Position numbers and translations under genes: made by a program. This document shows positions 1 to 64,000 of a DNA stretch of 64,000 bases, in pieces. The first letter of the stretch is position 1. The number at the start of each line of letters is the position of its first letter. The notes below the pieces were generated by a model. The model ran no database searches and was not told the DNA's origin. It was given only the letters and a program-made list of their open reading frames with translations. This DNA comes from Thermasporomyces composti (GTDB lineage: Bacteria; Actinomycetota; Actinomycetes; Propionibacteriales; Actinopolymorphaceae), in contig NZ_QTUC01000001.1 of the NCBI RefSeq assembly GCF_003386795.1, positions 1,240,001-1,304,000 on the forward strand. Direction: 5' to 3'.

Positions 1-696
1 CATGTCGTCGACCACCACACAGATGCGCCCCTCGACGTCGCCCACGACGCGGTTGGCGACCACCTGGTTCGGCGCGTTGATGTCCCGGGTCTTGTGGATG
101 AAGGCGAGCGGGCAACCACCCAGCCGGTCCGCCCACTGCTCCGCGACCCGCACTCGACCGGAGTCCGGCGCGACGACCGTGACCTGGCTCGTGTCGACCC
201 GTGACTCGATGTAGGAGGCGAGGATCGGCAACGCCAGCAGGTGGTCGACCGGCCCGTCGAAGAAGCCCTGCACCTGGGCGGTGTGGATGTCGACCGCCAT
301 GAGCCGGTGGGCGCCGGCCGTCTTGAGCAGGTCGGCCATCAGCCGCGCCGAGATGGGCTCTCGACCGCGGTGCTTCTTGTCCTGCCGCGCGTAGCCGTAG
401 AACGGCGTCACGACCGTGATCCGCTTCGCCGAGGCCCGCTTCAACGCGTCGACCATGATCAGCTGCTCCATGATCCACTCGTTGATAGGGGCCGGGTGGC
501 TCTGGATCACGAACGCGTCCGAGCCGCGGACGGACTCCTCGAACCGGACATAGATCTCGCCGTTGGCGAAGTTGTACGCCGTGGTGGGCGTCAGCTCCAC
601 GCCCAGGAGCCGGGCGACCTCACGCGCGAGCTCGGGGTGGGCTCGCCCGGAGAAGAGCATGAGGGTCTTGTGGGTGGTGCGCTTCAGCCCGGTCAC
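1..696 (-). CDS. prs: Ribose-phosphate pyrophosphokinase (PRPP synthetase), 3' end cut by window edge
   Basis: Makes PRPP from ribose 5-phosphate and ATP, for purine, pyrimidine, His, Trp and NAD synthesis in the cytosol. About 232 residues are visible, against roughly 315-330 in the family, so the C-terminus lies beyond the left edge. The catalytic flexible loop is readable ([17 protein letters not shown], about residues 98-114), as is the metal/ribose-phosphate segment [13 protein letters not shown]. The reading stops at VVVDDM, just before the PRPP-binding loop completes. The GTG start at 696 overlaps the glmU stop (GTGA), so the two genes are translationally coupled. The glmU-prs order is standard in actinobacteria. 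Confidence 0.95.
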
Positions 697-2219
697 TGCC
701 CTTTCCTTCCCGACCTCTCCTGGCCCGACGTCTCCTGGACGATGCCAGTGTCCCTCGCCCCGTCCTCCGGCGGTCGCGCCTCCTCCGTCCCTTCGACCAG
801 GGCGCGACGAGCCGCCTCCGCCGACGGTGTGCCGGGGCGCTTGCGCTCGACCCATCCCTCGAGGTTGCGCTGGGGTGCGACGTTGATCGCCAACGCGCCC
901 GGAGGGACGTCCTTGCGGATCACGGTGCCGGCACCGCTGTAGGCGCCGTCACCAATGGTCACCGGCGCCACGTACATGTTGTCGGAGCCCATCCGGCAGT
1001 GCTTCCCGACCGTGGTCCGGTGCTTCTGCACTCCGTCGTAGTTGACGAAGACCGAGGCGGCGCCAATGTTGGTGCCTTCGCCGATCGTCGCGTCGCCGAC
1101 GTAGGACAGGTGCGGGACCTTCGCCGCCGGTCCGATGTCGGCGTTCTTCGTCTCGACGAACGTGCCGATCTTGCCGCCCGCACCGAGCCGGGTGCCGGGC
1201 CGGAGGTACGCGTAGGGCCCGACGGACGCACCGGGGCCGATCTCGGCCTGCGAGCCGTGTGTGCGGACGACGGTCGCCTCCGGACCCACCACCGTGTCGG
1301 TGAGGGTGGTGTCGGGCCCGATCTGGGCGCCGGCGGCCACGCGCGTCGCCCCATGGAGCTGGGTGTGGGGGTGCAGCACCACGTCCGGCTCGAGGGTGAC
1401 GGTCACGTCCACCCAGGTCGTGGCGGGGTCGACGATGGTGACGCCCGCACGCATCCAACGCTCGAGGACGCGGTCGTTGAGGATGCGCCGGAGCTCGGCC
1501 AACTGCACCTGGTCGTTGACGCCGAGGATGTCGCGGTAGTCGTCGGCCACGACGGCGGCGACGCGCTGTCCGTCGCCGTGGAGGATGCCAAGGACGTCGG
1601 TGAGGTACTCCTCGCCCTGGCTGTTGTCGGTCTTGAGCCGGGCCAACGCGCCGGCCAGCAGCTCGGCGTCGAACGCGTAGATCCCTGAGTTGATCTCGGT
1701 GATCTCGCGCTGCTCCGGCGTCGCGTCCCGGTGCTCGACGATGCTGGTGACCGAGCCGTCGGAGGCTCGGACCACCCGCCCGTAGCCGGTGGGGTCGGGC
1801 ACGATCGCCGACAGCACCGTCGCCGCCGCGTCCTCGCGGGCGTGGCCCTCGAGCAGGGCGGTCAGCGTCTCGGCGGGCAGCAACGGGACGTCGGCGTAGG
1901 TCACGACCACGGTGCCGCGCAGCGCTGGCAGAGCCTCCAGCGCGACGCGGACGGCGTGACCGGTACCACGTTGCTCCTCCTGGACGATCGGCTGCGCCTT
2001 CTCGTCCAGCTCGGCGAGGTGGGGAATCACCTGGTCCCGACCATGTCCCACGACCACCGCCAGATGCGTGGGCTGGAGCGCACGAGCGGTGGTGACGACG
2101 TGGCCGAGCAGGCTGAGCCCGCCGATCGTGTGGAGGAACTTGGGGGTACGGGACTTCATCCGGGTGCTCTTGCCAGCGGCGAGAACGATCACCGCCGCTG
2201 GACTGGTGGAGGCGTTCAC
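693..2219 (-). CDS. glmU: Bifunctional UDP-GlcNAc pyrophosphorylase / glucosamine-1-phosphate acetyltransferase
   Basis: Makes UDP-GlcNAc for peptidoglycan: acetylates GlcN-1-P (C-terminal domain), then uridylates it (N-terminal domain). The N-terminus holds the nucleotidyltransferase signature [18 protein letters not shown]. The C-terminal half is a left-handed beta-helix with hexapeptide repeats, the substrate segment [19 protein letters not shown] and the loop [15 protein letters not shown] chose GTG 2219 because GAGGAG sits 9 nt upstream and the protein then begins [18 protein letters not shown] at 508 aa, the usual length. Longer readings of the frame run antisense into otsB. The last roughly 40 residues are a low-complexity tail. 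The stop overlaps prs. Confidence 0.95.
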
Positions 2220-2468
2220 GCCGGAAAACTCCTCGGCCTCGCGGGGTTGGACGGGCCACGAGCATAGTCGCGCGCCCTCGCTCACGTGGCCGAGGCCGGC
2301 CTTGCGACATCCCGCGGCGACTGTCACGATCACCGACGACATCACCCGCGACGCCTCGATCACCACCATGGGCGACCGAACGTGACGACCCGATCGTCGG
2401 CACCGAGGCGAGCGAGAACACGGGGCGCCGGGGACGCCCCGTGACACGCCACACGTCGACGTCGTTGT

Positions 2469-2543
2469 GTGGGACACCGGTACGTGAGACACCGCCCCGT
2501 AGGACGCCGCCACATGGGACGCCGCCACATGGGACACTGTCCC
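2469..2543. repeat. Five tandem copies of a 15-bp unit upstream of otsB
   Basis: Five uninterrupted 15-mers start at 2469, 2484, 2499, 2514 and 2529, with consensus RTGGGACRCCGCCAC. The last copy reads ATGGGACACTGTCCC and turns into a palindrome. The array fills the end of the 325-nt glmU/otsB divergent gap. The remainder (2220-2468) shows no gene or clear motif. Phase-preserving 15-bp repeats next to a start codon could be stacked regulator sites or a simple minisatellite. Confidence 0.85.
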
Positions 2544-2544
2544 A
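2530..2544. promoter_or_regulatory. 15-bp palindrome abutting the otsB start codon
   Basis: TGGGACACTGTCCCA is a perfect inverted repeat (7-bp arms, one central base). It ends one base before the ATG at 2545. No Shine-Dalgarno is possible here, so the otsB transcript may be leaderless with the palindrome acting as a promoter-overlapping operator. The binding protein is unknown. Confidence 0.5.
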
Positions 2545-3351
2545 ATGCCGGTGCCCGATCTCGCGCACAGCGTACGCCCGTTGACCCAAGATCCACGCAG
2601 CGCGGCGATCTTCTGCGACATCGACGGCACGCTCGCTCCCATCGTCGAGCACCCCTCCCAGGCTCGCGTGCCCACGCAGGTCGCCGAGCGACTTCGTGAT
2701 CTCGCTCACCGCTACGCACGTGTGGCCTGCGTCTCCGGCCGCCGAGCGGTCGACGCCCGCGGGCTCGTCAGCGTCGACGGCATCGACTACGCGGGCCTGC
2801 ACGGCGCCGAGATCTTGCGAGCCGGGGAGGACCGTCCACAGCTGGCCCCGTCTGTCGCCGAGTGGGAAGGTCGGGTGCGCGACTTCACCGCCACCTGTGA
2901 CAACCCGACGTTGCACGCGCTCCAGGTTCGGGTGGAGGACAAGGGACCGATCGTGGCGTTCCACTGGCGAGACGTCCCGGACGAGGAAGGAGCGCACGCC
3001 TTCCTCCGCTCGCTCGCACAGCGCGCGAGCGAGGCCGGGTTCGCCACGCACTGGGGACGCAAGGTGCTGGAGATCCGTCCACCCGTGGAGATCAGCAAGG
3101 CGCAGGCCGTGCGCGACATGGTGCTCGAGACCCGACCGAAGGTCGCGCTCTACGGTGGAGACGACGCGACCGACCTCGACGCGTTCGCCGCCTTGGACGC
3201 CTTGGTCGCGGAAGGTCACCTTGACGACGCGGTGCGCGTGGGCGTGCGCTCGGCCGAAGGTCCCGAGGAGATCGTCCGTCGCGCCGACCTCGTCGTCGAC
3301 GGAGTGGAAGGCTTCGCCGAGGTGCTTGAGCAGCTCGCCAAGAGTTCCTGA
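2545..3351 (+). CDS. otsB: Trehalose-6-phosphate phosphatase
   Basis: HAD-superfamily enzyme removing phosphate from trehalose 6-phosphate to give trehalose, a cytosolic osmolyte and carbon store. HAD motif I is CDIDGTLAP, with nucleophile Asp25 and acid/base Asp27. Motif IV is [11 protein letters not shown], with Asp206/Asp207/Asp210. At 268 aa it has the usual length for a stand-alone OtsB. No OtsA synthase lies in the window. ATG 2545 has no ribosome-binding site and touches a palindrome; GTG 2551 is an alternative start. It heads a same-strand row with a GH65 phosphorylase, beta-phosphoglucomutase and phosphoketolase, suggesting trehalose is the shared metabolite. Confidence 0.92.
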
Positions 3352-3502
3352 GGTGCGCTCACTCGGTCGCCCTGGTCGCGGATCGGAGTACGTCAGACAC
3401 AGCGGGGTAGCCTGACAGCGACACCGAAGCGGACAGAGCAGGTGGGCCACATCCTGACAAGTCGGTCGACCCGCCGCGTGCCCGCGAACCGAGGAGGCTT
3501 CG

Positions 3503-5926
3503 GTGAAGGGCTTTCTCCTGACGTACGAGGGGTTCGACCCAGCCACCGAAGGGCTGCGAGAAGCGCTCACCTCGACGGGCAACGGCTACCTGTGCACGCG
3601 CGGAGCCGCGGAGTGGGAGGACGCCGACCGGGTGCACTATCCCGGCACCTACGTCCACGGCGCCTACAACCGCGAGACGACGATCCTGGGCGGCCTGCCG
3701 GTCCTCAATGAGGACCTGGTCAACTTGCCCAACTGGCTCGTGCTCAAGCTGCGCATCGAGGGTGAGGCGGCGATCCGGCTCGCCGACGTCGAGTTGCTGA
3801 GCTATCGGCACGAGTACGACATTCGGCACCCCACCCTCGTTCGTGAGCTACGGTTCCGTGACCACGCGGGGCGGGAGACGACGCTCCGCAGTAGACGCTT
3901 CGTCAGCATGGCCGACGTCCACCACGCCGGCTTGGAATGGACGCTTACCCCTGAGAACTGGTCCGGCCGCGTGGAGATCGTCTCGGCACTCGACGGACGC
4001 GTGACCAATCGAGGAGTGGCGCGCTACCAGCAGCTGGAGGGACGGCACCTCGACCCGGTCTCACCGCGGACGTTCGGCTCCGAGGTCATCGCGCTCAAGG
4101 TGCAGACCCGACAGTCCAACCTCTATGTCAGCGAGGCGGCACGCAATCGGGTCTTCGACCACACCGGGGCGCTGATGGAGGTCCAACGCGACCTCTACCA
4201 GATGGAGGACTACATCCAGCAGGCGCTGGGCTTCGACGTCCACCAAGGCTCGCCGGTGCGGCTGGAGAAGATGGTGACGTTCTTCACCTCCCGCGACCCG
4301 GCGGCGAGCGACACTCTCGAGCGCGCCGGGACATCCGCCTTGCGGTACGTGGGTTTCGCTGAAGCGCTGCAGCGGCACGTGTCGGCGTGGGACGAGCTGT
4401 GGCGCAACTGCGACATCCATGTCCCGAACGACGACCGGGTCCAGCTCCTCCTGCGCACGCACATCAGCCACGTCACCCAGGTCTGCTCGCACCACACCGC
4501 CGACCTCGACACCGGCGTCCCAGCACGAGGTCTCAACGGTGAGGCGTACCGAGGGCACGTCTTCTGGGACGAGCTCTACGTCTATCCGTTCCTCAACCTG
4601 CGCACCCCTGAGGTTACCCGTTCGCTGCTGATGTACCGCTACCGGCGACTGGGCGAAGCCCAGGCCATGGCGAAGGACGCGGGCTACCGGGGCGCGATGT
4701 TCCCCTGGCAGAGCGGAAGCGACGGCAGGGAGGAGACCCAACGTCTGCACCTCAACCCGCTCTCCGGGCGTTGGGAGGAGGACCTCTCCCACAACCAGCG
4801 GCACGTCAACGCGGCGATCTTCTACAACATCTGGAACTACGTCCAGGCGACCCGCGACTTGGCCTTTCTCAGTGACTACGGCGCGGAGATGATGCTGGAG
4901 ATCGCCCGCTTCTGGGCCTCCATCGCCCACTTCAATCCCGAGCGGTCCCGCTACGAGATTCACGGCGTGATGGGGCCGGACGAGTTCCACGAGAAGTATC
5001 CCGGCGCGAGCGAGGGCGGACTGAACAACAACGCCTACACCAACGTCATGGTGGCCTGGCTCTGCCAGGTCGCCCAGGACGTCCTCGCCTTGCTCCCCTC
5101 GAGCCGCGTCGAGGCCTTGCGTCGCCGTCTCAACCTGCAGGACGAGGAGCTGGATCGGTGGGACGACATGAGCCGGCGCATGTTCGTCCCCTTCCACGGC
5201 GACGGCGTCATCAGCCAGTTCGAGGGCTGGGAGAGCTTGGAGGAGCTGGACTGGGACGCCTACCGCGCGAAGTACGGCAACATCCAGCGACTCGATCGGA
5301 TCCTGCGTGCCGAGGGCGACGACCCGAACCGCTACCAGCTCGCCAAACAGGCGGACGCGGTCATGCTGTTCTTCCTGTTCTCCCCCGACCAGCTGGCGCG
5401 GATCTTCGACCGCCTGGGCTACGAGCTCGGTCCGGACACGGCGCGCAAGACCATCGAGTACTACGACCAGCGCACCTCCCACGGCTCCACGCTGAGCTTC
5501 GTCACGTACGCGGGCGTCCTCGCCGCGTACGACCCGGCGAGCTCCTGGGAGCGCTTCCTCGTCGCGCTGGAGAGTGACGTCTCCGACATCCAAGGCGGCA
5601 CCACGCAGGAAGGCATCCACATGGGCGTCATGTCCGGCACGCTCGACTTGGTCCAGCGCAGCTACGCCGGGACGCACATCCAGGGGGACGTCCTGTCGTT
5701 CCGGCCCCGGCTCCCCCCGCAACTGCAGCGGTTGCGCTTCGCGATGCAGTTCCGGGGCACACCCATCCAGGTGGAGTTCTCCGACAGCAGCCTGACCGTG
5801 TCCGCGCATCCGGAGGGCGCGAGCCGGCCGATCAAGGTGGGTGTCGGGGAGGAGCTGCACGAGCTCTGTCCAGGGGACGCGTGCAGGTTCGCGCTCGACC
5901 AGGAGCACGACCTGGTGCGCGGCTGA
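3503..5926 (+). CDS. Glycoside hydrolase family 65 disaccharide phosphorylase (trehalose/kojibiose/maltose type)
   Basis: Family GH65 phosphorolyses an alpha-glucobiose, with inversion, to beta-glucose 1-phosphate plus glucose. The protein has 807 aa, typical for GH65: an N-terminal beta-sandwich, an (alpha/alpha)6 barrel and a C-terminal beta-sheet domain. The catalytic acid is Glu494 in GVMGPDEFHEKYPG. The HGSTLS loop at 660-665 matches the phosphate-binding loop of GH65 phosphorylases, arguing against a hydrolase. GTG 3503 has GAGGAGG 5 nt upstream. A beta-phosphoglucomutase begins 15 nt after the stop, which fits beta-G1P as product. Next to otsB, trehalose is the likeliest substrate, but kojibiose, nigerose or maltose cannot be excluded from sequence. 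Confidence 0.88.
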   Translation: MKGFLLTYEGFDPATEGLREALTSTGNGYLCTRGAAEWEDADRVHYPGTYVHGAYNRETTILGGLPVLNEDLVNLPNWLVLKLRIEGEAAIRLADVELLSYRHEYDIRHPTLVRELRFRDHAGRETTLRSRRFVSMADVHHAGLEWTLTPENWSGRVEIVSALDGRVTNRGVARYQQLEGRHLDPVSPRTFGSEVIALKVQTRQSNLYVSEAARNRVFDHTGALMEVQRDLYQMEDYIQQALGFDVHQGSPVRLEKMVTFFTSRDPAASDTLERAGTSALRYVGFAEALQRHVSAWDELWRNCDIHVPNDDRVQLLLRTHISHVTQVCSHHTADLDTGVPARGLNGEAYRGHVFWDELYVYPFLNLRTPEVTRSLLMYRYRRLGEAQAMAKDAGYRGAMFPWQSGSDGREETQRLHLNPLSGRWEEDLSHNQRHVNAAIFYNIWNYVQATRDLAFLSDYGAEMMLEIARFWASIAHFNPERSRYEIHGVMGPDEFHEKYPGASEGGLNNNAYTNVMVAWLCQVAQDVLALLPSSRVEALRRRLNLQDEELDRWDDMSRRMFVPFHGDGVISQFEGWESLEELDWDAYRAKYGNIQRLDRILRAEGDDPNRYQLAKQADAVMLFFLFSPDQLARIFDRLGYELGPDTARKTIEYYDQRTSHGSTLSFVTYAGVLAAYDPASSWERFLVALESDVSDIQGGTTQEGIHMGVMSGTLDLVQRSYAGTHIQGDVLSFRPRLPPQLQRLRFAMQFRGTPIQVEFSDSSLTVSAHPEGASRPIKVGVGEELHELCPGDACRFALDQEHDLVRG

Positions 5927-5941
5927 GACCCGGGAGGCACC

Positions 5942-6751
5942 ATGCCGACACGGTTCGAAGGCGGGATCTTCGACGTCGACGGGGTTCTCGTCCAGTCACC
6001 GCACGAGAAGGCATGGCGGGAGTCGCTGCGCGCGTTGATGGAGTCGACCTGGAGCGACATCCGAGACCGCACGACCTGGCGGCCCGAGGCGTTCACTCCA
6101 CAGGTCTACCAGGAGCAGATGTCCGGCAAGCCCCGCATGGACGGCGCGAGGGCGGCGCTCGCGTACTTCCACGTGCCGGGAGACCTCGACGCCCGCGCCG
6201 CCGAGTACGCCGACCGCAAGCAGGCGATGCTGGTCCAGCTCATCGAGGCCGGCGACTTCAGCGCCTACCCGGACGCGTTGCGCTTCATCATCGCCGTGAA
6301 GGACAGCGGACTGCGGGTGGCGGCCGCCTCGTCGTCGAAGAACGCCAGGCTGTTCTTGCGCGCGATCCGGCTGGACTCGTTCGCGAGCCGGGAGGGGATC
6401 TCCTCTCCGACCGTGCGCCCAGGTCAGACTCTCCTGGGCTACTTCGACGCGGACGTGTCCGGGCGGGACTTCGCCCATGGCAAGCCTCATCCGGACATGT
6501 TCCTGGCCGCTGCGGAGGAGCTCGGCGTGGCACCGGAAGCCTCGCTGGTCCTCGAAGACGCCGAGGCGGGCGTCCAGGCAGCGAAGGCGGGCGGCATGGC
6601 GGCGATCGGTATCGCTCGAGCCGACGACGCCGAGCTGTTGGTGCGCGCGCACGCAGACCTCGTGGTCACCTCCCTCGACCAGGTCGACGTCGAGGCGCTC
6701 GCCGCCGGACGGCTCGCACTGCGCCGCCACGCAGACGAGCGCGGCCGTTGA
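5942..6751 (+). CDS. pgmB: Beta-phosphoglucomutase family HAD protein
   Basis: Converts beta-glucose 1-phosphate, the product of the preceding GH65 enzyme, to glucose 6-phosphate. Motif I is FDVDGVLV with Asp11 (nucleophile) and Asp13. A helical cap follows, and the C-terminal motif is VLEDAEAGVQAAKAGGM. At 269 aa it is longer than the 220-aa L. lactis enzyme because of a larger cap, as in many actinobacterial members. The start ATG has GGGAGG 4 nt upstream. It sits in tight operon with GH65 (15-nt gap), and phosphoketolase follows after 48 nt. Some HADs of this class act as plain sugar phosphatases; the neighbourhood favours the mutase. Confidence 0.88.
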   Translation: MPTRFEGGIFDVDGVLVQSPHEKAWRESLRALMESTWSDIRDRTTWRPEAFTPQVYQEQMSGKPRMDGARAALAYFHVPGDLDARAAEYADRKQAMLVQLIEAGDFSAYPDALRFIIAVKDSGLRVAAASSSKNARLFLRAIRLDSFASREGISSPTVRPGQTLLGYFDADVSGRDFAHGKPHPDMFLAAAEELGVAPEASLVLEDAEAGVQAAKAGGMAAIGIARADDAELLVRAHADLVVTSLDQVDVEALAAGRLALRRHADERGR

Positions 6752-6799
6752 CGGCCCGGCTCTCCCGCCTCGAGCGAGCACACCGACGAAAGGGGCACC

Positions 6800-9247
6800 A
6801 TGACCGAGACCGTGGCGCGGAAGGACACGAGAGCCGCCGAGCCGACCACCGGACCTCTCTCGGCCGACGAGCTCGCGCTGATCGACGCGTACTGGCGCGC
6901 GGCGAACTACCTCTCGGTGGGCCAGATCTACCTCTTCGACAACCCACTACTGCGCCGGCCGCTTCGGATCGAAGATGTCAAGCCGCGCTTGCTCGGCCAC
7001 TGGGGCACCACGCCGGGGCTCAACTTCGTCTACGTCCACCTGAACCGCGTGATCAAGCGAGACGACCTCAATGCGATCTTCGTCACCGGTCCGGGGCACG
7101 GCGGTCCTGGGATCGTGGCGAACGTCTACCTCGAGGGCACCTACAGCGAGTTCTACCCACACGTCGGCCGAGACGAAGAGGGCCTGCGGAGGCTGTTTCG
7201 ACAGTTCTCGTTTCCCGGCGGGATTCCCAGCCACGTCGCGGCCGAGATCCCCGGCTCGATCAACGAGGGAGGCGAGCTGGGCTACTCGCTGGCCCACGCC
7301 TACGGCGCCGCGTTCGACAACCCCGACCTGCTGGTCTGCTGTGTGGTCGGCGACGGGGAGGCGGAGACCGGCCCGCTGGCGACCAGCTGGCACTCGAACA
7401 AGTTCCTCAACCCCCGGACCGACGGAGCCGTCCTGCCGATCCTCCACCTCAACGGGTACAAGATCGCCAACCCGACCTTCCTCGCCCGGATCCCGGAGGA
7501 CGAGCTGCGCGCGCTCTTCGAGGGCTACGGCTACGCGCCGCGCTTCGTGACCGGGTCGGACCCCACGTCGATGCACCAGCTCATGGCCGCGACGCTCGAC
7601 GAGGTGCTCGCGGAGATCCGCGCGATCCAGCAGCGGGCGCGGGCCGGCGCGGACTCCTCGCGGCCCCGCTGGCCGATGATCGTGCTGCGGACGCCGAAGG
7701 GCTGGACTGGTCCGTCGGAGGTCGACGGGGTGCCGATCGAGGGGACCTTCCGCTCCCACCAGGTTCCGCTGGCCGACCTCGCGCACCGACCCGACCTGCT
7801 ACGGCGGTTGGAGGAGTGGCTGCGTTCCTACCGACCCGACGAGCTCTTCGACGAGACCGGGGCGCTCCGACCCGAGATCGCCGCACTCGCGCCACGTGGT
7901 GACCGTCGCATGGGTGCGAACCCGCACGCCAACGGCGGCTTGCTCACGCGTCCCCTCGAGCTGCCCGACTTCCGCGACTACGCGGTCGACGTCCCCGAGC
8001 CCGGCGTCACGACCGCGGAGGCGACCCGCGTGCTCGGCGCTTACCTGCGCGACGTCATCGCCCGCAACCCGACCAACTTCCGCCTCATGGGGCCGGACGA
8101 GACCAACTCCAACCGGCTCTCGGCGGTGTTCGAGACGACCGACCGCGCGTGGGTCGCCGAGCGTCTCCCCGAGGACGACCACCTGGCCCCGGACGGGCGG
8201 GTCATGGAGGTGCTCAGCGAGCACCTGTGCCAAGGCTGGTTGGAGGGCTACCTGCTGACGGGACGGCACGGGCTGTTCAACTCCTACGAGGCGTTCATCC
8301 ACATCGTCGACTCGATGTTCAACCAGTTCGCCAAGTGGCTGGAGGTCTCGAACCGCATCCCGTGGCGGCGACCCGTACCGTCGCTGACCTACCTGCTGAG
8401 CTCGCACGTGTGGCGGCAAGACCACAACGGTTTCTCCCACCAGGATCCTGGTTTCATCGACATCGCGGTGAACAAGAAGGCGGACGTCATCCGGGTCTAT
8501 CTCCCGCCGGACGCCAACTGCCTGCTCTCGGTCACCGACCACTGCCTGCGCAGCCGGCAGTACGTCAACATCATCGTGGCGGGCAAGCAGCCCGCGCTGC
8601 AGTACCTGTCGATGGAGGAGGCGATCGCCCACTGCGCACGCGGCGTGGGGGTCTGGGAGTGGGCGAGCAACGACGACGGGGACCCCGACGTCGTCCTCGC
8701 CTGCGCCGGTGACATCCCCACGCTGGAGACCTTGGCCGCGGCAGCGCTGTTGCGGGAGCACCTTCCCGACCTCAAGGTTCGGGTGGTGAACGTCGTCGAC
8801 CTCATGCGTCTGCAACCGCCGTCGGAGCACCCCCACGGCCTGCCGGACGCCGAGTTCGACGCGCTCTTCACCCGCGACCGCCCGGTGATCTTCGCCTACC
8901 ACGGATACCCGTGGCTCATCCACCGCCTCACCTACCGCCGCACCAACCACGACGAGCTCCACGTGCGCGGCTACAAGGAGGAAGGCACCACCACGACGCC
9001 GTTCGACATGGTCATGCTGAACGACCTCGACCGGTTCCACCTGGTCATGGACGTCATCGACCGGGTGCCGGGGCTGGCCCAGCGAGCCGTCGGCCTGCGA
9101 CAGCGCATGGTCGACGAGCGACTGCGCGCGCGGGCGCACACCCGCGAGACCGGTGACGACGCGCCCAAGGTGCGCGACTGGGTGTGGCCGGGATCGCGGC
9201 CGCCCGAGCACGCCGGCGTCGACGCGCGGCGGGGCGAACCGGCCTGA
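6800..9247 (+). CDS. xfp: Xylulose-5-phosphate/fructose-6-phosphate phosphoketolase
   Basis: Thiamine-diphosphate enzyme splitting xylulose 5-P (or fructose 6-P) with phosphate into acetyl-phosphate plus glyceraldehyde 3-P (or erythrose 4-P). It is 815 aa, full length. Visible family features are GPGHGGPG, the ThDP/metal motif GDGEAETGP (184-192) with [19 protein letters not shown], and the C-terminal [25 protein letters not shown] lies 4 nt before the ATG. It follows pgmB and converges on acetate kinase with only 20 nt between the stops, a pairing that makes ATP from acetyl-phosphate. F6P versus X5P preference cannot be read from the sequence. Confidence 0.96.
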
Positions 9248-9267
9248 CCCGCGGTCGCCACGGCGGC

Positions 9268-10362
9268 TCAGTCTCCGAGCACCGCCCGGACCTCGCGAGC
9301 GATCTCGAGGTCCTCGCGCGCGCGAACGACGAGCGTCCGCACCCGTGCGTCCGGCGCGCTCACGTCGACATCGGGGACCGCCCGCGCGTTGGCGTCGACG
9401 TCGAGCGCGACACCGAGGAACCCGAGTCCGTCGGCCGCCCGCTGACGGATCACGGCCGCGTTCTCCCCGACCCCGCCGGTGAAGACCAAGACGTCGAGGC
9501 CGTCCATGGCCGCCGCCATGGCGGCGATGAGCGCGCGCAGGCGATGGAGGTAGACGTCACGCGCCACCACCGCGTCCCGGTCACCCGCCTCGCTGCGGGC
9601 CAGGACCTCGCGCATGTCGGCGGTACCGGCCAGTCCCACGAGACCGGCACGATGCTCGAGCGCGTCAGAGACCTCGCCGACGTCCAGTCCGCCGTGCTCG
9701 ATCAGCCACAGGAGGAGGCCGGGGTCGACCGTGCCCGAACGGGTGGCCATGACCAGCCCCTCCATCGGCGTGAACCCCATCGTGGTGTCGACGGACCGCC
9801 CGTCCCGCACCGCCGCCAACGAGGCACCCGCGCCCAGGTGGCACGTCACCAGGCGCAGCGTGCGAGGGTCCCGCCCCAGCATCTCGCCGGCGCGGCGCGT
9901 GGCGTACGCGTGGGAGAGTCCGTGGAAGCCGAACCGCCGCAGCGGGAAGCGTTCGCGCCAGACCCGGGGCAGCGCGTACGTCGCGGCGGCCGCAGGGAGC
10001 CCGGCGTGGAAGGCGGTGTCGAAGCAGACCACGCCCGGCGCGTCGGGTAGCGCGTCCTGGACGACGCGCAGCGCGCTGATCGCCGCGGGTTGGTGCAGGG
10101 GCGCGAGGTCGGTCAAGGATTCCAGGGCAGCGATGGTCTCGTCGTCCACCCGAGCCGGGCCGTGGAAGCGGGTGCCACCGTGGACGACGCGGTGGCCGAC
10201 CGCGTCCGCCGGACCCATGCGACGCAAGGCCGCCTCCAGGTGATCGCGGGCGACAGCACCGCGCTCCGCGGGCAGCGCCTCCTCGGCGACGAGCTCGTCG
10301 GCGTCACCGAGGAGGCGCAGCTTCAGCGAGCTGGACCCGGCGTTCACGGTCAGGATCCTCAC
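9268..10362 (-). CDS. ackA: Acetate kinase
   Basis: Interconverts acetyl-phosphate + ADP with acetate + ATP; here it most likely uses the acetyl-phosphate made by the facing phosphoketolase. ASKHA-fold motifs are VNAGSSSLK near the N-terminus, DTAFHAGLP, FHGLSHAY, the phosphate-binding CHLGAGAS, and MGFTPMEGLVMATRSGTVDPG. I chose GTG 10362 because GGAGGAGG sits 6 nt upstream, giving 364 aa, slightly short for the family (about 400). Only 19 nt separate it from the upstream ATPase stop, so the two are probably co-transcribed. No phosphotransacetylase is present. Confidence 0.94.
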   Translation of the reverse strand: MRILTVNAGSSSLKLRLLGDADELVAEEALPAERGAVARDHLEAALRRMGPADAVGHRVVHGGTRFHGPARVDDETIAALESLTDLAPLHQPAAISALRVVQDALPDAPGVVCFDTAFHAGLPAAAATYALPRVWRERFPLRRFGFHGLSHAYATRRAGEMLGRDPRTLRLVTCHLGAGASLAAVRDGRSVDTTMGFTPMEGLVMATRSGTVDPGLLLWLIEHGGLDVGEVSDALEHRAGLVGLAGTADMREVLARSEAGDRDAVVARDVYLHRLRALIAAMAAAMDGLDVLVFTGGVGENAAVIRQRAADGLGFLGVALDVDANARAVPDVDVSAPDARVRTLVVRAREDLEIAREVRAVLGD

Positions 10363-10381
10363 GCGGTACCTCCTCCACACC

Positions 10382-13168
10382 TCACGCACGCCCTCGGCGC
10401 GCCATCAGCTTGCGCAGCTCCTCCGCCCACAGGACCACGCTGGCCAGCCCGGCGCACACCAGCCAGTCGCTGAGTGGCAACGGCACGGTCCGGAACGGCG
10501 CGTTGAGGAACGGCACCTGCACGACCGCGATCTGCGCCAGCGCCGAGACGGCGACGGCACCCCACAGCCAGCCATTGCTGAAGAGATGACGGAAGGCGCT
10601 CGCGCGGCCTGACCGAGCGTTGAAGCAGTTGAACAGCTGCGCGAACACCAAAGTGGTGAACGCCATCGTCCGGCCGTGGTCGAGGTCACCCACGCCGCCG
10701 AGCAACCCGCCGGCGAGGCCGAGGTCGAGTGCGGCCAGCGACACCGCCGCCATCACGAGCCCCACCCACACGATGCCCGTCCACATCTGGCGGTCCACGA
10801 TCCGGTCGGTGAGCCGACGCGGTGGGCGGCGCATGACGTCCTCGGCGGGCGGGTCGACCCCAATCGCGAGCGCGGGCGCCGCGTCGGTCAGCAGATTGAT
10901 CCACAGGATTTGCGTGGCGACGAGCGGCACCGCCACCGCATCGCCGGCGCCGGTGAGGCCCAGCACCCCGGCGAGAAGGACGCCGACGAACATCGTCAGC
11001 ACCTCGCCGATGTTGGACGAGAGCAGGAAGCGCAGGAAGGCGCGGATGTTGGCGAAGATCGAGCGCCCCTCCCGGACGGCGGCGATGATCGTGGCGAAGT
11101 TGTCGTCGGCGAGGACCATGTCCGCCGCCTCCTTCGCCACGTCAGTCCCCGCCTGGCCCATCGCGACACCGATGTCGGCGGACTTCAACGCCGGCGCGTC
11201 GTTCACCCCGTCACCGGTCATGGCGACGATCGCGCCCCGGGCCTGCAGCGCGTCGACGATCCGCAGCTTGTGCTCCGGCGTCACCCGTGCGTAGACCGAC
11301 GTCTCGCCCACCGCGACGCGGAAGGCGGCGTCGTCGAGGCTGTCGAGCTCGGCGCCGCTCAGCACCCGGCTCCCGGGTCGGGCGATGGCGAGGTCAGCGG
11401 CGATGCGGATGGCCGTCCGCGGGTGGTCACCGGTGATCATCACGACCCGAATGCCCGCGGCGGTCGCCTCGGCGACAGCCGTCCGGGCCTCCGGGCGGGC
11501 CGGGTCGAGCATCCCGACGATCCCGAGGAACACCAGGTCCTGCTCCATCGACTCATCCGGCCTGACCTGGTTGTCGGGAAGCCTCCGAGCGGCCACGCCC
11601 AGCGTGCGGAGCGACAGATCCGCGAGGCGTTCGACGCTGGCGAGGAGCTCGTCCCGACGCCGAGGCGTCAGGGGACGCTGCCCGCCGGCGATCCGCTCGG
11701 CGGTGCAGCGGGCGAGCAGCACGTCCGGCGCGCCTTTCACGGCGAGCACGACACCGCCGTGGTCCGCGTCGGCCACGAGCGTGCTCATCAGCTTGCGCTC
11801 CGACGTGAACGGGATTTCCCCCACTCGCCGGAACCGCCGGGCGATCTCCTCCTCCAGGCCCTCGACCTTGCGCACGGCCACGAGGAACGCCACGTCGGTC
11901 GGGTCACCGTGCGCGATCCAGTCGCCGCCCTCCTTGCGGAGGACCGCGTCGCTGGCGAGGCGACCGACCGCGAGGACCGCCTTCGCCTCCTCGACCAGGG
12001 CCGGCTCCTCGGTGAGGAGCTCGCCCTCGGGGCGGTAACCAGCCCCCGAGACACCGACCTCACCGGAGGGGACCACCACCTTCTCGATGGTCATCTCGTT
12101 CCTGGTGAGGGTCCCGGTCTTGTCCGAGCAGACCACGGACGCCGACCCCAGGGTCTCCACGGACGAGAGTCGTTTGACGATCGCCCGCCGCCGCGCCATG
12201 CGCTGGACGCCCAGGGCGAGCACCACGGACAGGATCGCCGGGAGGCCTTCCGGAACGGCGGCGACGGCGAGGGACACACCGACCAGCAGCACCGCGACGA
12301 CGTCGGAGGCCCGCTCGATGTCGGAGGTCACCAGGATCGCGGCCACGACCACGACGGTGATCACCAGCACCGCGACACCCAGTGCCCGCCCGACGTGGGC
12401 GGTCTCCCGCTGCAGGGGCGTGCTCTCCTTCCTGGTTCGCCGCAACAGGTGGGCGATCCGCCCCATCTCCGTCGCCATACCGGTGCCGGTCACGACGGCG
12501 ACGCCACGGCCACGCACGACGGCCGTCCCGGCGAAGACCATGTCGGCTCGGTCGGCGACGCCGACGGACCCGGTCAGGGTCCTGACGTCCTTGACGACAG
12601 GCTCACTCTCGCCCGTCAACGCGGCCTCGGAGACCTGCAGAGACGCGGCCCACGCCAACCGCGCGTCGGCCGGAACGGTGTCGCCCTCGTTCAGGACGAC
12701 GACGTCACCCGGAACCACCTCGGCCGCGGGGATGCGCACCTCACGCCCGTCCCGACGAACCGTGGCCATCGGCGCTGCCATCGCGCGGAGCGCAGCGACC
12801 GCGCGCTCGGCGCGCCGTTGCTGGGCGTAGCCGAGCACCCCGTTGAGGAGAAGGATCGCGGTGATCACCACCGCGTCGAACGGCATGCCCCTGGCTCCTT
12901 CGACGAACCAGGCGGCGAGCGACACCAGGACCGCGGCGAGGAGGAGGTAGATCAGCGGGTCGGCGAACTGCTGGAGCAGCATGCGCCACGCCGGAGTTCC
13001 CGCGGCGGTACGCAGCTGGTTCGGACCGTAGCGCCGCAGCCGGGAGGCTGCCTCGGCCGAGGTGAGGCCGCGTTCGACGTCGGTGTCGAGCTCAGTGACG
13101 ATCTCGTCCACGTCTCGCCGCCACGCGTCGGGCACCGGGTAGTCGGTAGCGGCCGGCGGGGTTGACAT
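10382..13168 (-). CDS. P2-type cation-transporting ATPase (Ca2+/Mg2+/Na+-type, PacL-like)
   Basis: Ten-helix P-type ATPase pumping a cation across the membrane. In order: N-terminal cation-ATPase domain (RRDVDEIVTELDTDVERGLT), actuator motif ALTGESEPV, PEGLPAI in helix M4, the phosphorylation site CSDKTGTLTRNE with Asp349, ATP-binding KGAPDVLLARC, and the hinge [16 protein letters not shown], then the C-terminal helices. Length is 928 aa, normal for P2A-like pumps. The PEGLP motif and lack of CPC separate it from the heavy-metal pump at 17 kb. RBS GGGAG precedes the ATG. It is the first gene of an apparent ATPase-ackA operon. The ion is not predictable with confidence. Confidence 0.92.
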   Translation of the reverse strand: MSTPPAATDYPVPDAWRRDVDEIVTELDTDVERGLTSAEAASRLRRYGPNQLRTAAGTPAWRMLLQQFADPLIYLLLAAVLVSLAAWFVEGARGMPFDAVVITAILLLNGVLGYAQQRRAERAVAALRAMAAPMATVRRDGREVRIPAAEVVPGDVVVLNEGDTVPADARLAWAASLQVSEAALTGESEPVVKDVRTLTGSVGVADRADMVFAGTAVVRGRGVAVVTGTGMATEMGRIAHLLRRTRKESTPLQRETAHVGRALGVAVLVITVVVVAAILVTSDIERASDVVAVLLVGVSLAVAAVPEGLPAILSVVLALGVQRMARRRAIVKRLSSVETLGSASVVCSDKTGTLTRNEMTIEKVVVPSGEVGVSGAGYRPEGELLTEEPALVEEAKAVLAVGRLASDAVLRKEGGDWIAHGDPTDVAFLVAVRKVEGLEEEIARRFRRVGEIPFTSERKLMSTLVADADHGGVVLAVKGAPDVLLARCTAERIAGGQRPLTPRRRDELLASVERLADLSLRTLGVAARRLPDNQVRPDESMEQDLVFLGIVGMLDPARPEARTAVAEATAAGIRVVMITGDHPRTAIRIAADLAIARPGSRVLSGAELDSLDDAAFRVAVGETSVYARVTPEHKLRIVDALQARGAIVAMTGDGVNDAPALKSADIGVAMGQAGTDVAKEAADMVLADDNFATIIAAVREGRSIFANIRAFLRFLLSSNIGEVLTMFVGVLLAGVLGLTGAGDAVAVPLVATQILWINLLTDAAPALAIGVDPPAEDVMRRPPRRLTDRIVDRQMWTGIVWVGLVMAAVSLAALDLGLAGGLLGGVGDLDHGRTMAFTTLVFAQLFNCFNARSGRASAFRHLFSNGWLWGAVAVSALAQIAVVQVPFLNAPFRTVPLPLSDWLVCAGLASVVLWAEELRKLMARRGRA

Positions 13169-13357
13169 CGATCACTCCCACCCGTGTGCCCAACGGTCGG
13201 CGAGCGACCCGTCCGTCGCCCCCAGTCTACGTTCCGAGTCCTTCCTGTCCGGCCGTCAGGTGTCCCAAGCCGCTCGCGGGTGTACGCCCACGCCGACGAC
13301 TCGGCCTCGCCGAGCGCGCATCGCGTCGGACAGGCGCGATCTGGGCAGACTCCCGGT

Positions 13358-14806
13358 ATGACAGTCACCACCGTGCCGCTGCGCCTCGAGCCTGACCGGC
13401 TCCTCCCGGTGGAGCCCGAGGTGCGGGTGATCGCACGACGGCTCTACGACGTCGTGCGGGACCTTCCGGTGGTCTCCCCGCACGGCGACGTCGATCCGCG
13501 GGTCCTGCTCGACGACGAGCCGTTCGCCGACCCGGCGACGCTCTTGGTCACGTCCGACCGCGAGGTGACCCGACTGTTGCACGCGAGCGGGGTTCCGCTG
13601 GACAGGCTCGGCGTCGGCCTCGACTCCTCGTCGGAGGCGGGCTCCTTGTCGGAGACGCAGGCTCGCGCGGTGTGGCGGGCGTTCTGCGAGCACTGGGACG
13701 TCTTCCGCGGCACCACCGTACGGCTTCGGACGGAGTACCAGCTCGTCGAGATTTTCGGGGTGGCGTTGCGTCCATCACCACACACCGCGGACACGATGTT
13801 CGACCGGATCGCCGAGCGGCTCCGGCGACCGGAGTACCGTCCCCGCGCGCTCTACGAGCGGTTCCGGATCAGCGTCCTCGCCACCCGCGACGACGCCTGC
13901 TCCGACCTGCAGGTCCACGCGGCGCTGGAGGCCGACCCCAGCTGGCCCGGGCGCATCATCCCCACCTTCTGCCCGGACGCCTACCTCGAGCCGGGACCGG
14001 GCTGGACGGCTCGGGTCGCCAGGCTGGGGCAGGCGGCGGACGTCGACGTCGGCGACTACCCCGGCTTCATCCAGGCACTGGAGCGGCGACGCCGGTTCTT
14101 CATCGAGCACGGCGCGACCTCGACCGTCCACACGCACCCGGACATCCGCACCGACCGGATCGAGCCCTCCGAGGCCAACCGCATCTACCAGGCAGCTCTG
14201 TCCGACGAGGCCACCGCCTCCGAGGCGGAGGCCTTCCGCCGGCACATGCTCGGCGAGATGGCGCGCATGTCGTGCGACGACGGTCTGGTCATGGTTCTCC
14301 ACACGGGCGTGCGACGCCAGGACCCACCGACGGCCGAGTGGTTGGCGCCGGACAGCGGCGTGACCGCCCCAGTCGAGGTCACCGACGCCCTGCGTCCGCT
14401 GCTCGAGCGGTACGGCACCCACCCAAACCTGCACCTCGTCGTCTTCACGGCGGACGAGGCGGCCTGGTCGCGCGAGCTCGCGCCCCTCGCCAGCCGCTAT
14501 CCCTCCGTCTACCTGGGCGTGCCGCGGGGCCCAGACACGCTCCGCAGGTTCCGCGCGGCCACGACGGAGACCGCCGGGTTCTCCCGTACCTGCGGCGGGG
14601 CCGACGACGCCCGCGCCTTCTGCTCGGTCCCGGCCCGCCACGACATCGCTCGCCGCGTCGACGCCGGTGTCCTCGCCCGCCTCGTCGCCGAGGATCGGCT
14701 GGAAGAAGACGAGGCCATCGAGACCGCCGTCGACCTGGTGATCGACCAGCCTCGACGGGTCTTCAAGCTCGCGCCGTTCACCCTGCCGGGACAGCGTGGT
14801 CGGTGA
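13358..14806 (+). CDS. Uronate isomerase (UxaC)-like amidohydrolase fold protein, diverged
   Basis: Overall similarity is to actinobacterial glucuronate/uronate isomerases, which interconvert uronates with ketouronates. Landmarks are the start [39 protein letters not shown], the helix [20 protein letters not shown], and the end [23 protein letters not shown] 13358 gives 482 aa. Several expected active-site features look altered: the first metal motif reads SPHGDVDP (His42-Gly-Asp44) where relatives, as I recall them, have HGH, and the usual Trp-Trp-Phe loop before the C-terminal motif is replaced by [11 protein letters not shown]. It may have a changed activity or none. Its 3' end overlaps copA convergently by 29 nt. 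Confidence 0.75.
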
Positions 14807-17069
14807 GCGGACGGAACCGTCGCAGCCGCAGGCTGTTGCTCACGACGAACACCGAGCTGAACGCCATCGCCGCGCCGGCCAGCATCGGGTTGAGCAGCCC
14901 GGCCGCGGCGAGCGGGATCGCCGCGACGTTGTAGGCGAACGCCCAGAACAGGTTCCCCTTGATCGTGGCGAGGGTGCGCCGGGACAGCCGGATCGCGTCG
15001 GGCACGACCCGCAGGTCGCCGCGGACCAAGGTGAGGTCGGACGCCTCGATCGCGACGTCCGTGCCAGTGCCCATCGCCAGTCCCAGGTCGGCCTGGGCCA
15101 GGGCGGGCGCGTCGTTGACCCCGTCGCCGACCATGGCGACGACCCGACCGTCGGCCTGCAGGCGGCGGACCACGTCGGCCTTGTCGCGCGGGAGCACTTC
15201 CGCGATCACCTCGTCGATACCCACTTCGGCGGCGACAGCACGGGCGACCCGCTCGTTGTCGCCGGTGAGCAGGACCGGCGACAATCCGAGTGCCCGCAGC
15301 TGCTCGATCGCCTCGGCGGACGTCGGCTTCACCGTGTCGGCGACGACGAGGACGCCCCGTGCCTTGCCGTCCCAGCCGACCGCGACCGCGGTGGACCCGC
15401 GAGCCTCGGCGTCGGCCATGGCGGGCTCGAGCTCGGCTGGCAGCTCCTGGGACCGCTCGCGCAGCAGGCGTGGACGTCCGACGACCACGGCGTAGGTGTC
15501 GTCGCCGTCGATGACCACGCCCTGCACTCCGAGCCCTTCGAGGTTGCGGAAGTCGTCGACTCGCGGCAGCGGCCCGGTACGGTCCGCCGCGGCCGCGGCG
15601 ATCGCCTGCGCGATGGGGTGCTCGGAGGCGTGCTCGACCGCGCCCGCGAGCCGCAGGATCAGATTCGGATCCTCGCCGGGCGCCGCCACGACGTCGGTGA
15701 GCGTCATCCGCCCCGTGGTGACCGTGCCGGTCTTGTCGAGCACCACCGTGTCGACGGTCCGCGTCGACTCGAGCACCTCGGGGCCCTTGATGAGGATGCC
15801 GAGCTGGGCACCGCGTCCGGTTCCCACCATGAGGGCGGTGGGTGTGGCCAGACCGAGCGCGCACGGGCAGGCGATGATGAGGACGGCGACCGCGGCGGTG
15901 AAGGCGGCCTGGGCGCCCGCTCCGGTGCCGAGCCAGAAGCCGAGCGTGGCGGCGGCGAGGCCGAGCACGACCGGCACGAAGATCGCGGAGATCCGGTCGG
16001 CGAGCCGCTGCACCTGGGCCTTGCCCTGCTGGGCCTCCTCGACCAGCTTGGCCATCTGCGCCAGCTGGGTGTCTGCTCCGACACGGGTGGCGCGCACGAC
16101 GAGCCTGCCGCCGACGTTGACCGTCGCACCGACCACGGTGTCGCCGGGCCGCACCTCGACCGGCACGGACTCGCCGGTGAGCATCGAGACGTCGACCGCC
16201 GACGTCCCCTCCTCGACGACGCCATCCGTCGCGATCTTCTCCCCGGGCCGGACGACGAACCGGTCCCCCACCGCGAGCTCGTCGATCCCGATCCGGGTCT
16301 CGGTGCCGTCACGCAGGACGGCGACGTCCTTGGCGCCCATCTCGAGCAGGGCGCGCAGCGCGGCTCCCGCGCGCCGCTTCGAGCGCGCCTCGAGGTAGCG
16401 GCCGACGAGGAGGAACATCGTCACACCGGCGGCGGTCTCCAGGTACATCGCGGCGGAGCCGTCGGTGCGGCCGATGGTGAGCTGGAAGGGGTGCTTCATG
16501 CCGGGGACGCCCGCCGTGCCGAACAGCAACGCGTACAGCGACCACCCGAACGCCGCGAGAGTGCCGAGCGACACGAGGGTGTCCATCGTGGTGGAGCCGT
16601 GCCGGAGGTTCGTCCAAGCGGCCTTGTGGAACGGCCAACCACCCCAGACCACCACGGGTGCCGCGAGCGTGAGGGAGATCCACTGCCAGTAGGTGAACTG
16701 CAGGGCCGGGATCATCGCCATCGCGATGACGGGTACCGTCAGCACCACCGAGATCAGCAGGCGCTGCCCGGCCGACCGGGTGGGGTCGTCGCCCTCGTCG
16801 TCCTCGGCCGGCCGTTCGGCGTCGCGCGGTGCGGGCAGTGAGGCCGTGTAGCCGGTCTTCTCGACCACCGCGATGAGGTCGTCGACGGTCACGTCACCGT
16901 CGATGGTCACGGACGCCTTCTCCGTCGCGAAGTTGACGCTGGCGGTAACCCCGTCGAGCCGGTTGAGCTTCTTCTCGATGCGTGCCGCGCAGGACGCGCA
17001 CGTCATCCCCCCGATCACCAGCTCGACGCGCTGCCCGGAGCGGCGAGACATCTCATCGGTGGTGCTCAT
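14778..17069 (-). CDS. copA: Copper-translocating P1B-type ATPase
   Basis: Exports Cu(I) from the cytoplasm. It begins with one HMA metal-binding domain (GGMTCASC, Cys24 and Cys27), then the actuator TGES motif, the intramembrane copper site [11 protein letters not shown] with CPC at 401-403, the phosphorylation site DKTGTVTTG (Asp445) and [16 protein letters not shown]. Length is 763 aa, standard. RBS GAGGAG is 5 nt before the ATG. It is the last gene of the csoR-copZ-(His-rich protein)-copA row, so CsoR control is likely. The 3' end overlaps the uxaC-like gene on the other strand by 29 nt. Confidence 0.95.
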
Positions 17070-17209
17070 GTCGTCTCCTCTGTCGCGTCCACCCGTCAGC
17101 GACCCGTCCCTGCTCGTGGTCGGGGTCCTGCTGCGCCGCCGTTCCCGCCTTGGCCGGCTCTGCTCCTGCTCTGGCCAGCCCTGTTCCTTCTGCGCGGTAC
17201 CGCCCCGCT

Positions 17210-18295
17210 CTAGCCATCGCCGTCATGACCGTCGCCGTCATGACCGTCGCCGTCATGACCGTCGCCGTCATGACCCTTCTCACCACGGCCGTCTCCGTGC
17301 TCGCTGCTCCCGCCATGACCGGCCTCGCCGTGCTCACCGTCGTGGCGCGGTGTGGGATCGACGCGAACGGTGAACTCCGCCGTTCGGACCTCGCCGGCGT
17401 GCCGGAAGTCCAAGAACAGCCGGTACTCACCCGCGCTGGGTGGCGTGACGTCGAAGGTGATGTCAGGACCGGGCTTCGTCGTCCCGTCACCGGGCACGCC
17501 GCCCGGATGGACGTGCAGGTAGGCGAGGTCGCCGGCACGCAGGGCGACCAGGTGCCCGTACGCGCCCAGGTAGGGCTGCAGGTCGGTGACGGGCTCGCCG
17601 TCGCGGCTCACCGTCAGCGTGAGCCGCGACGGCTGGCCCGGCTTGAGCTCGCCGCGCAGGGTGACGGTGTAGTCGTCGACCCGCGCGGTCGTCGACGGAG
17701 CCGGCAGAGGCTGGGGCGTGTAGTCGCCCGCCACCGCGAGATCGGTGCCCAGCGTCAGGTTCTCGCCGCCTCGAGGCACGAAGTCGGCGAAGAGGCGCCA
17801 CTGACCCGGGCTGAGCGTGAGCGGTACCGACCAGGTGCCGTCCGGAGCCATCGCAGGATGGACGTGCTGGAACCCCGAGAGGTCACGCCGCACGGCGATG
17901 AGGTGGAGATCCTTCTCGTGGTTCTCCACGAAATCGGTGACCGCGCGCCCCACGGCGTCCCGGATGGTGAAGCGCACCGTCGGTCGACCCGCGGGCAGGA
18001 TGGAGTGCTCCACGTCGAGGGTGTAGCCCTGGTCGGATGCCAGGAGGCCACTCGGTCCGTGGGCCCCTCCGCTGGCCTCGTGCCCGACCGTGTCGTGGGA
18101 GTCGTGGGTGCCCGACCCATGGGCGTCGTGCGCGTCGGGCTGGTGGGCCTCCTGGTCGGTCCCCGCCTCGGAGCCGGCGTGCTCATCGGTGGGCCGGAGC
18201 TCGAGCGGTCCCACGAGGACACCGATGCCGAAGGCGGCGGCGAAGGCGGCCACGAGGACGGCGGCGAAGGCGGCGATCTTGACGGGTGTTCTCAT
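17210..18295 (-). CDS. Membrane-anchored or secreted His-rich copper-locus protein
   Basis: Probably an extracytoplasmic metal-handling protein. An N-terminal hydrophobic segment ([24 protein letters not shown], residues about 6-29) acts as signal anchor. A His/Asp-rich linker follows ([15 protein letters not shown]), then two beta-sandwich-like stretches holding [17 protein letters not shown] and [17 protein letters not shown], each with clustered His. A C-terminal tail is nearly pure His/Asp/Gly. Length is 361 aa. Proteins of this kind recur beside actinobacterial copA/copZ genes, but I know of no assigned biochemical role. It lies between copZ (84-nt gap) and copA (140-nt gap). Copper buffering or delivery outside the membrane is inferred from the His clusters and the locus. 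Confidence 0.8.
17216..17275 (-). repeat. 15-bp minisatellite coding the HDGDG tail
   Basis: Four tandem copies of GTCGCCGTCATGACC (plus strand; the first differs in one base) encode the repeated pentapeptide Gly-His-Asp-Gly-Asp at the C-terminus of the His-rich copper-locus protein. Copy number should vary between strains by slippage without breaking the frame. Confidence 0.9.
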
Positions 18296-18379
18296 CGTGG
18301 ATCCTCACACCGGGAGATCGCCGCGACAGGCTCGGGCCCAGGGCCCGAGTCCTGACGCGCGCGGGCCACTCCTGGGTTG

Positions 18380-18610
18380 TCAGGCACCGGCGAGCTCGTA
18401 GCCGGCCTCCTCGACAGCGGCGCGTACCGCCTCGCGGTCGAGCGGACGGTCGCTCGTCACGGTGACGTTGCCGCTGGCCAGGTCGACGTCCACCGAGGAG
18501 ACACCCTCGATCTGGCCCACCTCCGCCTTGACCGCGTTGACACAGTGGTCGCACGTCATGCCGACGACGGTGTAGGTCTGCACGGTCGCGCCGTTGCGGG
18601 AGTCACCCAT
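18380..18610 (-). CDS. copZ: Copper chaperone CopZ (HMA domain)
   Basis: Small cytosolic Cu(I) carrier delivering copper to CopA and to CsoR. One ferredoxin-like HMA domain of 76 aa with the metal motif GMTCDHC (Cys20, Cys23) and the closing EEAGYEL. RBS GAGGAG is 6 nt before the ATG. It lies between csoR (164-nt gap) and the His-rich protein (84-nt gap) on the same strand, the usual actinobacterial csoR-copZ-copA order. Confidence 0.94.
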   Translation of the reverse strand: MGDSRNGATVQTYTVVGMTCDHCVNAVKAEVGQIEGVSSVDVDLASGNVTVTSDRPLDREAVRAAVEEAGYELAGA

Positions 18611-18700
18611 GTCCTTCTCCTCTCACCACGTCTTCTCTCACCAAGCCGTCAACACGGCGTTGCCTTCGTGGACGCGCCGCCCGGCACGGCTCGCCGTGCG

Positions 18701-18728
18701 GTCTCGTGTGGTCTCGTGTGGTCTCGTC
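18701..18728. repeat. 10-bp tandem repeat between csoR and copZ
   Basis: GGTCTCGTGT occurs twice in tandem followed by a third partial copy (GGTCTCGT). It is in the 164-nt spacer between csoR and copZ. No function is evident. Confidence 0.6.
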
Positions 18729-18774
18729 GAGACAGGAACGTCAGGAAGCGTCACTGGCGCGACGACACAGCTTG

Positions 18775-19071
18775 TCAGGAGCGCACGAGACGAGCGATGG
18801 CCTCGGACGCCTCTTTGACCTTCTCCTCGGCCTCGCGGCCGCCAGCTCGGGCGGCGCGGACCACGCAGTGGCTCAAGTGCTCCTCGAGCAGCCCGAGCGC
18901 CACCGACTGCAACGCCTTGGTCATTGCGGAGATCTGCGTGAGGATGTCGATGCAGTACTCCTCCGACTCGACCATGCGTTGCAGGCCCCGCGCCTGCCCC
19001 TCGATGCGACGCAAGCGCTTGAGGTAGTTTTCCTTGTTCCCGATGTAGCCGTGACCTGGGATATCGCTCAT
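18775..19071 (-). CDS. csoR: Copper-sensing repressor CsoR
   Basis: All-helical DUF156-family repressor that releases DNA on binding Cu(I). The Cu ligands Cys40, His65 and Cys69 (EEYC, EEHLSHC) match the Cys-His-Cys set of M. tuberculosis CsoR. Length is 98 aa, normal. The start segment YIGNKENYLKRLRRIEGQARGLQRMVE is typical. Two TACCC/GGGTA inverted repeats lie 24 and 51 nt upstream of the ATG, so it should repress itself and the downstream copper genes. Confidence 0.94.
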   Translation of the reverse strand: MSDIPGHGYIGNKENYLKRLRRIEGQARGLQRMVESEEYCIDILTQISAMTKALQSVALGLLEEHLSHCVVRAARAGGREAEEKVKEASEAIARLVRS

Positions 19072-19094
19072 CTCTACCTTCTGCCCGCTAACCC

Positions 19095-19109
19095 TACCCC
19101 CCTAGGGTA
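19095..19109. promoter_or_regulatory. CsoR operator, proximal
   Basis: TACCCCCCTAGGGTA: TACCC/GGGTA half sites with a 5-nt GC-rich centre, the pattern of known CsoR operators. It is 24 nt upstream of csoR. Confidence 0.8.
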
Positions 19110-19121
19110 TGGACTCGACCA

Positions 19122-19142
19122 CAATACCCGCCGAGGGTATTG
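19122..19142. promoter_or_regulatory. CsoR operator, distal
   Basis: CAATACCC-N5-GGGTATTG is a perfect 8-bp inverted repeat. It is centred 30 bp (about three helical turns) from the proximal operator, so two CsoR tetramers could bind the same DNA face. The following 19143-19474 stretch has no gene I can support. Confidence 0.85.
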
Positions 19143-19474
19143 ACGCCAAGGTGGTACCACGGGTCGCCGTGGGCCACCGGGGTCCCGCGGAGCCGACCTG
19201 GCCGTTCTCGAGCCCACGAGGAACGGACCGTGAGGCTTGAGGTCCACCTAGTCGCGCGCAGGGCGGAGTAGGGCGAACGCGGCGGGTCGGACATGAGAGC
19301 CCGACCCGGGCTCAGTCGGCAGGGAGAGCAGCGCCCTGGGAACACGTGGAGACGAGGTCGCGGAGAGAAGGACGGCGGGCCGAAGGAAGGGAGAGGAGAT
19401 CGTCGCGTGCGCCGACAGCCGACCGAACCTCCCGCCGTCGCTGGTCGTCGCCTGGGCGGCCGGCTAACGACCGA

Positions 19475-19950
19475 TCAGCCGAGGGCGTGCATCAAGGGGA
19501 TGAACCAGCGACGACGGTCCCCGGGAGCGGCCGCCCGTCGTGGACCATCACCGCCGTCGAGGTCCGCAGCGTGAAGCCGTGCTGGGTGGCCCAGTCGTGG
19601 AGCTGGGGGTACCGGTCGTCGAGGTCGAGGCGGACCGGTCCGTCGACGCTCGCCGCGATGTCGCCGATCAGCGCCTCGGCGTCGGCGACGCTGTCGGCGA
19701 CGACCGGTCCGACGACGAGGTTGTCGACGTTCTGCCATACCCCGGCGTAGCCGGTCACGACGCCGCCGCGCTCGACCACGCGGAGCTGCGCGAGGAACCG
19801 AGGCAAGCCCTCGACGACCCGCCCGCGGTCCACGCCGTTCACCTCGGCGTCGAGCCGTCGAATCGCGGCGAAGTCGGCCGGCGTCGCCGGCCGGGATCCG
19901 AAGCGCTCGCGCTCGCCACGGTAGGTGCCGACGTAGGTGAAGGTCGTCAT
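19475..19950 (-). pseudogene. GNAT acetyltransferase fragment with C-terminal frameshift
   Basis: The frame from ATG 19950 gives MTTFTYVGTYRG... with the GNAT-like core LDAEVNGVDRGR, GYAGVWQN and VVGPVVADSVADAEALIGDI, and stops at 19492 after GRPLPGTVVAGSSP. In the neighbouring frame the sequence continues as LPGDRRRWFIPLMHALG and stops at 19475, which resembles the normal C-terminus of a double-GNAT family. One missing G in the CCCGGGG run near 19522 explains the switch. The family I have in mind has about 280 aa with a preceding GNAT domain, absent here, so this looks like a remnant. A sequencing error at the homopolymer is the alternative for the frameshift. Confidence 0.6.
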
Positions 19951-20080
19951 TTCCGGTCCCGACACGCCCGGCGGTCAGCGCCCCACCTCAACGCCAGCGT
20001 CGTTCCTCATCATCACCACCCACCGTCGACAGAGCGAGTCGACAGCGTGAGAGGCTGGACACACTCGCTGGAGTCGGAAG

Positions 20081-20099
20081 TGAGGTTAGGCTAACCTTC
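20081..20099 (+). promoter_or_regulatory. DtxR/IdeR iron box
   Basis: TGAGGTTAGGCTAACCTTC contains the perfect inverted repeat AGGTTAG-G-CTAACCT (20083-20097), matching the DtxR/IdeR consensus TTAGGTTAGSCTAACCTAA. It ends 4 nt before the GTG of the siderophore ABC ATPase, so it overlaps the core promoter and predicts iron repression of the importer row. Confidence 0.92.
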
Positions 20100-20103
20100 C
20101 GAC

Positions 20104-20946
20104 GTGTCCACCAGTGCGCGTCCCCCCGCAGAGCCCGCGATAGGGCTGCGGGGAGTTGACCTCGACCTGGCGTACCACGGCACGCCCGTGGTCGAGGCCG
20201 CGACCGTTCAGCTTTGTCGCGGCGAGGTCACCGCCCTCGTCGGACCGAATGGCAGCGGCAAGTCCACGCTGCTGCGGTCGCTGGCTCGACTCCACCGGCC
20301 GGTGTCCGGGCAGGTCCTCCTGGACGACGGCACCTCGGCGCACGCCCTCTCGGCGAAGGAGTTCGCTCGTCGGGTCGCTCTCCTCGCCCAGTCCCGGCCC
20401 ACCCCCACCGGCATCAGCGTGCGCGAGGTCGTCGGGTACGGCCGACACCCGCACCGCGGGCGCTGGGGTGCGCGCGACGAGGACGGCCCGGCGGCCGTCG
20501 AGTGGGCGATGACGGTGACCGGCGTCGCACCCATGGCCGACCGGTGCGTCGACGAGCTCTCCGGCGGCGAGTTGCAGCGCGTCTGGCTGGCGACCTGCCT
20601 GGCCCAGCAGACGTCCGTGCTCCTCCTGGACGAGCCGACGACCTTCCTCGACCTGCGCTACCAGGTGGAGATCCTCGACCTGCTCCGCGACCTGGCCGAC
20701 GTCCACGGTGTCGCGGTCGGCGTCGTGCTCCACGACCTGGACCAGGCGGCCGCGGTCGCCGACCAGGTGGTCCTGCTCGAGAAGGGGACCATCGTCGCCA
20801 GCGGGCCACCGCGCGAGGTGTTCACCAGCGAGCTGCTCTCCCGCGCGTACGGCATCCACATCGACGTTCGGATCGACCCGCAGACCGGGACGATCGTCAC
20901 CCAACCCGTGGGCCGCCACACCCGACGCGTCCCCACTCCGGCCTAA
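20104..20946 (+). CDS. Iron-siderophore ABC transporter, ATP-binding protein (FecE/FepC-like)
   Basis: Energises ferric-siderophore uptake. Walker A is GPNGSGKST (47-55), the ABC signature is LSGGELQRVWLA, Walker B is LLLDEPTTFLD and the H-loop is LHDLDQA. Length is 280 aa. The GTG start lies only 4 nt after the iron box, leaving no room for a ribosome-binding site, so the mRNA may be leaderless. The binding protein and permease follow on the same strand. Confidence 0.93.
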   Translation: MSTSARPPAEPAIGLRGVDLDLAYHGTPVVEAATVQLCRGEVTALVGPNGSGKSTLLRSLARLHRPVSGQVLLDDGTSAHALSAKEFARRVALLAQSRPTPTGISVREVVGYGRHPHRGRWGARDEDGPAAVEWAMTVTGVAPMADRCVDELSGGELQRVWLATCLAQQTSVLLLDEPTTFLDLRYQVEILDLLRDLADVHGVAVGVVLHDLDQAAAVADQVVLLEKGTIVASGPPREVFTSELLSRAYGIHIDVRIDPQTGTIVTQPVGRHTRRVPTPA

Positions 20947-21009
20947 CCGCGCCGCTGGCCGTCTCACCCCCATCGAAGATCCCCCGCACCGACCCACCAA
21001 GGAACCCTC

Positions 21010-21993
21010 ATGACTCTTCGCCGCACGTTCCTCGGGCTCGTCTGCGTGGCCGCCCTCGCAGCCTGCGGGACCACCGAGGATCCATCCGGAGCCGCACCTA
21101 CCCCGCCAGCGACGACCACCGCCGAGCCGATCACCCTGACCGACGCGCGGAACAAGCCGGTCACCCTGCCGAACGGGCCGGCCACGCGCGTCGTCGCCCT
21201 GGAATGGAGCGAGGCCGAGATCCTCGTCACCTTGGGCGTCATGCCGGTCGGCGTCGCCGACGTCAAGGGCTTCTCGACATGGGTGCGTTCGGTGAAGCTC
21301 GACGCCGACGTGGCTGACGTCGGAACCCGCCAGGAGCCCAGCGTCGACTCGATCGTCGCCTTGGAGCCCGACCTGATCATCACCGAAGACAACCGCGGCG
21401 AGCAGACCATCGCCCAGCTCGAGAAGGCCGCTCCGGTGCTGGTGATGCGAGGCAGTGACGCCAGCCGGAACATCGAGCAGATGAAGGACAATGTCCGACT
21501 CATCGCGACCGCCGTCGGCAAGGAGGAGGAGGCCGAGGCGGTTCTCGAGGAGTTCGACGCCACCCTGGCGGAGGGCCAGCGCGCGATCGCGGACGCCGGA
21601 CTCGCCGGCGCCGGGTTCGCCATGGCGGACGCCTGGACGGAGGGCAGCTCCGTCAACATCCGGATGTTCGGCAAGGGCTCGCTGATGTCCGACCTCGCCG
21701 AGGAGCTCGGCCTGCGCAACCAGTGGACGGGCGAGGTCGACGAGGTGTGGGGACTCGGGGTGACCGACGTCGAAGGCCTCACGGCGTTGCCGGACGTCCA
21801 CTTCTTCTACAGCGCCTCCGAAGAGGACGTGTTCACCGGTGTGCTGGCCGACCAACCCATCTGGCGCTCCCTGCCGTTCGTGACGAAGGGACAGGTGTAC
21901 AAGCTGGAGCCGGGAACCTGGACCTTCGGCGGACCCCGCTCGTGTGAGCACTTCATCAACCAGGTCGTCACCACCCTCACGACGAAGCGGTGA
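21010..21993 (+). CDS. Siderophore-binding lipoprotein (FepB/FecB-like)
   Basis: Class III substrate-binding protein that captures ferric siderophore at the outer face of the membrane. A signal peptide with lipobox ALAAC (Cys near residue 21) is followed by a Thr/Pro linker and two lobes: TRVVALEWSEAEILVTLGVMPVGVADV, then LEPDLIITEDNRGEQTIAQLEKAAPVLVM. The length of 327 aa is normal. RBS AAGGAA is 5 nt before the ATG. Its stop overlaps the permease GTG (GTGA). Confidence 0.92.
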   Translation: MTLRRTFLGLVCVAALAACGTTEDPSGAAPTPPATTTAEPITLTDARNKPVTLPNGPATRVVALEWSEAEILVTLGVMPVGVADVKGFSTWVRSVKLDADVADVGTRQEPSVDSIVALEPDLIITEDNRGEQTIAQLEKAAPVLVMRGSDASRNIEQMKDNVRLIATAVGKEEEAEAVLEEFDATLAEGQRAIADAGLAGAGFAMADAWTEGSSVNIRMFGKGSLMSDLAEELGLRNQWTGEVDEVWGLGVTDVEGLTALPDVHFFYSASEEDVFTGVLADQPIWRSLPFVTKGQVYKLEPGTWTFGGPRSCEHFINQVVTTLTTKR

Positions 21994-24095
21994 GCAACGC
22001 GCGCAGCGGTGCGGCTCCGGTGGTGACGCTTCCGCGACCGGAGCCGGCACCCCACGCGCCAGGACGGCGGATCCGGATCGCGGCGGCGTTCGGCGTCAGC
22101 GTCCTGGCCCTCGCCCTCCTCGCCGTGATCCACCTCACCCAGGGCACGTCCGAGATTGGCGCCGTCGACCTGCTCCGGCTCGCTCGTGGCCACGGCGACG
22201 AGGCCACGTGGAACATCCTGCTCGGCTCGAGGCTGCCACGCCTGGCCGCCGCGCTCGTCGTCGGCGTGGCCCTTGGTGTCGCCGGCGCCGTCCTGCAGTC
22301 CGTGGCGCGCAACGCGCTGGCCTCCCCGGACACGCTCGCGGTCAGCGCGGGCGCCTACCTCGCGGTGACGATCGCCGCTGCGTTCGGGCTCTCCCTTCCA
22401 CTGCTCCCGGCGGGCGGACTGGCCTTCGTGGGCGGTCTCGGTGCGGCCGTGTTCGTGCTCCTGCTGTCGGCCGGTGGCGCCAGCGGTCCGACGCGACTGG
22501 TGCTGGCCGGATCGGCGACGGCGCTCGCGTTCAGCTCGGTGACGGCACTGCTGCTGTTGCTCTTCGAGGAACAGACCAAAGGACTGTTCGCCTGGGGCAG
22601 CGGATCACTGGTGCAAGCTGACCTTGACCCGAGTGCCCAGATGGCGCCGATCGTGGTGGCCGCGGTCGGCGGGCTCGTGGTGCTCGGCCACCGGCTGGAC
22701 ATCCTCGCGCTAGGAGACGACACCGCGGCCTCGCTCGGCCTGCCCGTCCGCCGGACCCGAGTCACCGCGGTCCTGCTCGCGGTGCTGTTGACCGCGGCCG
22801 CCGTCACGGTGGCAGGACCGATCGGGTTCGTCGGTCTGTGCGCTCCGGTGATCGTGCGTCTCGCCGCACCGCTGGTGCCCGGTCTGCTACGCCACCGCGT
22901 CTTGCTCCCGCTCTCCGGGGTCGCCGGCGCGCTCATCGTCGTCGGCGCGGACGTCCTGCTGCGCGCCGCGCTCGGGGGGCAGGGTGGGGTTGACGTGCCC
23001 ACCGGCGTCGTCACGAGCGTCGTCGGCGCGGTGGTGCTCGTCCTGCTCGCTCGACAGCATCGCGACGCCGGACCCACCCGCCGTCCGCCGGCCGCCCGCA
23101 CCGGCGGCGCCCGCTCCCGCGGTCGGTTCTGGCTGGTCCTCCTCGTCGCCCTCCTCGCGACGGCCGGCGCAGCGCTCGCGGGCATGCTCCTCGGCGACAC
23201 ACTCCTGCTCACCGGAGACGTCCTCAACTGGCTCACCGGCGCCTCGGGTCCTCGTGTCACGTTCGTCCTCAACGAGCGGATGCCGCGCGTGGCCGCGGCT
23301 CTGCTCGCCGGAGCGGCCCTAGCGATCGCGGGCGTCACCGTCCAAGCCGCCTGCCGGAACCCTCTCGCCGAACCGGGGATCCTCGGGATCACCGCCGGCG
23401 CCAGCCTCGGCGCGGTGTCCCTCCTCACGTTCGTCCCTCTGGCGAGCGTGGTGGCCATGTCGGTGGCCGCCGGGGTCGGCGCGCTCGTGGCGTTCGCGCT
23501 CGTCTACGGGCTGGCCTGGCGGCGCGAGCTGAACCCGGACCGCCTCGTGCTCATCGGCATCGGCCTGTCCGCCGGGTTCACCGCGCTCACCACGCTCATC
23601 GTGGTGGTGCACGACCCCTGGAACACCGCCAAGGCGCTGACGTGGCTGTCCGGCTCCACCTACGGGCGGACCTTCGCCCAGGTCGTGCCGGTGCTCGTCG
23701 CACTGCTCGTGCTCACCCCGGTCGTCGTGACGCTGCGACGAGAGCTCGACTTGATGGCGCTGGACGACGACACGCCACGCGTTCTCGGTGTCCGCCTCGA
23801 GGTCACCCGACTCGCCGTCCTCACCGGTGCGGCGCTGCTCGCCTCCACCGCGGTCTCCGCTGTCGGGGCGGTGGGGTTCGCCGGACTGGTCGCACCGCAC
23901 GTGGCGCGCGCCTTGGTCGGACCTCAGCACCGCCGGGTCATCCCCGTCGCGGCCGTGGTTGGCGCGCTCCTGGTCAGCCTCGCCGACACCCTCGGCCGGT
24001 TCGTCATCGCGCCCGCCCAGGTGCCGGCCGGCCTGCTGACGGCCCTGCTCGGCACGCCCTACTTCGTCTGGCTCCTGTGGCGCTCGCGGGCCTGA
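21990..24095 (+). CDS. Fused two-domain FecCD-family siderophore permease
   Basis: Transmembrane part of the importer. Two complete FecCD domains are joined in one 701-aa chain, as in FhuB, replacing the usual two separate permeases. Domain 1 (about 30-350) contains GVALGVAGAVLQSVARNALASP and PIGFVGLCAPVIVRL. Domain 2 (about 375-700) contains GAALAIAGVTVQAACRNPLAEP and AVGFAGLVAPHVARALVG. With one ATPase and one binding protein this is a complete importer. The GTG overlaps the binding-protein stop. Confidence 0.93.
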   Translation: MSNARSGAAPVVTLPRPEPAPHAPGRRIRIAAAFGVSVLALALLAVIHLTQGTSEIGAVDLLRLARGHGDEATWNILLGSRLPRLAAALVVGVALGVAGAVLQSVARNALASPDTLAVSAGAYLAVTIAAAFGLSLPLLPAGGLAFVGGLGAAVFVLLLSAGGASGPTRLVLAGSATALAFSSVTALLLLLFEEQTKGLFAWGSGSLVQADLDPSAQMAPIVVAAVGGLVVLGHRLDILALGDDTAASLGLPVRRTRVTAVLLAVLLTAAAVTVAGPIGFVGLCAPVIVRLAAPLVPGLLRHRVLLPLSGVAGALIVVGADVLLRAALGGQGGVDVPTGVVTSVVGAVVLVLLARQHRDAGPTRRPPAARTGGARSRGRFWLVLLVALLATAGAALAGMLLGDTLLLTGDVLNWLTGASGPRVTFVLNERMPRVAAALLAGAALAIAGVTVQAACRNPLAEPGILGITAGASLGAVSLLTFVPLASVVAMSVAAGVGALVAFALVYGLAWRRELNPDRLVLIGIGLSAGFTALTTLIVVVHDPWNTAKALTWLSGSTYGRTFAQVVPVLVALLVLTPVVVTLRRELDLMALDDDTPRVLGVRLEVTRLAVLTGAALLASTAVSAVGAVGFAGLVAPHVARALVGPQHRRVIPVAAVVGALLVSLADTLGRFVIAPAQVPAGLLTALLGTPYFVWLLWRSRA

Positions 24096-24166
24096 CGGTG
24101 TCCGGCCCGTCGTCTGCGGAGGGCGGGACCCGCAGGCTGAGGGTCGGGTGATGACAGGATCTGCTC

Positions 24167-24829
24167 GTGCGCCCCGTGCTTCCGCTCCACGTCCCGCCAC
24201 CCCGGCCCGAGCTCGCGGACGAGTTCACCGACGGCGAGTGCTACCCCGAGGCGCTGGTCGAGTGCTTCCTCGCCGAGTACACACGCCCAGGGGACGTGGT
24301 TTTCGATCCGTTCGCCGGCTCAGGGACGACGCTCGTCGTCGCCGAGCGCATGGGACGTCGCCCGCTCGGCCTGGAGATCGACCCTGACCGCGTGGACTTC
24401 GTCGCGGGCAGGCTCGCCGATCCGACCGCGATCCGACTGGGGGACGCCCGACGGCTCGACGAGTACGGCCTCCCACCCGTCGACTTCGTGATGACCTCGC
24501 CGCCGTACATGACGCGTCTCAACCATCCCGAGAACCCGTTGACGGGCTATGCGACGCGGGACGGCGACTACGAGCGCTACCTGGAGGAGCTCACCGACAT
24601 CTTCCGGCGGCTTGGTCGACACCTGACCGCCAAGGCCCGGGTCGTGGTCAATGTCGCGAACCTGACCTACAACGACACCGTCACCCCACTGGCGTTCGAC
24701 GTCGCGCGGTCGCTGTCGACCGTGCTGCGCTTCGAGCGGGAGATCGTGCTCGACTGGGACCGGACGATCGACTGGATCACCAACGACTACTGCTTGGTCT
24801 TCTCGACCATCCCCGCGGGCGCGCGGTGA
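24167..24829 (+). CDS. Orphan DNA methyltransferase, N4-cytosine/N6-adenine type
   Basis: SAM-dependent DNA aminomethyltransferase. The SAM motif DPFAGSGTT (47-55) precedes the catalytic motif TSPPY (110-114). TSPPY is the form usual for N4-cytosine enzymes, and this motif order excludes the beta class. At 220 aa it is compact, with little room for a long target-recognition domain. No restriction enzyme gene is adjacent, so it is a solitary methylase, or possibly acts on another nucleic acid. The GTG start has no strong RBS. Codon use resembles the neighbours. Confidence 0.8.
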   Translation: MRPVLPLHVPPPRPELADEFTDGECYPEALVECFLAEYTRPGDVVFDPFAGSGTTLVVAERMGRRPLGLEIDPDRVDFVAGRLADPTAIRLGDARRLDEYGLPPVDFVMTSPPYMTRLNHPENPLTGYATRDGDYERYLEELTDIFRRLGRHLTAKARVVVNVANLTYNDTVTPLAFDVARSLSTVLRFEREIVLDWDRTIDWITNDYCLVFSTIPAGAR

Positions 24830-24942
24830 GCAGGTCGCGGGCCCAACTGACCGGCCGAGCCGGCGCGCTCGATACTCGAGACACACGTCGCCATGTGAGA
24901 TGGCACCCAGCGGTCGCCCGCGACCGGTTACGTTTCCCGCCT

Positions 24943-25752
24943 ATGAGCGAGAGGTCCGCCACGTACGTCCACGGCCACCACGAGTCCGTGCTGCGCTCCC
25001 ATCGTTGGCGCACGGCGGAGAACTCCGCCGCCTACCTCCTGCCGTCCCTCACGCCTGGGCAACGGCTCCTCGACGTCGGCTGTGGACCGGGGACGCTCAC
25101 CGCCGACCTGGCCGATCGCGTGGCGCCGGGCACCGTCACAGCGATCGAGCCGACCGCTGACGTGCTGGAGATCGCCGCAGAGGAGGTATCCCGGCGTGGG
25201 CTGACCAACGTCGACTTCGTGGTGGCGGACGTCCACGCGCTGGCCTTCGCTGATGACGAGTTCGACGTCGTCCACGCGCACCAGGTCCTCCAGCACGTCG
25301 CCGACCCCGTGCAGGCCCTGCGGGAGATGCGACGCGTCTGTCGGCCGGGCGGCGTGGTGGCCGCACGTGACAGCGACTACGCGGCGTTCGCGTGGTATCC
25401 GCGCGTGCCGGAGCTGGACGAGTGGCTGGACCTCTATCGCACCGTCGCTCGCGCGAACGGCGGTGAGCCCGACGCCGGACGTCGACTGCTGTCCTGGGCT
25501 CAGGCCGCCGGTTTCGACGACGTCCGCCCCTCGGCCTCCGTCTGGTGCTTCGCGACACCGGAGGACCGCGCCTGGTGGGGAGGCATGTGGGCCGACCGCA
25601 TCGTCGAGTCCGCCGTGGCCCGCCAGGCGGTGGAGATGGGGGTGGCGACCGAGGCGGACCTTCGCCGCCTGTCCGACGGCTGGCGGACCTGGGCCGGCGC
25701 GCCCGACGGCTGGCTCGTCATCCCGCACGGCGAGGTGATCTGCCGCGCCTAG
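24943..25752 (+). CDS. Class I SAM-dependent methyltransferase (UbiE/small-molecule type)
   Basis: Rossmann-fold methyltransferase of unknown substrate. The start MSERSATYVHGHHESVLRSH is followed by the SAM motif LLDVGCGPGTLTADLA (42-57), IEPTADVLEIA, FDVVHAHQVLQHVADP and the post-motif ALREMRRVCRPGGVVAARD. Length is 269 aa. ATG 24943 is chosen because homologues of this type start shortly before the HGHHESVLRSH segment. It stands alone, with no biosynthetic neighbours to suggest a substrate. Confidence 0.85.
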   Translation: MSERSATYVHGHHESVLRSHRWRTAENSAAYLLPSLTPGQRLLDVGCGPGTLTADLADRVAPGTVTAIEPTADVLEIAAEEVSRRGLTNVDFVVADVHALAFADDEFDVVHAHQVLQHVADPVQALREMRRVCRPGGVVAARDSDYAAFAWYPRVPELDEWLDLYRTVARANGGEPDAGRRLLSWAQAAGFDDVRPSASVWCFATPEDRAWWGGMWADRIVESAVARQAVEMGVATEADLRRLSDGWRTWAGAPDGWLVIPHGEVICRA

Positions 25753-25850
25753 TGGCTCGCGGGTGCCTTCGTCGCTCAGTTTTCGTGGGCCATCCGCTCG
25801 TCACGGCCTCGTTCGTGAGGGTCACCATGTGGTGATTCACAATCTCGGGC

Positions 25851-26339
25851 GTGGAAGCGACCGAGATCCGATTGCTTCGCGGCCTGCCGATTGCGCTGAG
25901 CCTCGGCAGCCTGACCCTTGTCGCCATGTGCGTCGCCGCCATGTTCGACCCACAGTCGGCATGGATCGCCATAGCTTTCACGCCGTTCGCTCTCATCGCC
26001 GCGGTGGTATGCGCGCTCCCACTCCTGGAAAATCCCCGCCTCCGTGTGGGACCTGACGGCGTGTCGGTTCGAGGACTCCGCCACCACGTCGCGTTCACCT
26101 GGCCGGAGATCCGGAGCGTGGGGATCGCTCGCTCGTCCGGCACGGAGTGCCTCGCTGTCTGGCTCGCGCCCGGTGTCAAGCCACCCGCACGCGAGAAATG
26201 GCTGTATCCGTCCTGGTCTCCGCGAGTCGGCGCGGTCATCATCGGGCGCCTCGACATGTGGGACACCACCCGGAGCGAGTTCCGCGCCGCCATATCGAAC
26301 CACGCGCCGGACAAGTGGCGCGACGACTCCGCGCGCTGA
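25851..26339 (+). CDS. Two-helix membrane protein with PH-like domain
   Basis: Unknown function. Two N-terminal transmembrane helices (about residues 10-30 and 36-57) are followed by a cytosolic beta-rich part starting LRVGPDGVSVRGLRHHVAFTWPEIRSVGI, which reads like the bacterial PH domains of small actinobacterial membrane proteins. Length is 162 aa, with start GTG 25851. It stands alone between a methyltransferase and a small monooxygenase-like gene. Confidence 0.65.
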   Translation: MEATEIRLLRGLPIALSLGSLTLVAMCVAAMFDPQSAWIAIAFTPFALIAAVVCALPLLENPRLRVGPDGVSVRGLRHHVAFTWPEIRSVGIARSSGTECLAVWLAPGVKPPAREKWLYPSWSPRVGAVIIGRLDMWDTTRSEFRAAISNHAPDKWRDDSAR

Positions 26340-26641
26340 CGCCTTGACCTAAGGGAGGCGGCTTTCCCGGTAGGTCGACGTGAGTCGTGTGAGCGATTCG
26401 GAGCCTCCCCAGGTCATCCGACATCCGACGTAGGTCAACGTCCGCCATCGAGCCCACCGAGATCCGGGTGTTCGAAGTCACAATCCACCGGGCGCCGACC
26501 TGCGTCTGGCCCAGCGTCTCCTCGCCCTCCCCTCGTCGGCTCGACGATCCAAGCCGGCACGGAGCCCATGGCGCTGGCGTGTCTCACGCTGTCCCCGGGT
26601 ACCGACACGTCGTCGACCGCGCGGCACGCAAGGAGGTCTCA
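26340..26641. other. Intergenic stretch without a supported gene
   Basis: No convincing gene on either strand. It contains two copies of GTAGGTCRACGT (26370-26381 and 26430-26441), exactly 60 bp apart, and a weak hairpin GGGA/TCCC near 26354. No role is assigned. Confidence 0.4.
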
Positions 26642-26926
26642 ATGTACGCAGTGGTGAGACGGTACGACGGGGTGACCGACCCGGCTGAGGTGGGACGCCA
26701 GGTGCGAGAGGGGTTCGTGCCCCTCGTCCGCCACGTCCCGGGCTTCGTGGCCTACTACTGGGTCGACGCGGGGGACGGGGTGCTGATCTCGACCAGCGTC
26801 TTCGAGGACCGCGCGGGCGCCGACGAGTCCACGAGGATCGCCGCCGACTTCGTGCGGGAGCACCTCGCGTCCCTGCTCCCGAACCCGCCTGAGGTCATGG
26901 CCGGCGAGGTCCTCGCGTCCGGGTAG
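26642..26926 (+). CDS. Small dimeric alpha/beta-barrel (ABM-like) protein
   Basis: A 94-aa protein starting MYAVVRRYDGVTDPAEVGRQVREGFVPLVRHVPGFVAYYWVDAGDG, the pattern of antibiotic-biosynthesis-monooxygenase-like ferredoxin folds. Many of these are cofactor-free, and many have unknown function. AGGAGG lies 5 nt before the ATG, a strong ribosome site that fixes this start over the longer frame. It stands alone, so no pathway can be inferred. Confidence 0.75.
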   Translation: MYAVVRRYDGVTDPAEVGRQVREGFVPLVRHVPGFVAYYWVDAGDGVLISTSVFEDRAGADESTRIAADFVREHLASLLPNPPEVMAGEVLASG

Positions 26927-26999
26927 GACTCTGTGAACGGCTCGCGGTCCTGGCTGGACCGCCCTACGACGGTGCGGCCGGCCGCCAGGAGGATCGCGC

Positions 27000-27652
27000 A
27001 TGACGAAGGCGTACATCCTCTTCGACCACGACGGTGTCCTCGTCGACACCGAGTACTGGTACTTCGAGGCCGCGTGACGCGCCCTGGCCGACGTGGGCAT
27101 CACCCTCGACAAGGACCACTACCTGCGGGATGTCGGCCAGGGCTTGGGCTCCTGGGCACAGGCCCGGGCGGCGGGCATCGACGAGCAGACCATCGCCAGG
27201 CTGGCCAAGGCGCGCGACGAGTACTACCAGGAGTACCTGAGAACGAAGGACATCGAGATCGACGGCGTCCTCGACACGCTCGCTGAGCTCTCACGCTACG
27301 CCCGGATGGCGATCGTGACGACCGCCAGCGTGCGGACTTCGAGCTCATCCACGCCGACCGTCGCATCACGCGGTTCATGGACTTCGTTCTCGTCCGCGAG
27401 GACTACCAGAACGCCAAGCCTCATCCCGAGCCCCACCTGACTGGCCTGCGACGCTTCGGCGCGGCCAGGGAGGAGGCGCTGGTGGTCGAAGACTCTCTCC
27501 GAGGGCTGAGGTCAGCCGTCGCGGCCGGCACCGACTGCGTCGTCGTCCGCAACGACTTCGCCAACGCCAGTGGGTCCGCTGACTTCTCGGCGGCCCGCTA
27601 CCGCATCAACGCCTTGAGCGAGCTCACCGACATCGTGCTCGGTCGGGTGTGA
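27000..27652 (+). pseudogene. Broken HAD (beta-phosphoglucomutase-like) phosphatase gene
   Basis: The reading from ATG 27000 gives MTKAYILFDHDGVLVDTEYWYFEAA and then a TGA at 27075. The same frame continues as a normal HAD cap (VGITLDKDHYLRDVG ... ELSRYARMAIVTTAS). Near 27330 the coherent sequence moves to another frame (ADFELIHADRRITRFMDFVLVREDYQNAKPHPEPHL ... ALVVEDSLRGLRSAVAAG), stopping at 27652. One nonsense codon and one single-base deletion are needed to explain this. Motif I in the ruined copy reads FDHDGVLVD. It is related to, but clearly different from, the intact pgmB at 5.9 kb. Confidence 0.85.
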
Positions 27653-27741
27653 CGCGCCGCGCTCCGCCAGGCCAGGGGCCCTCAGACCGGGTCGCCCACG
27701 GCGGTGACCAACGGAGCCTGGGAGGGCCCTGATCGACATCG

Positions 27742-27812
27742 CTGGGGTGGGAGGACTCGAACCCCCATCATCAGATCCAAAATCTGAGGTCTTGCCCTTA
27801 GACGACACCCCA
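27742..27812 (-). tRNA. tRNA-Gln (anticodon UUG)
   Basis: A cloverleaf can be drawn on the minus strand: acceptor TGGGGTG/CACCCCA with discriminator G, anticodon stem-loop TCAGA-TTTTGGA-TCTGA giving anticodon TTG, and T-arm GGGGGTTCGAGTCCTCC. It is 71 nt; CCA is not encoded. In many actinobacteria this tRNA lies near glmU; here it is 25 kb away. Confidence 0.93.
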
Positions 27813-28109
27813 TCGTCGGCGTCCCACAGCCTACGCGGGTACCGCCGCGGCCGTTTCACCCGGTTTGGCCGCAACGACCGGTTCGCCCAGCGTCACACGC
27901 AGGCGCTCCGCGTCGGCACGACCGCCGGCGAGCACGCTCCGGCGCTCGCTCGCACCGGGTGACAAGCCGCAGTCTACGCGGCGGGCCCCGCGCACCGGTC
28001 CGCCGACCGATCACGGCCGACCGTCGTGGCGGACCACCGGCGCCTCTGGTCCGGGCTCTGGGAGCACCGCCTATCCAACCTGCCAGGGTAGACGACACAA
28101 TCGGAGGTC
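27813..28109. other. Intergenic stretch, probable tRNA-Gln promoter region
   Basis: No supported gene on either strand. It lies upstream of the minus-strand tRNA-Gln and of the plus-strand DUF4190-like gene, so it must hold both promoters; I cannot point to them with confidence. Confidence 0.35.
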
Positions 28110-28535
28110 ATGACCTTCCCAGACCAGCGCCGCCCCGACTCGCCGGACGACGAGCCGATGCCACCCGGCCACGGCTCGGTGGACCGCGACAGTGACCTCG
28201 GCGAGGAGGCCCTCCCTCAGCGGAAGCCCCTCAACCTCTCCGGGTGGGTCGCTCTCGTCCTCGGGGCCGTGGCGTTCGCCGGGAGCTTGCTGGTCGCCTG
28301 GACCGGCGCTGTGCTGCTCGCCGCGATCGCTCTCGCCTTGTCGATCACCGGCATGGTGCGGGTCTACCGTGGGCGCGCGACCAACAAGCGGGCGGCGGTC
28401 ACGGCGTTCGCGCTGGCCCTCGGCACGGTCATCCTCGGCTTCATCTGGGCGGACCGGGCCCAACCGTGCATCCCCCTGGCCAACGACCCGGAACGCTTCA
28501 CCGCCTGCTACAAGGAGCGCACCGGGCTGTTCTGA
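28110..28535 (+). CDS. Small DUF4190-like membrane protein
   Basis: A 141-aa protein. A Pro/Asp-rich cytosolic head is followed by LNLSGWVALVLGAVAFAGSLLVAW, a second helix TGAVLLAAIALALSITGMVRVYRG, and a third (VTAFALALGTVILGFIWAD). The helix-RG-helix layout resembles DUF4190 proteins. The short extracytoplasmic tail has two Cys (AQPCIPL, FTACYKER) that could form a disulfide. The function is unknown. Confidence 0.7.
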   Translation: MTFPDQRRPDSPDDEPMPPGHGSVDRDSDLGEEALPQRKPLNLSGWVALVLGAVAFAGSLLVAWTGAVLLAAIALALSITGMVRVYRGRATNKRAAVTAFALALGTVILGFIWADRAQPCIPLANDPERFTACYKERTGLF

Positions 28536-28624
28536 CCGCCTCGCCTTGGTGGTCACCACACCGCTTCGGCCGCTCCGGCCACGCAGCAGTGTCCGACGAC
28601 GCCATACCCTGACGACGCAGCACG

Positions 28625-29437
28625 TCACGGGAGCCAGCCGAGGTGGTCGCGCAGCAGGGCGTACCCCACGAACGCGACCACGTCGAGCAGGGTGTGGGCG
28701 ATCACCAACGGCCACAGACGGTTGGTCCGCTGCCACAGGCGGCCGAAGATCAGCCCCATGAGGACGTTGCCGACGAAGCCGCCGAAACCCTGGTAGAGGT
28801 GGTAGGAGCCGCGGAGGATCGCGGACGCCACCAGGCTGACGTTCTCGGTCCACCCCCGTTGGCGCAGCCGGGTGAGCAGGTACCCGACGACCAGGACCTC
28901 CTCGGCCCAGGCGTTCCCTGCGGCCGCCAGCACCAGGACAGGCGTCCGCCACCAGTGATCGCCGAGCGCTGACGCCTGCACGGCGAGGTTGAGGTCGAGC
29001 GCCTGGGCGGCGAGGTAGAGGCCGAGGCCCGGGATGCCGATGAGGGCGGCGAGCCCGACGCCGACGGCCACGTCACGCCCCACTCGGGTCCTGTCGAGAC
29101 CGACGAGCCGGGGGCCGATGCCGCTCCGCCACAGCAGGTACAAGCCGAGGCCTCCCCACGCGGCGAGCTGGACCACCCCGGCGAGCTGGAAGCCGAGGTC
29201 GACCAGGTGCTGCGCCGCGCGGGAGACGTTGAGCGCCACCGACTGCTCGCCGAGCGGCTCGGGCGCGAGCAACGCGTCGAGCAAGGACAGCACGCTGCGG
29301 AACCCGGACAAGCCGAGCGTCATGCTGAAGACCAGCACCAGCTCGACGAGCAACGCCCGCCGCTCGGCGGAGTCGGTGACGACCTCCGGTCGGTCCGGTC
29401 GCGACGGGGACAGCCAGGCGTGGACGACGTTCGGCAC
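28625..29437 (-). CDS. CPBP-family intramembrane metalloprotease-like protein
   Basis: A membrane protein of 270 aa with about eight helices and the three CPBP (Abi) motifs: AWAEEVLVVGYLL (Glu-Glu pair), SYHLYQGFGGFVGNVLMG and AHTLLDVVAF. The Arg normally ending the EExxxR motif is replaced (EEVLVVGY), as in some actinobacterial members, so catalytic activity is uncertain. The start GTG is at 29437. It is the last gene of a minus-strand row running from tam at 32.2 kb, although 172 nt separate it from the epimerase. No partner peptide or toxin gene is nearby. Confidence 0.82.
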   Translation of the reverse strand: MPNVVHAWLSPSRPDRPEVVTDSAERRALLVELVLVFSMTLGLSGFRSVLSLLDALLAPEPLGEQSVALNVSRAAQHLVDLGFQLAGVVQLAAWGGLGLYLLWRSGIGPRLVGLDRTRVGRDVAVGVGLAALIGIPGLGLYLAAQALDLNLAVQASALGDHWWRTPVLVLAAAGNAWAEEVLVVGYLLTRLRQRGWTENVSLVASAILRGSYHLYQGFGGFVGNVLMGLIFGRLWQRTNRLWPLVIAHTLLDVVAFVGYALLRDHLGWLP

Positions 29438-29609
29438 GAGCGCACGCTACCGATTCCTCGGCGGGACTGCCGCTCGACGGACGAGCCGGTCCGCGACGGC
29501 TGCACGCCCACGACATCGGTCAGCCACCGCCCGGGGACCACTCCACCTCGACCGCTGGTCGGGTGGTCGTCGTGCACCACCCGAGCCAGGGGTCGTCATC
29601 CGCCCGTCG

Positions 29610-30455
29610 CTACCGGCTCCCGTCGCGCGAGCCGTAGAGCATCCGGGCGATGTCGTCGGCGAAGCGCCGCTCGGAGTCGTCCTGCGGCTGGTAGCCGATC
29701 ACCCGCCGGGCGTTGGTGATGCTCCAGAACGTCCGGGCGTTGTTGGAGACGCCGTAGAAGATGTGGAACGGGACGCCGTACTCGTCCGCGATGTCGGGCG
29801 TCTCGATGGACTTCACGAACAACTGCTGCAGGTCGCGTTCACTGATGTAGCCGGCGAGCTCGCGCACGTAGCGATAGGTCGGCTGGTCGACGAACTTGGC
29901 AGCGTCGACCTCGCGCGGCACCACGATCCGCACCTGGATCACGTCGAGCTTGCGGCCGAGGCTGCCGCAGGCGTAGAGGAAGCCGAGCGACTCGTACGCC
30001 GCCTTCGCCCAGCCGTAGAAGCTGTCCGGCCGGGGATAGTCCTCGGGACTCACCCGGTCCCGCAACCCTTGGAAGTACGGCTGCTCGTACCACTTCGCGG
30101 CCTGGTTGGTGCTGGCCGCCACCACACGCCGGACGCCCGTCTCGAGGGCAAGCTGGTACACCCGCTGCATCATGTCGACGTTGCGGCGTTCTCCCTCGTA
30201 CCGCGACTGGGGGTCGTCACCGGTCGGCCGGTGGTACGCGGTGTGGACGACGGTGTCGACGCCGTCGAAGAGCCGCCGGAGATCGTCGGCGGGGTCGCTC
30301 AGCAGGTCCGCCACCTCGACACCCTCACCGGGGCTGAGGTCGACCAGTCGCAGGTCGTAGCGCTCCCGGAAGGCTGGCAGCAGCTGGCTCGCGATGTACC
30401 CCTTCGCGCCGGTCAGCAGGACCCGCCTCCGGGGTGCCGTTTCGTTGTTCGCCAT
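29610..30455 (-). CDS. NAD(P)-dependent epimerase/dehydratase (extended SDR)
   Basis: Probable nucleotide-sugar or sugar-acid short-chain dehydrogenase. The Rossmann motif is VLLTGAKGYIAS near the N-terminus and the catalytic pair is YGWAKAA (Tyr-x3-Lys). The C-terminal end is GVSNNARTFWSITNARRVIGYQPQDDSERRF, seen in uronate-dehydrogenase-like SDRs. Length is 281 aa from ATG 30455 (MANNETAPRRRVLLTG). Its first 131 nt overlap the reading frame of the upstream VOC gene. Confidence 0.82.
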   Translation of the reverse strand: MANNETAPRRRVLLTGAKGYIASQLLPAFRERYDLRLVDLSPGEGVEVADLLSDPADDLRRLFDGVDTVVHTAYHRPTGDDPQSRYEGERRNVDMMQRVYQLALETGVRRVVAASTNQAAKWYEQPYFQGLRDRVSPEDYPRPDSFYGWAKAAYESLGFLYACGSLGRKLDVIQVRIVVPREVDAAKFVDQPTYRYVRELAGYISERDLQQLFVKSIETPDIADEYGVPFHIFYGVSNNARTFWSITNARRVIGYQPQDDSERRFADDIARMLYGSRDGSR

Positions 30456-30828
30456 GCGCGCAGCGTGACCTCTCGGGGGCCAGGACCTCCACCCGGTTGC
30501 CGTTGCCGTCCGCGGTGTAGAAGCGGCGGTAGCCAGGCAGGAGGTCGTCCCACTCAACAGGGAACCCGGCGCGGGCCACCTTGTCGGCCACGGCGTCGAT
30601 GTCGTCGACGCAGAGCGCCGGATGCGCCTTGCGCGCCGGCCGGAAGTCCGGCTCGACGCCGACGTGAATCTCGACGTTCCCGTCAGCGGACCGGAACCAT
30701 ACTCCGCCGCGCGCCGCGAGGACTGGCGGCTTCTCGACCTCGGGGAGGCCGAGGGCGTCACGGTAGAAACGCCGGGCGGCGCCCTCGCCACCGGCCGGAC
30801 AGGAGACTTGGACGTGGTGCAGCTTCAC
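30325..30828 (-). CDS. VOC-family (glyoxalase/dioxygenase-fold) protein with readthrough tail
   Basis: One vicinal-oxygen-chelate domain: MKLHHVQVSCPAGGEGAARRFYRDALGLPEVEKP, then HVGVEPDF, HPALCVDDIDAV and the closing YTADGNGNRVEVLAPE at about residue 120. A normal protein would stop there. Instead the frame runs another 45 codons, out of phase, through the start of the next gene (30325-30455). Either this long overlap is real or a base is lost in the GGGGG run near 30475. Substrate unknown. It sits in a row with the tam-linked GNAT. Confidence 0.7.
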   Translation of the reverse strand: MKLHHVQVSCPAGGEGAARRFYRDALGLPEVEKPPVLAARGGVWFRSADGNVEIHVGVEPDFRPARKAHPALCVDDIDAVADKVARAGFPVEWDDLLPGYRRFYTADGNGNRVEVLAPERSRCAHGEQRNGTPEAGPADRREGVHREPAAASLPGALRPATGRPQPR

Positions 30829-30867
30829 TCCTCCTCCTTCCCGACTCCTCCTTCCCGACGTGGCGCG

Positions 30868-31359
30868 TCATGGCGCGCCGAGGTAGAGCTTCATACCGAC
30901 GTGGCTGGCGACGAAGCCGAGCCGCTCGTAGAACCTGTGGGCGGCCACGCGCGCGGCGTTCGACGTGAGCTGGAGGCGGACCGCACCACGTCGCCGGGCT
31001 TCGGCGATGACCCACTCCATGAGCGCCGTGCCGATGCCCCGCCCCCGCAGGTCGGCGGCGGTCCTCACCGACTCCACTTGGGCGATCAGCCCGCCGTGGT
31101 AGATCAGGTGCCGCTGGAAGTTCACCTGGCAGGTCGCGACGACCCGGCCGTCCAGCTCGCCGACGAGCAGCAGCGCCTGTGGGTCGGCCGTGATCTCCTC
31201 GAACGCCGCGACGTACTCGGGCGCCACCTCCTCGCCCGTCCCGACGTCCTCGGCCACCTCGCGGATGGCGTCGGCCGCGATGAGCGCCACGACGGCGGGG
31301 AGGTCGGCCCTCCGGGCCGCCCTGATGACCAACCCGCCAGCCGTCGTCGTGCCACTCAT
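30868..31359 (-). CDS. GNAT-family N-acetyltransferase
   Basis: A single GNAT domain of 163 aa. Start MSGTTTAGGLVIRAARRADLPAVVALIA, acetyl-CoA motif VRTAADLRGRGIGTALMEWVIAEARRRGA, and the closing AHRFYERLGFVASHVGMKLYL. The ATG overlaps the tam stop (ATGA), so the two are translationally coupled. The substrate is not predictable. Confidence 0.88.
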   Translation of the reverse strand: MSGTTTAGGLVIRAARRADLPAVVALIAADAIREVAEDVGTGEEVAPEYVAAFEEITADPQALLLVGELDGRVVATCQVNFQRHLIYHGGLIAQVESVRTAADLRGRGIGTALMEWVIAEARRRGAVRLQLTSNAARVAAHRFYERLGFVASHVGMKLYLGAP

Positions 31360-32159
31360 CGCGCCCTCCGCTGGGCGACCGCGAAGACGCGGCGGAACGG
31401 CAGGACCGTGCCGAACTCCTGGCGGGGGTAGGCCTGGCGCAACCGCGCCTTGTACTCCCGCTCGAACGCGGGCCGCACGTCCTCGGGCAAGGCCTGGAGG
31501 ACGGGACGCGCGCCGGTCCCCTTGATCCACTCGAAGACGGGATCCTCGCCCTGCAGCACGTGGAGGTAGGTCGTCTCCCAGGCGTCGACGACGCAGCCTG
31601 CTCGGGCGAGCACCGCGAGGTAGGTCTCGGGACCGGGCGCATGGGCACGTTGGCGGACCTTCCCGTCGAGGTAGCTCGCCCAGGGCTCCTCGGCCGCGAG
31701 CGTGGAGAGGATCTGGTGGCTGGGACTGTCGAAGTTGCCGGGCACCTGCAGCGCCAGCCACCCGCCGGGCGCGAGGACGTCGACCCAGCGGGGCAGCAGC
31801 TCGAGGTGGCCGGGCACCCACTGCAGGGTGGCGTTCGTGACCAGGACGTCGACGGGCCTGTCCGGCTTCCAGTCCCGAACGTCGCCGAGGGTGAACGTCA
31901 GGCGACCAGGCTTGGTCAGTCGCTGGGCACGGGCGATCATCTCCGGCGAGGAGTCGATGCCCTCGACGTGAGCGCGCGGCCACCGGTCGCACAAGGTGGC
32001 GGTCAGCGTGCCGGGACCGCAGCCGAGGTCGACGACGAACCTCGGGTCGTCGGCCGCGATACGCGCGACCAGGTCGGCGAAGGGCCGGCCTCGCTCGTCG
32101 GCGTACCGGAGGTACTGGCCCGGATCCCACCGCACTCCAGCGGGCTCACCCACGGCCAT
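31356..32159 (-). CDS. tam: Trans-aconitate 2-methyltransferase
   Basis: Methylates trans-aconitate, a toxic isomer of the TCA intermediate cis-aconitate and an aconitase inhibitor. The start is WDPGQYLRYADERGRPFADLVARI and the SAM motif is VVDLGCGPGTLTATL (42-56). It continues with NATLQWVPGHLELL, LAPGGWLALQVPGNFDSPSH and the tail LPFRRVFAVAQR, all typical of Tam. Length is 267 aa. It is divergent from a MarR regulator with two palindromic operators between them, the arrangement known for TamR-controlled tam in Streptomyces. Confidence 0.9.
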   Translation of the reverse strand: MAVGEPAGVRWDPGQYLRYADERGRPFADLVARIAADDPRFVVDLGCGPGTLTATLCDRWPRAHVEGIDSSPEMIARAQRLTKPGRLTFTLGDVRDWKPDRPVDVLVTNATLQWVPGHLELLPRWVDVLAPGGWLALQVPGNFDSPSHQILSTLAAEEPWASYLDGKVRQRAHAPGPETYLAVLARAGCVVDAWETTYLHVLQGEDPVFEWIKGTGARPVLQALPEDVRPAFEREYKARLRQAYPRQEFGTVLPFRRVFAVAQRRAR

Positions 32160-32174
32160 CACGCCTCTCTCCAG

Positions 32175-32205
32175 GTATCTCCGGCGTATCTCCGGGTATC
32201 TCCGG
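32175..32205. repeat. Three copies of GTATCTCCGG before tam
   Basis: GTATCTCCGG at 32175, 32186 and 32196 (one spacer base after the first copy). It lies in the tam 5' leader, 16-46 nt upstream of the ATG. On the mRNA strand it reads CCGGAGATAC and so offers repeated Shine-Dalgarno-like GGAG; the role is unknown. Confidence 0.65.
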
Positions 32206-32341
32206 CACGCTCTGGTGCCGCGACGCCACTCCGCATAGCTCTCCTCCAACGTGGTCCTCGTCGCGAGCGCCGTGACGGTCCACGGCGCCGGTGGTCGCCT
32301 GGCCGATCAGAGCGCTCGCGGTCGGGCCGCCGCGCCATTTG

Positions 32342-32355
32342 TCTTGACGTCGAGA
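32342..32355. promoter_or_regulatory. TamR-type operator 1
   Basis: TCTTGACGTCGAGA, an inverted repeat with one mismatch. It shares the flank TTG and the core with operator 2, centred 33 bp away (three helical turns). Confidence 0.75.
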
Positions 32356-32374
32356 TAGCTTGCCGAAGCGATTG

Positions 32375-32388
32375 TCTTGATGTCAAGA
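32375..32388. promoter_or_regulatory. TamR-type operator 2
   Basis: TCTTGATGTCAAGA, a perfect inverted repeat. It overlaps the earliest possible start codons of the MarR frame (32377/32380), which argues that translation begins further downstream. Confidence 0.8.
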
Positions 32389-32418
32389 TTCTCGACCGCC
32401 GAGATACGCTTGGCGTTC

Positions 32419-32949
32419 GTGGAGACCGTTGCCCACGGGGAGGGTGGCCCGGAGCGCGAGGACGAGGTCGACCGCCTGGTGGCGGCGTGGCGCCGGGAAC
32501 TCCCCGACCTCGACGTCTCACCCCTCGAGGTGCTGTCCCGCGTCACCCGACTCGCGCGCCATCTCGACCGCGCCCGGCGAAACGTCTTCTCCGCCCACGA
32601 CCTGGAGCCCTGGGAGTTCGACGTCTTGACCGCGCTGCGGCGCGCGGGTCCGCCGTACGAGCTCTCGCCCGGCCGGTTGATCACCCAGACCCTCGTCACC
32701 AGCGGCACCATGACCAACCGCATCGACCGGCTGGCTGCCAAAGGGCTCGTCGAACGACGACCTGAGCCAGCCGACCGCCGCGGTGTACGGGTCCGGCTCA
32801 CCCTCGAGGGCCAGCGCCGCGTGGATGCCGCGCTCGCGGCCCTCCTCGATCACGAGCGCACACTGCTCGCTGGACTCCCCGACGACGACCGCGCTCACCT
32901 GGCCGCGCTCCTGCGCAGCCTGCTCCTCCCCTTCGACGAGCGCACCTGA
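32419..32949 (+). CDS. tamR: MarR-family regulator, TamR/UrtR type
   Basis: Winged-helix repressor. It has the N-terminal helical extension (EDEVDRLVAAWRRELPDLDVSPLEVLSRVTRLARHLDRAR) that marks the UrtR subgroup, followed by the reading helix TQTLVTSGTMTNRIDRL and the wing RRPEPADRRGVRVRLT. From GTG 32419 it has 176 aa; earlier starts would lie inside operator 2. In Streptomyces coelicolor TamR binds between tam and itself and responds to citrate/aconitate-type ligands. The divergent tam and twin palindromes make the same role likely here. Confidence 0.85.
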   Translation: METVAHGEGGPEREDEVDRLVAAWRRELPDLDVSPLEVLSRVTRLARHLDRARRNVFSAHDLEPWEFDVLTALRRAGPPYELSPGRLITQTLVTSGTMTNRIDRLAAKGLVERRPEPADRRGVRVRLTLEGQRRVDAALAALLDHERTLLAGLPDDDRAHLAALLRSLLLPFDERT

Positions 32950-33043
32950 GGACACCTCCGAGCGACTGCCGGGACCTCGGCTCAGCACACGGCACCAGCC
33001 CCGGATGGCGCTGGCCGACAGCGCGGTAGGCCATGATGTGCGC

Positions 33044-33496
33044 GTGCAAATCTCGGCGCGAGCGGACTATGCGGTGCGAGCGATGCTCGAGCTCGCCGCC
33101 ACCGATCACGTCGTGACCGCGGCTGCCCTAGCCGACGGGCAAGGGCTGCCTCACAAGTTCCTGGAGGCGATTCTCAGCGACCTGCGCCGTGCCGGGCTGG
33201 TTCGAAGCCAGCGAGGCGCCGACGGTGGGTACCGCCTGACCGCGCCCGCGGACCAGATCGCCATCGGCGACGTCATACGCGCCGTCGACGGCCCACTGGC
33301 GGGAGTGCGCGGCATGCGCCCGGAGGAGGCCCGCTACGACGGCGTCGCGGAGCACCTGCAGACCGTCTGGGTGGCGACCCGGTCCGCGATCCGCAGCGTC
33401 CTCGACGAGACCACGCTCGCGCACGTGGTGAGCGGCGATCTGCCCGAACACGTCCGTGGCCTGGCTGACGCTCCGGGCGCCTGGCAGCCCCGGTGA
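33044..33496 (+). CDS. Rrf2-family transcriptional regulator without Fe-S cysteines
   Basis: Begins VQISARADYAVRAMLELAA, the canonical Rrf2 start, with the winged helix LPHKFLEAILSDLRRAGLVRSQRGADGGYRLTAPADQIAIGDVIRAVDGPLAGVRG. Length is 150 aa. There is no cysteine in the whole protein, so it cannot bind a cluster as IscR or NsrR do. The GTG start lacks a ribosome site and may be leaderless. Its target is not evident; a copper lipoprotein lies on the opposite strand downstream. Confidence 0.85.
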   Translation: MQISARADYAVRAMLELAATDHVVTAAALADGQGLPHKFLEAILSDLRRAGLVRSQRGADGGYRLTAPADQIAIGDVIRAVDGPLAGVRGMRPEEARYDGVAEHLQTVWVATRSAIRSVLDETTLAHVVSGDLPEHVRGLADAPGAWQPR

Positions 33497-33576
33497 GTCA
33501 GCGCGGCGCCACGGCGAGGCAATACCGGTCCAAGGCGGATCGCTTCACAGGCGAGGGCTCGAGGCGATGTGAGCGC

Positions 33577-34152
33577 CTAGGTGAGGCGCAGAGTGGTGAC
33601 GCACGTCGCACCCTCGTCGGTGGTGGTGAAGTCGGCGGTCCCGATGCGCCCATCGTGGCTGACCGTGATCGTGCCGTCGATATCACGAGGCAGCCAGAAG
33701 CCGACGAATCCGTTGTCGAAGGTGGTCGTCCGCTTGTCGACGAGAACCTCGCCGGTCTCGTCGTCGACGATCCGAACGTGGATTTCCTCGCCGGTGAGCT
33801 CGCCCTGGCACGTCGTCAGGCTGTGGTAGAAGCAGTCGTGCGTCCGGTCCACGTACGGGGCGACGGACAGGTAGTAGCGGTCCCTCGGCATGTCCAGGGC
33901 TACCTGTCGCTCTCCGTCGGAGAGCAGCAGCTCATCAGGGCGGACGGAGGCCGTAAGCTCCGTCGGCCGGTCGTCGGCTTCGATCCGGTCCAGGTGATCG
34001 ATGATCTCCGTGACGTCCATCCCGCCGAGGCCGTAGGCGTCGAGGAAGCGTGCCTCCGCGCCCGTACTCGCGGGCTTTGCGGTGGAGTCCTCCGCCGAGC
34101 AGCCGGCAAGGATCATCAGGAGCGCCGCACCCGCTATCGACAGCCGCCTCAC
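33577..34152 (-). CDS. CueP-family copper-binding lipoprotein
   Basis: Extracytoplasmic copper-binding protein. The signal peptide ends at lipobox ILAGC (Cys18). The body matches CueP-family proteins: FLDAYGLGGMDVTEIIDHLD, TASVRPDELLLSDG, SVAPYVDRTHDCFYHSLTTCQGELTGEE (clustered Cys/His), FDNGFVGFWLPRDIDGTITV and the end GATCVTTLRLT. Length is 191 aa. In Salmonella CueP is periplasmic and copper-inducible. Here the gene is 15 kb from the cop operon, and no CsoR-like operator is visible upstream (34153-34308). Confidence 0.85.
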   Translation of the reverse strand: MRRLSIAGAALLMILAGCSAEDSTAKPASTGAEARFLDAYGLGGMDVTEIIDHLDRIEADDRPTELTASVRPDELLLSDGERQVALDMPRDRYYLSVAPYVDRTHDCFYHSLTTCQGELTGEEIHVRIVDDETGEVLVDKRTTTFDNGFVGFWLPRDIDGTITVSHDGRIGTADFTTTDEGATCVTTLRLT

Positions 34153-34308
34153 GTCGGTCTCCCTTGTTCTGGCCTCGAACTCGTGTGAGCAGCTCAGACG
34201 ATAGCGAGGGGCCTCAGTGACGCCGATGTCAGGCCGGTTCCGGGCACGTCGACGTCGCACCGGCTTTGTGGGGCAGACATAGCCCGGTTCTGAAGCAGGA
34301 TGAGCGGT

Positions 34309-35571
34309 ATGGCCGCCCCACTGAAGATCACCGACGTCGAACGGATCGTTCTCAACGTGCCGTTCACTCCGCGCTGCGAGGAGTGGAACGCCCTGCTCGT
34401 TTGGAACTGGACCGTCGTCGAGGTCATCCGCGTGACCACCGACGCGGGTCTGGTCGGCTACGGCGAGACCCTGCTCCACTACAGCTGGGGCCGTGTGTCC
34501 GACGAGGCGGTCGCGCGTGTCCGTGGCGCGAACCCCGCTGACTTCCTGGGCGACGACTCGCTCGGGCCCGGCCTCCAGATGGCCATCTACGACGTGGTCG
34601 GCAAAGCGCTCGAGGTGCCGGTGTCGTCGCTGCTCGGGCCTCGCGTGCGCGAGTGGTGTCCCATCGCCTGGTGGAACACCAAGATGACGCCGAGGGCGCT
34701 CGCGGAGGAGGCACGCGAGGCGGTCGCGGCGGGCTACACATTCCACAAGTTCAAGGCCAGGCCGTGGATCGACGTCTACGAGCAGGTGGCCGCCGTCCGT
34801 GCGGTGACGCCGGACAACTATCGCCTCGACATCGACTGGAACGGCATGCTGCTCGACGCCGGCAACGCCGTACCGGTCCTCCAAGAGCTCGACCGCGACG
34901 ACCGGGTGGCCATCTACGAGACGCCCATTCCCCACCCTGACCTGGAGGGTTACCGCCAGCTGCGCGGCAAGGTGGCCCGGCCACTCGCCGTCCATCTCAA
35001 AGCCCAGCCGTTCCAGGCGATGATTCGACAGGAGACGTGCGACGGCTTCGTCGTGGAAGGTGGCGTCGGTTCGATCCTCCGCCAGGGCGCGATCTGCGCC
35101 GAGTTCGGCAAGCCGTTCTGGCTCCAGATGGTCGGAACGGGCCTCACGACAGCGCTGTGCGCGCACCTCGGCGCGGTCCTCACCCACGCGCGCTGGCCCG
35201 CGGTCACGGCCCTCAACAACTACGCCGACGACCTTCTGGTGGAACCGTTGACGATCCGGGGCGGCTACCTCCGCGTCCCCGACGGACCGGGCCTTGGGGT
35301 CGAGGTGGACGAGGCGGCACTCGACCGCTACCGGATGACCGAGCCATACGAGCGTCCGGAGCGTCTGCACATCCTCACCGTCCGCTGGCCGAACGGTCGG
35401 GCCGTGCACTACGCGCGGATGGCCGACATGTGGACCGACTTCCTCGCCGGCAACCAGCCGGTGCAGGAGCGGGGCGTGTCGTTCGAGGTGTGGGTGGACG
35501 ACGGCTCACGAGAGTGGGCGGACTTGCACTCCCGCGCCAGCCGGGGCCCGGTGCACAGCTGGTGGCGCTGA
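34309..35571 (+). CDS. Mandelate racemase/muconate-lactonizing enzyme family protein (enolase superfamily)
   Basis: Enolase-superfamily enzyme of unknown substrate, 420 aa: N-terminal capping domain, then (beta/alpha)7-beta barrel. Candidate catalytic Lys147/Lys149 are in FHKFKARPW. Metal ligand candidates are Asp174 or Asp176 in RLDIDWNG and Glu204 in YETPIPH. The third acidic ligand normally ending the next strand is not obvious (PLAVHLKAQP). ATG 34309 is favoured because AGGA lies 8 nt upstream; ATG 34300 is the alternative. The C-terminal extension DGSREWADLHSRASRGPVHSWWR is unusual. No transporter or pathway gene is adjacent. Confidence 0.83.
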   Translation: MAAPLKITDVERIVLNVPFTPRCEEWNALLVWNWTVVEVIRVTTDAGLVGYGETLLHYSWGRVSDEAVARVRGANPADFLGDDSLGPGLQMAIYDVVGKALEVPVSSLLGPRVREWCPIAWWNTKMTPRALAEEAREAVAAGYTFHKFKARPWIDVYEQVAAVRAVTPDNYRLDIDWNGMLLDAGNAVPVLQELDRDDRVAIYETPIPHPDLEGYRQLRGKVARPLAVHLKAQPFQAMIRQETCDGFVVEGGVGSILRQGAICAEFGKPFWLQMVGTGLTTALCAHLGAVLTHARWPAVTALNNYADDLLVEPLTIRGGYLRVPDGPGLGVEVDEAALDRYRMTEPYERPERLHILTVRWPNGRAVHYARMADMWTDFLAGNQPVQERGVSFEVWVDDGSREWADLHSRASRGPVHSWWR

Positions 35572-35663
35572 TTCGAGGAGACAGACTGACTCGAGGAGAC
35601 AGGCAGCCGACGAGCGGCGTCCGAGAGGCCGACGGGGACACCTGACGACGGGCGGCGATGAGG

Positions 35664-35700
35664 GGGCCCTCGGGCGTCGTCGCCCACCACCCGAGGGCCC
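35664..35700. terminator. Strong hairpin between convergent genes
   Basis: GGGCCCTCGGG and CCCGAGGGCCC form a perfect 11-bp stem with a 15-nt loop. It lies between the enolase-family gene (plus) and the DUF397 gene (minus). There is no T-run on either side, as often in actinomycetes, so termination is inferred from position and stability. Confidence 0.7.
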
Positions 35701-35744
35701 GATGTCCTACTAAATGCTGAAATTTTGCCCGAAGTTGAGTGCGC

Positions 35745-35948
35745 TCAGCGCAGGTTGAACGTGCCCTTCTTCGCACCCTCGAGGAACGACGCCCACGCGC
35801 TGGCGCTGAAGACCAGGGCCGGGCCCTGAGGGTTCTTGGAGTCGCGCACCGCGAACGCCGAACCGAGGTCGGCGACCTCGACGCAGTTCTGGAAGCCAAC
35901 CGATGCGCTCGCCTTGCGCCACTGAGCGCGGTGGAGATCAGGTGTCAT
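35745..35948 (-). CDS. DUF397 protein
   Basis: A 67-aa protein: WRKASASVGFQNCVEVADLG, VRDSKNPQGPALVFSASAWASFLEG, the DUF397 pattern. Such proteins are almost always encoded just after an XRE regulator with a DUF5753-like C-terminus; some pairs act as WhiJ-like regulatory or toxin-antitoxin-like modules. Here the ATG overlaps the XRE stop by 11 nt. Confidence 0.93.
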   Translation of the reverse strand: MTPDLHRAQWRKASASVGFQNCVEVADLGSAFAVRDSKNPQGPALVFSASAWASFLEGAKKGTFNLR

Positions 35949-36819
35949 GTTCGCCTCCTTGTGTGGTGGCCATCTCCGACACGATGGCCAAGATCTTCTT
36001 CGCCGACTCCGCGGGGCTGAGGGCGATGGCGGCGATGTGTCCGAACGCCACGTTCGCTCGCTCCACGTCGGCGGATTTCTCGAGGTAGGTGATGCCGGCC
36101 TGCCCGTCGGTGTAGACCACCGGCGAGTGGACGTCCTCCTCGAAGTCGAAGATGGTGAACGGTCCGATGGTGCCGGGATAGCTTCCAGCGTTGAACGGCA
36201 CCACCTGCAAGATGCATCGCTCGCCGAGCTCCAGCAGTCGCATGAGCTGGCTGCGCATGACGTCCGGCTGCTTGCCGACCGGGCGGCGCAGCGCGGCCTC
36301 GTCGATGATCACCCAAAGTCGGCTGGGGTCGGTGTTGCCCTTCCAGAACGCCTCCTGACGAGCCAGCCGGATGGCCACGGCCCGCTCCTGCTCCGCCGGT
36401 GACGCGAAGGTGCACATGGCGTCGAGGGCACTCGCGTACTCCTCGGTCTGCAGCAGCCCGGGAATGATGAGCGGTTCGAACATCCGAATCCGCTGCGCCT
36501 CGGACTCCAAGGCGACGAAGACCGTATACGCCTTGGGCATGGAGCCGAGCGGCGCCCACCAGCCACGCTGCTTGCCGACCCGCTGGAGCTCCCGAAGCAG
36601 GTGCTTCATGTCGTCGGGGGCCTTGTAGAGGTCGAGCAAGACCTCGAGCTCGGCCTTGACGATGCCGACCTCGGCCGCCTCGATCTTGCGGATCTTCGAC
36701 TCAGAGCACCCCAGCCGCTCGGCCGCATCGGTGAACGTTCGCCCTGCCTGTTCGCGCAGCTGCTTGAGCTCCTTGCCCAGCCGCCAGCGGGCGATCGTCG
36801 GACCGCTCACTCTAGGCAT
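35938..36819 (-). CDS. XRE-family regulator with DUF5753-type C-terminal domain
   Basis: The N-terminal helix-turn-helix (RLGKELKQLREQAGRTFTDAAERLGCSESKIRKIEAAEVGI, about 14-53) is followed by a long sensor domain. Landmarks are YTVFVALESEAQRIRMFEPLIIPGLLQTEEYASAL, IIDEAALRRPVG and LQVVPFNAGSYPGTIGPFTIFDF. Length is 293 aa, standard for this WhiJ-like class. It is coupled to the following DUF397 gene. A GTCTGGC/GCCAGAC palindrome lies 31 nt upstream of its ATG and could be its own operator. Confidence 0.92.
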   Translation of the reverse strand: MPRVSGPTIARWRLGKELKQLREQAGRTFTDAAERLGCSESKIRKIEAAEVGIVKAELEVLLDLYKAPDDMKHLLRELQRVGKQRGWWAPLGSMPKAYTVFVALESEAQRIRMFEPLIIPGLLQTEEYASALDAMCTFASPAEQERAVAIRLARQEAFWKGNTDPSRLWVIIDEAALRRPVGKQPDVMRSQLMRLLELGERCILQVVPFNAGSYPGTIGPFTIFDFEEDVHSPVVYTDGQAGITYLEKSADVERANVAFGHIAAIALSPAESAKKILAIVSEMATTQGGEHDT

Positions 36820-36849
36820 CCGAACCTCCCCGATGCGTAACTACGCCCA

Positions 36850-36871
36850 GTCTGGCCCTTTTGTGCCAGAC
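36850..36871. promoter_or_regulatory. Palindrome upstream of the XRE gene
   Basis: GTCTGGC-N8-GCCAGAC, perfect 7-bp arms. Further CCAGAC/GTCTGG half sites follow near 36900-36915. Its position in the XRE divergent promoter suggests an XRE operator. Confidence 0.6.
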
Positions 36872-37003
36872 GTGGCAAGCGTTTTCGCCCTACCCAATCG
36901 GGTCAGACCAGACTGAAGATCACTATCAGGGAGGACCGGTTGGGATCACGAAAATTTACATTGGAAGAGATACTTGACCTTACGTGGCGATCCTGTCACT
37001 CTA

Positions 37004-37065
37004 GGAGTCCCTACGGGCCGTCGTAGACCCCGGCCCATTCCCTGCGCGGCGGCCCGTAGGACTCC
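37004..37065 (+). promoter_or_regulatory. Long leader hairpin with competing internal pairing
   Basis: The arms GGAGTCCCTACGGGCCG (37004-37020) and CGGCCCGTAGGACTCC (37050-37065) pair over 16 bp with one bulged C and a 29-nt loop. Inside the loop CGGCCC (37031-37036) can instead pair with GGGCCG (37015-37020), so the left arm has two exclusive partners. It lies 55 nt before the ATG of the 86-aa gene at 37121 and looks like a regulatory leader or attenuator. It matches no riboswitch class I recognise. Confidence 0.6.
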
Positions 37066-37086
37066 AATCTCACTGGAGGCCACCCA

Positions 37087-37102
37087 ACAGGAGGCGTCCT
37101 GT
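37087..37102 (+). promoter_or_regulatory. Second leader hairpin
   Basis: ACAGGA-GGCG-TCCTGT forms a perfect 6-bp stem-tetraloop. It holds an AGGAGG-like sequence in its 5' arm and loop, 18 nt before the ATG at 37121. The functional ribosome site is probably GGAGGG at 37111, just after the hairpin. Confidence 0.5.
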
Positions 37103-37120
37103 GTCTCGACGGAGGGTTCT

Positions 37121-37381
37121 ATGCCCGTCGCCACGTCAGCCATGCCGTGCCGGTTTCAGCTCTATCGACACCGTGATGTGAGCGGGGTATCGGGAACAGG
37201 CGTGGTGGCCTGGGGCACGGTGTATCCCAACGGGAAAGTGAGCCTCGTCTGGTGCGGTCCACGTCCGTCGGTGAACGTGTACGAGTCCCTCGCTGACGTG
37301 ACCGCCATCCATGGCCACGACGGCTCGACCCAGATCATCATGTACGACGAGCTTCCTGACTCCGCGGCCGTGGGCTGGTGA
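37121..37381 (+). CDS. Small conserved-type hypothetical protein
   Basis: 86 aa: CRFQLYRHRDVSGVSGTGVVAWGTVYPNGKVSLVWCGPRPSVNVYESLADVTAIHGHDGSTQIIMYDELPD. It reads as a compact all-beta domain of a type common in actinomycetes (VSGVSGTGVVAWG...G.V.L.W....PS...), with no known function. GGAGGG is 4 nt before the ATG. It is divergent from the XRE/DUF397 pair and has an unusually structured 5' leader. Confidence 0.75.
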   Translation: MPVATSAMPCRFQLYRHRDVSGVSGTGVVAWGTVYPNGKVSLVWCGPRPSVNVYESLADVTAIHGHDGSTQIIMYDELPDSAAVGW

Positions 37382-37473
37382 GCCTCTCCCACCTCGGCAC
37401 TGAACGCGCTCCCGCGCCGTCACCGTGTCCACCCGTACCAGCTCGGGCGTGCCCGCCAGACCACAAGCTGGCG

Positions 37474-38490
37474 TCACGCCAGTCCGGCTTCGGAAAGCAC
37501 GAGGTCGACCAGCGCGTTCGGGTCCGCGACATCAACCGACAGCCCACGTGCGGTAAACCATTCACAGATCCGGCGCGCGTCCCGCTCGAGGAACGGGCGT
37601 CCCTGCGGGTTGACGGCCAGGTCGACGAGCTGCGGCACGTCGATGAACACGAGGTCATCGCCGTCGGCCAACACGTTGTACGCCGACAAGTCCCCGTGGG
37701 TGTAGCCGAGCCGCCCCATCGCCACCATGGCGGCCCGCATCACCTCCCACCAGTGACGCAGCTGGCCAGGTTCGGGGCGAAGCTGCGCCAGCCGGGGAGC
37801 CGGTGTCCCGTCCTCGTCACCGATGAACTCCATCAACACCTCGGTTCCCAGGCACTGCACCGGATACGGGACAGGGACGCCGGCCGACCAGAGGTGGCAC
37901 AGCGCGGCGAACTCCGCGGTCGACCACTGCTGGGCGATGAGGTTGCGACCGAAGTTGGTGCGGCGGTCGATCGCCCGTTGGTCCCGCACTCGTCGCAGTC
38001 GCCGCCCCTCCAGGTAGCTGGCGTCACGGTGGAAGAGCCGGTGGTCGGCTCCCCGATAGCGTTTGGACGCCAACAAGCAACGCCGGTCAGAGCCGGGAAC
38101 ACCCCGTTCGAGTAGGTGGACGTCGGCTTCCTTGCCCGTCTTGAGCACGCCGAGGTCGGTGTCAACGGCGGCGAGCTCGGTGACCAACCATTCCGGATAC
38201 GGCTCGGGGCCACGAGAGCCGTCATCCCACGTCGACCACCGAATCCCCGCCGGCGGCGCGTCGGCGGTCGCAGCGGCCTCGCGCTCCCGGGCGAGGCGCG
38301 CCCGCTGCTCCTCGGTCAGCCGCCCACGCGTGCCAGGAGACGGCTCGTTGTCGGCGCGACGGCGCCGCATCCGCACCGTCGTCGGCAGGTCGGCATCGAC
38401 GTCGGCGAAAGGATCGATGTCCCCGTCGCTTTCCCACCACGACGCGACTCGCGGGCGGTAACGGCGAGGAAAAGAACTGCGCTCACGCAT
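37474..38490 (-). CDS. RIO-family serine protein kinase
   Basis: Bacterial RIO1-like kinase. An Arg/Glu-rich head of about 110 aa precedes the kinase core: VLKTGKEADVHLLERG (glycine-loop region), LASKRYRG with the ATP-anchoring Lys, HGDLSAYNVL (catalytic loop, Asp267) and FIDVPQLV (metal-binding Asp). Length is 338 aa. ATG 38490 has GAAGGAG 6 nt upstream, and this ribosome site is partly locked in a hairpin. Substrate unknown. It is the gene just before the ispE-glmU synteny break. Confidence 0.88.
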   Translation of the reverse strand: MRERSSFPRRYRPRVASWWESDGDIDPFADVDADLPTTVRMRRRRADNEPSPGTRGRLTEEQRARLAREREAAATADAPPAGIRWSTWDDGSRGPEPYPEWLVTELAAVDTDLGVLKTGKEADVHLLERGVPGSDRRCLLASKRYRGADHRLFHRDASYLEGRRLRRVRDQRAIDRRTNFGRNLIAQQWSTAEFAALCHLWSAGVPVPYPVQCLGTEVLMEFIGDEDGTPAPRLAQLRPEPGQLRHWWEVMRAAMVAMGRLGYTHGDLSAYNVLADGDDLVFIDVPQLVDLAVNPQGRPFLERDARRICEWFTARGLSVDVADPNALVDLVLSEAGLA

Positions 38491-38498
38491 GAAAAGCT

Positions 38499-38524
38499 CC
38501 TTCGGAGAACACGTCCTCCGAAGG
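38499..38524 (-). promoter_or_regulatory. Hairpin sequestering the RIO kinase ribosome-binding site
   Basis: On the minus-strand mRNA CCTTCGGAG-GACGTGTT-CTCCGAAGG forms a 9-bp perfect stem whose 3' arm contains most of the Shine-Dalgarno GAAGGAG; AGCTTTTC and the ATG follow. Translation would need the stem to open (heat, a helicase, ribosome or protein). A terminator-like reading (stem plus TTTT) is also possible. The rest of 38525-38770 shows no gene. Confidence 0.65.
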
Positions 38525-38770
38525 GCGATCAGCCTGGCGTCAGCCTCCCGGAGGACCGTCGAGCGAGGTACGTGCTCACCTGAGTCATGGCAGTGACGCA
38601 CCTCCTCTCGAGATCTCCGGACACCTTGGGCACCGCCGAGTCGCGGGCCTTGGAGCAACCTTGCTGCATGGCTCGTCTCGCGCACAACAGGTTTCTCAAG
38701 CGTCCCGTGCCGCGGCGGCCCCTTCCTGGGCCATGACGTGTTGGGCGCGGCGTAGGCGACGCGCGGGTCG

Positions 38771-39682
38771 TCACTGCTCGGAGACGATGCGCGCGCCTGG
38801 GACCGGGCCGGTCGCGATCCGCACCGACGCGCACAGGCCCGACCCGGAGAGCCTCGCCGCGAGATCCGCCGCGTGGTCGGCGTCGCGAGCCAGGAAGGCG
38901 CAGGTCGGGCCGGACCCGGACACGATCGCGCCCACGGCTCCGTACTCCACGCCAGCACCGAGCAGGCCCGCCAGACGCGGCCGGCGCCGCAACGCCGCCG
39001 GCTGCAAGTCATTCGCGAGCGCCCGACCGACGCCTTCGGTGTCGCCGCTCCGCAGCGCGGCCATGAGCGGTCCAGGGACGCGAGGTGGGAGAACGACCAG
39101 GTCCCCGCGCATCCGGTCCAGCTCGGCGTAGACCTCGGGCGTCGACATCCCCTCGGTGTCCAGGCAGAAGACCCAGTTGTAGTGGCCACGCGCCAACGCC
39201 GGCGTCACCACCTCGCCATGGCCGGAGCCCACCGCTGTGCCACCGACCAAGCAGAACGGCACATCACTACCGAGTTCGGCGGCCAGCTCGACCAGTCGTG
39301 ACCGGTCCAGTCCGGTGTTCCACAGGGCGTCGCAGGCGACGAGCGCCGCGGCGGCGTCGGAGCTGCCGCCCGCCATCCCACCCGCGACCGGGATCCCCTT
39401 GCGGATCTCGAAGCGGACACCGGCGTCGACGCCGGTCCGCTCCGCCAACAGCCTCGCCGCACGGATCGCGAGGTTGCTCGCGTCGACCGGAACCTGCGCG
39501 GCGCCCACACCGGTCACCGTCACCGTGAACTCGCCCGCCGGCGCGAGCGTCGCCCGCACATCGTCGAACAAGCTCACCGCCTGGTAGACGCAGGCCAGGT
39601 CGTGGAAACCGTCGGGACGGCGCGGGCCGACCATGAGCGCGAGGTTCACCTTGGCCGGCGTGCGGACGACCACCACACTCAC
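38771..39682 (-). CDS. ispE: 4-diphosphocytidyl-2-C-methyl-D-erythritol kinase
   Basis: GHMP kinase of the MEP isoprenoid pathway, phosphorylating CDP-methylerythritol. The start is [24 protein letters not shown], the ATP-binding GHMP motif is [20 protein letters not shown], and the C-terminal motif is [12 protein letters not shown]. Length is 303 aa. GTG 39682 overlaps the ksgA stop (GTGA). ksgA-ispE coupling is standard in actinobacteria. Confidence 0.96.
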
Positions 39683-40605
39683 GGTCGCTCGTTCCTCTCT
39701 GTGGACGACATACCCCGGTCCAACGCTTCCGCGATCCGCGCGAACGCCTCGATGTCCAGCCGTTCGCCACGCGTGGACGGATCCACACCGGCCGCCCGCA
39801 AGGCTTCTTCGGCCCTCGCCGGTGAACCAGCGAGGTGTGCGAGCGCGGAGCGCAACGTCTTCCGGCGTTGACCGAAGGCGGCGTCGACGATCTGGAAGAC
39901 ACGCTCGCGGGAGGCGGTCGTGCGCGGCGGCTCACGGCGGGTGAAGGCGACCAGGCCCGAGTCAACGTTCGGCTGTGGCCAGAAGATGCTCCGACCGACG
40001 AGGCCAGCTTGTCGAACGTCGGCGTACCACGCCACTTTGACGCTCGGCGCTCCGAAGATCTTCGAACCAGGCGTCGCTGTCAAACGCTCGGCCACCTCCA
40101 CCTGGACCATCACCAACCCGTGACGGACGGAGGGAAGCCGCTCCAGCACCTCCAGCAGGACCGGCACCGCGACGTTGTAGGGAAGGTTGGCGACGAGTGC
40201 GGTCGGCATCACCGGTCCCTCTGGTCCGGGCACCGCGAGCGCGGACGCGGGGATGTCCTGGAGCCGCGTGGCATCGGCGACGATGACCGACAGACGCTCG
40301 GCTCGGTCAGGGGCGTAACGTCGGACCGTCTCCGGGAGCGCCTTGGCGAGGACCTCGTCGATCTCGACGGCGACGACGTGCCTGGCCACCTCCAGCAGAG
40401 CCAACGTCAGCGAGCCGAGGCCTGGACCCACCTCGAGGACGACGTCCTCGGGACCGATCCCCGACGCCCGAACGATGCGCCGGACGGTGTTGGGGTCGGT
40501 GACGAAGTTCTGGCCTCGCTGCTTCGTCGGACGAAGCTGAAGCCGCCGAGCCAGCGAACGCACGTCTGCTGGCCCGAGCAGCCCGACGGAGGTCTCCTCG
40601 CTCAC
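39679..40605 (-). CDS. rsmA: 16S rRNA dimethyladenosine transferase
   Basis: KsgA/RsmA dimethylates the two adjacent adenines in the 3' hairpin of 16S rRNA during 30S maturation. [18 protein letters not shown], the SAM motif [17 protein letters not shown], the catalytic [12 protein letters not shown] and VQVEVAERL are all present. Length is 308 aa with start GTG 40605. It lies between rpfB (63-nt gap) and ispE (4-nt overlap). Confidence 0.96.
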
Positions 40606-40668
40606 GCCGGAACGCTACCGGGTCCCCCGGTACGTACGTGTCGACCGCCAGGGTCGTCACCAACAGCG

Positions 40669-41772
40669 TCAGGTGAACAGGCGACTCCCGCACACCGGCC
40701 ACTGTCCGGCACCGGCCCTCTTGTAGAGCAGCTTGGCGCGGTAGGTCTGCTCCTCCGGTGAGGCGTCGATCGGATTGCCGGTGCCTCCGACGGACCGCCA
40801 GGTGGGCAGCGAGAACTGGTAGAGGCCGTAGTAGCCGGCCGGGTTGACCGCCCTGGGGTTTCCGCCCGACTCGCACTGGGCGAGCGCCGCCCAGTTCAGG
40901 TCATCGACGCCACCGCCGACCCGTCCACTACTCGAGGGTCGTTCCTTGGTGCCGACCACGACGATCTTGTCGACCGGCTTGGCGAGCACCCGCTCGGACA
41001 GAACCTCGACCTTGGCCTTGCGGCCGTCGACGTAGGTGACGCGCAGGACGCGCGCCCTGGTGCCGGGCTCCCCCGCACGCTCGACGCGGCTCTCGTCCTC
41101 ATACATCGAGGAGTCGGTCCGGCGGATCGTCTTGAACGGGATGCGCTGGGTCACCGACTGCGTCGTGACCTTGATCCGGGTGATCGTGATCGTGTCGCCG
41201 TCCTCGAGCTGGGTCGGCGCCGGCGGCCGCACACGGTCGTCGGAGTCGACCCGGAGCCCGGCGGCCGCGAGCGCGTCGCGGACGGTGAGGACGGGTGCGG
41301 ACAACGTCGTGGTGGTCTTGTCGTGCTTGATGGTGATGTCCTTGAGCGTCCTCAGCTCGACGTCCAGCCCACGGCGCGCGATGCCCATGGACCGGCTCAC
41401 CGACAGCGTCCCGCCCGTGGCGCGTACTCCGAGGTCCTCGAGGGCTTGCCCGACGTTGCGCGCCGTCACCCAGTGGGTGCGGGTCTCGCCGTCGATGGTG
41501 AGCGTGAGAGGACGTGCGTACCGGACGGCGATGCGAGTGCCGTCGCTGATCGAGGCGGAGGGTGCCGGTGCCACCACGTCACGTGGGCCGACCGAGATGT
41601 CGGCCTCCCGAAGGGCGTCGGCCACCGTGGAGCCGAAGGTATGGTGGGTCTGGACTCTGCCGTCAACGGAGATGGTGACGGCCTTGTCGAGCGCCGCGTA
41701 CACCGCGCCTCCGATCCCCAGCGCACCGAGGATCCCGAGGCCGATGGCGGCGACCAGTCTCTTGCTTCGCAC
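40669..41772 (-). CDS. rpfB: Resuscitation-promoting factor RpfB-like muralytic transglycosylase
   Basis: Cell-wall lytic enzyme that wakes dormant cells. A signal anchor near the N-terminus (LVAAIGLGILGALGIGGAVYAA) is followed by three DUF348 domains (each with VTISVDG/LTLTIDG/ITIKHDK-type strands), a G5 domain (TQSVTQRIPFKTIRR...EPGTRARVLRVTYVDGRKAKVEVLSERV) and the C-terminal Rpf domain LNWAALAQCESGGNPRAVNPAGYYGLYQFSLPTWRSVGG with catalytic Glu in CESGGN. From GTG 41772 it has 367 aa; GTG 41802 is possible. It keeps the tatD-rpfB-ksgA neighbourhood. Confidence 0.93.
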   Translation of the reverse strand: MRSKRLVAAIGLGILGALGIGGAVYAALDKAVTISVDGRVQTHHTFGSTVADALREADISVGPRDVVAPAPSASISDGTRIAVRYARPLTLTIDGETRTHWVTARNVGQALEDLGVRATGGTLSVSRSMGIARRGLDVELRTLKDITIKHDKTTTTLSAPVLTVRDALAAAGLRVDSDDRVRPPAPTQLEDGDTITITRIKVTTQSVTQRIPFKTIRRTDSSMYEDESRVERAGEPGTRARVLRVTYVDGRKAKVEVLSERVLAKPVDKIVVVGTKERPSSSGRVGGGVDDLNWAALAQCESGGNPRAVNPAGYYGLYQFSLPTWRSVGGTGNPIDASPEEQTYRAKLLYKRAGAGQWPVCGSRLFT

Positions 41773-41924
41773 GCTGCTCCGATGCTCGAAGGTTCCGGGC
41801 ACGGGGCTCGAAGCGGCGACCGGCGGGGTGCCCCACACCCGCACCGGACACCGGTCATCGGACCGGCACGGTGGGTACGGCATCCCCCTGGTAAGCCGCC
41901 CGAGGCCACCCGACCCCGGCCAGC

Positions 41925-41936
41925 GTGTCGCGACAC
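41925..41936. promoter_or_regulatory. Palindrome in the rpfB upstream region
   Basis: GTGTCGCGACAC, a perfect 12-bp palindrome about 153 nt upstream of rpfB. A second hairpin, CCGGTC-ATCG-GACCGG, lies at 41851-41866 within the probable leader. The 298-nt gap 41773-42070 holds no other recognisable feature. Confidence 0.4.
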
Positions 41937-42070
41937 TAATCGAGCATCCGGCATCGAGCAACCCAGTGTGAAAATTGTCAGTCGAAAATATTACTCTGCG
42001 TAATCAGAGCGCCATGATGTCGTGAGAACGACGGCGAGCACAGCGGCTCCGCGTCCGCTCTTGGTCGTCG

Positions 42071-42601
42071 TCACAACCGCTCCTGCCCGGCGTCGTACAC
42101 GAGGCCATCGTCGGCCCGGCGGGCCAGCTCGCTCGGTTCGTGCCGAACCAGCCGACCGTCGTGAAAGAGGTGCCAGACATCGACGTCGCGCACCAGCACG
42201 AGGTAGTCGGCGACCATCTGGCGATGGCAGCGCCACCACACCGCCTCCGCGCACATGACCGCCGTCCGCTGCTGGCTCGCCTCGCTGAGCAGGTCATCGA
42301 TCGCCGCCGCGAACTCGGCCGAGCGCATGTGCGCGGCGTACCCCGCGAACGCACGGTGCCGCAACGCGACGTCAGGGCTGTCGGCGGGCGCCTTCCGCCA
42401 GCCGCCGAGGCGGCGTTCCCACCGGTAGCTAATGCCGTGCGCGGGCAGCCACTCCTCGAGCGCGGCGCGGGCGACGTGGGGGTTGCGCCGACTGCCCGGT
42501 GCGGTGCGGATGTCGACCAGCCGCTCGACCCTCGCGTCCCGAAGCAGGTCGACGATCCGGTCAGCGCTCGCGGTGCCGTGCCCGAAGGTGAGAACCTCCA
42601 C
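42071..42601 (-). CDS. DUF488 family protein
   Basis: 176-aa protein beginning VEVLTFGHGTASADRIVDLLRDARVERLVDIRTAPGSRRNPHV with the signature CAEAVWWRCHRQMVADYL. Both are DUF488 hallmarks (an FGHGT start and a Cys-x-Glu-Ala...Cys-His-Arg motif suggesting a metal or thiol site). Function unknown. GTG 42601 is used. It is inserted between tatD and rpfB, which are normally adjacent. Confidence 0.88.
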   Translation of the reverse strand: MEVLTFGHGTASADRIVDLLRDARVERLVDIRTAPGSRRNPHVARAALEEWLPAHGISYRWERRLGGWRKAPADSPDVALRHRAFAGYAAHMRSAEFAAAIDDLLSEASQQRTAVMCAEAVWWRCHRQMVADYLVLVRDVDVWHLFHDGRLVRHEPSELARRADDGLVYDAGQERL

Positions 42602-42656
42602 CGCACCCCCTGCGCTGGTCCCCGGCGCCGCGACCCCTCGTCCCAGGACTCCCGTC

Positions 42657-43520
42657 TCAGGCGGCTTCCCAGCTGCCGAAGACCTCCTCGGTCGCGGCCG
42701 CGATCGCCGCGCACAGGGTCTCCTCGTCGACGTCCTTCACCCGCGCCATACACCGCACGGTGAGGGGGATGAGGTAGCTGGCGTTCGGCCGACCTCGGTA
42801 CGGCACCGGCGTGAGGTACGGGGCGTCCGTCTCGACCAGGAGCCGCTCGAGGGGGACGACGGCGAGCGCGTCCCTCAAGTTCTGGGCGTTCTTGAACGTC
42901 ACGTTGCCCGCGAACGACAGGTAGTAACCACGCCGGACACACTCCCGCGCCATCGCTGGGTCGCCCGAGAAGCAGTGCATGAGCACCCGGTCAGGTGCGC
43001 CCTCCTCGGCCAACACCCGCAGGACGTCCTCGTGGGCGTCGCGGTCGTGGATCACCAGCGTCCGGTCGTACTGCTTGGCCAACGCGATGTGGGCGCGGAA
43101 CGCCTCCTCCTGGACCTTCCAGCCCTCCTCGGTGGTCCGGAAGTGATCCAGGCCGGTTTCGCCGACCGCACGGACCCGGGGATTCGACCGGACGAGCTCC
43201 TCGATCTCCGCGAGCGCGGCGTCCAACTGCCCAGCGGCCGCAAGGCGAGGGGCCTCGTTGGGATGCAACGCGACCCCCGCCAGCAGGGCGGGGTGTCGGG
43301 TCGCCGCGTGCGACGCCCACCGAGCGCCGCGCACGTCGCAGCCGATCTGGACGACGCGCGGAACCCCGACCGCCGCTGCCCGCTCCACGGCCGCCTCGAC
43401 GGCCGCCCAGTCGTCAGGCCCTTCCGCGATGTCGAGGTGACAGTGGGAGTCGGCCACCGGGACCGGCAACGGCTCCGGAGGCTCCGGTCGCCCACCGCGG
43501 CGGCTCGACGCCTGCGTCAC
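42657..43520 (-). CDS. tatD: TatD-family metal-dependent DNase
   Basis: TIM-barrel metallo-hydrolase. Metal ligands are visible in DSHCHLD (His-x-His), AVGETGLDHFR (Glu), LVIHDRDAHED (His), MHCFSGDP (His) and LVETDAPYL (Asp). Length is 287 aa. GTG 43520 overlaps the metG stop (GTGA). The metG-tatD-rpf order is conserved in actinobacteria. Confidence 0.95.
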   Translation of the reverse strand: MTQASSRRGGRPEPPEPLPVPVADSHCHLDIAEGPDDWAAVEAAVERAAAVGVPRVVQIGCDVRGARWASHAATRHPALLAGVALHPNEAPRLAAAGQLDAALAEIEELVRSNPRVRAVGETGLDHFRTTEEGWKVQEEAFRAHIALAKQYDRTLVIHDRDAHEDVLRVLAEEGAPDRVLMHCFSGDPAMARECVRRGYYLSFAGNVTFKNAQNLRDALAVVPLERLLVETDAPYLTPVPYRGRPNASYLIPLTVRCMARVKDVDEETLCAAIAAATEEVFGSWEAA

Positions 43521-45133
43521 GACGTCTCGGACTCCTCGATCCGCGGGAACAACGGCTCACCCTTGGTGAGCACAGACCCCGGCGGCAGGATGCCCCACCG
43601 ACCCGCGTTGGTGAGCGGCTGAGCCTCGATCGGACCGAGGTCGGACTCCGCGCCGAGCTGCTTCCACAGCGTGGTGGTGGCCTTCGGCATGAACGGATGG
43701 TGGAGCACCGCGATGCCCCGCAGCGCCTCGGCGGCCGTGTAGAGGATGGTGGCGAGGCGCTCCTGAGCCTGCGGGGAGTCGTCCTTGGCGACCTTCCACG
43801 GCTCCTGCTCGGTGAGATAGCCGTTGACCGCGTCGACGAGCTCGTCGATCGCCGCGAGCGCCTCGTGGAACCGAAGCCCCACCACCGCGTCGTCGGCCAC
43901 CCGCACGGTCTCGGCCAGCTTGTCGGCGATCGCCTGCTCGGCCGGTCCGACGCTGGCGGCGGCCGGGAGCACGCCGCCGAAGTAGCGCCCCACCATCGCG
44001 GTCACCCGCGCGGCGAGGTTGCCCAACCCGTTGGCCAACTCGGAGGAGTAGACGGCGCTCAGGTGCTCCCACGAGAACGAGCCGTCGGAGCCGAACTGGA
44101 TCGCCCGCAGGAAGTAGTAGCGCAGCGCGTCGGCGCCGAAGGTGTCGACGATCTGGCTGGGCGCGATGCCGGTCAGCTTCGTCTTGCTCATCTTCTCCCC
44201 GCCCACGAGCAGCCAGCCGTGGGCGAAGACGGTCTTCGGCAGCGGAAGGCCCGCCGCCATGAGCATCGCCGGCCAGATGACCGCGTGGAAGCGGAGGATG
44301 TCCTTGCCGACCAGGTGGACATCGGCCGGCCACAGCCGCTTGAACAGCAGCGGATCGGTGCGATACCCGGCCGCGGTGACGTAGTTGAGGAGAGCGTCGA
44401 TCCAGACGTAGAGGACGTGGTCATCGTCCCACGGCACGGGGATACCCCAGTCGAACGTCGACCGGGTGATCGAGAGGTCCTGCAACCCCTGCTTGACGAA
44501 CGCGATGACCTCGTTGCGAGCGCTCTCCGGCTGGATGAACTCCGGATGCTTCTCGTAGTGGTCGAGCAGCTTCTCGGTGTACTCCGAGAGCCGGAAGAAG
44601 TAGTTGGTCTCCGACAGCATCTCGACCGGACGACCGTGCACCGGGCACAGGCGCGCGCCGTCCTCCCCCTCCACCAGCTCCGAGGGGATCTTGAACTCCT
44701 CGCAGCTGACGCAGTAGGGCCCCTCGTAGGTACCCGGGTAGACCTGACCGGCGTCGTACAGATGCTGCCAGAACTCCCGGACCCGCTCGGTGTGCCGGCT
44801 CTCGGTGGTTCGGATGAAGTCGTCCGGACTCGCCTCGATCGTGTCGAGCACCGGCTTCCAGGCGCTCTCCACCAGCCGGTCGGCCCACTCCCGGGGCCGC
44901 ATGCCCTTGGCCTCGGCACTGCGCATGACCTTCTGGCCGTGCTCATCGGTGCCGGTGAGGAACCACACCGACTCGCCGCGCTGCCGATGCCACCGGGCCA
45001 GGACGTCGGCCGCGACAGTGGTATAGGCATGCCCGATATGCGGCGCGTCGTTCACGTAGTAGATCGGGGTCGTGACATAGAACGCCTTGCCTTCGCCGGC
45101 GTTCGGGCGCTGCTTCGCGGCGGCATCCTCCAT
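43517..45133 (-). CDS. metG: Methionyl-tRNA synthetase
   Basis: Class I synthetase charging tRNA-Met. The HIGH motif is PHIGHAYTT, the zinc knuckle is CVSCEEF...CPVHGRPV with the second pair reduced to Cys-x-x-His, WIDALLNYV is present, and the KMSKS motif GEKMSKTKLTG is near residue 315. From ATG 45133 (AGGA 8 nt upstream) it has 538 aa and no C-terminal tRNA-binding domain, as in mycobacteria. GTG 45166, overlapping the rsmI stop, is an alternative start. Confidence 0.95.
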   Translation of the reverse strand: MEDAAAKQRPNAGEGKAFYVTTPIYYVNDAPHIGHAYTTVAADVLARWHRQRGESVWFLTGTDEHGQKVMRSAEAKGMRPREWADRLVESAWKPVLDTIEASPDDFIRTTESRHTERVREFWQHLYDAGQVYPGTYEGPYCVSCEEFKIPSELVEGEDGARLCPVHGRPVEMLSETNYFFRLSEYTEKLLDHYEKHPEFIQPESARNEVIAFVKQGLQDLSITRSTFDWGIPVPWDDDHVLYVWIDALLNYVTAAGYRTDPLLFKRLWPADVHLVGKDILRFHAVIWPAMLMAAGLPLPKTVFAHGWLLVGGEKMSKTKLTGIAPSQIVDTFGADALRYYFLRAIQFGSDGSFSWEHLSAVYSSELANGLGNLAARVTAMVGRYFGGVLPAAASVGPAEQAIADKLAETVRVADDAVVGLRFHEALAAIDELVDAVNGYLTEQEPWKVAKDDSPQAQERLATILYTAAEALRGIAVLHHPFMPKATTTLWKQLGAESDLGPIEAQPLTNAGRWGILPPGSVLTKGEPLFPRIEESETS

Positions 45134-45162
45134 ATGCGCGATCCTAGGGACTCCTGTCACAC

Positions 45163-46053
45163 TCACTCGACCGGGTCAGGGTTTCGCGGTGAGTCACCGC
45201 GTTCGCGGGCGGTGACGACCGCTGCGTAGACCTCGCGCCTCCGCACACCAGTCTCGCGCGCCACGTCGGCGATCGCGTCCCGCTGGGTGGCGCCGTCGGC
45301 CACGCGGGCGGCGACCAGGCGAGCGAGCTCCGCTTCGTCGACCGCGGCCGGCGCTGTCGCCGGTGCCCCTCCGACCACGACGGTCACCTCGCCGCGCACC
45401 CCCTGGCGAGCCCAGTCGAGCAGGTCGGCGAGCGAGCCGCGGCGCACCTCCTCGTGCATCTTGGTGAGCTCGCGGCAGACGGCAGCCGGGCGGTCCGCGC
45501 CGAAGGCCTCGACCATCGCCTCCAAGGTCGCCGCCAGCCGGTGCGGCGCCTCGAAGAAGACCATCGTGCGGCGCTCCTCCGCCAGCTCGCGCAGCCGTGT
45601 CCGCCGCTCACCCGCCTTGCGGGGAAGGAACCCCTCGAAGCAGAACCGGTCGACCGGCAGGCCGGAGACCGCCAAGGCCGTGGGCACCGCCGACGGGCCC
45701 GGGACGGCGGTGACCGGAATCCCCGCGTCGATCGCAGCCGTCACCAGCCGAAACCCCGGGTCGGAGACCGACGGCATCCCGGCGTCGGTGACCACGACGA
45801 CCTGGAGCCCGGAGCGCAGCGCCTCCACGAGCTCGCGGGTTCGACGCGCCTCGTTGCCCTCGAAGTACGAGACGATCCGTCCCTTCGCGGTGACACCTAG
45901 CCCGGCCAGCAGTCGGGACAGCCGACGGGTGTCCTCCGCGGCGATGATGTCGGCCTCGGCGAGCGTGCTCCGCAGCCTCGGCGAGGCGTCGTCGAGCGTC
46001 CCGATCGGGGTCGCGGCCAAGACCAGGACGCCGGCGCCGTCACCGGCCGGCAC
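45163..46053 (-). CDS. rsmI: 16S rRNA 2'-O-ribose methyltransferase RsmI
   Basis: Tetrapyrrole-methylase-fold enzyme methylating C1402 of 16S rRNA. The start LVLAATPIGTLDDASPRL, DTRRLSRLL, VTDAGMPSVSDPG and VPGPSAVPTALAVSGLP are diagnostic. Length is 296 aa, with GTG start 46053. It is divergent from pmt with 107 nt between, as in mycobacteria. Confidence 0.95.
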   Translation of the reverse strand: MPAGDGAGVLVLAATPIGTLDDASPRLRSTLAEADIIAAEDTRRLSRLLAGLGVTAKGRIVSYFEGNEARRTRELVEALRSGLQVVVVTDAGMPSVSDPGFRLVTAAIDAGIPVTAVPGPSAVPTALAVSGLPVDRFCFEGFLPRKAGERRTRLRELAEERRTMVFFEAPHRLAATLEAMVEAFGADRPAAVCRELTKMHEEVRRGSLADLLDWARQGVRGEVTVVVGGAPATAPAAVDEAELARLVAARVADGATQRDAIADVARETGVRRREVYAAVVTARERGDSPRNPDPVE

Positions 46054-46160
46054 CTCGCCGCCCTCCTCTCGGTCGCGAGCGGACAGGTCGCACAGCAGCC
46101 GTCACCGCCCCATCGTCCCACCCGGAGTGGCGCCCGCATCGCCCGACCGAGGTCCGTACG

Positions 46161-47804
46161 ATGGCCCGGATGACGACCACGGCCTCCGATCACCTAGGCG
46201 AGTCGTCCTCCGGCCCTCCGGACGCGTGGGTCGTGGCGGGCCGCGACGTCGACGGCCGCCCGCTGCCGTCCCTGCGCCAGCGTCTGTGCCCTCCCATGCC
46301 GGAGGACCGGCCGTGGGACTGGCTCGGGCCCGTGCTCGTCGCCCTCTTCGCCGGCCTGGTGCGGCTGTGGGACCTCGGTCGGCCGGCGAGGTTCGTCTTC
46401 GACGAGACCTACTATCCCAAGGACGCCTTCGGCCTGCTGCGCTTCGGCGTCGAGCAGCAGTTCGTCGACAAGGCCAACGAACGCATCCTCGCCGGCGACC
46501 TGGACGTCTTCGCCGGTCCAGCGTTCGTGGTCCACCCGCCCGCCGGCAAGTGGATGATCGCCCTCGGCGAGTGGGTGTTCGGCATGAACCCGTTCGGCTG
46601 GCGCATCGCGGTCGCCCTCCTCGGCACGGTGTCCGTGCTCGTCATGGCGCGCGCGGTCCGTCGGCTGACCCGATCCACGCTCCTCGGCTGCTTGGCCGGG
46701 TTCCTGCTGGCCATCGACGGTCTTCACCTGGTCGAGAGCCGCATCGCCCTGCTCGACCTGCCGACGATGGCCTGGACACTCTTCGCCTTCGCGGCCCTCC
46801 TCGTCGACCGAGACTGGGCGCGGCGACGACTGGCCGACGCGGTGGAGCCGGACGGCCAGGTTCCGCCGGACGGCTGGGGCCCACCTCTGCTGTGGCGGCC
46901 GTGGCGGCTGGTCGCTGGCCTGTGCTTCGGTGTCGCGGTCGCGACGAAGTGGAACGCCGCGGTGGTGCTCGCCGCGTTCGGCCTGCTCACCTGGGCGTGG
47001 GACATCGGTGCCCGCCGCGCGATCGGAGTGGCTTTCGACCGACTCTCCAGCTGGATCCGGCTGGCCCTCGACACGCTGGTCGCGTTCGTCACCGTCGTGG
47101 GCAGCGCGCTGGTCGTCTACATCGCCTCGTGGGCCGGTTGGTTCGCCTCCCCCCACGGCTACGGACGTCACTGGGCCGAGTCCAACCCCGCGAGCGGCCT
47201 CGCGAGCCTCGTGCCCGACGCGCTGCGCTCGCTGTGGCACTACCACGCCGAGATCATGTACTTCCACACCACCCTGACCGACGAGCACCAGTACGCCTCG
47301 TCGCCGTGGGGCTGGCTCATCGTGGCCCGGCCGGTGTCGTTCGACTGGGTCGACAACATCGGTCCCGACCAGGGGTGTCCCACCGACCGCTGCGTCCAGG
47401 AGATCCTCGGCATCGGCACGCCGGTGCTCTGGTGGGGCGCGGTCCTCGCCCTGGTGGCGAGCTTGGTCTGGTGGCTGGGCGCACGGGACTGGCGGTTCGG
47501 CGTTCCTGTGGTGGGCGTCGCCGCCACCTGGCTGCCGTGGTTCCTCTACACCGACCGGCCCATCTTCTACTTCTACGCGGTCATGATCCTGCCGTGGCTA
47601 GTCATCGCGGTCACCCTGGTCTGCGGCAAGCTGCTCGGGCCTGAGGACGCGTCCCCGCGACGACGCGTGTGGGGCGCGGCGGCGGTCGGCGGGTTCACCT
47701 TGCTCGTGCTGGTGAACTTCGCCTACCTGTATCCCATCCTCACCGACCAGGTGATTCCGTACGAGGACTGGCTGCGGCGGATGTGGTTCCGCTCCTGGGT
47801 CTAG
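46161..47804 (+). CDS. pmt: Polyprenol-phosphate-mannose-dependent protein O-mannosyltransferase
   Basis: Membrane GT39 enzyme that O-mannosylates secreted proteins. The catalytic Asp-Glu lies in the first outer loop (FVFDETYYPKDAFG), then KANERI, FVVHPPAGKWMIALGE, about ten further helices and the C-terminal YPILTDQVIPYEDWLRRMWFRSWV. Length is 547 aa. ATG 46161 or 46170 can start it. The position opposite rsmI matches Rv1002c/Rv1003 in M. tuberculosis. Confidence 0.93.
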   Translation: MARMTTTASDHLGESSSGPPDAWVVAGRDVDGRPLPSLRQRLCPPMPEDRPWDWLGPVLVALFAGLVRLWDLGRPARFVFDETYYPKDAFGLLRFGVEQQFVDKANERILAGDLDVFAGPAFVVHPPAGKWMIALGEWVFGMNPFGWRIAVALLGTVSVLVMARAVRRLTRSTLLGCLAGFLLAIDGLHLVESRIALLDLPTMAWTLFAFAALLVDRDWARRRLADAVEPDGQVPPDGWGPPLLWRPWRLVAGLCFGVAVATKWNAAVVLAAFGLLTWAWDIGARRAIGVAFDRLSSWIRLALDTLVAFVTVVGSALVVYIASWAGWFASPHGYGRHWAESNPASGLASLVPDALRSLWHYHAEIMYFHTTLTDEHQYASSPWGWLIVARPVSFDWVDNIGPDQGCPTDRCVQEILGIGTPVLWWGAVLALVASLVWWLGARDWRFGVPVVGVAATWLPWFLYTDRPIFYFYAVMILPWLVIAVTLVCGKLLGPEDASPRRRVWGAAAVGGFTLLVLVNFAYLYPILTDQVIPYEDWLRRMWFRSWV

Positions 47805-48030
47805 CGCTGTCTCGTCACGGCTGTCGCCGCTCGGATCGACCCTTTCCACAGAGGACCTTCGGCCCTACGTCGTCCACGCATCGACGGCGAAGGTGGCAGG
47901 TGCGCGCGAGGTGTCCGACATACCTCGCCGCTGGCCGTTCTAGGCGGAGGGCGGCCGACATGGCGCTTGCCTCGCTGTGGTGAGCGTCCGCGGAGGAACG
48001 GCAACCGATCGCGCGGAAGAGGGCCGGAGA

Positions 48031-48657
48031 ATGCACGCCTCGATCGGCGACCGAATCATCGTTCAGACCGAAACCCTCGGCAAGACTCCGCGTCAAGGCA
48101 CCGTCGAGGAGGTCTTGGCCGGATACGACGCCGAGCACTACCGCGTCCGTTGGGACGACGGTCATGAGTCGCTTCTCTTCCCCGGGCCGGACACTCGGGT
48201 ACTCAAGCCGGCCGAGTCGACGAGCGGGACCGTCATACCGGAGCAGCGTCAGGCTCCCCGGCCCAGCGCGCCGACGCCCGACGATCCGGTACGGCGCATC
48301 ATGGGAGCCCCGCTCATCACCGTCGACGCCCACGACAGTCTCCGCAACGCCGCCCGCACGATGGCCTACGCCGACGTGGGCGCGCTGGTCGTCCTCAGCG
48401 ACGAGGTCACTCCGCTCGGCATCGTGTGCGAGCGGGACATCGTGCGCGCCCTGGCCAGCGAAGGGGACCCCGACGAGGTGTGGGCCGCGGACGCAATCGG
48501 CGCGGACACGGTGTGGGCCGATCCTTCCGACTCCATCGCGGACGTGGCACGGCTCATGCGGGATTCCGGAGCTCGGCACGTCCCGGTGCACGTCCAGGAC
48601 GCCGTGGTCGGGATGGTGTCCATGCGCGACGTCCTTGACGTGATGGGGCGCCGATGA
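48031..48657 (+). CDS. DUF1918 plus CBS-pair protein
   Basis: 208 aa. The N-terminal DUF1918 (SH3-like) domain is MHASIGDRIIVQTETLGKTPRQGTVEEV...YRVRWDDGHESLLFPGPD. After a Pro-rich linker come two CBS motifs (APLITVDAHDSLRNAARTMAYADVGALVVL; TVWADPSDSIADVARLMRDSGARHVPVH) that may bind adenine nucleotides. ATG 48031 begins the DUF1918 domain directly. Such proteins belong to stress/hypoxia gene sets in actinomycetes, by my recollection. The 225-nt gap before it is without features. Confidence 0.88.
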   Translation: MHASIGDRIIVQTETLGKTPRQGTVEEVLAGYDAEHYRVRWDDGHESLLFPGPDTRVLKPAESTSGTVIPEQRQAPRPSAPTPDDPVRRIMGAPLITVDAHDSLRNAARTMAYADVGALVVLSDEVTPLGIVCERDIVRALASEGDPDEVWAADAIGADTVWADPSDSIADVARLMRDSGARHVPVHVQDAVVGMVSMRDVLDVMGRR

Positions 48658-48687
48658 GTGCCGGCCTGCTGGTCTCAGCCGGCCGGG

Positions 48688-49167
48688 TCACGGGCGCTCC
48701 CGCGTCCTGTCGCTGGCCCGGCGCCCCAGTTCGGCGCGGACCATCCGGGCCACCGCCGCGACCGCGGCGTCCGCGACCGGCGAAGCGGGATGCTCGACCG
48801 CCTCGTCCTGGTCAGGCTGGCCGACCTCGACGGAGAAGATGACGACTCTCCGCGGCAGGCCGGACGCCGCCAGGAGGCTGAGCACCCCGATCCCGGCGTG
48901 AGCGCCGGGACCGCCCCCGGCGCCGACCTCCAACACGGTCTGGCGCACCATCCCGGCCAGCCCACCATGGGAGATCCCCTCGATGACCACGAGGCGGTCG
49001 AGGTGGGGGATGCTGTCCCACAGCCGACCGGGAACCGTCGTCTCGGTTCGCAAACAGACGTCGTCGAGTTCGTCCACTGAGTCGGCTGCGAGGAGCTCGA
49101 CCACTCGGGGACCGATCGACCACGGGCGCCGGGTCGTGCCACCGATTCCCACGACGAGGGTGGACAT
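48688..49167 (-). CDS. Hydrogenase maturation protease (HyaD/HybD)-like protein, altered motif
   Basis: 159 aa. LVVGIGGTTRRPWSIGPRVVELL aligns by eye with the HybD start (GIGNxxxxDDGxG), but the Asp-Asp is missing. Later landmarks are LDRLVVIEGISHGGLAGMVRQ and SLLAASGLPRRVVIFSVEVG. HybD-type proteases cut nickel-hydrogenase large subunits using Glu, Asp and His ligands; the substitutions here and the lack of hydrogenase genes nearby make that role doubtful. ATG 49167 is preferred, as GAGGGG lies 7 nt upstream. It is convergent with the CBS gene. Confidence 0.6.
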   Translation of the reverse strand: MSTLVVGIGGTTRRPWSIGPRVVELLAADSVDELDDVCLRTETTVPGRLWDSIPHLDRLVVIEGISHGGLAGMVRQTVLEVGAGGGPGAHAGIGVLSLLAASGLPRRVVIFSVEVGQPDQDEAVEHPASPVADAAVAAVARMVRAELGRRASDRTRERP

Positions 49168-49258
49168 GGCCATCCCCTCTCCCGCGCGAGCCCGCGGCAG
49201 GGCGAGCTCGTCGACGACGTCGACAACCCTGCCACGGCAGGACCCTGCCGGTGAAACG

Positions 49259-49338
49259 AGGAAAACCTCTTCGGCGCGCCAGGTCGGACACTACCTCGTA
49301 CCCCCCGCTGCCCGAGCCAGCGCCGAAGAGGTTTCCCT
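49259..49338. repeat. 19-bp inverted repeat downstream of guaB1
   Basis: AGGAAAACCTCTTCGGCGC (49259-49277) and GCGCCGAAGAGGTTTCCCT (49320-49338) pair over 19 bp with one mismatch around a 42-nt loop. A smaller CCTGCC/GGCAGG stem lies at 49229-49242. It sits in the 327-nt gap between guaB1 and the HybD-like gene (both minus). It may be a terminator or a small mobile-like element; it has no T-run. Confidence 0.75.
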
Positions 49339-49494
49339 TGTCCCTTACTTCACCATTGCGGGGGTGCGGCCGCGCAGAGCCATTAGTCCTGGAAGCCGGT
49401 GACGTTCGGGTGCGCACGGTCGGTCACTGCGTCACTACCAGGCATGGCGGTCAGAACGCTCGTGCCGGACGTACCGCAGCGGAGCCGGCCCTCG

Positions 49495-50940
<1,446 letters not shown>

Positions 50941-51017
50941 TCAGCGGGCGGTCCGGTTGGGATCGACGAGCACCTGGGACGCCGGCCACCGCACGCGGAG
51001 CCCGACCTCAGGTGCAG

Positions 51018-51057
51018 CTGTCGCAACACTATGAGGTCTGTCGGAACACTACGAGGT
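51018..51057. repeat. Tandem 20-bp direct repeat before guaB1
   Basis: CTGTCGCAACACTATGAGGT is followed at once by CTGTCGGAACACTACGAGGT (18/20 identical). It lies about 90-125 bp upstream of guaB1 and ends at the stop of the TetR gene. Two equal sites 20 bp apart are compatible with a dimeric regulator on one DNA face. Confidence 0.75.
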
Positions 51058-51740
51058 TACGTCGGGCGTTCGGCAGGTGGACGGACTGCCCGGGACGAAC
51101 CGGACGCTCGGCTCCCGCGACGGTCGTCGCCGCTAGGCGGACCGAAGACGCCGGCACGGGCGGCGCGGGCGGCGGCCCGCGCGGCACGGACGGCAACGTC
51201 ATGGTCGACGGGTTCACGGGTGAGGAGGAGCCGGTAGTACAGCGGGGCGACGGTCGCGCGGATCACCTCGTCGGCCTCGGTCTGCGGTGGAAGCTCGCCA
51301 CGATCGATCGCTCGAGTCACGACGACGGCGGCCTGGGCGTGTCGCGCGGCGAAGAACTCCGCGAGCGCGTCCGCGGCCACCCGCGACCGGGAGGCCGCCC
51401 GAATGGCGGCCATCGACATGGCCCCGACGTGCGGGTCGGTGAACGTATCGACGACGAGTGCCGCGAGGCCGCGGAGGTCGCCGTCGAGTGAGCCGGTGTC
51501 GGGAACGGGCCACGGTTCACGGGCCGCGTGCCGCAACGCGTCGGCGACCAGCCCGTCCACTCCGCCCCACCGACGGTAGATCGTCGCCTTGTGAACCCCG
51601 GACCGGGCCGCCACGCCCTCGACGGTCAGCTGGTCATACCCGTGTTCGGCCAGCTCCTCGAAGGTCGCCGCGACGACAGCCGCGCGCACCCGGGCGGTGC
51701 GTCCACCCGGTCGCGTCGAACGAGGCGCACCGGTCGCCAC
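51057..51740 (-). CDS. TetR-family regulator
   Basis: 227 aa. N-terminal helix-turn-helix: RAAVVAATFEELAEHGYDQLTVEGVAARSGVHKATIYRRWGGVDGLVADAL. The C-terminal ligand domain (RGLAALVVDTFTDPHVGAMSMAAIRAASRS) resembles the TetR_C_11-like group. The tail is Ala/Arg-rich. The start is GTG 51740. It is divergent from a CatB-like acetyltransferase, with GCGACT-CC-AGTCGC between them, so that gene and itself are the probable targets. Confidence 0.9.
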   Translation of the reverse strand: MATGAPRSTRPGGRTARVRAAVVAATFEELAEHGYDQLTVEGVAARSGVHKATIYRRWGGVDGLVADALRHAAREPWPVPDTGSLDGDLRGLAALVVDTFTDPHVGAMSMAAIRAASRSRVAADALAEFFAARHAQAAVVVTRAIDRGELPPQTEADEVIRATVAPLYYRLLLTREPVDHDVAVRAARAAARAARAGVFGPPSGDDRRGSRASGSSRAVRPPAERPT

Positions 51741-51846
51741 GTCGGCTCCTCCGGGTAGGTCGGACGGCGAGGTCGTGGACAGGGCACGGCGCTCGCGCGC
51801 AATCGGGTTGCACGGGAGAGGGCTGTCTGGCAGCGTTCAGCTTAAC

Positions 51847-51860
51847 GCGACTCCAGTCGC
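51847..51860. promoter_or_regulatory. Palindromic TetR operator candidate
   Basis: GCGACTCCAGTCGC, a perfect 14-bp inverted repeat flanked by TTAA/AATTA, in the tetR/catB-like divergent region. Confidence 0.65.
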
Positions 51861-51925
51861 AATTAGCTCTCACCGTCCGACGGGTTCGGTACTCGTGGAC
51901 GACGCTCAAGGAGGCCCGGTCACCG

Positions 51926-52570
51926 ATGCCCGTGATCCCCGACCCCACGACCCGCCATCCCGTCCCGGGCCAGCGGCGGGTGGTGTTCTTGCGGTCCGTC
52001 GTCACCGACCCACGCGTCGAGGTCGGCGACTTCACCTACTACGACGATCCCGACGGCGCGACGAACTTCTGCGAACGCAACGTGCTCTACGCCTACGGGC
52101 CCGAGCGGCTCCGCATCGGGAAGTACTGCGCCCTCGCTACCGGGACCCGATTTCTCATGGCCGGTGGGGCCCATCCCACGGTCGGTGTCTCCACATTCCC
52201 GTTCACGATGTTCGGCGGCGAGTGGGCCGATCGGACGCTCGACGTGGTGACGTCCCTGCCCAGCAAGGGCGACACGATCGTCGGCAATGACGTGTGGTTC
52301 GGGTACGGCGCCCTCGTCATGCCCGGTGTTCGCATCGGGGACGGCGCCATCATCGGCGCGGGATCGGTCGTCACCTCCGACGTTCCGCCGTACGCCGTCG
52401 TCGCCGGAAACCCGGCGCGCATCGTCCGGCAGCGCTACGACGACGCCGATGTGGAGCGCCTGCTCCGCGCCGCGTGGTGGAACTGGCCCGTGGAGGTCGT
52501 GACTGAGCACGTCCGGACGATCATGGCCGGCACGCCCGCCGACATCGAGAAGATCGCCACATCGTTGTGA
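51926..52570 (+). CDS. CatB/Vat-type xenobiotic O-acetyltransferase-like protein
   Basis: Left-handed beta-helix acetyltransferase related to chloramphenicol (CatB) and streptogramin (Vat) acetyltransferases. It has GKYCALATGTRFLMAGGAHPTVGVSTFPF, with the probable catalytic His in GGAHP, then hexapeptide repeats IVGNDVWFGYGALVMPGVRIGDGAIIGAGSVVTSDVPPYAVVAGNPARIVRQRYDDADVERLL. Length is 214 aa. ATG 51926 has AAGGAGG upstream at a long spacing (12 nt). Regulation by the divergent TetR is likely. The substrate may be a drug or a natural metabolite. Confidence 0.88.
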   Translation: MPVIPDPTTRHPVPGQRRVVFLRSVVTDPRVEVGDFTYYDDPDGATNFCERNVLYAYGPERLRIGKYCALATGTRFLMAGGAHPTVGVSTFPFTMFGGEWADRTLDVVTSLPSKGDTIVGNDVWFGYGALVMPGVRIGDGAIIGAGSVVTSDVPPYAVVAGNPARIVRQRYDDADVERLLRAAWWNWPVEVVTEHVRTIMAGTPADIEKIATSL

Positions 52571-52670
52571 GACCTGGGGGTGCCGTCCGTCACGGAGCGG
52601 GCGGCGCCACGTCGCCGCAGGAGCCTTATCTCAACGGCGCCGACGCGGCGGGCGCGGCCTGCGGAACCGA

Positions 52671-53147
52671 TCAGAGACCGCACTCGAACTCGGTGAGCCG
52701 AGCGGGGTTGGCGGCCGCGAGTCGATCGAGCGCCTTGGCGATCGTTCGCAGCTCTTCGGTGTCGAGATGGTCGGCGAAGAAGGTGGAGACCACCGCGTCG
52801 ACGACGGGTTGTGCGGCGGCGAGTTTCTCCCGACCCGCGGGAGTGAGCTCCGCCCAGGTGGCCCGCCGGTCCGTGGGACTGCTGGTGCGGGCGACGAGGG
52901 AGTCCTTCTCCAGCTTGGCGACCAGACGAGTGGTGCCGCTGCGCGAGATCATCAACTCGTCCGCCAGGGGCGCCATGCGAAGACGTCCACCGGCCCGATC
53001 GAGAGCCGCCAGGACCTCGCGCTCGAAGTACGTGATGCCGAGCTTGGCGCGCAGCTGGTGGTTGAGGTGGGCGAACAACAGCGTGTCGGCGCGGTACAGC
53101 GCGCGCCACGCCGCCAACTGCGCCCGGGTCGCCCGCGTGGTCACCAC
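52671..53147 (-). CDS. MarR-family regulator
   Basis: 158 aa. HLNHQLRAKLGITYFEREVLAALDRAGGRLRMAPLADELMISRSGTTRLVAKLEKDSLVARTSSPTDRRATWAELTPAG contains the winged helix with the Asp-Arg-Arg wing. It is divergent from a monooxygenase/DsbA pair; three GTTCACATGNGAAC-like sites lie between them. GTG 53147 or 53144 starts it, with CAGGAC upstream. Confidence 0.92.
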   Translation of the reverse strand: MVTTRATRAQLAAWRALYRADTLLFAHLNHQLRAKLGITYFEREVLAALDRAGGRLRMAPLADELMISRSGTTRLVAKLEKDSLVARTSSPTDRRATWAELTPAGREKLAAAQPVVDAVVSTFFADHLDTEELRTIAKALDRLAAANPARLTEFECGL

Positions 53148-53169
53148 GTCCTGAGCCTACAGACCAACT

Positions 53170-53226
53170 GTTGACACGTGAACTATCGGCACCTATCGTT
53201 CACATGAGAATTGTTCACATGCGAAC
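53170..53226. promoter_or_regulatory. Three MarR operator-like repeats
   Basis: GTTGACACGTGAAC (53170-53183), GTTCACATGAGAAT (53198-53211) and GTTCACATGCGAAC (53213-53226): consensus GTTCACATGNGAAC with GTTC/GAAC inverted ends. The last lies 12 nt before the GTG of the monooxygenase gene and would block transcription start. Confidence 0.75.
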
Positions 53227-53238
53227 TATGGAGATCTC

Positions 53239-53589
53239 GTGACCCATGCCGGGTTGTGGACCGTCCTGGAGCACCGGGTCGAGGGCGACGACGCCCAGCG
53301 AGCACTCATCGACGCGCTCGCTGTCGTCCACGAGCGCTGGCTGCCCAGGTTCCCCGGCTACCACTCGACCCAATTCCTCGCCAGCCCAGACGGCCGCCGC
53401 GTGCTCAGCATCGTGCGCTGGACGAGCGAGGCCGACCTCGCGAGCTTCGAAGCCTCTGGCGACCACCAGGCCGTCATGGCCGACGTCGAGGCCGCGCTCG
53501 CGACGGTCCCTGGCCTGCTCGACGCCAACCTCAGTCGCTTCCATCCCGTGCGCCAGGTCCAGGCCCTGACCGACCCCACCCGACCATGA
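53239..53589 (+). CDS. Antibiotic-biosynthesis-monooxygenase-like protein
   Basis: 116-aa dimeric ferredoxin-like fold: LWTVLEHRVEGDDAQRALIDALAVVHERWLPRFPGYHSTQFLASPDGRRVLSIVRWTSEADLASFEASG. RBS GGAG lies 5 nt before GTG 53239. The stop overlaps the DsbA-like start (ATGA). MarR control plus a thiol oxidoreductase partner suggests a quinone/electrophile or oxidative-stress response, which is inference only. Confidence 0.82.
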   Translation: MTHAGLWTVLEHRVEGDDAQRALIDALAVVHERWLPRFPGYHSTQFLASPDGRRVLSIVRWTSEADLASFEASGDHQAVMADVEAALATVPGLLDANLSRFHPVRQVQALTDPTRP

Positions 53590-54251
53590 CCCAACCCGTC
53601 CCAGCAGCCAACGGCCGCGTCGACGTCTACTTCGACGTCATCTGCCCCTGGTGCTACATCGGCCACCGTCGCGTGCGGACCGCGCTCGCCGCCATGCCGG
53701 ACGACAGACGCCCGCTCGTCGTTTGGCGAGCGTTCGAGCTCGGGCCGGATCTCGGCCGGGTACCCGGCACGACCGCGGCAGAGCAGATGGCCGCGGAGTC
53801 GTGGTGGGGCCCGGACGCCACCGCGAGAATCGCTCACATTCGCGGCGTCGGCGCAGCTGAAGGGCTGCGGCTCAACCTCCACCTCGCCCGACCGGTCAAC
53901 TCCTTCGACGCTCACCGGCTGGTCAAGCTCGCCGCCGCGCGTGGCCGCGTCGACCATGTCCTCGAGGCCGTGATGCGGGGCTACCACACCGACGGCCTCA
54001 ACATCGCCGACCATGCCGTCCTCGAACGCATCGGTGCCGCGAGCGGACTGGACCGCGACGACATCCGCGCCATGCTGAACGGGGACACCTTCGCCGTGGA
54101 CGTGCGAGCCGACGAGCGTCTCGCCCAGCGCATGGGAGTCGTCTCAGTCCCTTCTCTCGTGGTCGGCGGCCGACCACCAGTCAGCGGCGTTCTGGCCGCT
54201 GACGCGCTGCGGCGAATCCTTTCCACCGCGACCTCGGTGTCAGCACCCTGA
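53586..54251 (+). CDS. DsbA-family (FrnE-like) thiol oxidoreductase
   Basis: Thioredoxin fold with a long helical insertion, 221 aa. The active site is ICPWCYIGHRR (Cys20-Pro-Trp-Cys23). The start RVDVYFDVICPWC and the ending VVSVPSLVVGGRPPVSGVLAADALRRIL (cis-Pro loop VPS) are typical of FrnE/HCCA-type cytosolic DsbA relatives. No signal peptide. It is coupled to the preceding monooxygenase-like gene and overlaps the ArsI gene convergently by 12 nt. Confidence 0.92.
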   Translation: MTQPVPAANGRVDVYFDVICPWCYIGHRRVRTALAAMPDDRRPLVVWRAFELGPDLGRVPGTTAAEQMAAESWWGPDATARIAHIRGVGAAEGLRLNLHLARPVNSFDAHRLVKLAAARGRVDHVLEAVMRGYHTDGLNIADHAVLERIGAASGLDRDDIRAMLNGDTFAVDVRADERLAQRMGVVSVPSLVVGGRPPVSGVLAADALRRILSTATSVSAP

Positions 54252-54698
54252 CGCACACGCCGGCGCCTGTTGGGTGGCCGAGGTCTGAGCGGTAGCCGAG
54301 GCGCAGCAAGCAGCGGTCTTCTCCAGCCGGTCAGAGTCGGCCTTCACGGTGTAGAACTCCCACGGTTCACCACCGGGTCCGCGTACCCAGACCTTGTCCT
54401 GGAGGGCGTAGCAGCACTCCGTGTCCTTCTCCTCCACCGCGACCAGGCCAGCGTCGGAAAGACGCTTGGTCGCGGCGTCGACGTCGTCGGTGCTGAACAC
54501 CTCCACGCCCAGGTGGTCCATGACGGTGGGCTGGTCAGGCTCACCCTCGAGAAGCACCAGCTTCAAGGGCGGGTTCTCAACGGCGAAGTTGGCGTAGCGG
54601 GGACGACGCTTGGCCGGCTCCACTCCGAACAACGTCGTGTAGAAGGCGACGGACCGATCGAGGTCGGACACGCGCAGGGCGAGCTGGACACGAGACAT
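54240..54698 (-). CDS. arsI: ArsI/CadI-family VOC metalloenzyme
   Basis: ArsI cleaves the C-As bond of trivalent organoarsenicals; CadI relatives are cadmium-induced. One VOC domain: MSRVQLALRVSDLDRSVAFYTTLFGVEPAK, DHLGVEVFSTDDV, the vicinal thiol pair DTECCYALQDKVWV (Cys95-Cys96) and PWEFYTVKAD. The tail has more Cys (ACCASA, ACASGC), as expected of As(III)-binding members. Length is 152 aa. It is divergent from an ArsR repressor, the usual ars arrangement. Confidence 0.9.
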   Translation of the reverse strand: MSRVQLALRVSDLDRSVAFYTTLFGVEPAKRRPRYANFAVENPPLKLVLLEGEPDQPTVMDHLGVEVFSTDDVDAATKRLSDAGLVAVEEKDTECCYALQDKVWVRGPGGEPWEFYTVKADSDRLEKTAACCASATAQTSATQQAPACASGC

Positions 54699-54793
54699 GA
54701 CGTTCCCCTCACGAGCTCGGCGGTCGTCGGACGATCACGACACCGCTGTCTAGAAGTTCATCGAATCAATGCCTCGCAGCATGGCACCCTGCT

Positions 54794-54807
54794 TTGAAGT
54801 TTGTCAA
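54794..54807. promoter_or_regulatory. ArsR operator candidate
   Basis: TTGA-N6-TCAA between arsI and arsR, 10 nt before the arsR ATG. ATCGAATCAATG at 54758-54769 could be a further half site. The match to a known operator is loose. Confidence 0.45.
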
Positions 54808-54816
54808 GATAGAGGC

Positions 54817-55203
54817 ATGTCGAAACAATGGTTGCCGATGGTGGACCTCAACGCGGTGGCCTGCTGCCCTCCGCTCGCAGCCCGCCCACTCGAGGCGGAA
54901 CAAGCGGCGCTCATCGCCCCGATGTTCAAGGCCCTCGGCGACCCAGTCCGGCTACGACTGATGTCGATGATCGCGTCAGTGCCGGAAGTGTGCGTCTGCG
55001 ATCTGACCGCGGCCTTCGACCTGTCCGGGCCGACCATCTCCCACCACCTCAAGGTGCTGCGAGAGGCCGGCCTCGTCGACGCCGAGCGGCGCGGCACCTG
55101 GGTGTGGTACCGCGTGAAGCCGGACGCGCTTCGCCAGCTCAGCGCACTGCTCGACGTCTCCTCTACCACTCGGGTGCGCGCCCGAACGACGAGCCGCCCG
55201 TGA
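54817..55203 (+). CDS. arsR: ArsR-family metalloregulator
   Basis: 128-aa winged-helix repressor: PMFKALGDPVRLRLMSMIASVPEVCVCDLTAAFDLSGPTISHHLKVLREAGLVDAERRGTWVWYRV. Candidate As(III) ligands are Cys59 and Cys61 in the recognition-helix-proximal VCVCDL plus the N-terminal Cys16-Cys17. ATG 54817 is close to a weak AGAGG and may be leaderless; ATG 54838 is an alternative. It is divergent from arsI. No arsenite efflux pump or arsenate reductase is adjacent. Confidence 0.9.
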   Translation: MSKQWLPMVDLNAVACCPPLAARPLEAEQAALIAPMFKALGDPVRLRLMSMIASVPEVCVCDLTAAFDLSGPTISHHLKVLREAGLVDAERRGTWVWYRVKPDALRQLSALLDVSSTTRVRARTTSRP

Positions 55204-55564
55204 TTGCGGCACGGCTCGACCGTCTCGTCCGGCAGGTCCTGCTCAGGCCTCCGCGGTGACGAGGGATTCGAGCACAGTGGCGATTACGTGCTCAGAACGC
55301 CATCTCGTGGCTAAGGAACGCTGGCGCGACCGAGTGGCGGAGGCACGCGACCGCGAGTCCCGCTCACGGTGACGGGACAGGCCGGGCCTCTCGTATCGGT
55401 CACATCACCGCCGGTGCGCCGTGCCTCGTCGTCGCTCTTGGTGCAACCTCGCCGCGTGTGGTCTCATCGAACGCGGATGCTTCGAGGCCATGTCGAGGAA
55501 CTGCGTGCGGCTCCGTTCCCGGAGTGACCACCCACGAGGGCCCTACCGCCCGAAGGAGGACATG
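55204..55564. other. Gene-free stretch after arsR
   Basis: No supported coding region on either strand in about 360 nt, unusual for this dense window. This is where arsB/acr3/arsC would be expected, but I recognise no remnant of them. The last 12 nt hold the AAGGAGGA ribosome site of the next gene. Confidence 0.4.
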
Positions 55565-55972
55565 ATGGCCAAGTACCTGCTCCTCAAGCACTACCGGGGC
55601 GCGCCAGCACCGGTCAACGACGTGCCGATAGACCAGTGGACGCCGGAGGAGGTCGCGGCCCACCTCCAGTACATGAGCGACTTCGCCGATCGACTCAAGG
55701 ACACCGGCGAGTTCGTCGACGCCCAGGCGCTGGCACCGGAGGGGACGTTCGTCCGCTACGGCGGCGACGGCCAGCCGCCGGTCGTTGCCGGCCCATTCGC
55801 GGAGACCAAGGACCTGATCGCCGGCTGGATGGTGATCGACGTCGAGAGCTACGACCGCGCGCTCGAACTGGCCGCCGAGCTGTCCGCGGCTCCGGGCGCG
55901 GGTGGACGGCCGATCCACGAATGGCTGGAAGTGCGCCCATTCCTGACAGTGCCGCCCACCCCCACCACGTGA
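55565..55972 (+). CDS. YCII-related (DGPF-type) protein
   Basis: 135 aa with KYLLLKHYRGAPAPVN at the start, the YCII core LKDTGEFVDAQALAPEGTFVRYGGDGQPPVVAGPFAETKDLIAGWMVIDVESYDRALELAAELS and the end IHEWLEVRPF. The GPFAETKDLIAGW segment is the DGPF motif. These are small alpha/beta-barrel proteins, often paired with ECF sigma factors, but no sigma gene is here. ATG 55565 has AAGGAGGA 4 nt upstream; ATG 55562 is too close to it. Confidence 0.9.
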   Translation: MAKYLLLKHYRGAPAPVNDVPIDQWTPEEVAAHLQYMSDFADRLKDTGEFVDAQALAPEGTFVRYGGDGQPPVVAGPFAETKDLIAGWMVIDVESYDRALELAAELSAAPGAGGRPIHEWLEVRPFLTVPPTPTT

Positions 55973-56057
55973 CCCACTAACACGGCAAGGCTCCCTTGCT
56001 CACGTCCGACCGTGAGCCACATCCTCGTCCCCCGTCGAAGCGGTCCGCCGCTCGCGC

Positions 56058-57083
56058 TCAGCCCCCGTACATCTCGGCGACCGCGGCGAACGCGGCCTTG
56101 GGTTCCCACCGCATATCTGGGTAGGTCCGGCCGTACCGGTCCTCGAAGACCTTGACGATGCCGGGACTGGCGAGGTCGAGGTCGTCGCGAGGATCGCCGT
56201 CCGGCCGGTGGGGATGGGTCTCCAGCGCGAACAGGTACACGAAGGCACCGTCGACTCCTTCGGTCTCAAGCACCTCCAGCACCTCGCGGAGATAGGTGGC
56301 CTGACCGACCTCGTCGCGGACGTAGTCGCCGTTCAGACGGAGAGGCGTGAGCGTGGACGTGTCGTACTCGGCGATCTCCATGCCGCGAGCGCCCGCGTCA
56401 CCAGCGCCCTGGTAGGTGGACGCACCGAAGCCGGTGATCGCGACCGGCATCCCCTGCGCGGCAAGGGCACGGACACCCGCTCGGTATCGATCGGCGACCT
56501 CCGCGGACCGGATCAGCTCGACGGACATGATGTCGAAGCGGGTCCAGTCGATACGTTCGAACGGGATCGCCGCATAGGTGACCCGACCGTGGAAGTGCTC
56601 GCGCACCGCCGCCACGGCCCGGCCGAGGAAGTCGTCGAGTCGGGCGCTGGCCTCGCTGATCCGCTCCTGCCGGCCATCGGCCTCGTTGAGGAGGCGCGAC
56701 AGTCGTTCGTGAAGGCTGTCGCCAGGCAGGAAACCGTGGTTCATGATCGTCAGCTCAACGCCCGTGACGAAGACGATCTCGGCTCCCGCCTGGCGCAGCC
56801 GCTCCGCGCGTCGTGCGCAGTCGATGAACAGCGACAGGGTCTCGTCCTCGGTCAGCTGGAGCGGGTAGGGCGAGAACCACACCTCCAGCCCGAGCTCGGC
56901 GGCGGCCGTCGCGGCAAGCTCGAGCCGTTCCGGATCTCCGCCGATGATCTGGACGGCGTTGCAGTGCAGGTCGTCGCGAATGATGGTCAGCTCACGCGTG
57001 ACAACGGCGGGATCGAGGCTCGTCCGCGAGATCTCGCCGTCACAGACCAGCCCAGTGTCGTAGGCGATGCCCTTGGCGCGCAT
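56058..57083 (-). CDS. TIM-barrel glycosidase-like protein of unknown function
   Basis: 341 aa. The start MRAKGIAYDTGLVCDGEISRTSLDPAVVTREL is followed by IIRDDLHCNAVQIIGGDPERLELAATAAAELGLEVWFSPYP, VFVTGVELTIMNHGFLPGDSLHERL, YAAIPFERIDWTRFDIMSVELIRS and ITGFGASTYQGAGDAGARGMEIAEY. The repeating strand-helix pattern and acidic residues at strand ends look like a glycoside-hydrolase barrel. I recall related entries labelled as abortive infection proteins, a label I cannot verify. RBS GAGAGGAG precedes the ATG. It is divergent from a TetR gene with a triple palindrome between. Confidence 0.7.
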   Translation of the reverse strand: MRAKGIAYDTGLVCDGEISRTSLDPAVVTRELTIIRDDLHCNAVQIIGGDPERLELAATAAAELGLEVWFSPYPLQLTEDETLSLFIDCARRAERLRQAGAEIVFVTGVELTIMNHGFLPGDSLHERLSRLLNEADGRQERISEASARLDDFLGRAVAAVREHFHGRVTYAAIPFERIDWTRFDIMSVELIRSAEVADRYRAGVRALAAQGMPVAITGFGASTYQGAGDAGARGMEIAEYDTSTLTPLRLNGDYVRDEVGQATYLREVLEVLETEGVDGAFVYLFALETHPHRPDGDPRDDLDLASPGIVKVFEDRYGRTYPDMRWEPKAAFAAVAEMYGG

Positions 57084-57119
57084 GTCACTCCTCTCGATCG
57101 AAGACGAAAAGCAGCGTAC

Positions 57120-57157
57120 GCGCAAACTTGCGCATGCGCAAAATTGCGCAAACGCAA
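57120..57157. promoter_or_regulatory. Overlapping palindromic operators
   Basis: Three linked inverted repeats share the half site TTGCGC: GCGCAA-AC-TTGCGC (57120-57133), TTGCGCATGCGCAA (57128-57141) and TTGCG-CAAA-CGCAA (57144-57157). They fill the divergent gap between the barrel protein and the TetR gene; TetR is the obvious candidate binder. Confidence 0.75.
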
Positions 57158-57168
57158 GGGGTCATGGG

Positions 57169-57816
57169 ATGCTGAGACACGTGACGGCGCGACCGAGCGG
57201 GCTACGGGAGCGGAAGAAGCAGGCAACCAGGAAGGCGCTGCGTGAGGCGGCGCTTCGGCTCGCGCTCGAACGCGGGCCGGAGAATGTCCGCGTCGACGAC
57301 ATCGCCGAAGCGGCCGGGGTCTCCCCGCGGACCTACAACAACTACTTCTCCAGCCGGGAACAGGCGATCGTCGCCGCCATCACCGCGGATCGAGAGGCAC
57401 GGGTCGCCGCCGCGGTGGCCGCCCGACCCTCCGACGTCCCGCTCGCGGACGCCGTCGTCGACGCCATCGTCGAGCAGTACACCGAGCCTGACGAGACCAC
57501 GCGGGACGTCCTGCTCATGGTCACGACGCGCCCTGCGCTGCGCGACGCGTTCATCGATGCCGCCCGCTCGATCGAGCGCCCCCTCGCCGACGCCATCGCG
57601 AGCAGACTGGGCGACGCCGACAGCGTCACTCCTCACGTCCTCGCCGCGAGCGTGGCCGCCGCCGTTCACGTCGCCCTGGAGCGGTGGGTGACGCCGGAGC
57701 TCCCCTCCCCGACCGGACTCGTCGTCCCCAGAGGCTCCCTGCCTGACCTCCTGCGCTCCGCACTCGCACCTCTCCGACCCGCGCTCGACGCCGCCGACAC
57801 GCGTCAGGAGAGATGA
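57169..57816 (+). CDS. TetR-family regulator
   Basis: 215 aa. RERKKQATRKALREAALRLALERGPENVRVDDIAEAAGVSPRTYNNYFSSREQAIVAAI is a clear TetR helix-turn-helix of the NYFSSREQAI type; the C-terminal ligand domain is unassigned. ATG 57169 has AAGGGG 8 nt upstream, and GTG 57181 is possible. It probably controls the divergent barrel protein and itself through the TTGCGC palindromes. Confidence 0.9.
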   Translation: MLRHVTARPSGLRERKKQATRKALREAALRLALERGPENVRVDDIAEAAGVSPRTYNNYFSSREQAIVAAITADREARVAAAVAARPSDVPLADAVVDAIVEQYTEPDETTRDVLLMVTTRPALRDAFIDAARSIERPLADAIASRLGDADSVTPHVLAASVAAAVHVALERWVTPELPSPTGLVVPRGSLPDLLRSALAPLRPALDAADTRQER

Positions 57817-57959
57817 CTCCCTGGCGGTAGGGCGTCGAGCGCTTGGCGGATCTCAGGCAGCGTCAAGCCCACCTACGGCGAATATCGCGCTTCTCATCGA
57901 CGAGCTCTTCTCCGCGGATCCGTGGCGTGTCCGCGGGCTGAGCGGTGTTTCGGGAAGGT

Positions 57960-58649
57960 TCAGGTTCCCGAGCGCACCTCCGCTCGGATGCCGGCGAGGA
58001 GCAGATCGAGCCCGGTGACGAACTGCTCGCGGTCGTCGTGGGTACGGATCTCCGTGGCGATGCGACGGAGGAATGGGTAGGCGTGCGGGTCGGCCGCCTG
58101 GTATCGAGCCGAGAGCTCCGTTAGCCAGTCGTCTCGCGTGTGGCTCGGAACGGCCGCCAAGGCGTTCCGAGTCATCTGTGCCGCGGTGCCCAGCACGTAC
58201 GTGAAGATCGCCGTCGCGACCAGGAACTGCCGGTCGGCAGGGACGCCGAACGAGGCGAGCAGGGTACCGATGCGGTCGAGTGTGCGTAGCGCGCTCGGAA
58301 CTCCGCTGCTGCGAGGTAGGTGCGCGCCGATCCACGGGTGAGCGTCGAGCGTGTCGAAGAGCGGCAAGGCGAGAGCTCGGATCGCGTCGAGCTCGTCACC
58401 GTCGACGGGCACCTCGACGGGCTCGCTCTCGCTGAGGACGGCGTCACAGGCCAGGTCGAGCAGCTCCTCGCGATTCGCGACGTGCCAATAGATCGCGCCG
58501 GGCCCGGTGCGCAGGTGGTCGGCGAGTGCGCGGAAGGTGAGCCCGCGTTCACCGGACTCGTCGAGGATCTCGATCGCGGCCCGCACAACGGCGTCGCGCG
58601 TGAGCGATTCGCCCTTCGGTCGGCGGCCCGCGGTTCGCCGCACGGTCAT
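57960..58649 (-). CDS. TetR-family regulator with TetR_C domain
   Basis: 229 aa. GESLTRDAVVRAAIEILDESGERGLTFRALADHLRTGPGAIYWHVANREELLDLACDAV and the following SEPVEVPVDGDELDAIRALALPLFDTLDAHPW match the tetracycline-repressor-like subclass. It is divergent from an MFS exporter, with palindromes TGGAAC-GAC-GTTCCA and TTATGGA-N7-TCCATAA between. The classical role is drug-inducible derepression of the exporter. Confidence 0.92.
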   Translation of the reverse strand: MTVRRTAGRRPKGESLTRDAVVRAAIEILDESGERGLTFRALADHLRTGPGAIYWHVANREELLDLACDAVLSESEPVEVPVDGDELDAIRALALPLFDTLDAHPWIGAHLPRSSGVPSALRTLDRIGTLLASFGVPADRQFLVATAIFTYVLGTAAQMTRNALAAVPSHTRDDWLTELSARYQAADPHAYPFLRRIATEIRTHDDREQFVTGLDLLLAGIRAEVRSGT

Positions 58650-58668
58650 GGAACCATCTTGACACGAA

Positions 58669-58683
58669 TGGAACGACGTTCCA
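58669..58683. promoter_or_regulatory. TetR operator 1
   Basis: TGGAAC-GAC-GTTCCA, perfect 6-bp arms, 20 nt upstream of the TetR gene and 11 nt before the MFS start. Confidence 0.8.
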
Positions 58684-58691
58684 CTATGCCG

Positions 58692-58712
58692 TTATGGAAC
58701 GCCGCTCCATAA
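58692..58712. promoter_or_regulatory. TetR operator 2 overlapping the MFS start codon
   Basis: TTATGGA-N7-TCCATAA, perfect 7-bp arms. The MFS ATG (58694) is inside it, so a bound repressor would block initiation directly and the mRNA is probably leaderless. Confidence 0.75.
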
Positions 58713-60177
58713 CTGCCGCGCCGCCGAGCGCATCGCCTGATCGCTCCGAGCACCCACAATCGCTCCGGGCCGCGTGGGTCGCGGTCACCGGCCTCGCGGC
58801 GGTGTTCTTGATCGAGATGCTCGACACGTCCGTGCTCACCGTCGCGCTGCCGACGATCGCGCGTGACCTGTCCGCGTCCGCGACCGAGGTGCAGTGGGTG
58901 AGCGGCGCCTACGCGTTGGTCTTCGGCGGCTTCATGCTGGCCTTCGGGTCAGTGGCCGATCGCTTCGGCCGGCGCCGGGTCATGCTGCTCGGACTGACGC
59001 TTTTCGGCCTGGCGAGCCTGTCCGTCCTGCTGGTCACCGAACCGATGGGTCTCATCGCCGTCAGGACGGTCGTCGGCATCGCCGCGGCGATGACCGCCCC
59101 GGGCTCGATGGCCTTGTCGTTCCGCCTGTTCGACGACGACGCGCTCCGGGTCCGAGCAACGGCGCTGATCTCCACCGTCGGGTTCATCGGCTTGATGATC
59201 GGCCCGACCGCGGGAGGGCTCGTCCTCTCGATCGCCCCCTGGCAGGCACTGCTGCTGGTCAACGTGCCCATCGCCGCGCTCGCCATCCTCGGCATCCGGT
59301 TCGGGATCCGTCCCGACCGGCCCGAGGAGCTCCACCGCGTGCCGATCGACCTGCTCGGCGCCGTCCTCGGCACCGCGGCGGTCGTGCTCACCCTGCTGAC
59401 GCCGACGCTGCTCGTCGACCGCGCTGGCACGATCCGCTGACGTGGGTCGCGGCTCTCGCGGCTGTCGGAGCGATCGGCGGCTTCCTCGTCCGACTGCACG
59501 TGGCCGAGCACCCCCTCATCGACGTGTCATTGCTGCGACACCCTCCGGTCGCGTCCGGACTGAGCATCCAGGCCGCGCTGGGGCTCGCCACCGCTGGCGT
59601 CGGCTACACCGTCACCCTGCAGCTCCAGCTCGCCTGGGGATGGCCGCCCGTCCTCGCCGCGCTCGGCACCCTCCCGCAGGTGCTCACGATGATCGCCGTC
59701 GCGCCCTTCGTCGAGCGCGTGGTCAGGAAGGTCGGCCTGGACCGTGCCGGTGTGATCGGTTCGGCCGTGGTGCTGGTCGGGCTGCTCGACTACGCACTGC
59801 TCGGCCGCTTCCACTACGTGTTCATCGCTCCGGCCCTCGTCCTCATCGCCGCGGGCATGCGCGTCGCCATGATCACCGCCACCATCAACGTCATGCGCGG
59901 GCTCCCCAGCGAACGCACCTCGATCGGCGCCGCGCTCAATGACACGGCTCAGGAGATCGCCGGCGGCATCGGCATCGCTGTGGTCGGACTGGTGATCGCC
60001 GCGTCGGTCACCGGCGGCCTCACCCGGACGCCGTGGGGTGCCGAGCGGGTGGCCGCCTTCGAGAACGCGGTCACCCTCGGCGCCCTCCTCCTCGCCGCCG
60101 TCGCCGCCGCGCTCCTCGCGAGTGCCGCCGTCCGGTCCGCGCGAGGACGCGTTCCGTCGCCGTCGACCACCGAGTGA
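58694..60177 (+). pseudogene. DHA2-type MFS drug exporter, frameshifted
   Basis: Reading from ATG 58694 gives helices 1-8 of an EmrB/QacA-type transporter (FLIEMLDTSVLTVALPTIARDLSASATEVQWVSGAYALVFGGFMLAFGSVADRFGRR...) and stops at 59440. The coherent protein resumes in another frame near 59420 (WHDPLTWVAALAAVGAIGGFLVRL...) and runs to 60177, ending SARGRVPSPSTTE. A single-base deletion near 59414-59425 joins the halves to about 494 aa, the family length. Motif A (GSVADRFGRRR) is intact. The gene may be a recent pseudogene or an assembly error, since both halves and the operators are well preserved. Confidence 0.85.
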
Positions 60178-60205
60178 CCAGGACGTCGTCCACGTAGAAC
60201 GCTTC

Positions 60206-60760
60206 TCACGCCTTGCGCATGTAGGCGCGGATGGTCAGGGGCGCGAAGACGGCGACGAGACGGCGGCACCAACGAGGGTCCAGCCGACATCGGCCCCGAC
60301 GACACCGTCGTTGGTGAGCTCGCGCACCGCGGTGACGAGGTGCGAGATCGGGTTGACGTTCGCGAACCAGGCGAGCCACCGGGGCAGGGTGTCGACGGGG
60401 ACGAAGGCGTTGGAGAGGAACGTCAGCGGGAAGAGGATCATGATGCCGATCCCCTGCACCGCACCCGCGCTGCGCAGGACGACACCGAGGAGCGCCCAGA
60501 TCCAGCTCACCGCCCACGACGTGACGATGACGAGCAGACCGGCGAGCACGAGCCACCACCCGCCCTCCGGTCGCCACCCGATGGCGAAGCCGACCAGGAG
60601 AGTCATGCCGGTCCCGATGGCGTAGCGAAGGGTGCCGGTGAGCAACGCTCCGGCGAGCGGTGCGCTGCGGGCGATGGGCAGCGACCGGAAGCGGTCCAAC
60701 ACCCCCTTCTCCATGTCCTCGCGCAGCTGGGAGCCGGTGACGATCGATGTCGCGAGTTGC
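60206..60760 (-). pseudogene. Remnant of an ABC-2 type (DrrB-like) drug exporter permease
   Basis: The C-terminal two thirds is recognisable: QLREDMEKGVLDRFRSLPIARSAPLAGALLTGTLRYAIG, then WALLGVVLRSAGAVQGIGIMILFPLTFLSNAFVPVDTLPRWLAWFANVNPISHLVTAVREL. The N-terminal third is missing; homology breaks at a repeated CGAGTTGCTTAC (60753-60764 and 60783-60794). Near 60260 the frame slips, so that the normal end (LVAVFAPLTIRAYMRKA, stop at 60206) is out of frame with the body (stop at 60235). No ATPase partner is present. Confidence 0.82.
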
Positions 60761-61045
60761 TTACTACCGCCCTCTGTCAACCCGAGTTGCTTACCTCGCA
60801 CTCTCACTCTGCTGCCACACATCCGTGGAGGCTCGGGCATCCCTGGGGTCTCGGGCATACCTGGGGACGGGTAGGAGCCGGGGCCTTCCAGATCGATCTG
60901 GTCTCACGAACGATCGGAGCGTCGACGAGATGGCGGTGCCGTTCACGCCGCGCGCTTCGCGCCTGGGAGCGCCGCCCACGACGCGCGCGGAGTGATCTCG
61001 CGTTGGGACGTGCTCTGCCGCCGTCCTTCGCTGCTGGACAAGCAG
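60761..61045. other. Scar region between the ABC-2 remnant and tRNA-Ala
   Basis: No supported gene. It contains the second copy of CGAGTTGCTTAC and a direct repeat TCGGGCATMCCTGGGG at 60833-60848 and 60851-60866. Together with the truncated permease this looks like a deletion or excision scar. Confidence 0.45.
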
Positions 61046-61072
61046 AAAACCCTGCCGGAGCATCCGACAGGG
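61046..61072 (-). terminator. Intrinsic terminator of tRNA-Ala
   Basis: On the minus strand CCCTGTCGGA-TGC-TCCGGCAGGG (10-bp stem with one G-U pair) is followed by TTTTCTG. It starts 9 nt after the tRNA-Ala 3' end and is one of the few classical stem plus T-run terminators here. Confidence 0.85.
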
Positions 61073-61081
61073 CCTCTGACC

Positions 61082-61158
61082 TGGTGGAGCTGAGGGGATT
61101 TGAACCCCTGACCCCCTCGATGCGAACGAGGTGCGCTACCGGACTGCGCTACAGCCCC
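61082..61158 (-). tRNA. tRNA-Ala (anticodon CGC)
   Basis: 77 nt including an encoded CCA. Acceptor GGGGCTG/CAGCTCC carries the G3-U70 pair that identifies alanine tRNAs. The anticodon loop is TTCGCAT (CGC) in stem CCTCG/CGAGG, and the T-arm is AGGGGTTCAAATCCCCT. It lies beside the sepX-like gene, as in other actinobacteria. The 268-nt gap to that gene shows nothing else. Confidence 0.95.
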
Positions 61159-61426
61159 AAGCCGACCGACGGCAAGGCTCTCACGTAGCCCCGCAGTGGC
61201 CGATCGAAACGATAGCACGCGGGGCCAACCGGGCGCCGCACGTGGCCTGCCACGACGCGAGAGCCGGACACCCGCGGTCGTCCCAGGCGCTTGCGCCACG
61301 ATCGGGCGAACGTGGCCATCCCGGTACCGCCCCGGTCAACCCGTGCACCACCACGCGACGTGGCCCGCGCTCCGGTCCGTGCGGTCCACTGCCAGGGGCA
61401 CCGAGGAAGCGCACCGAGGGCGCGTG

Positions 61427-62362
61427 TCAGTCGCCGACAGCCCGGCGCCGGGCGGACTCGGGGACGTCGCCGTTCCCTTCGCGCGAGTCGCTCGGCTCGG
61501 AGGCGTCGAGCAGAACGTCACGCGACTCGACCGACCTGGATTCCTGCTCCCTCCCAGGGAGACGGCCGGAGGTCCAGGTGCCGGGCGAGCCGAGCTCGAC
61601 CGTCCGCACCGTGCGGGGCGCCTTCGCCTTCGAGAGGTAGAGGGGTAGCGGAACCTCCACCGGGTCCCAGCGTCCGTCGTCCCTCGCCTCCGATCTCCTC
61701 GGCGCCGGCCGAGGTGGCGGCAACAGGCGCTCCGCCGAGGCGCCCGTGGACTGCTGTTCCGCGGTGGGTCGGGGCCGCCCGTCGGACGATCGCCTCGGAG
61801 AGGCGGTGCGCTGCGCGACCACCCTGACGCGTCGCTCCGCGGCCCGGCTCGCACCTCGCCGAGCGCGCCGCGCCGCCACGGCCGAGACGACGAGCATCGC
61901 GAGCGTCGCCGCGAACGGCACGGACGGTGCCCACACCGGTGCCCGCCCGAGGATCGCGAGCACCCAGACCACAACCGTCAGCATGAGCAGGGCCACGACC
62001 GTCCGGCGACGACGAGCGGCCGGGGAGAGTCCACGTCGGCGGAGACGCAGCCGACGGAAGCTCGGCCGACGGAGGCGGGAGCGCGCCAGAGCCCGACTGC
62101 GGAATCCTCGCCCGACCTTCGCGGGGGGCCCGTCACCGCGGGACTGAGTCGGAACGGACACCACCCGTTCGGCGCCCTCGTCCACGGATGTGCCGTGAGT
62201 GGCCTGACGTCGCCGCCGCCGGGGGAGCACGCGCGCACGTGGATCAGCGGCAGGCTCGGACGGCCGTGCCGCGACCTCCTCGTCGTGTTGACGCAACCAG
62301 AGAGGGACGAGGTAGGCGGCCCACACGGCCACGATCGCCGCATAGATCAGGCCTGTACCCAC
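61427..62362 (-). CDS. SepX/GlpR-like divisome membrane protein
   Basis: 311 aa. An N-terminal helix (GLIYAAIVAVWAAYLVPLWL) is followed by a basic Arg-rich cytosolic stretch, two further helices (VVALLMLTVVVWVLAIL; PFAATLAMLVVSAVAA) and a long disordered C-terminal tail with the short motif WDPVEVPLPLYLSKAKAPR. Topology, this motif and the position next to rimJ-mog-moaC match SepX of Streptomyces and GlpR, the membrane receptor of the gephyrin-like Glp in Corynebacterium. The Glp gene would be expected just beyond the right edge. The GTG start is at 62362. Confidence 0.78.
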   Translation of the reverse strand: MGTGLIYAAIVAVWAAYLVPLWLRQHDEEVAARPSEPAADPRARVLPRRRRRQATHGTSVDEGAERVVSVPTQSRGDGPPAKVGRGFRSRALARSRLRRPSFRRLRLRRRGLSPAARRRRTVVALLMLTVVVWVLAILGRAPVWAPSVPFAATLAMLVVSAVAARRARRGASRAAERRVRVVAQRTASPRRSSDGRPRPTAEQQSTGASAERLLPPPRPAPRRSEARDDGRWDPVEVPLPLYLSKAKAPRTVRTVELGSPGTWTSGRLPGREQESRSVESRDVLLDASEPSDSREGNGDVPESARRRAVGD

Positions 62363-62404
62363 GAGTAGAAACTACGCAAGCACCGCCGTGAACCGTCGCA
62401 GGCG

Positions 62405-63061
62405 CTACGGTGTGTCGTCAGACTTGGCGATGTCTCGACCTTGGCGATGCCTCGACGCGGCGACGCTTCGCCGCCACCGGTTGAGCAACCCCTCCGGCAC
62501 CTCCTCGGCGTGCAGCGCGAACGTCAAGTGATCACGCCAGTCGCCGTCGATGTGGAGGTACCTCGGCCGTCGGCCCTCGAACCGGAAGCCCAGCTTCTCC
62601 ACCACGCGAAGGCTCGGAGCGTTCTCTGGCCGGATGTTGATCTCGATGCGGTGCAGCCTGAGGACGTCGAAGCAGTAGTCGGTCGCGAGCGCCACCGCCG
62701 TCGGGGTGATACCGCGCCCGGCGTAGGCCCGGTCGATCCAGTAGCCGATGTGTCCCCACCGCGCGGAGCCGAAGGTGATCCCGCTGACGGTCAGCTGACC
62801 GACGAACCGCTCGGTCCCGCCATGCTCCTCGTCGGGCTCGGTGTAGGTGATGGCGAAGGGCAGGCACTGACCCGCGCGCGCCTGGGCGCGGAGGTCGCGG
62901 AGCATGGCTCCGAAGCTGCGTGGACGCGGTTCACACCCAGGCGGCGGTGTGGGCTCCCACGGCTGGAGCCAGTCGCGGTTCCGGGCGCGCACCTCGCGCC
63001 AGGCTCGGGCGTCCCTCCGCCGGAGCGGCCGGAGGCCGACCGGCCCTTCTGACAGTCTCAC
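62405..63061 (-). CDS. RimJ/RimL-type GNAT N-acetyltransferase
   Basis: 218 aa: VGLRPLRRRDARAWREVRARNRDWLQPWEPTPP at the start, IGYWIDRAYAGRGITPTAVALATDYCFDVLRLHRIEINIRPENAPSLRVVEKLGFRFEGRRPRYLHIDGDWRDHLTFAL at the core. This is the pattern of ribosomal-protein Ser/Ala N-acetyltransferases. It lies between mog (14-nt gap) and the sepX-like gene, the conserved actinobacterial order (Rv0995 in M. tuberculosis). Confidence 0.9.
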   Translation of the reverse strand: MRLSEGPVGLRPLRRRDARAWREVRARNRDWLQPWEPTPPPGCEPRPRSFGAMLRDLRAQARAGQCLPFAITYTEPDEEHGGTERFVGQLTVSGITFGSARWGHIGYWIDRAYAGRGITPTAVALATDYCFDVLRLHRIEINIRPENAPSLRVVEKLGFRFEGRRPRYLHIDGDWRDHLTFALHAEEVPEGLLNRWRRSVAASRHRQGRDIAKSDDTP

Positions 63062-63075
63062 TGGCCACGCCTTGC

Positions 63076-63690
63076 TCAGCTGGCACCTCCCACACCGGTC
63101 CCGGGCGCGTCGCCGCCACCGTCGCCGGCACTGGGCGTACCGGCCCCGTGCTGACCGCCACCCGGGCCGGATGGCTGCGCGCCCTCGCGGGGAGGGTCCC
63201 CGGCGTGGTCACCACTGCTCGGATGGTCGACACCGTGGACCTGCTCGACCGCGTGATGGAGCACCGGCCCGAGAACGGCGATGCCGTCGCGGGCGGCGCC
63301 GACCGAGCCAGGCAGGTTGATGATGATCGTCGAGCCCGCCAGCCCGGCGACCCCACGGGAGAGGGCCGCCCCGGGGATGCCCTTCGAGACGCCGTAGGCC
63401 CGGATCATCTCGGCGATTCCCGGGATCTCGACGTCGACGAGCCGCCGGGTCATCTCAGGCGTCTGGTCCGTCGGGCTCAGGCCGGTGCCGCCCGTGGTGA
63501 GAACGACGTCATACGCCGCCGCGACTGCCTCTCGCAGGGCGGCCAGCACCGGCTCGCCGTCGGGGACAACCTCGGGGCCGTCGACCGCGAACCCCAGCGC
63601 ACGCAGCCCGTCGACCAGGATGGGGCCCGCCCGGTCCGGGTAGACGCCCTGGGCGGCCCGGTTGGAGACGGTGAGCACGTACGCTCTCAC
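63076..63690 (-). CDS. mog: Molybdopterin adenylyltransferase (MogA/MoaB family)
   Basis: Adenylates molybdopterin before molybdate insertion. VRAYVLTVSNRAAQGVYPDRAGPILVDGLRALGF, DVVLTTGGTGLSPTDQTPEMTR, MIRAYGVSKGIPGAALSRGVAGLAGSTIIINLPGS are the MoaB/MogA signatures. From GTG 63690, overlapping the moaC stop (GTGA), it has 204 aa. The last 40 residues form a Gly/Pro/His-rich tail absent from most homologues. Confidence 0.93.
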   Translation of the reverse strand: MRAYVLTVSNRAAQGVYPDRAGPILVDGLRALGFAVDGPEVVPDGEPVLAALREAVAAAYDVVLTTGGTGLSPTDQTPEMTRRLVDVEIPGIAEMIRAYGVSKGIPGAALSRGVAGLAGSTIIINLPGSVGAARDGIAVLGPVLHHAVEQVHGVDHPSSGDHAGDPPREGAQPSGPGGGQHGAGTPSAGDGGGDAPGTGVGGAS

Positions 63691-64000
63691 TCCGGTCGCC
63701 TCCAATCGCCGGACGCGCCGCCGGTCTTCTCCACGACCCGCACGTCGGTCACGACCGCCGCGGGGTCGACAGCCTTGACCATATCGACGAGCGCCAGGGA
63801 AGCGACCATCACCGCGGTCAGGGCCTCCATCTCCACACCCGTCCGGTCGGTCGTGCGCGCCACAGCGGAGACCTCGACCCCGTCGTCGCGGACGTCGAGG
63901 TCGACCTCCACCCCGGTCAGTCCGATCGGATGACACAGCGGCACCAGGTCGGGTGTCTTCTTCGCCCCCATGATCCCGGCGATCCTGGCGACCGCGAGCG
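63687..64000 (-). CDS. moaC: Cyclic pyranopterin monophosphate synthase MoaC, 5' part beyond window
   Basis: Second step of molybdopterin synthesis. About 104 residues are visible: AVARIAGIMGAKKTPDLVPLCHPIGLTGVEVDLDV, then TTDRTGVEMEALTAVMVASLALVDMVKAVDPAAVVTDVRVVEKTGG, with the family motifs PLCHP and GVEMEALTAV. MoaC is about 160 aa, so roughly 50 N-terminal residues lie past position 64000. Its stop overlaps the mog start. Confidence 0.95.
   Translation of the reverse strand, partial: LAVARIAGIMGAKKTPDLVPLCHPIGLTGVEVDLDVRDDGVEVSAVARTTDRTGVEMEALTAVMVASLALVDMVKAVDPAAVVTDVRVVEKTGGASGDWRRPE

Follow-up and report, generated by a model that had tools for sequence, protein, structure and literature searches.

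In actinomycetes, development and antibiotic control are linked to loci of the WhiJ/BldB type, at which post-transcriptional control appears little studied. In Streptomyces venezuelae, activation of iosA at the iosA-whiJ9-bldB9 locus requires WhiJ9, which binds intergenic direct repeats (PMC10294661). Stem-loops at the 5′ terminus control the decay of bacterial mRNAs, and E. coli and B. subtilis offer established cases of protection by such structures (PMC3997798). In Streptomyces, conserved and highly expressed stem-loop sRNAs with C-rich loops have been described (PMC3765725), and 3′ ends at stems without a U-tract form a described class in S. clavuligerus (PMC8269248).

The locus analyzed here lies in a 64,000-nucleotide stretch (the window) of a 4.37-Mb single-contig genome, whose family is apparently Actinopolymorphaceae, as judged from kinship and named Actinopolymorpha contigs. 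The gene order is enolase-like gene, DUF397, XRE, leader, 86-aa gene (gene86), RIO-like kinase, ispE and ksgA. The locus has in common with iosA-whiJ9-bldB9 a WhiJ-type XRE gene, an adjoining DUF397 gene, a small-protein gene divergent from the XRE gene and conserved intergenic blocks. The likeness is one of locus layout, and no kinship of gene86 to IosA or AbaA is claimed. The divergent XRE/DUF397 regulator pair of the initial annotation was confirmed by Pfam, with HTH_31 and DUF5753 in one protein and DUF397 in the other (Table 1); the XRE protein scores 224 bits against the NCBIfam Sco1979-like model, under its cut-off of 350. The XRE-DUF5753 gene with its adjoining DUF397 gene fits a WhiJ/BldB-type locus, which is kept in synteny in all eight family genomes examined; ispE and ksgA were not detected in the stretch examined of the most diverged genome (G001). 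In oriented alignments, four intergenic blocks are conserved: besides the promoter and the hairpin, these are an AT-rich block and a block adjoining the XRE start. Inside the XRE gene, in antisense orientation, positions 36630-36729 (+) weakly match the Saccharopolyspora antisense RNA Sernc350 in Rfam (25.3 bits, E 4e-4, gathering score 50), which probably reflects shared XRE coding sequence.

Table 1. Features of the gene86 locus, with window coordinates.
Feature	Coordinates	Strand	Basis or remark
DUF397 (BldB/Scr2-type) small protein, overlaps XRE gene	35745-35948	-	Pfam DUF397 E 2e-21
WhiJ-type regulator (XRE HTH_31 + DUF5753), divergent from gene86	35938-36819	-	Pfam E 1.6e-15 and 9.3e-52
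AT-rich block GAAAATTTACATTGGAAG, candidate activator (WhiJ-type) or UP-element site	36950-36967	+	Conservation; putative function
Promoter: -35 TTGACC (36974-36979), 17-nt spacer, TGT + -10 CACTCT (36997-37002)	36974-37002	+	Conserved
Leader hairpin, 5′ arm	37004-37023	+	Compensation at three pairs in G001; the outermost bases possibly belong to promoter DNA and not to the RNA
Weak alternative hairpin GGGCCG/CGGCCC (37015-37020/37031-37036), possible co-transcriptional intermediate	37015-37036	+	Pairing in sequence
23-nt C-rich loop TAGACCCCGGCCCATTCCCTGCG	37024-37046	+	Identical in 8/8 genomes, including G001 with its diverged outer stem
Leader hairpin, 3′ arm	37047-37065	+	Pairs with 37004-37023
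Second hairpin ACAGGA-GGCG-TCCTGT (37087-37092/37097-37102)	37087-37102	+	Not conserved, outside the element
Ribosome-binding site GGAGGG, SD-like, 4 nt before start codon	37111-37116	+	Sequence
gene86 (86-aa ORF)	37121-37381	+	ORF call; orthologue in 8/8 family genomes

The long stem reported in the initial annotation was found as described. GGAGTCC-(C)-TACGGGCCG (37004-37020) pairs with CGGCCCGTA-GGACTCC (37050-37065) in a stem of 7 + 9 base pairs with one bulged C. An inward extension (TCG/CGG) brings the stem to 19 pairs, one of them G-U, around the 23-nt loop, in which 11 residues are C. The 65-mer that spans the leader has a minimum free energy of -39.3 kcal/mol (z -5.3 against dinucleotide shuffles, none of 200 being as stable). 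Because at least 14 other window/strand places fold more stably in this GC-rich window, the leader is not exceptional by stability alone; conservation and covariation, not stability, mark it out from the rest of the window. On either strand, the window reaches its greatest 65-nt fold stability at 17597-17634, where a predicted 361-aa CDS on the minus strand contains a very tight inverted repeat with a short loop and a stem of at least 14 bp.

The leader hairpin is present in all eight family genomes, always ∼34-55 nt upstream of the gene86 orthologue and directly behind the conserved promoter. Positions 37004-37066 are 98-100% identical between this genome and six Actinopolymorpha relatives. 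Across the same relatives, identity is 24-33% in the 54-nt spacer behind the hairpin and 49-58% at the third codon positions of gene86. The hairpin was the top-scoring 62-mer of the 14-kb neighbourhood, coding genes included, in the four Actinopolymorpha comparisons run. Conservation comprises the promoter and the hairpin and ends at 37066. In G001, the 39-nt core formed by the loop and inner stem is identical except for one T/C difference. Three adjacent pairs are changed on both sides in this genome, from A-U/C-G/G-C to G-C/G-C/A-U, and three outer stem pairs are broken. The alignment including G001 has 96.1% of its cells paired, and the number of pairs changed on both sides dropped to zero when it was slid as a control. 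The covariation comes from one diverged genome, in which changes at matching positions to complementary letters would arise by chance on the order of 1 in 10,000, by a rough estimate. The initial annotation had named a lack of covariation among homologous leaders as a reason to abandon a structured leader; three compensations on both sides were found instead. The comparison of sequences establishes a conserved element abutting the promoter and associated with gene86, with a selected, base-paired stem and a bias for the sense strand.

TTGAC and CTGTCACT of the promoter region are invariant in all eight genomes, and the promoter site was not reported by a sigma-70 consensus scan, CACTCT lying under the scan cut-off. 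Upstream of it, positions 36950-36970 are 86-90% identical in the six relatives and 67% identical in G001, and positions 36900-36949 are 36-52% identical. As WhiJ9 binds intergenic direct repeats, candidate WhiJ-type sites here are, by analogy, the blocks conserved ahead of the promoter. Intergenic inverted repeats (GCCAGA...) are observed at 36845-36915 near the XRE promoter, roughly where several Actinopolymorpha genomes carry the GTGGCAAGTACTTATGCCAC repeat, and are a candidate operator for autoregulation of the XRE gene.

Transcription is predicted from the promoter position to start at ∼37006-37009, and the loss of three outer pairs in G001 fits a start inside the outer 5′ arm, as this position predicts. 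Because only ∼34-55 nt separate the hairpin from the ATG and this gap nearly always includes a ribosome site (near the start codon in seven of the eight genomes, as GGAGGG or, with an inserted A, GGAAGGG), no separate downstream promoter fits, and the hairpin should therefore reside in the 5′ UTR of gene86. A start downstream of 37065, the other objection that had been foreseen, is not supported, the sole conserved promoter pointing to 37006-37009. Three genomes have a T-G pair that can wobble in the sense strand but is a mismatch in the antisense strand, and the fold z is -2.9 for sense vs -0.7 for antisense. We regard the leader with high confidence as a selected RNA element of the sense strand. 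A coding or leader-peptide reading was rejected, since variation in the hairpin does not favor third positions and the spacers of different genomes do not differ in length by multiples of 3.

Relatives of the leader were sought outside the family. At the gathering threshold, Rfam matched nothing in three loci of the family, and at E up to 5 it matched nothing over the leader in the window. Scans of ∼590 other actinomycete genomes with covariance model R1 returned only weak, chance-level matches, the best alignments being loose stem fits. No convincing relatives thus emerged from these ∼590 genomes, and within the reach of these searches the element is confined to the family. No orthologous leader was found outside the family, although homologues of gene86 itself are present in Kribbella and numerous phages. 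The loop pattern, with one mismatch allowed, has three matches in 394 other genomes; they were rejected as leader relatives, two being without structure and the third (G376, L108) folding like shuffles (z -0.6). A repeat or mobile element was likewise rejected, the hairpin being single-copy in the genome, syntenic in eight genomes and without a match to plasmid, phage or viral DNA. The leader is very probably an undescribed, lineage-specific RNA element that is absent from Rfam, in the shape of a simple hairpin of a familiar kind.

Hairpins were also observed in another of the genera searched (g5), which is probably Kribbella. In locus L083, a hairpin at 1501-1563 (-), flanked by a DUF397 gene and a homologue of gene86, scores 27.9 bits to the leader model (z -5.6). 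Its loop, CCCCGCCCTTCTCCTGCG, resembles CCCCGGCCCATTCCCTGCG of the present leader loop, which may be chance, and its DNA has no orthologue in 37 other Kribbella genomes. Moreover, long hairpins lie ∼45 nt before the DUF397 start at L083:1380-1460 (-) and L030:1160-1245 (-), both XRE/gene86-homologue/DUF397 loci. These two share a 3′ arm, GCGGG(A/G)ACGGCGTAC(A)GGGCC, and a pair that is U-A in one and C-G in the other is changed on both sides; of 38 genomes in this genus, just these 2 contain the pattern. They are similar to the present leader in geometry and unrelated in sequence.

The ORF downstream of the leader was confirmed, and the initial description of its 86-aa product as a protein of unknown function stands; it has no Pfam or NCBIfam match. 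The protein matches phrog_7499 (E 1.7e-24), and its compact family carries the motif DxSGVSGTGVVA...HGHxGxT. Members are found in Streptomyces phages, the Haloarcula viruses SH1, PH1 and HHIV-2, Kribbella-like genomes and many viral contigs, as well as on Nocardia, Bacillus and Deinococcus plasmids and among chromosomal genes, with several copies per genome in g5. AlphaFold2 models the protein as a small beta-rich domain (mean pLDDT 86.8). A Foldseek search returned nothing at E <= 0.001, and no solved structures related to the protein by sequence were found. Kinship to a known fold was rejected as too weak, with a best VIA-align Z of 5.2 and Z of 3.6-4.8 for YkuJ and HipS/HipA domains.

The reading that we favor, with a probability of roughly 0.55, is that the element is a 5′-terminal stem-loop in which a trans-acting factor docks on the invariant C-rich loop and so acts on the gene86 mRNA. 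The conserved promoter would start transcription at or within the 5′ arm, and the gene86 message would begin with a long stem-loop presenting the invariant 23-nt loop. A trans-acting partner would then recognize the loop and inner stem; candidates are an RNA-binding protein, possibly the gene86 product, or an RNA that pairs with the C-rich loop. Binding of the partner may set the decay, stability or translation of the mRNA, and this control would supplement transcriptional regulation by the divergent WhiJ-type XRE/DUF397 pair. Among the options first put forward for the leader, binding of a protein, here widened to a protein or an RNA, is the best that remains.

As the main rival reading, transcription may often end at the hairpin, which would release a ∼60-nt sRNA whose C-rich loop pairs in trans with G-rich ribosome sites, with read-through serving gene86. 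The conservation of precisely the promoter and hairpin up to 37066 and the 11 C residues in the 23-nt loop fit such an RNA, as do the C-rich-loop sRNAs of Streptomyces (PMC3765725) and the U-tract-less 3′ ends of S. clavuligerus (PMC8269248). This explanation is nevertheless unlikely, given the lack of a U-tract or terminator-like site, the strict linkage to gene86 in all eight genomes and the absence of an Rfam match (E up to 5) to C-rich-loop RNAs such as 6C.

It is less probable that the arms act in DNA, as half-sites at the gene86 start site for a DNA-binding protein such as the divergent XRE regulator. The site is at the start of a promoter that diverges from a regulator gene, covariation would also be expected of symmetric half-sites if the specificity of the protein changed, and WhiJ9 itself works from an intergenic region between divergent genes (PMC10294661). 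Arms of 16-19 bp that stand 23 nt apart and contain a one-base bulge are, however, a poor site for a dimer; the best-conserved part is the loop, and the wobble pair fits RNA. WhiJ9, moreover, binds direct repeats rather than a dyad, and the conserved upstream blocks are better operator candidates. A passive role, in which the stem alone matters and shields the 5′ end from decay enzymes, is similarly improbable. It agrees with the position of the hairpin at the predicted 5′ end, with the compensated stem and with the protection established in E. coli and B. subtilis (PMC3997798), but leaves the invariant 23-nt loop and inner stem unexplained.

The initial annotation had emphasized two exclusive pairings and a second hairpin, in a layout suggestive of an attenuator or riboswitch. 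GGGCCG can pair with CGGCCC in sequence, but this alternative is ∼25-30 kcal/mol weaker than the main fold (-7.6 to -7.9 kcal/mol for its 5-bp core vs -35 to -40) and does not covary. It is the predicted fold only at an RNA length of ∼35-47 nt (G000). GGCCG/CGGCC is kept in all eight genomes; the sixth alternative pair is lost in G001, where alignment position 16 changes with the long stem and not with the loop. The second hairpin is present in the sequence, but its 3′ arm falls within ∼17 nt absent from seven relatives, and the hairpin is not part of the element because it lies partly within this insertion unique to the genome. No terminator-like site or U-tract was found in 36700-37500, and hence no U-tract terminator with a competing antiterminator. 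No conserved fold, alternative or otherwise, was found to mask the ribosome site, which lies outside any conserved fold and is not consistently occluded, and pairing of the loop with this site is no better than in shuffles in seven of the eight genomes. A metabolite-sensing riboswitch or transcription attenuator that works through the two pairings could draw on the retained GGCCG/CGGCC, its predicted co-transcriptional formation and the invariant loop, but is the least probable explanation in view of the weak alternative fold, the missing terminator, a ribosome site that is not consistently occluded and a single hairpin with no second conserved domain and no Rfam match at gathering.

The docking-site reading also has a bolder form, which we consider improbable: the virus-shared gene86 protein would bind the C-rich-loop leader of its own message, making a post-transcriptional autoregulatory switch within a WhiJ/BldB locus, and hairpin leaders in Kribbella loci of this type, parallel in structure but unrelated in sequence, would then be a recurrent feature of the module. 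What is new here is a leader RNA at a WhiJ/BldB-type locus, with an invariant loop whose limits are sharp. It gives a handle on a function-unassigned protein family common to phages, haloarchaeal viruses and actinomycetes.

Compared with known systems, the gene86 leader resembles the papA and aprE leaders and the rne leader bound by RNase E in placing a stem-loop at the mRNA 5′ end, here a predicted one, of a leadered message (PMC3997798). It differs from them in its invariant 23-nt loop, its restriction to one lineage and its predicted start site. A stable stem and a C-rich terminal loop are shared with the actinomycete RNAs scr5583 and scr1434 (PMC3765725) and 6C RNA; unlike these, the gene86 leader stands directly before a gene and shares its promoter, and has no Rfam match. 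XRE-DUF397 pairs of the Scr1-Scr2 type (PMC6262351, PMC10364602) are of the same kind as the neighbouring regulator pair, but the present leader belongs to the gene divergent from such a pair; neither hairpins nor untranslated regions turned up in a word search of PMC10364602. In contrast to the iosA message, which is reported to be leaderless (PMC10294661), gene86 has a conserved hairpin leader and a ribosome site.
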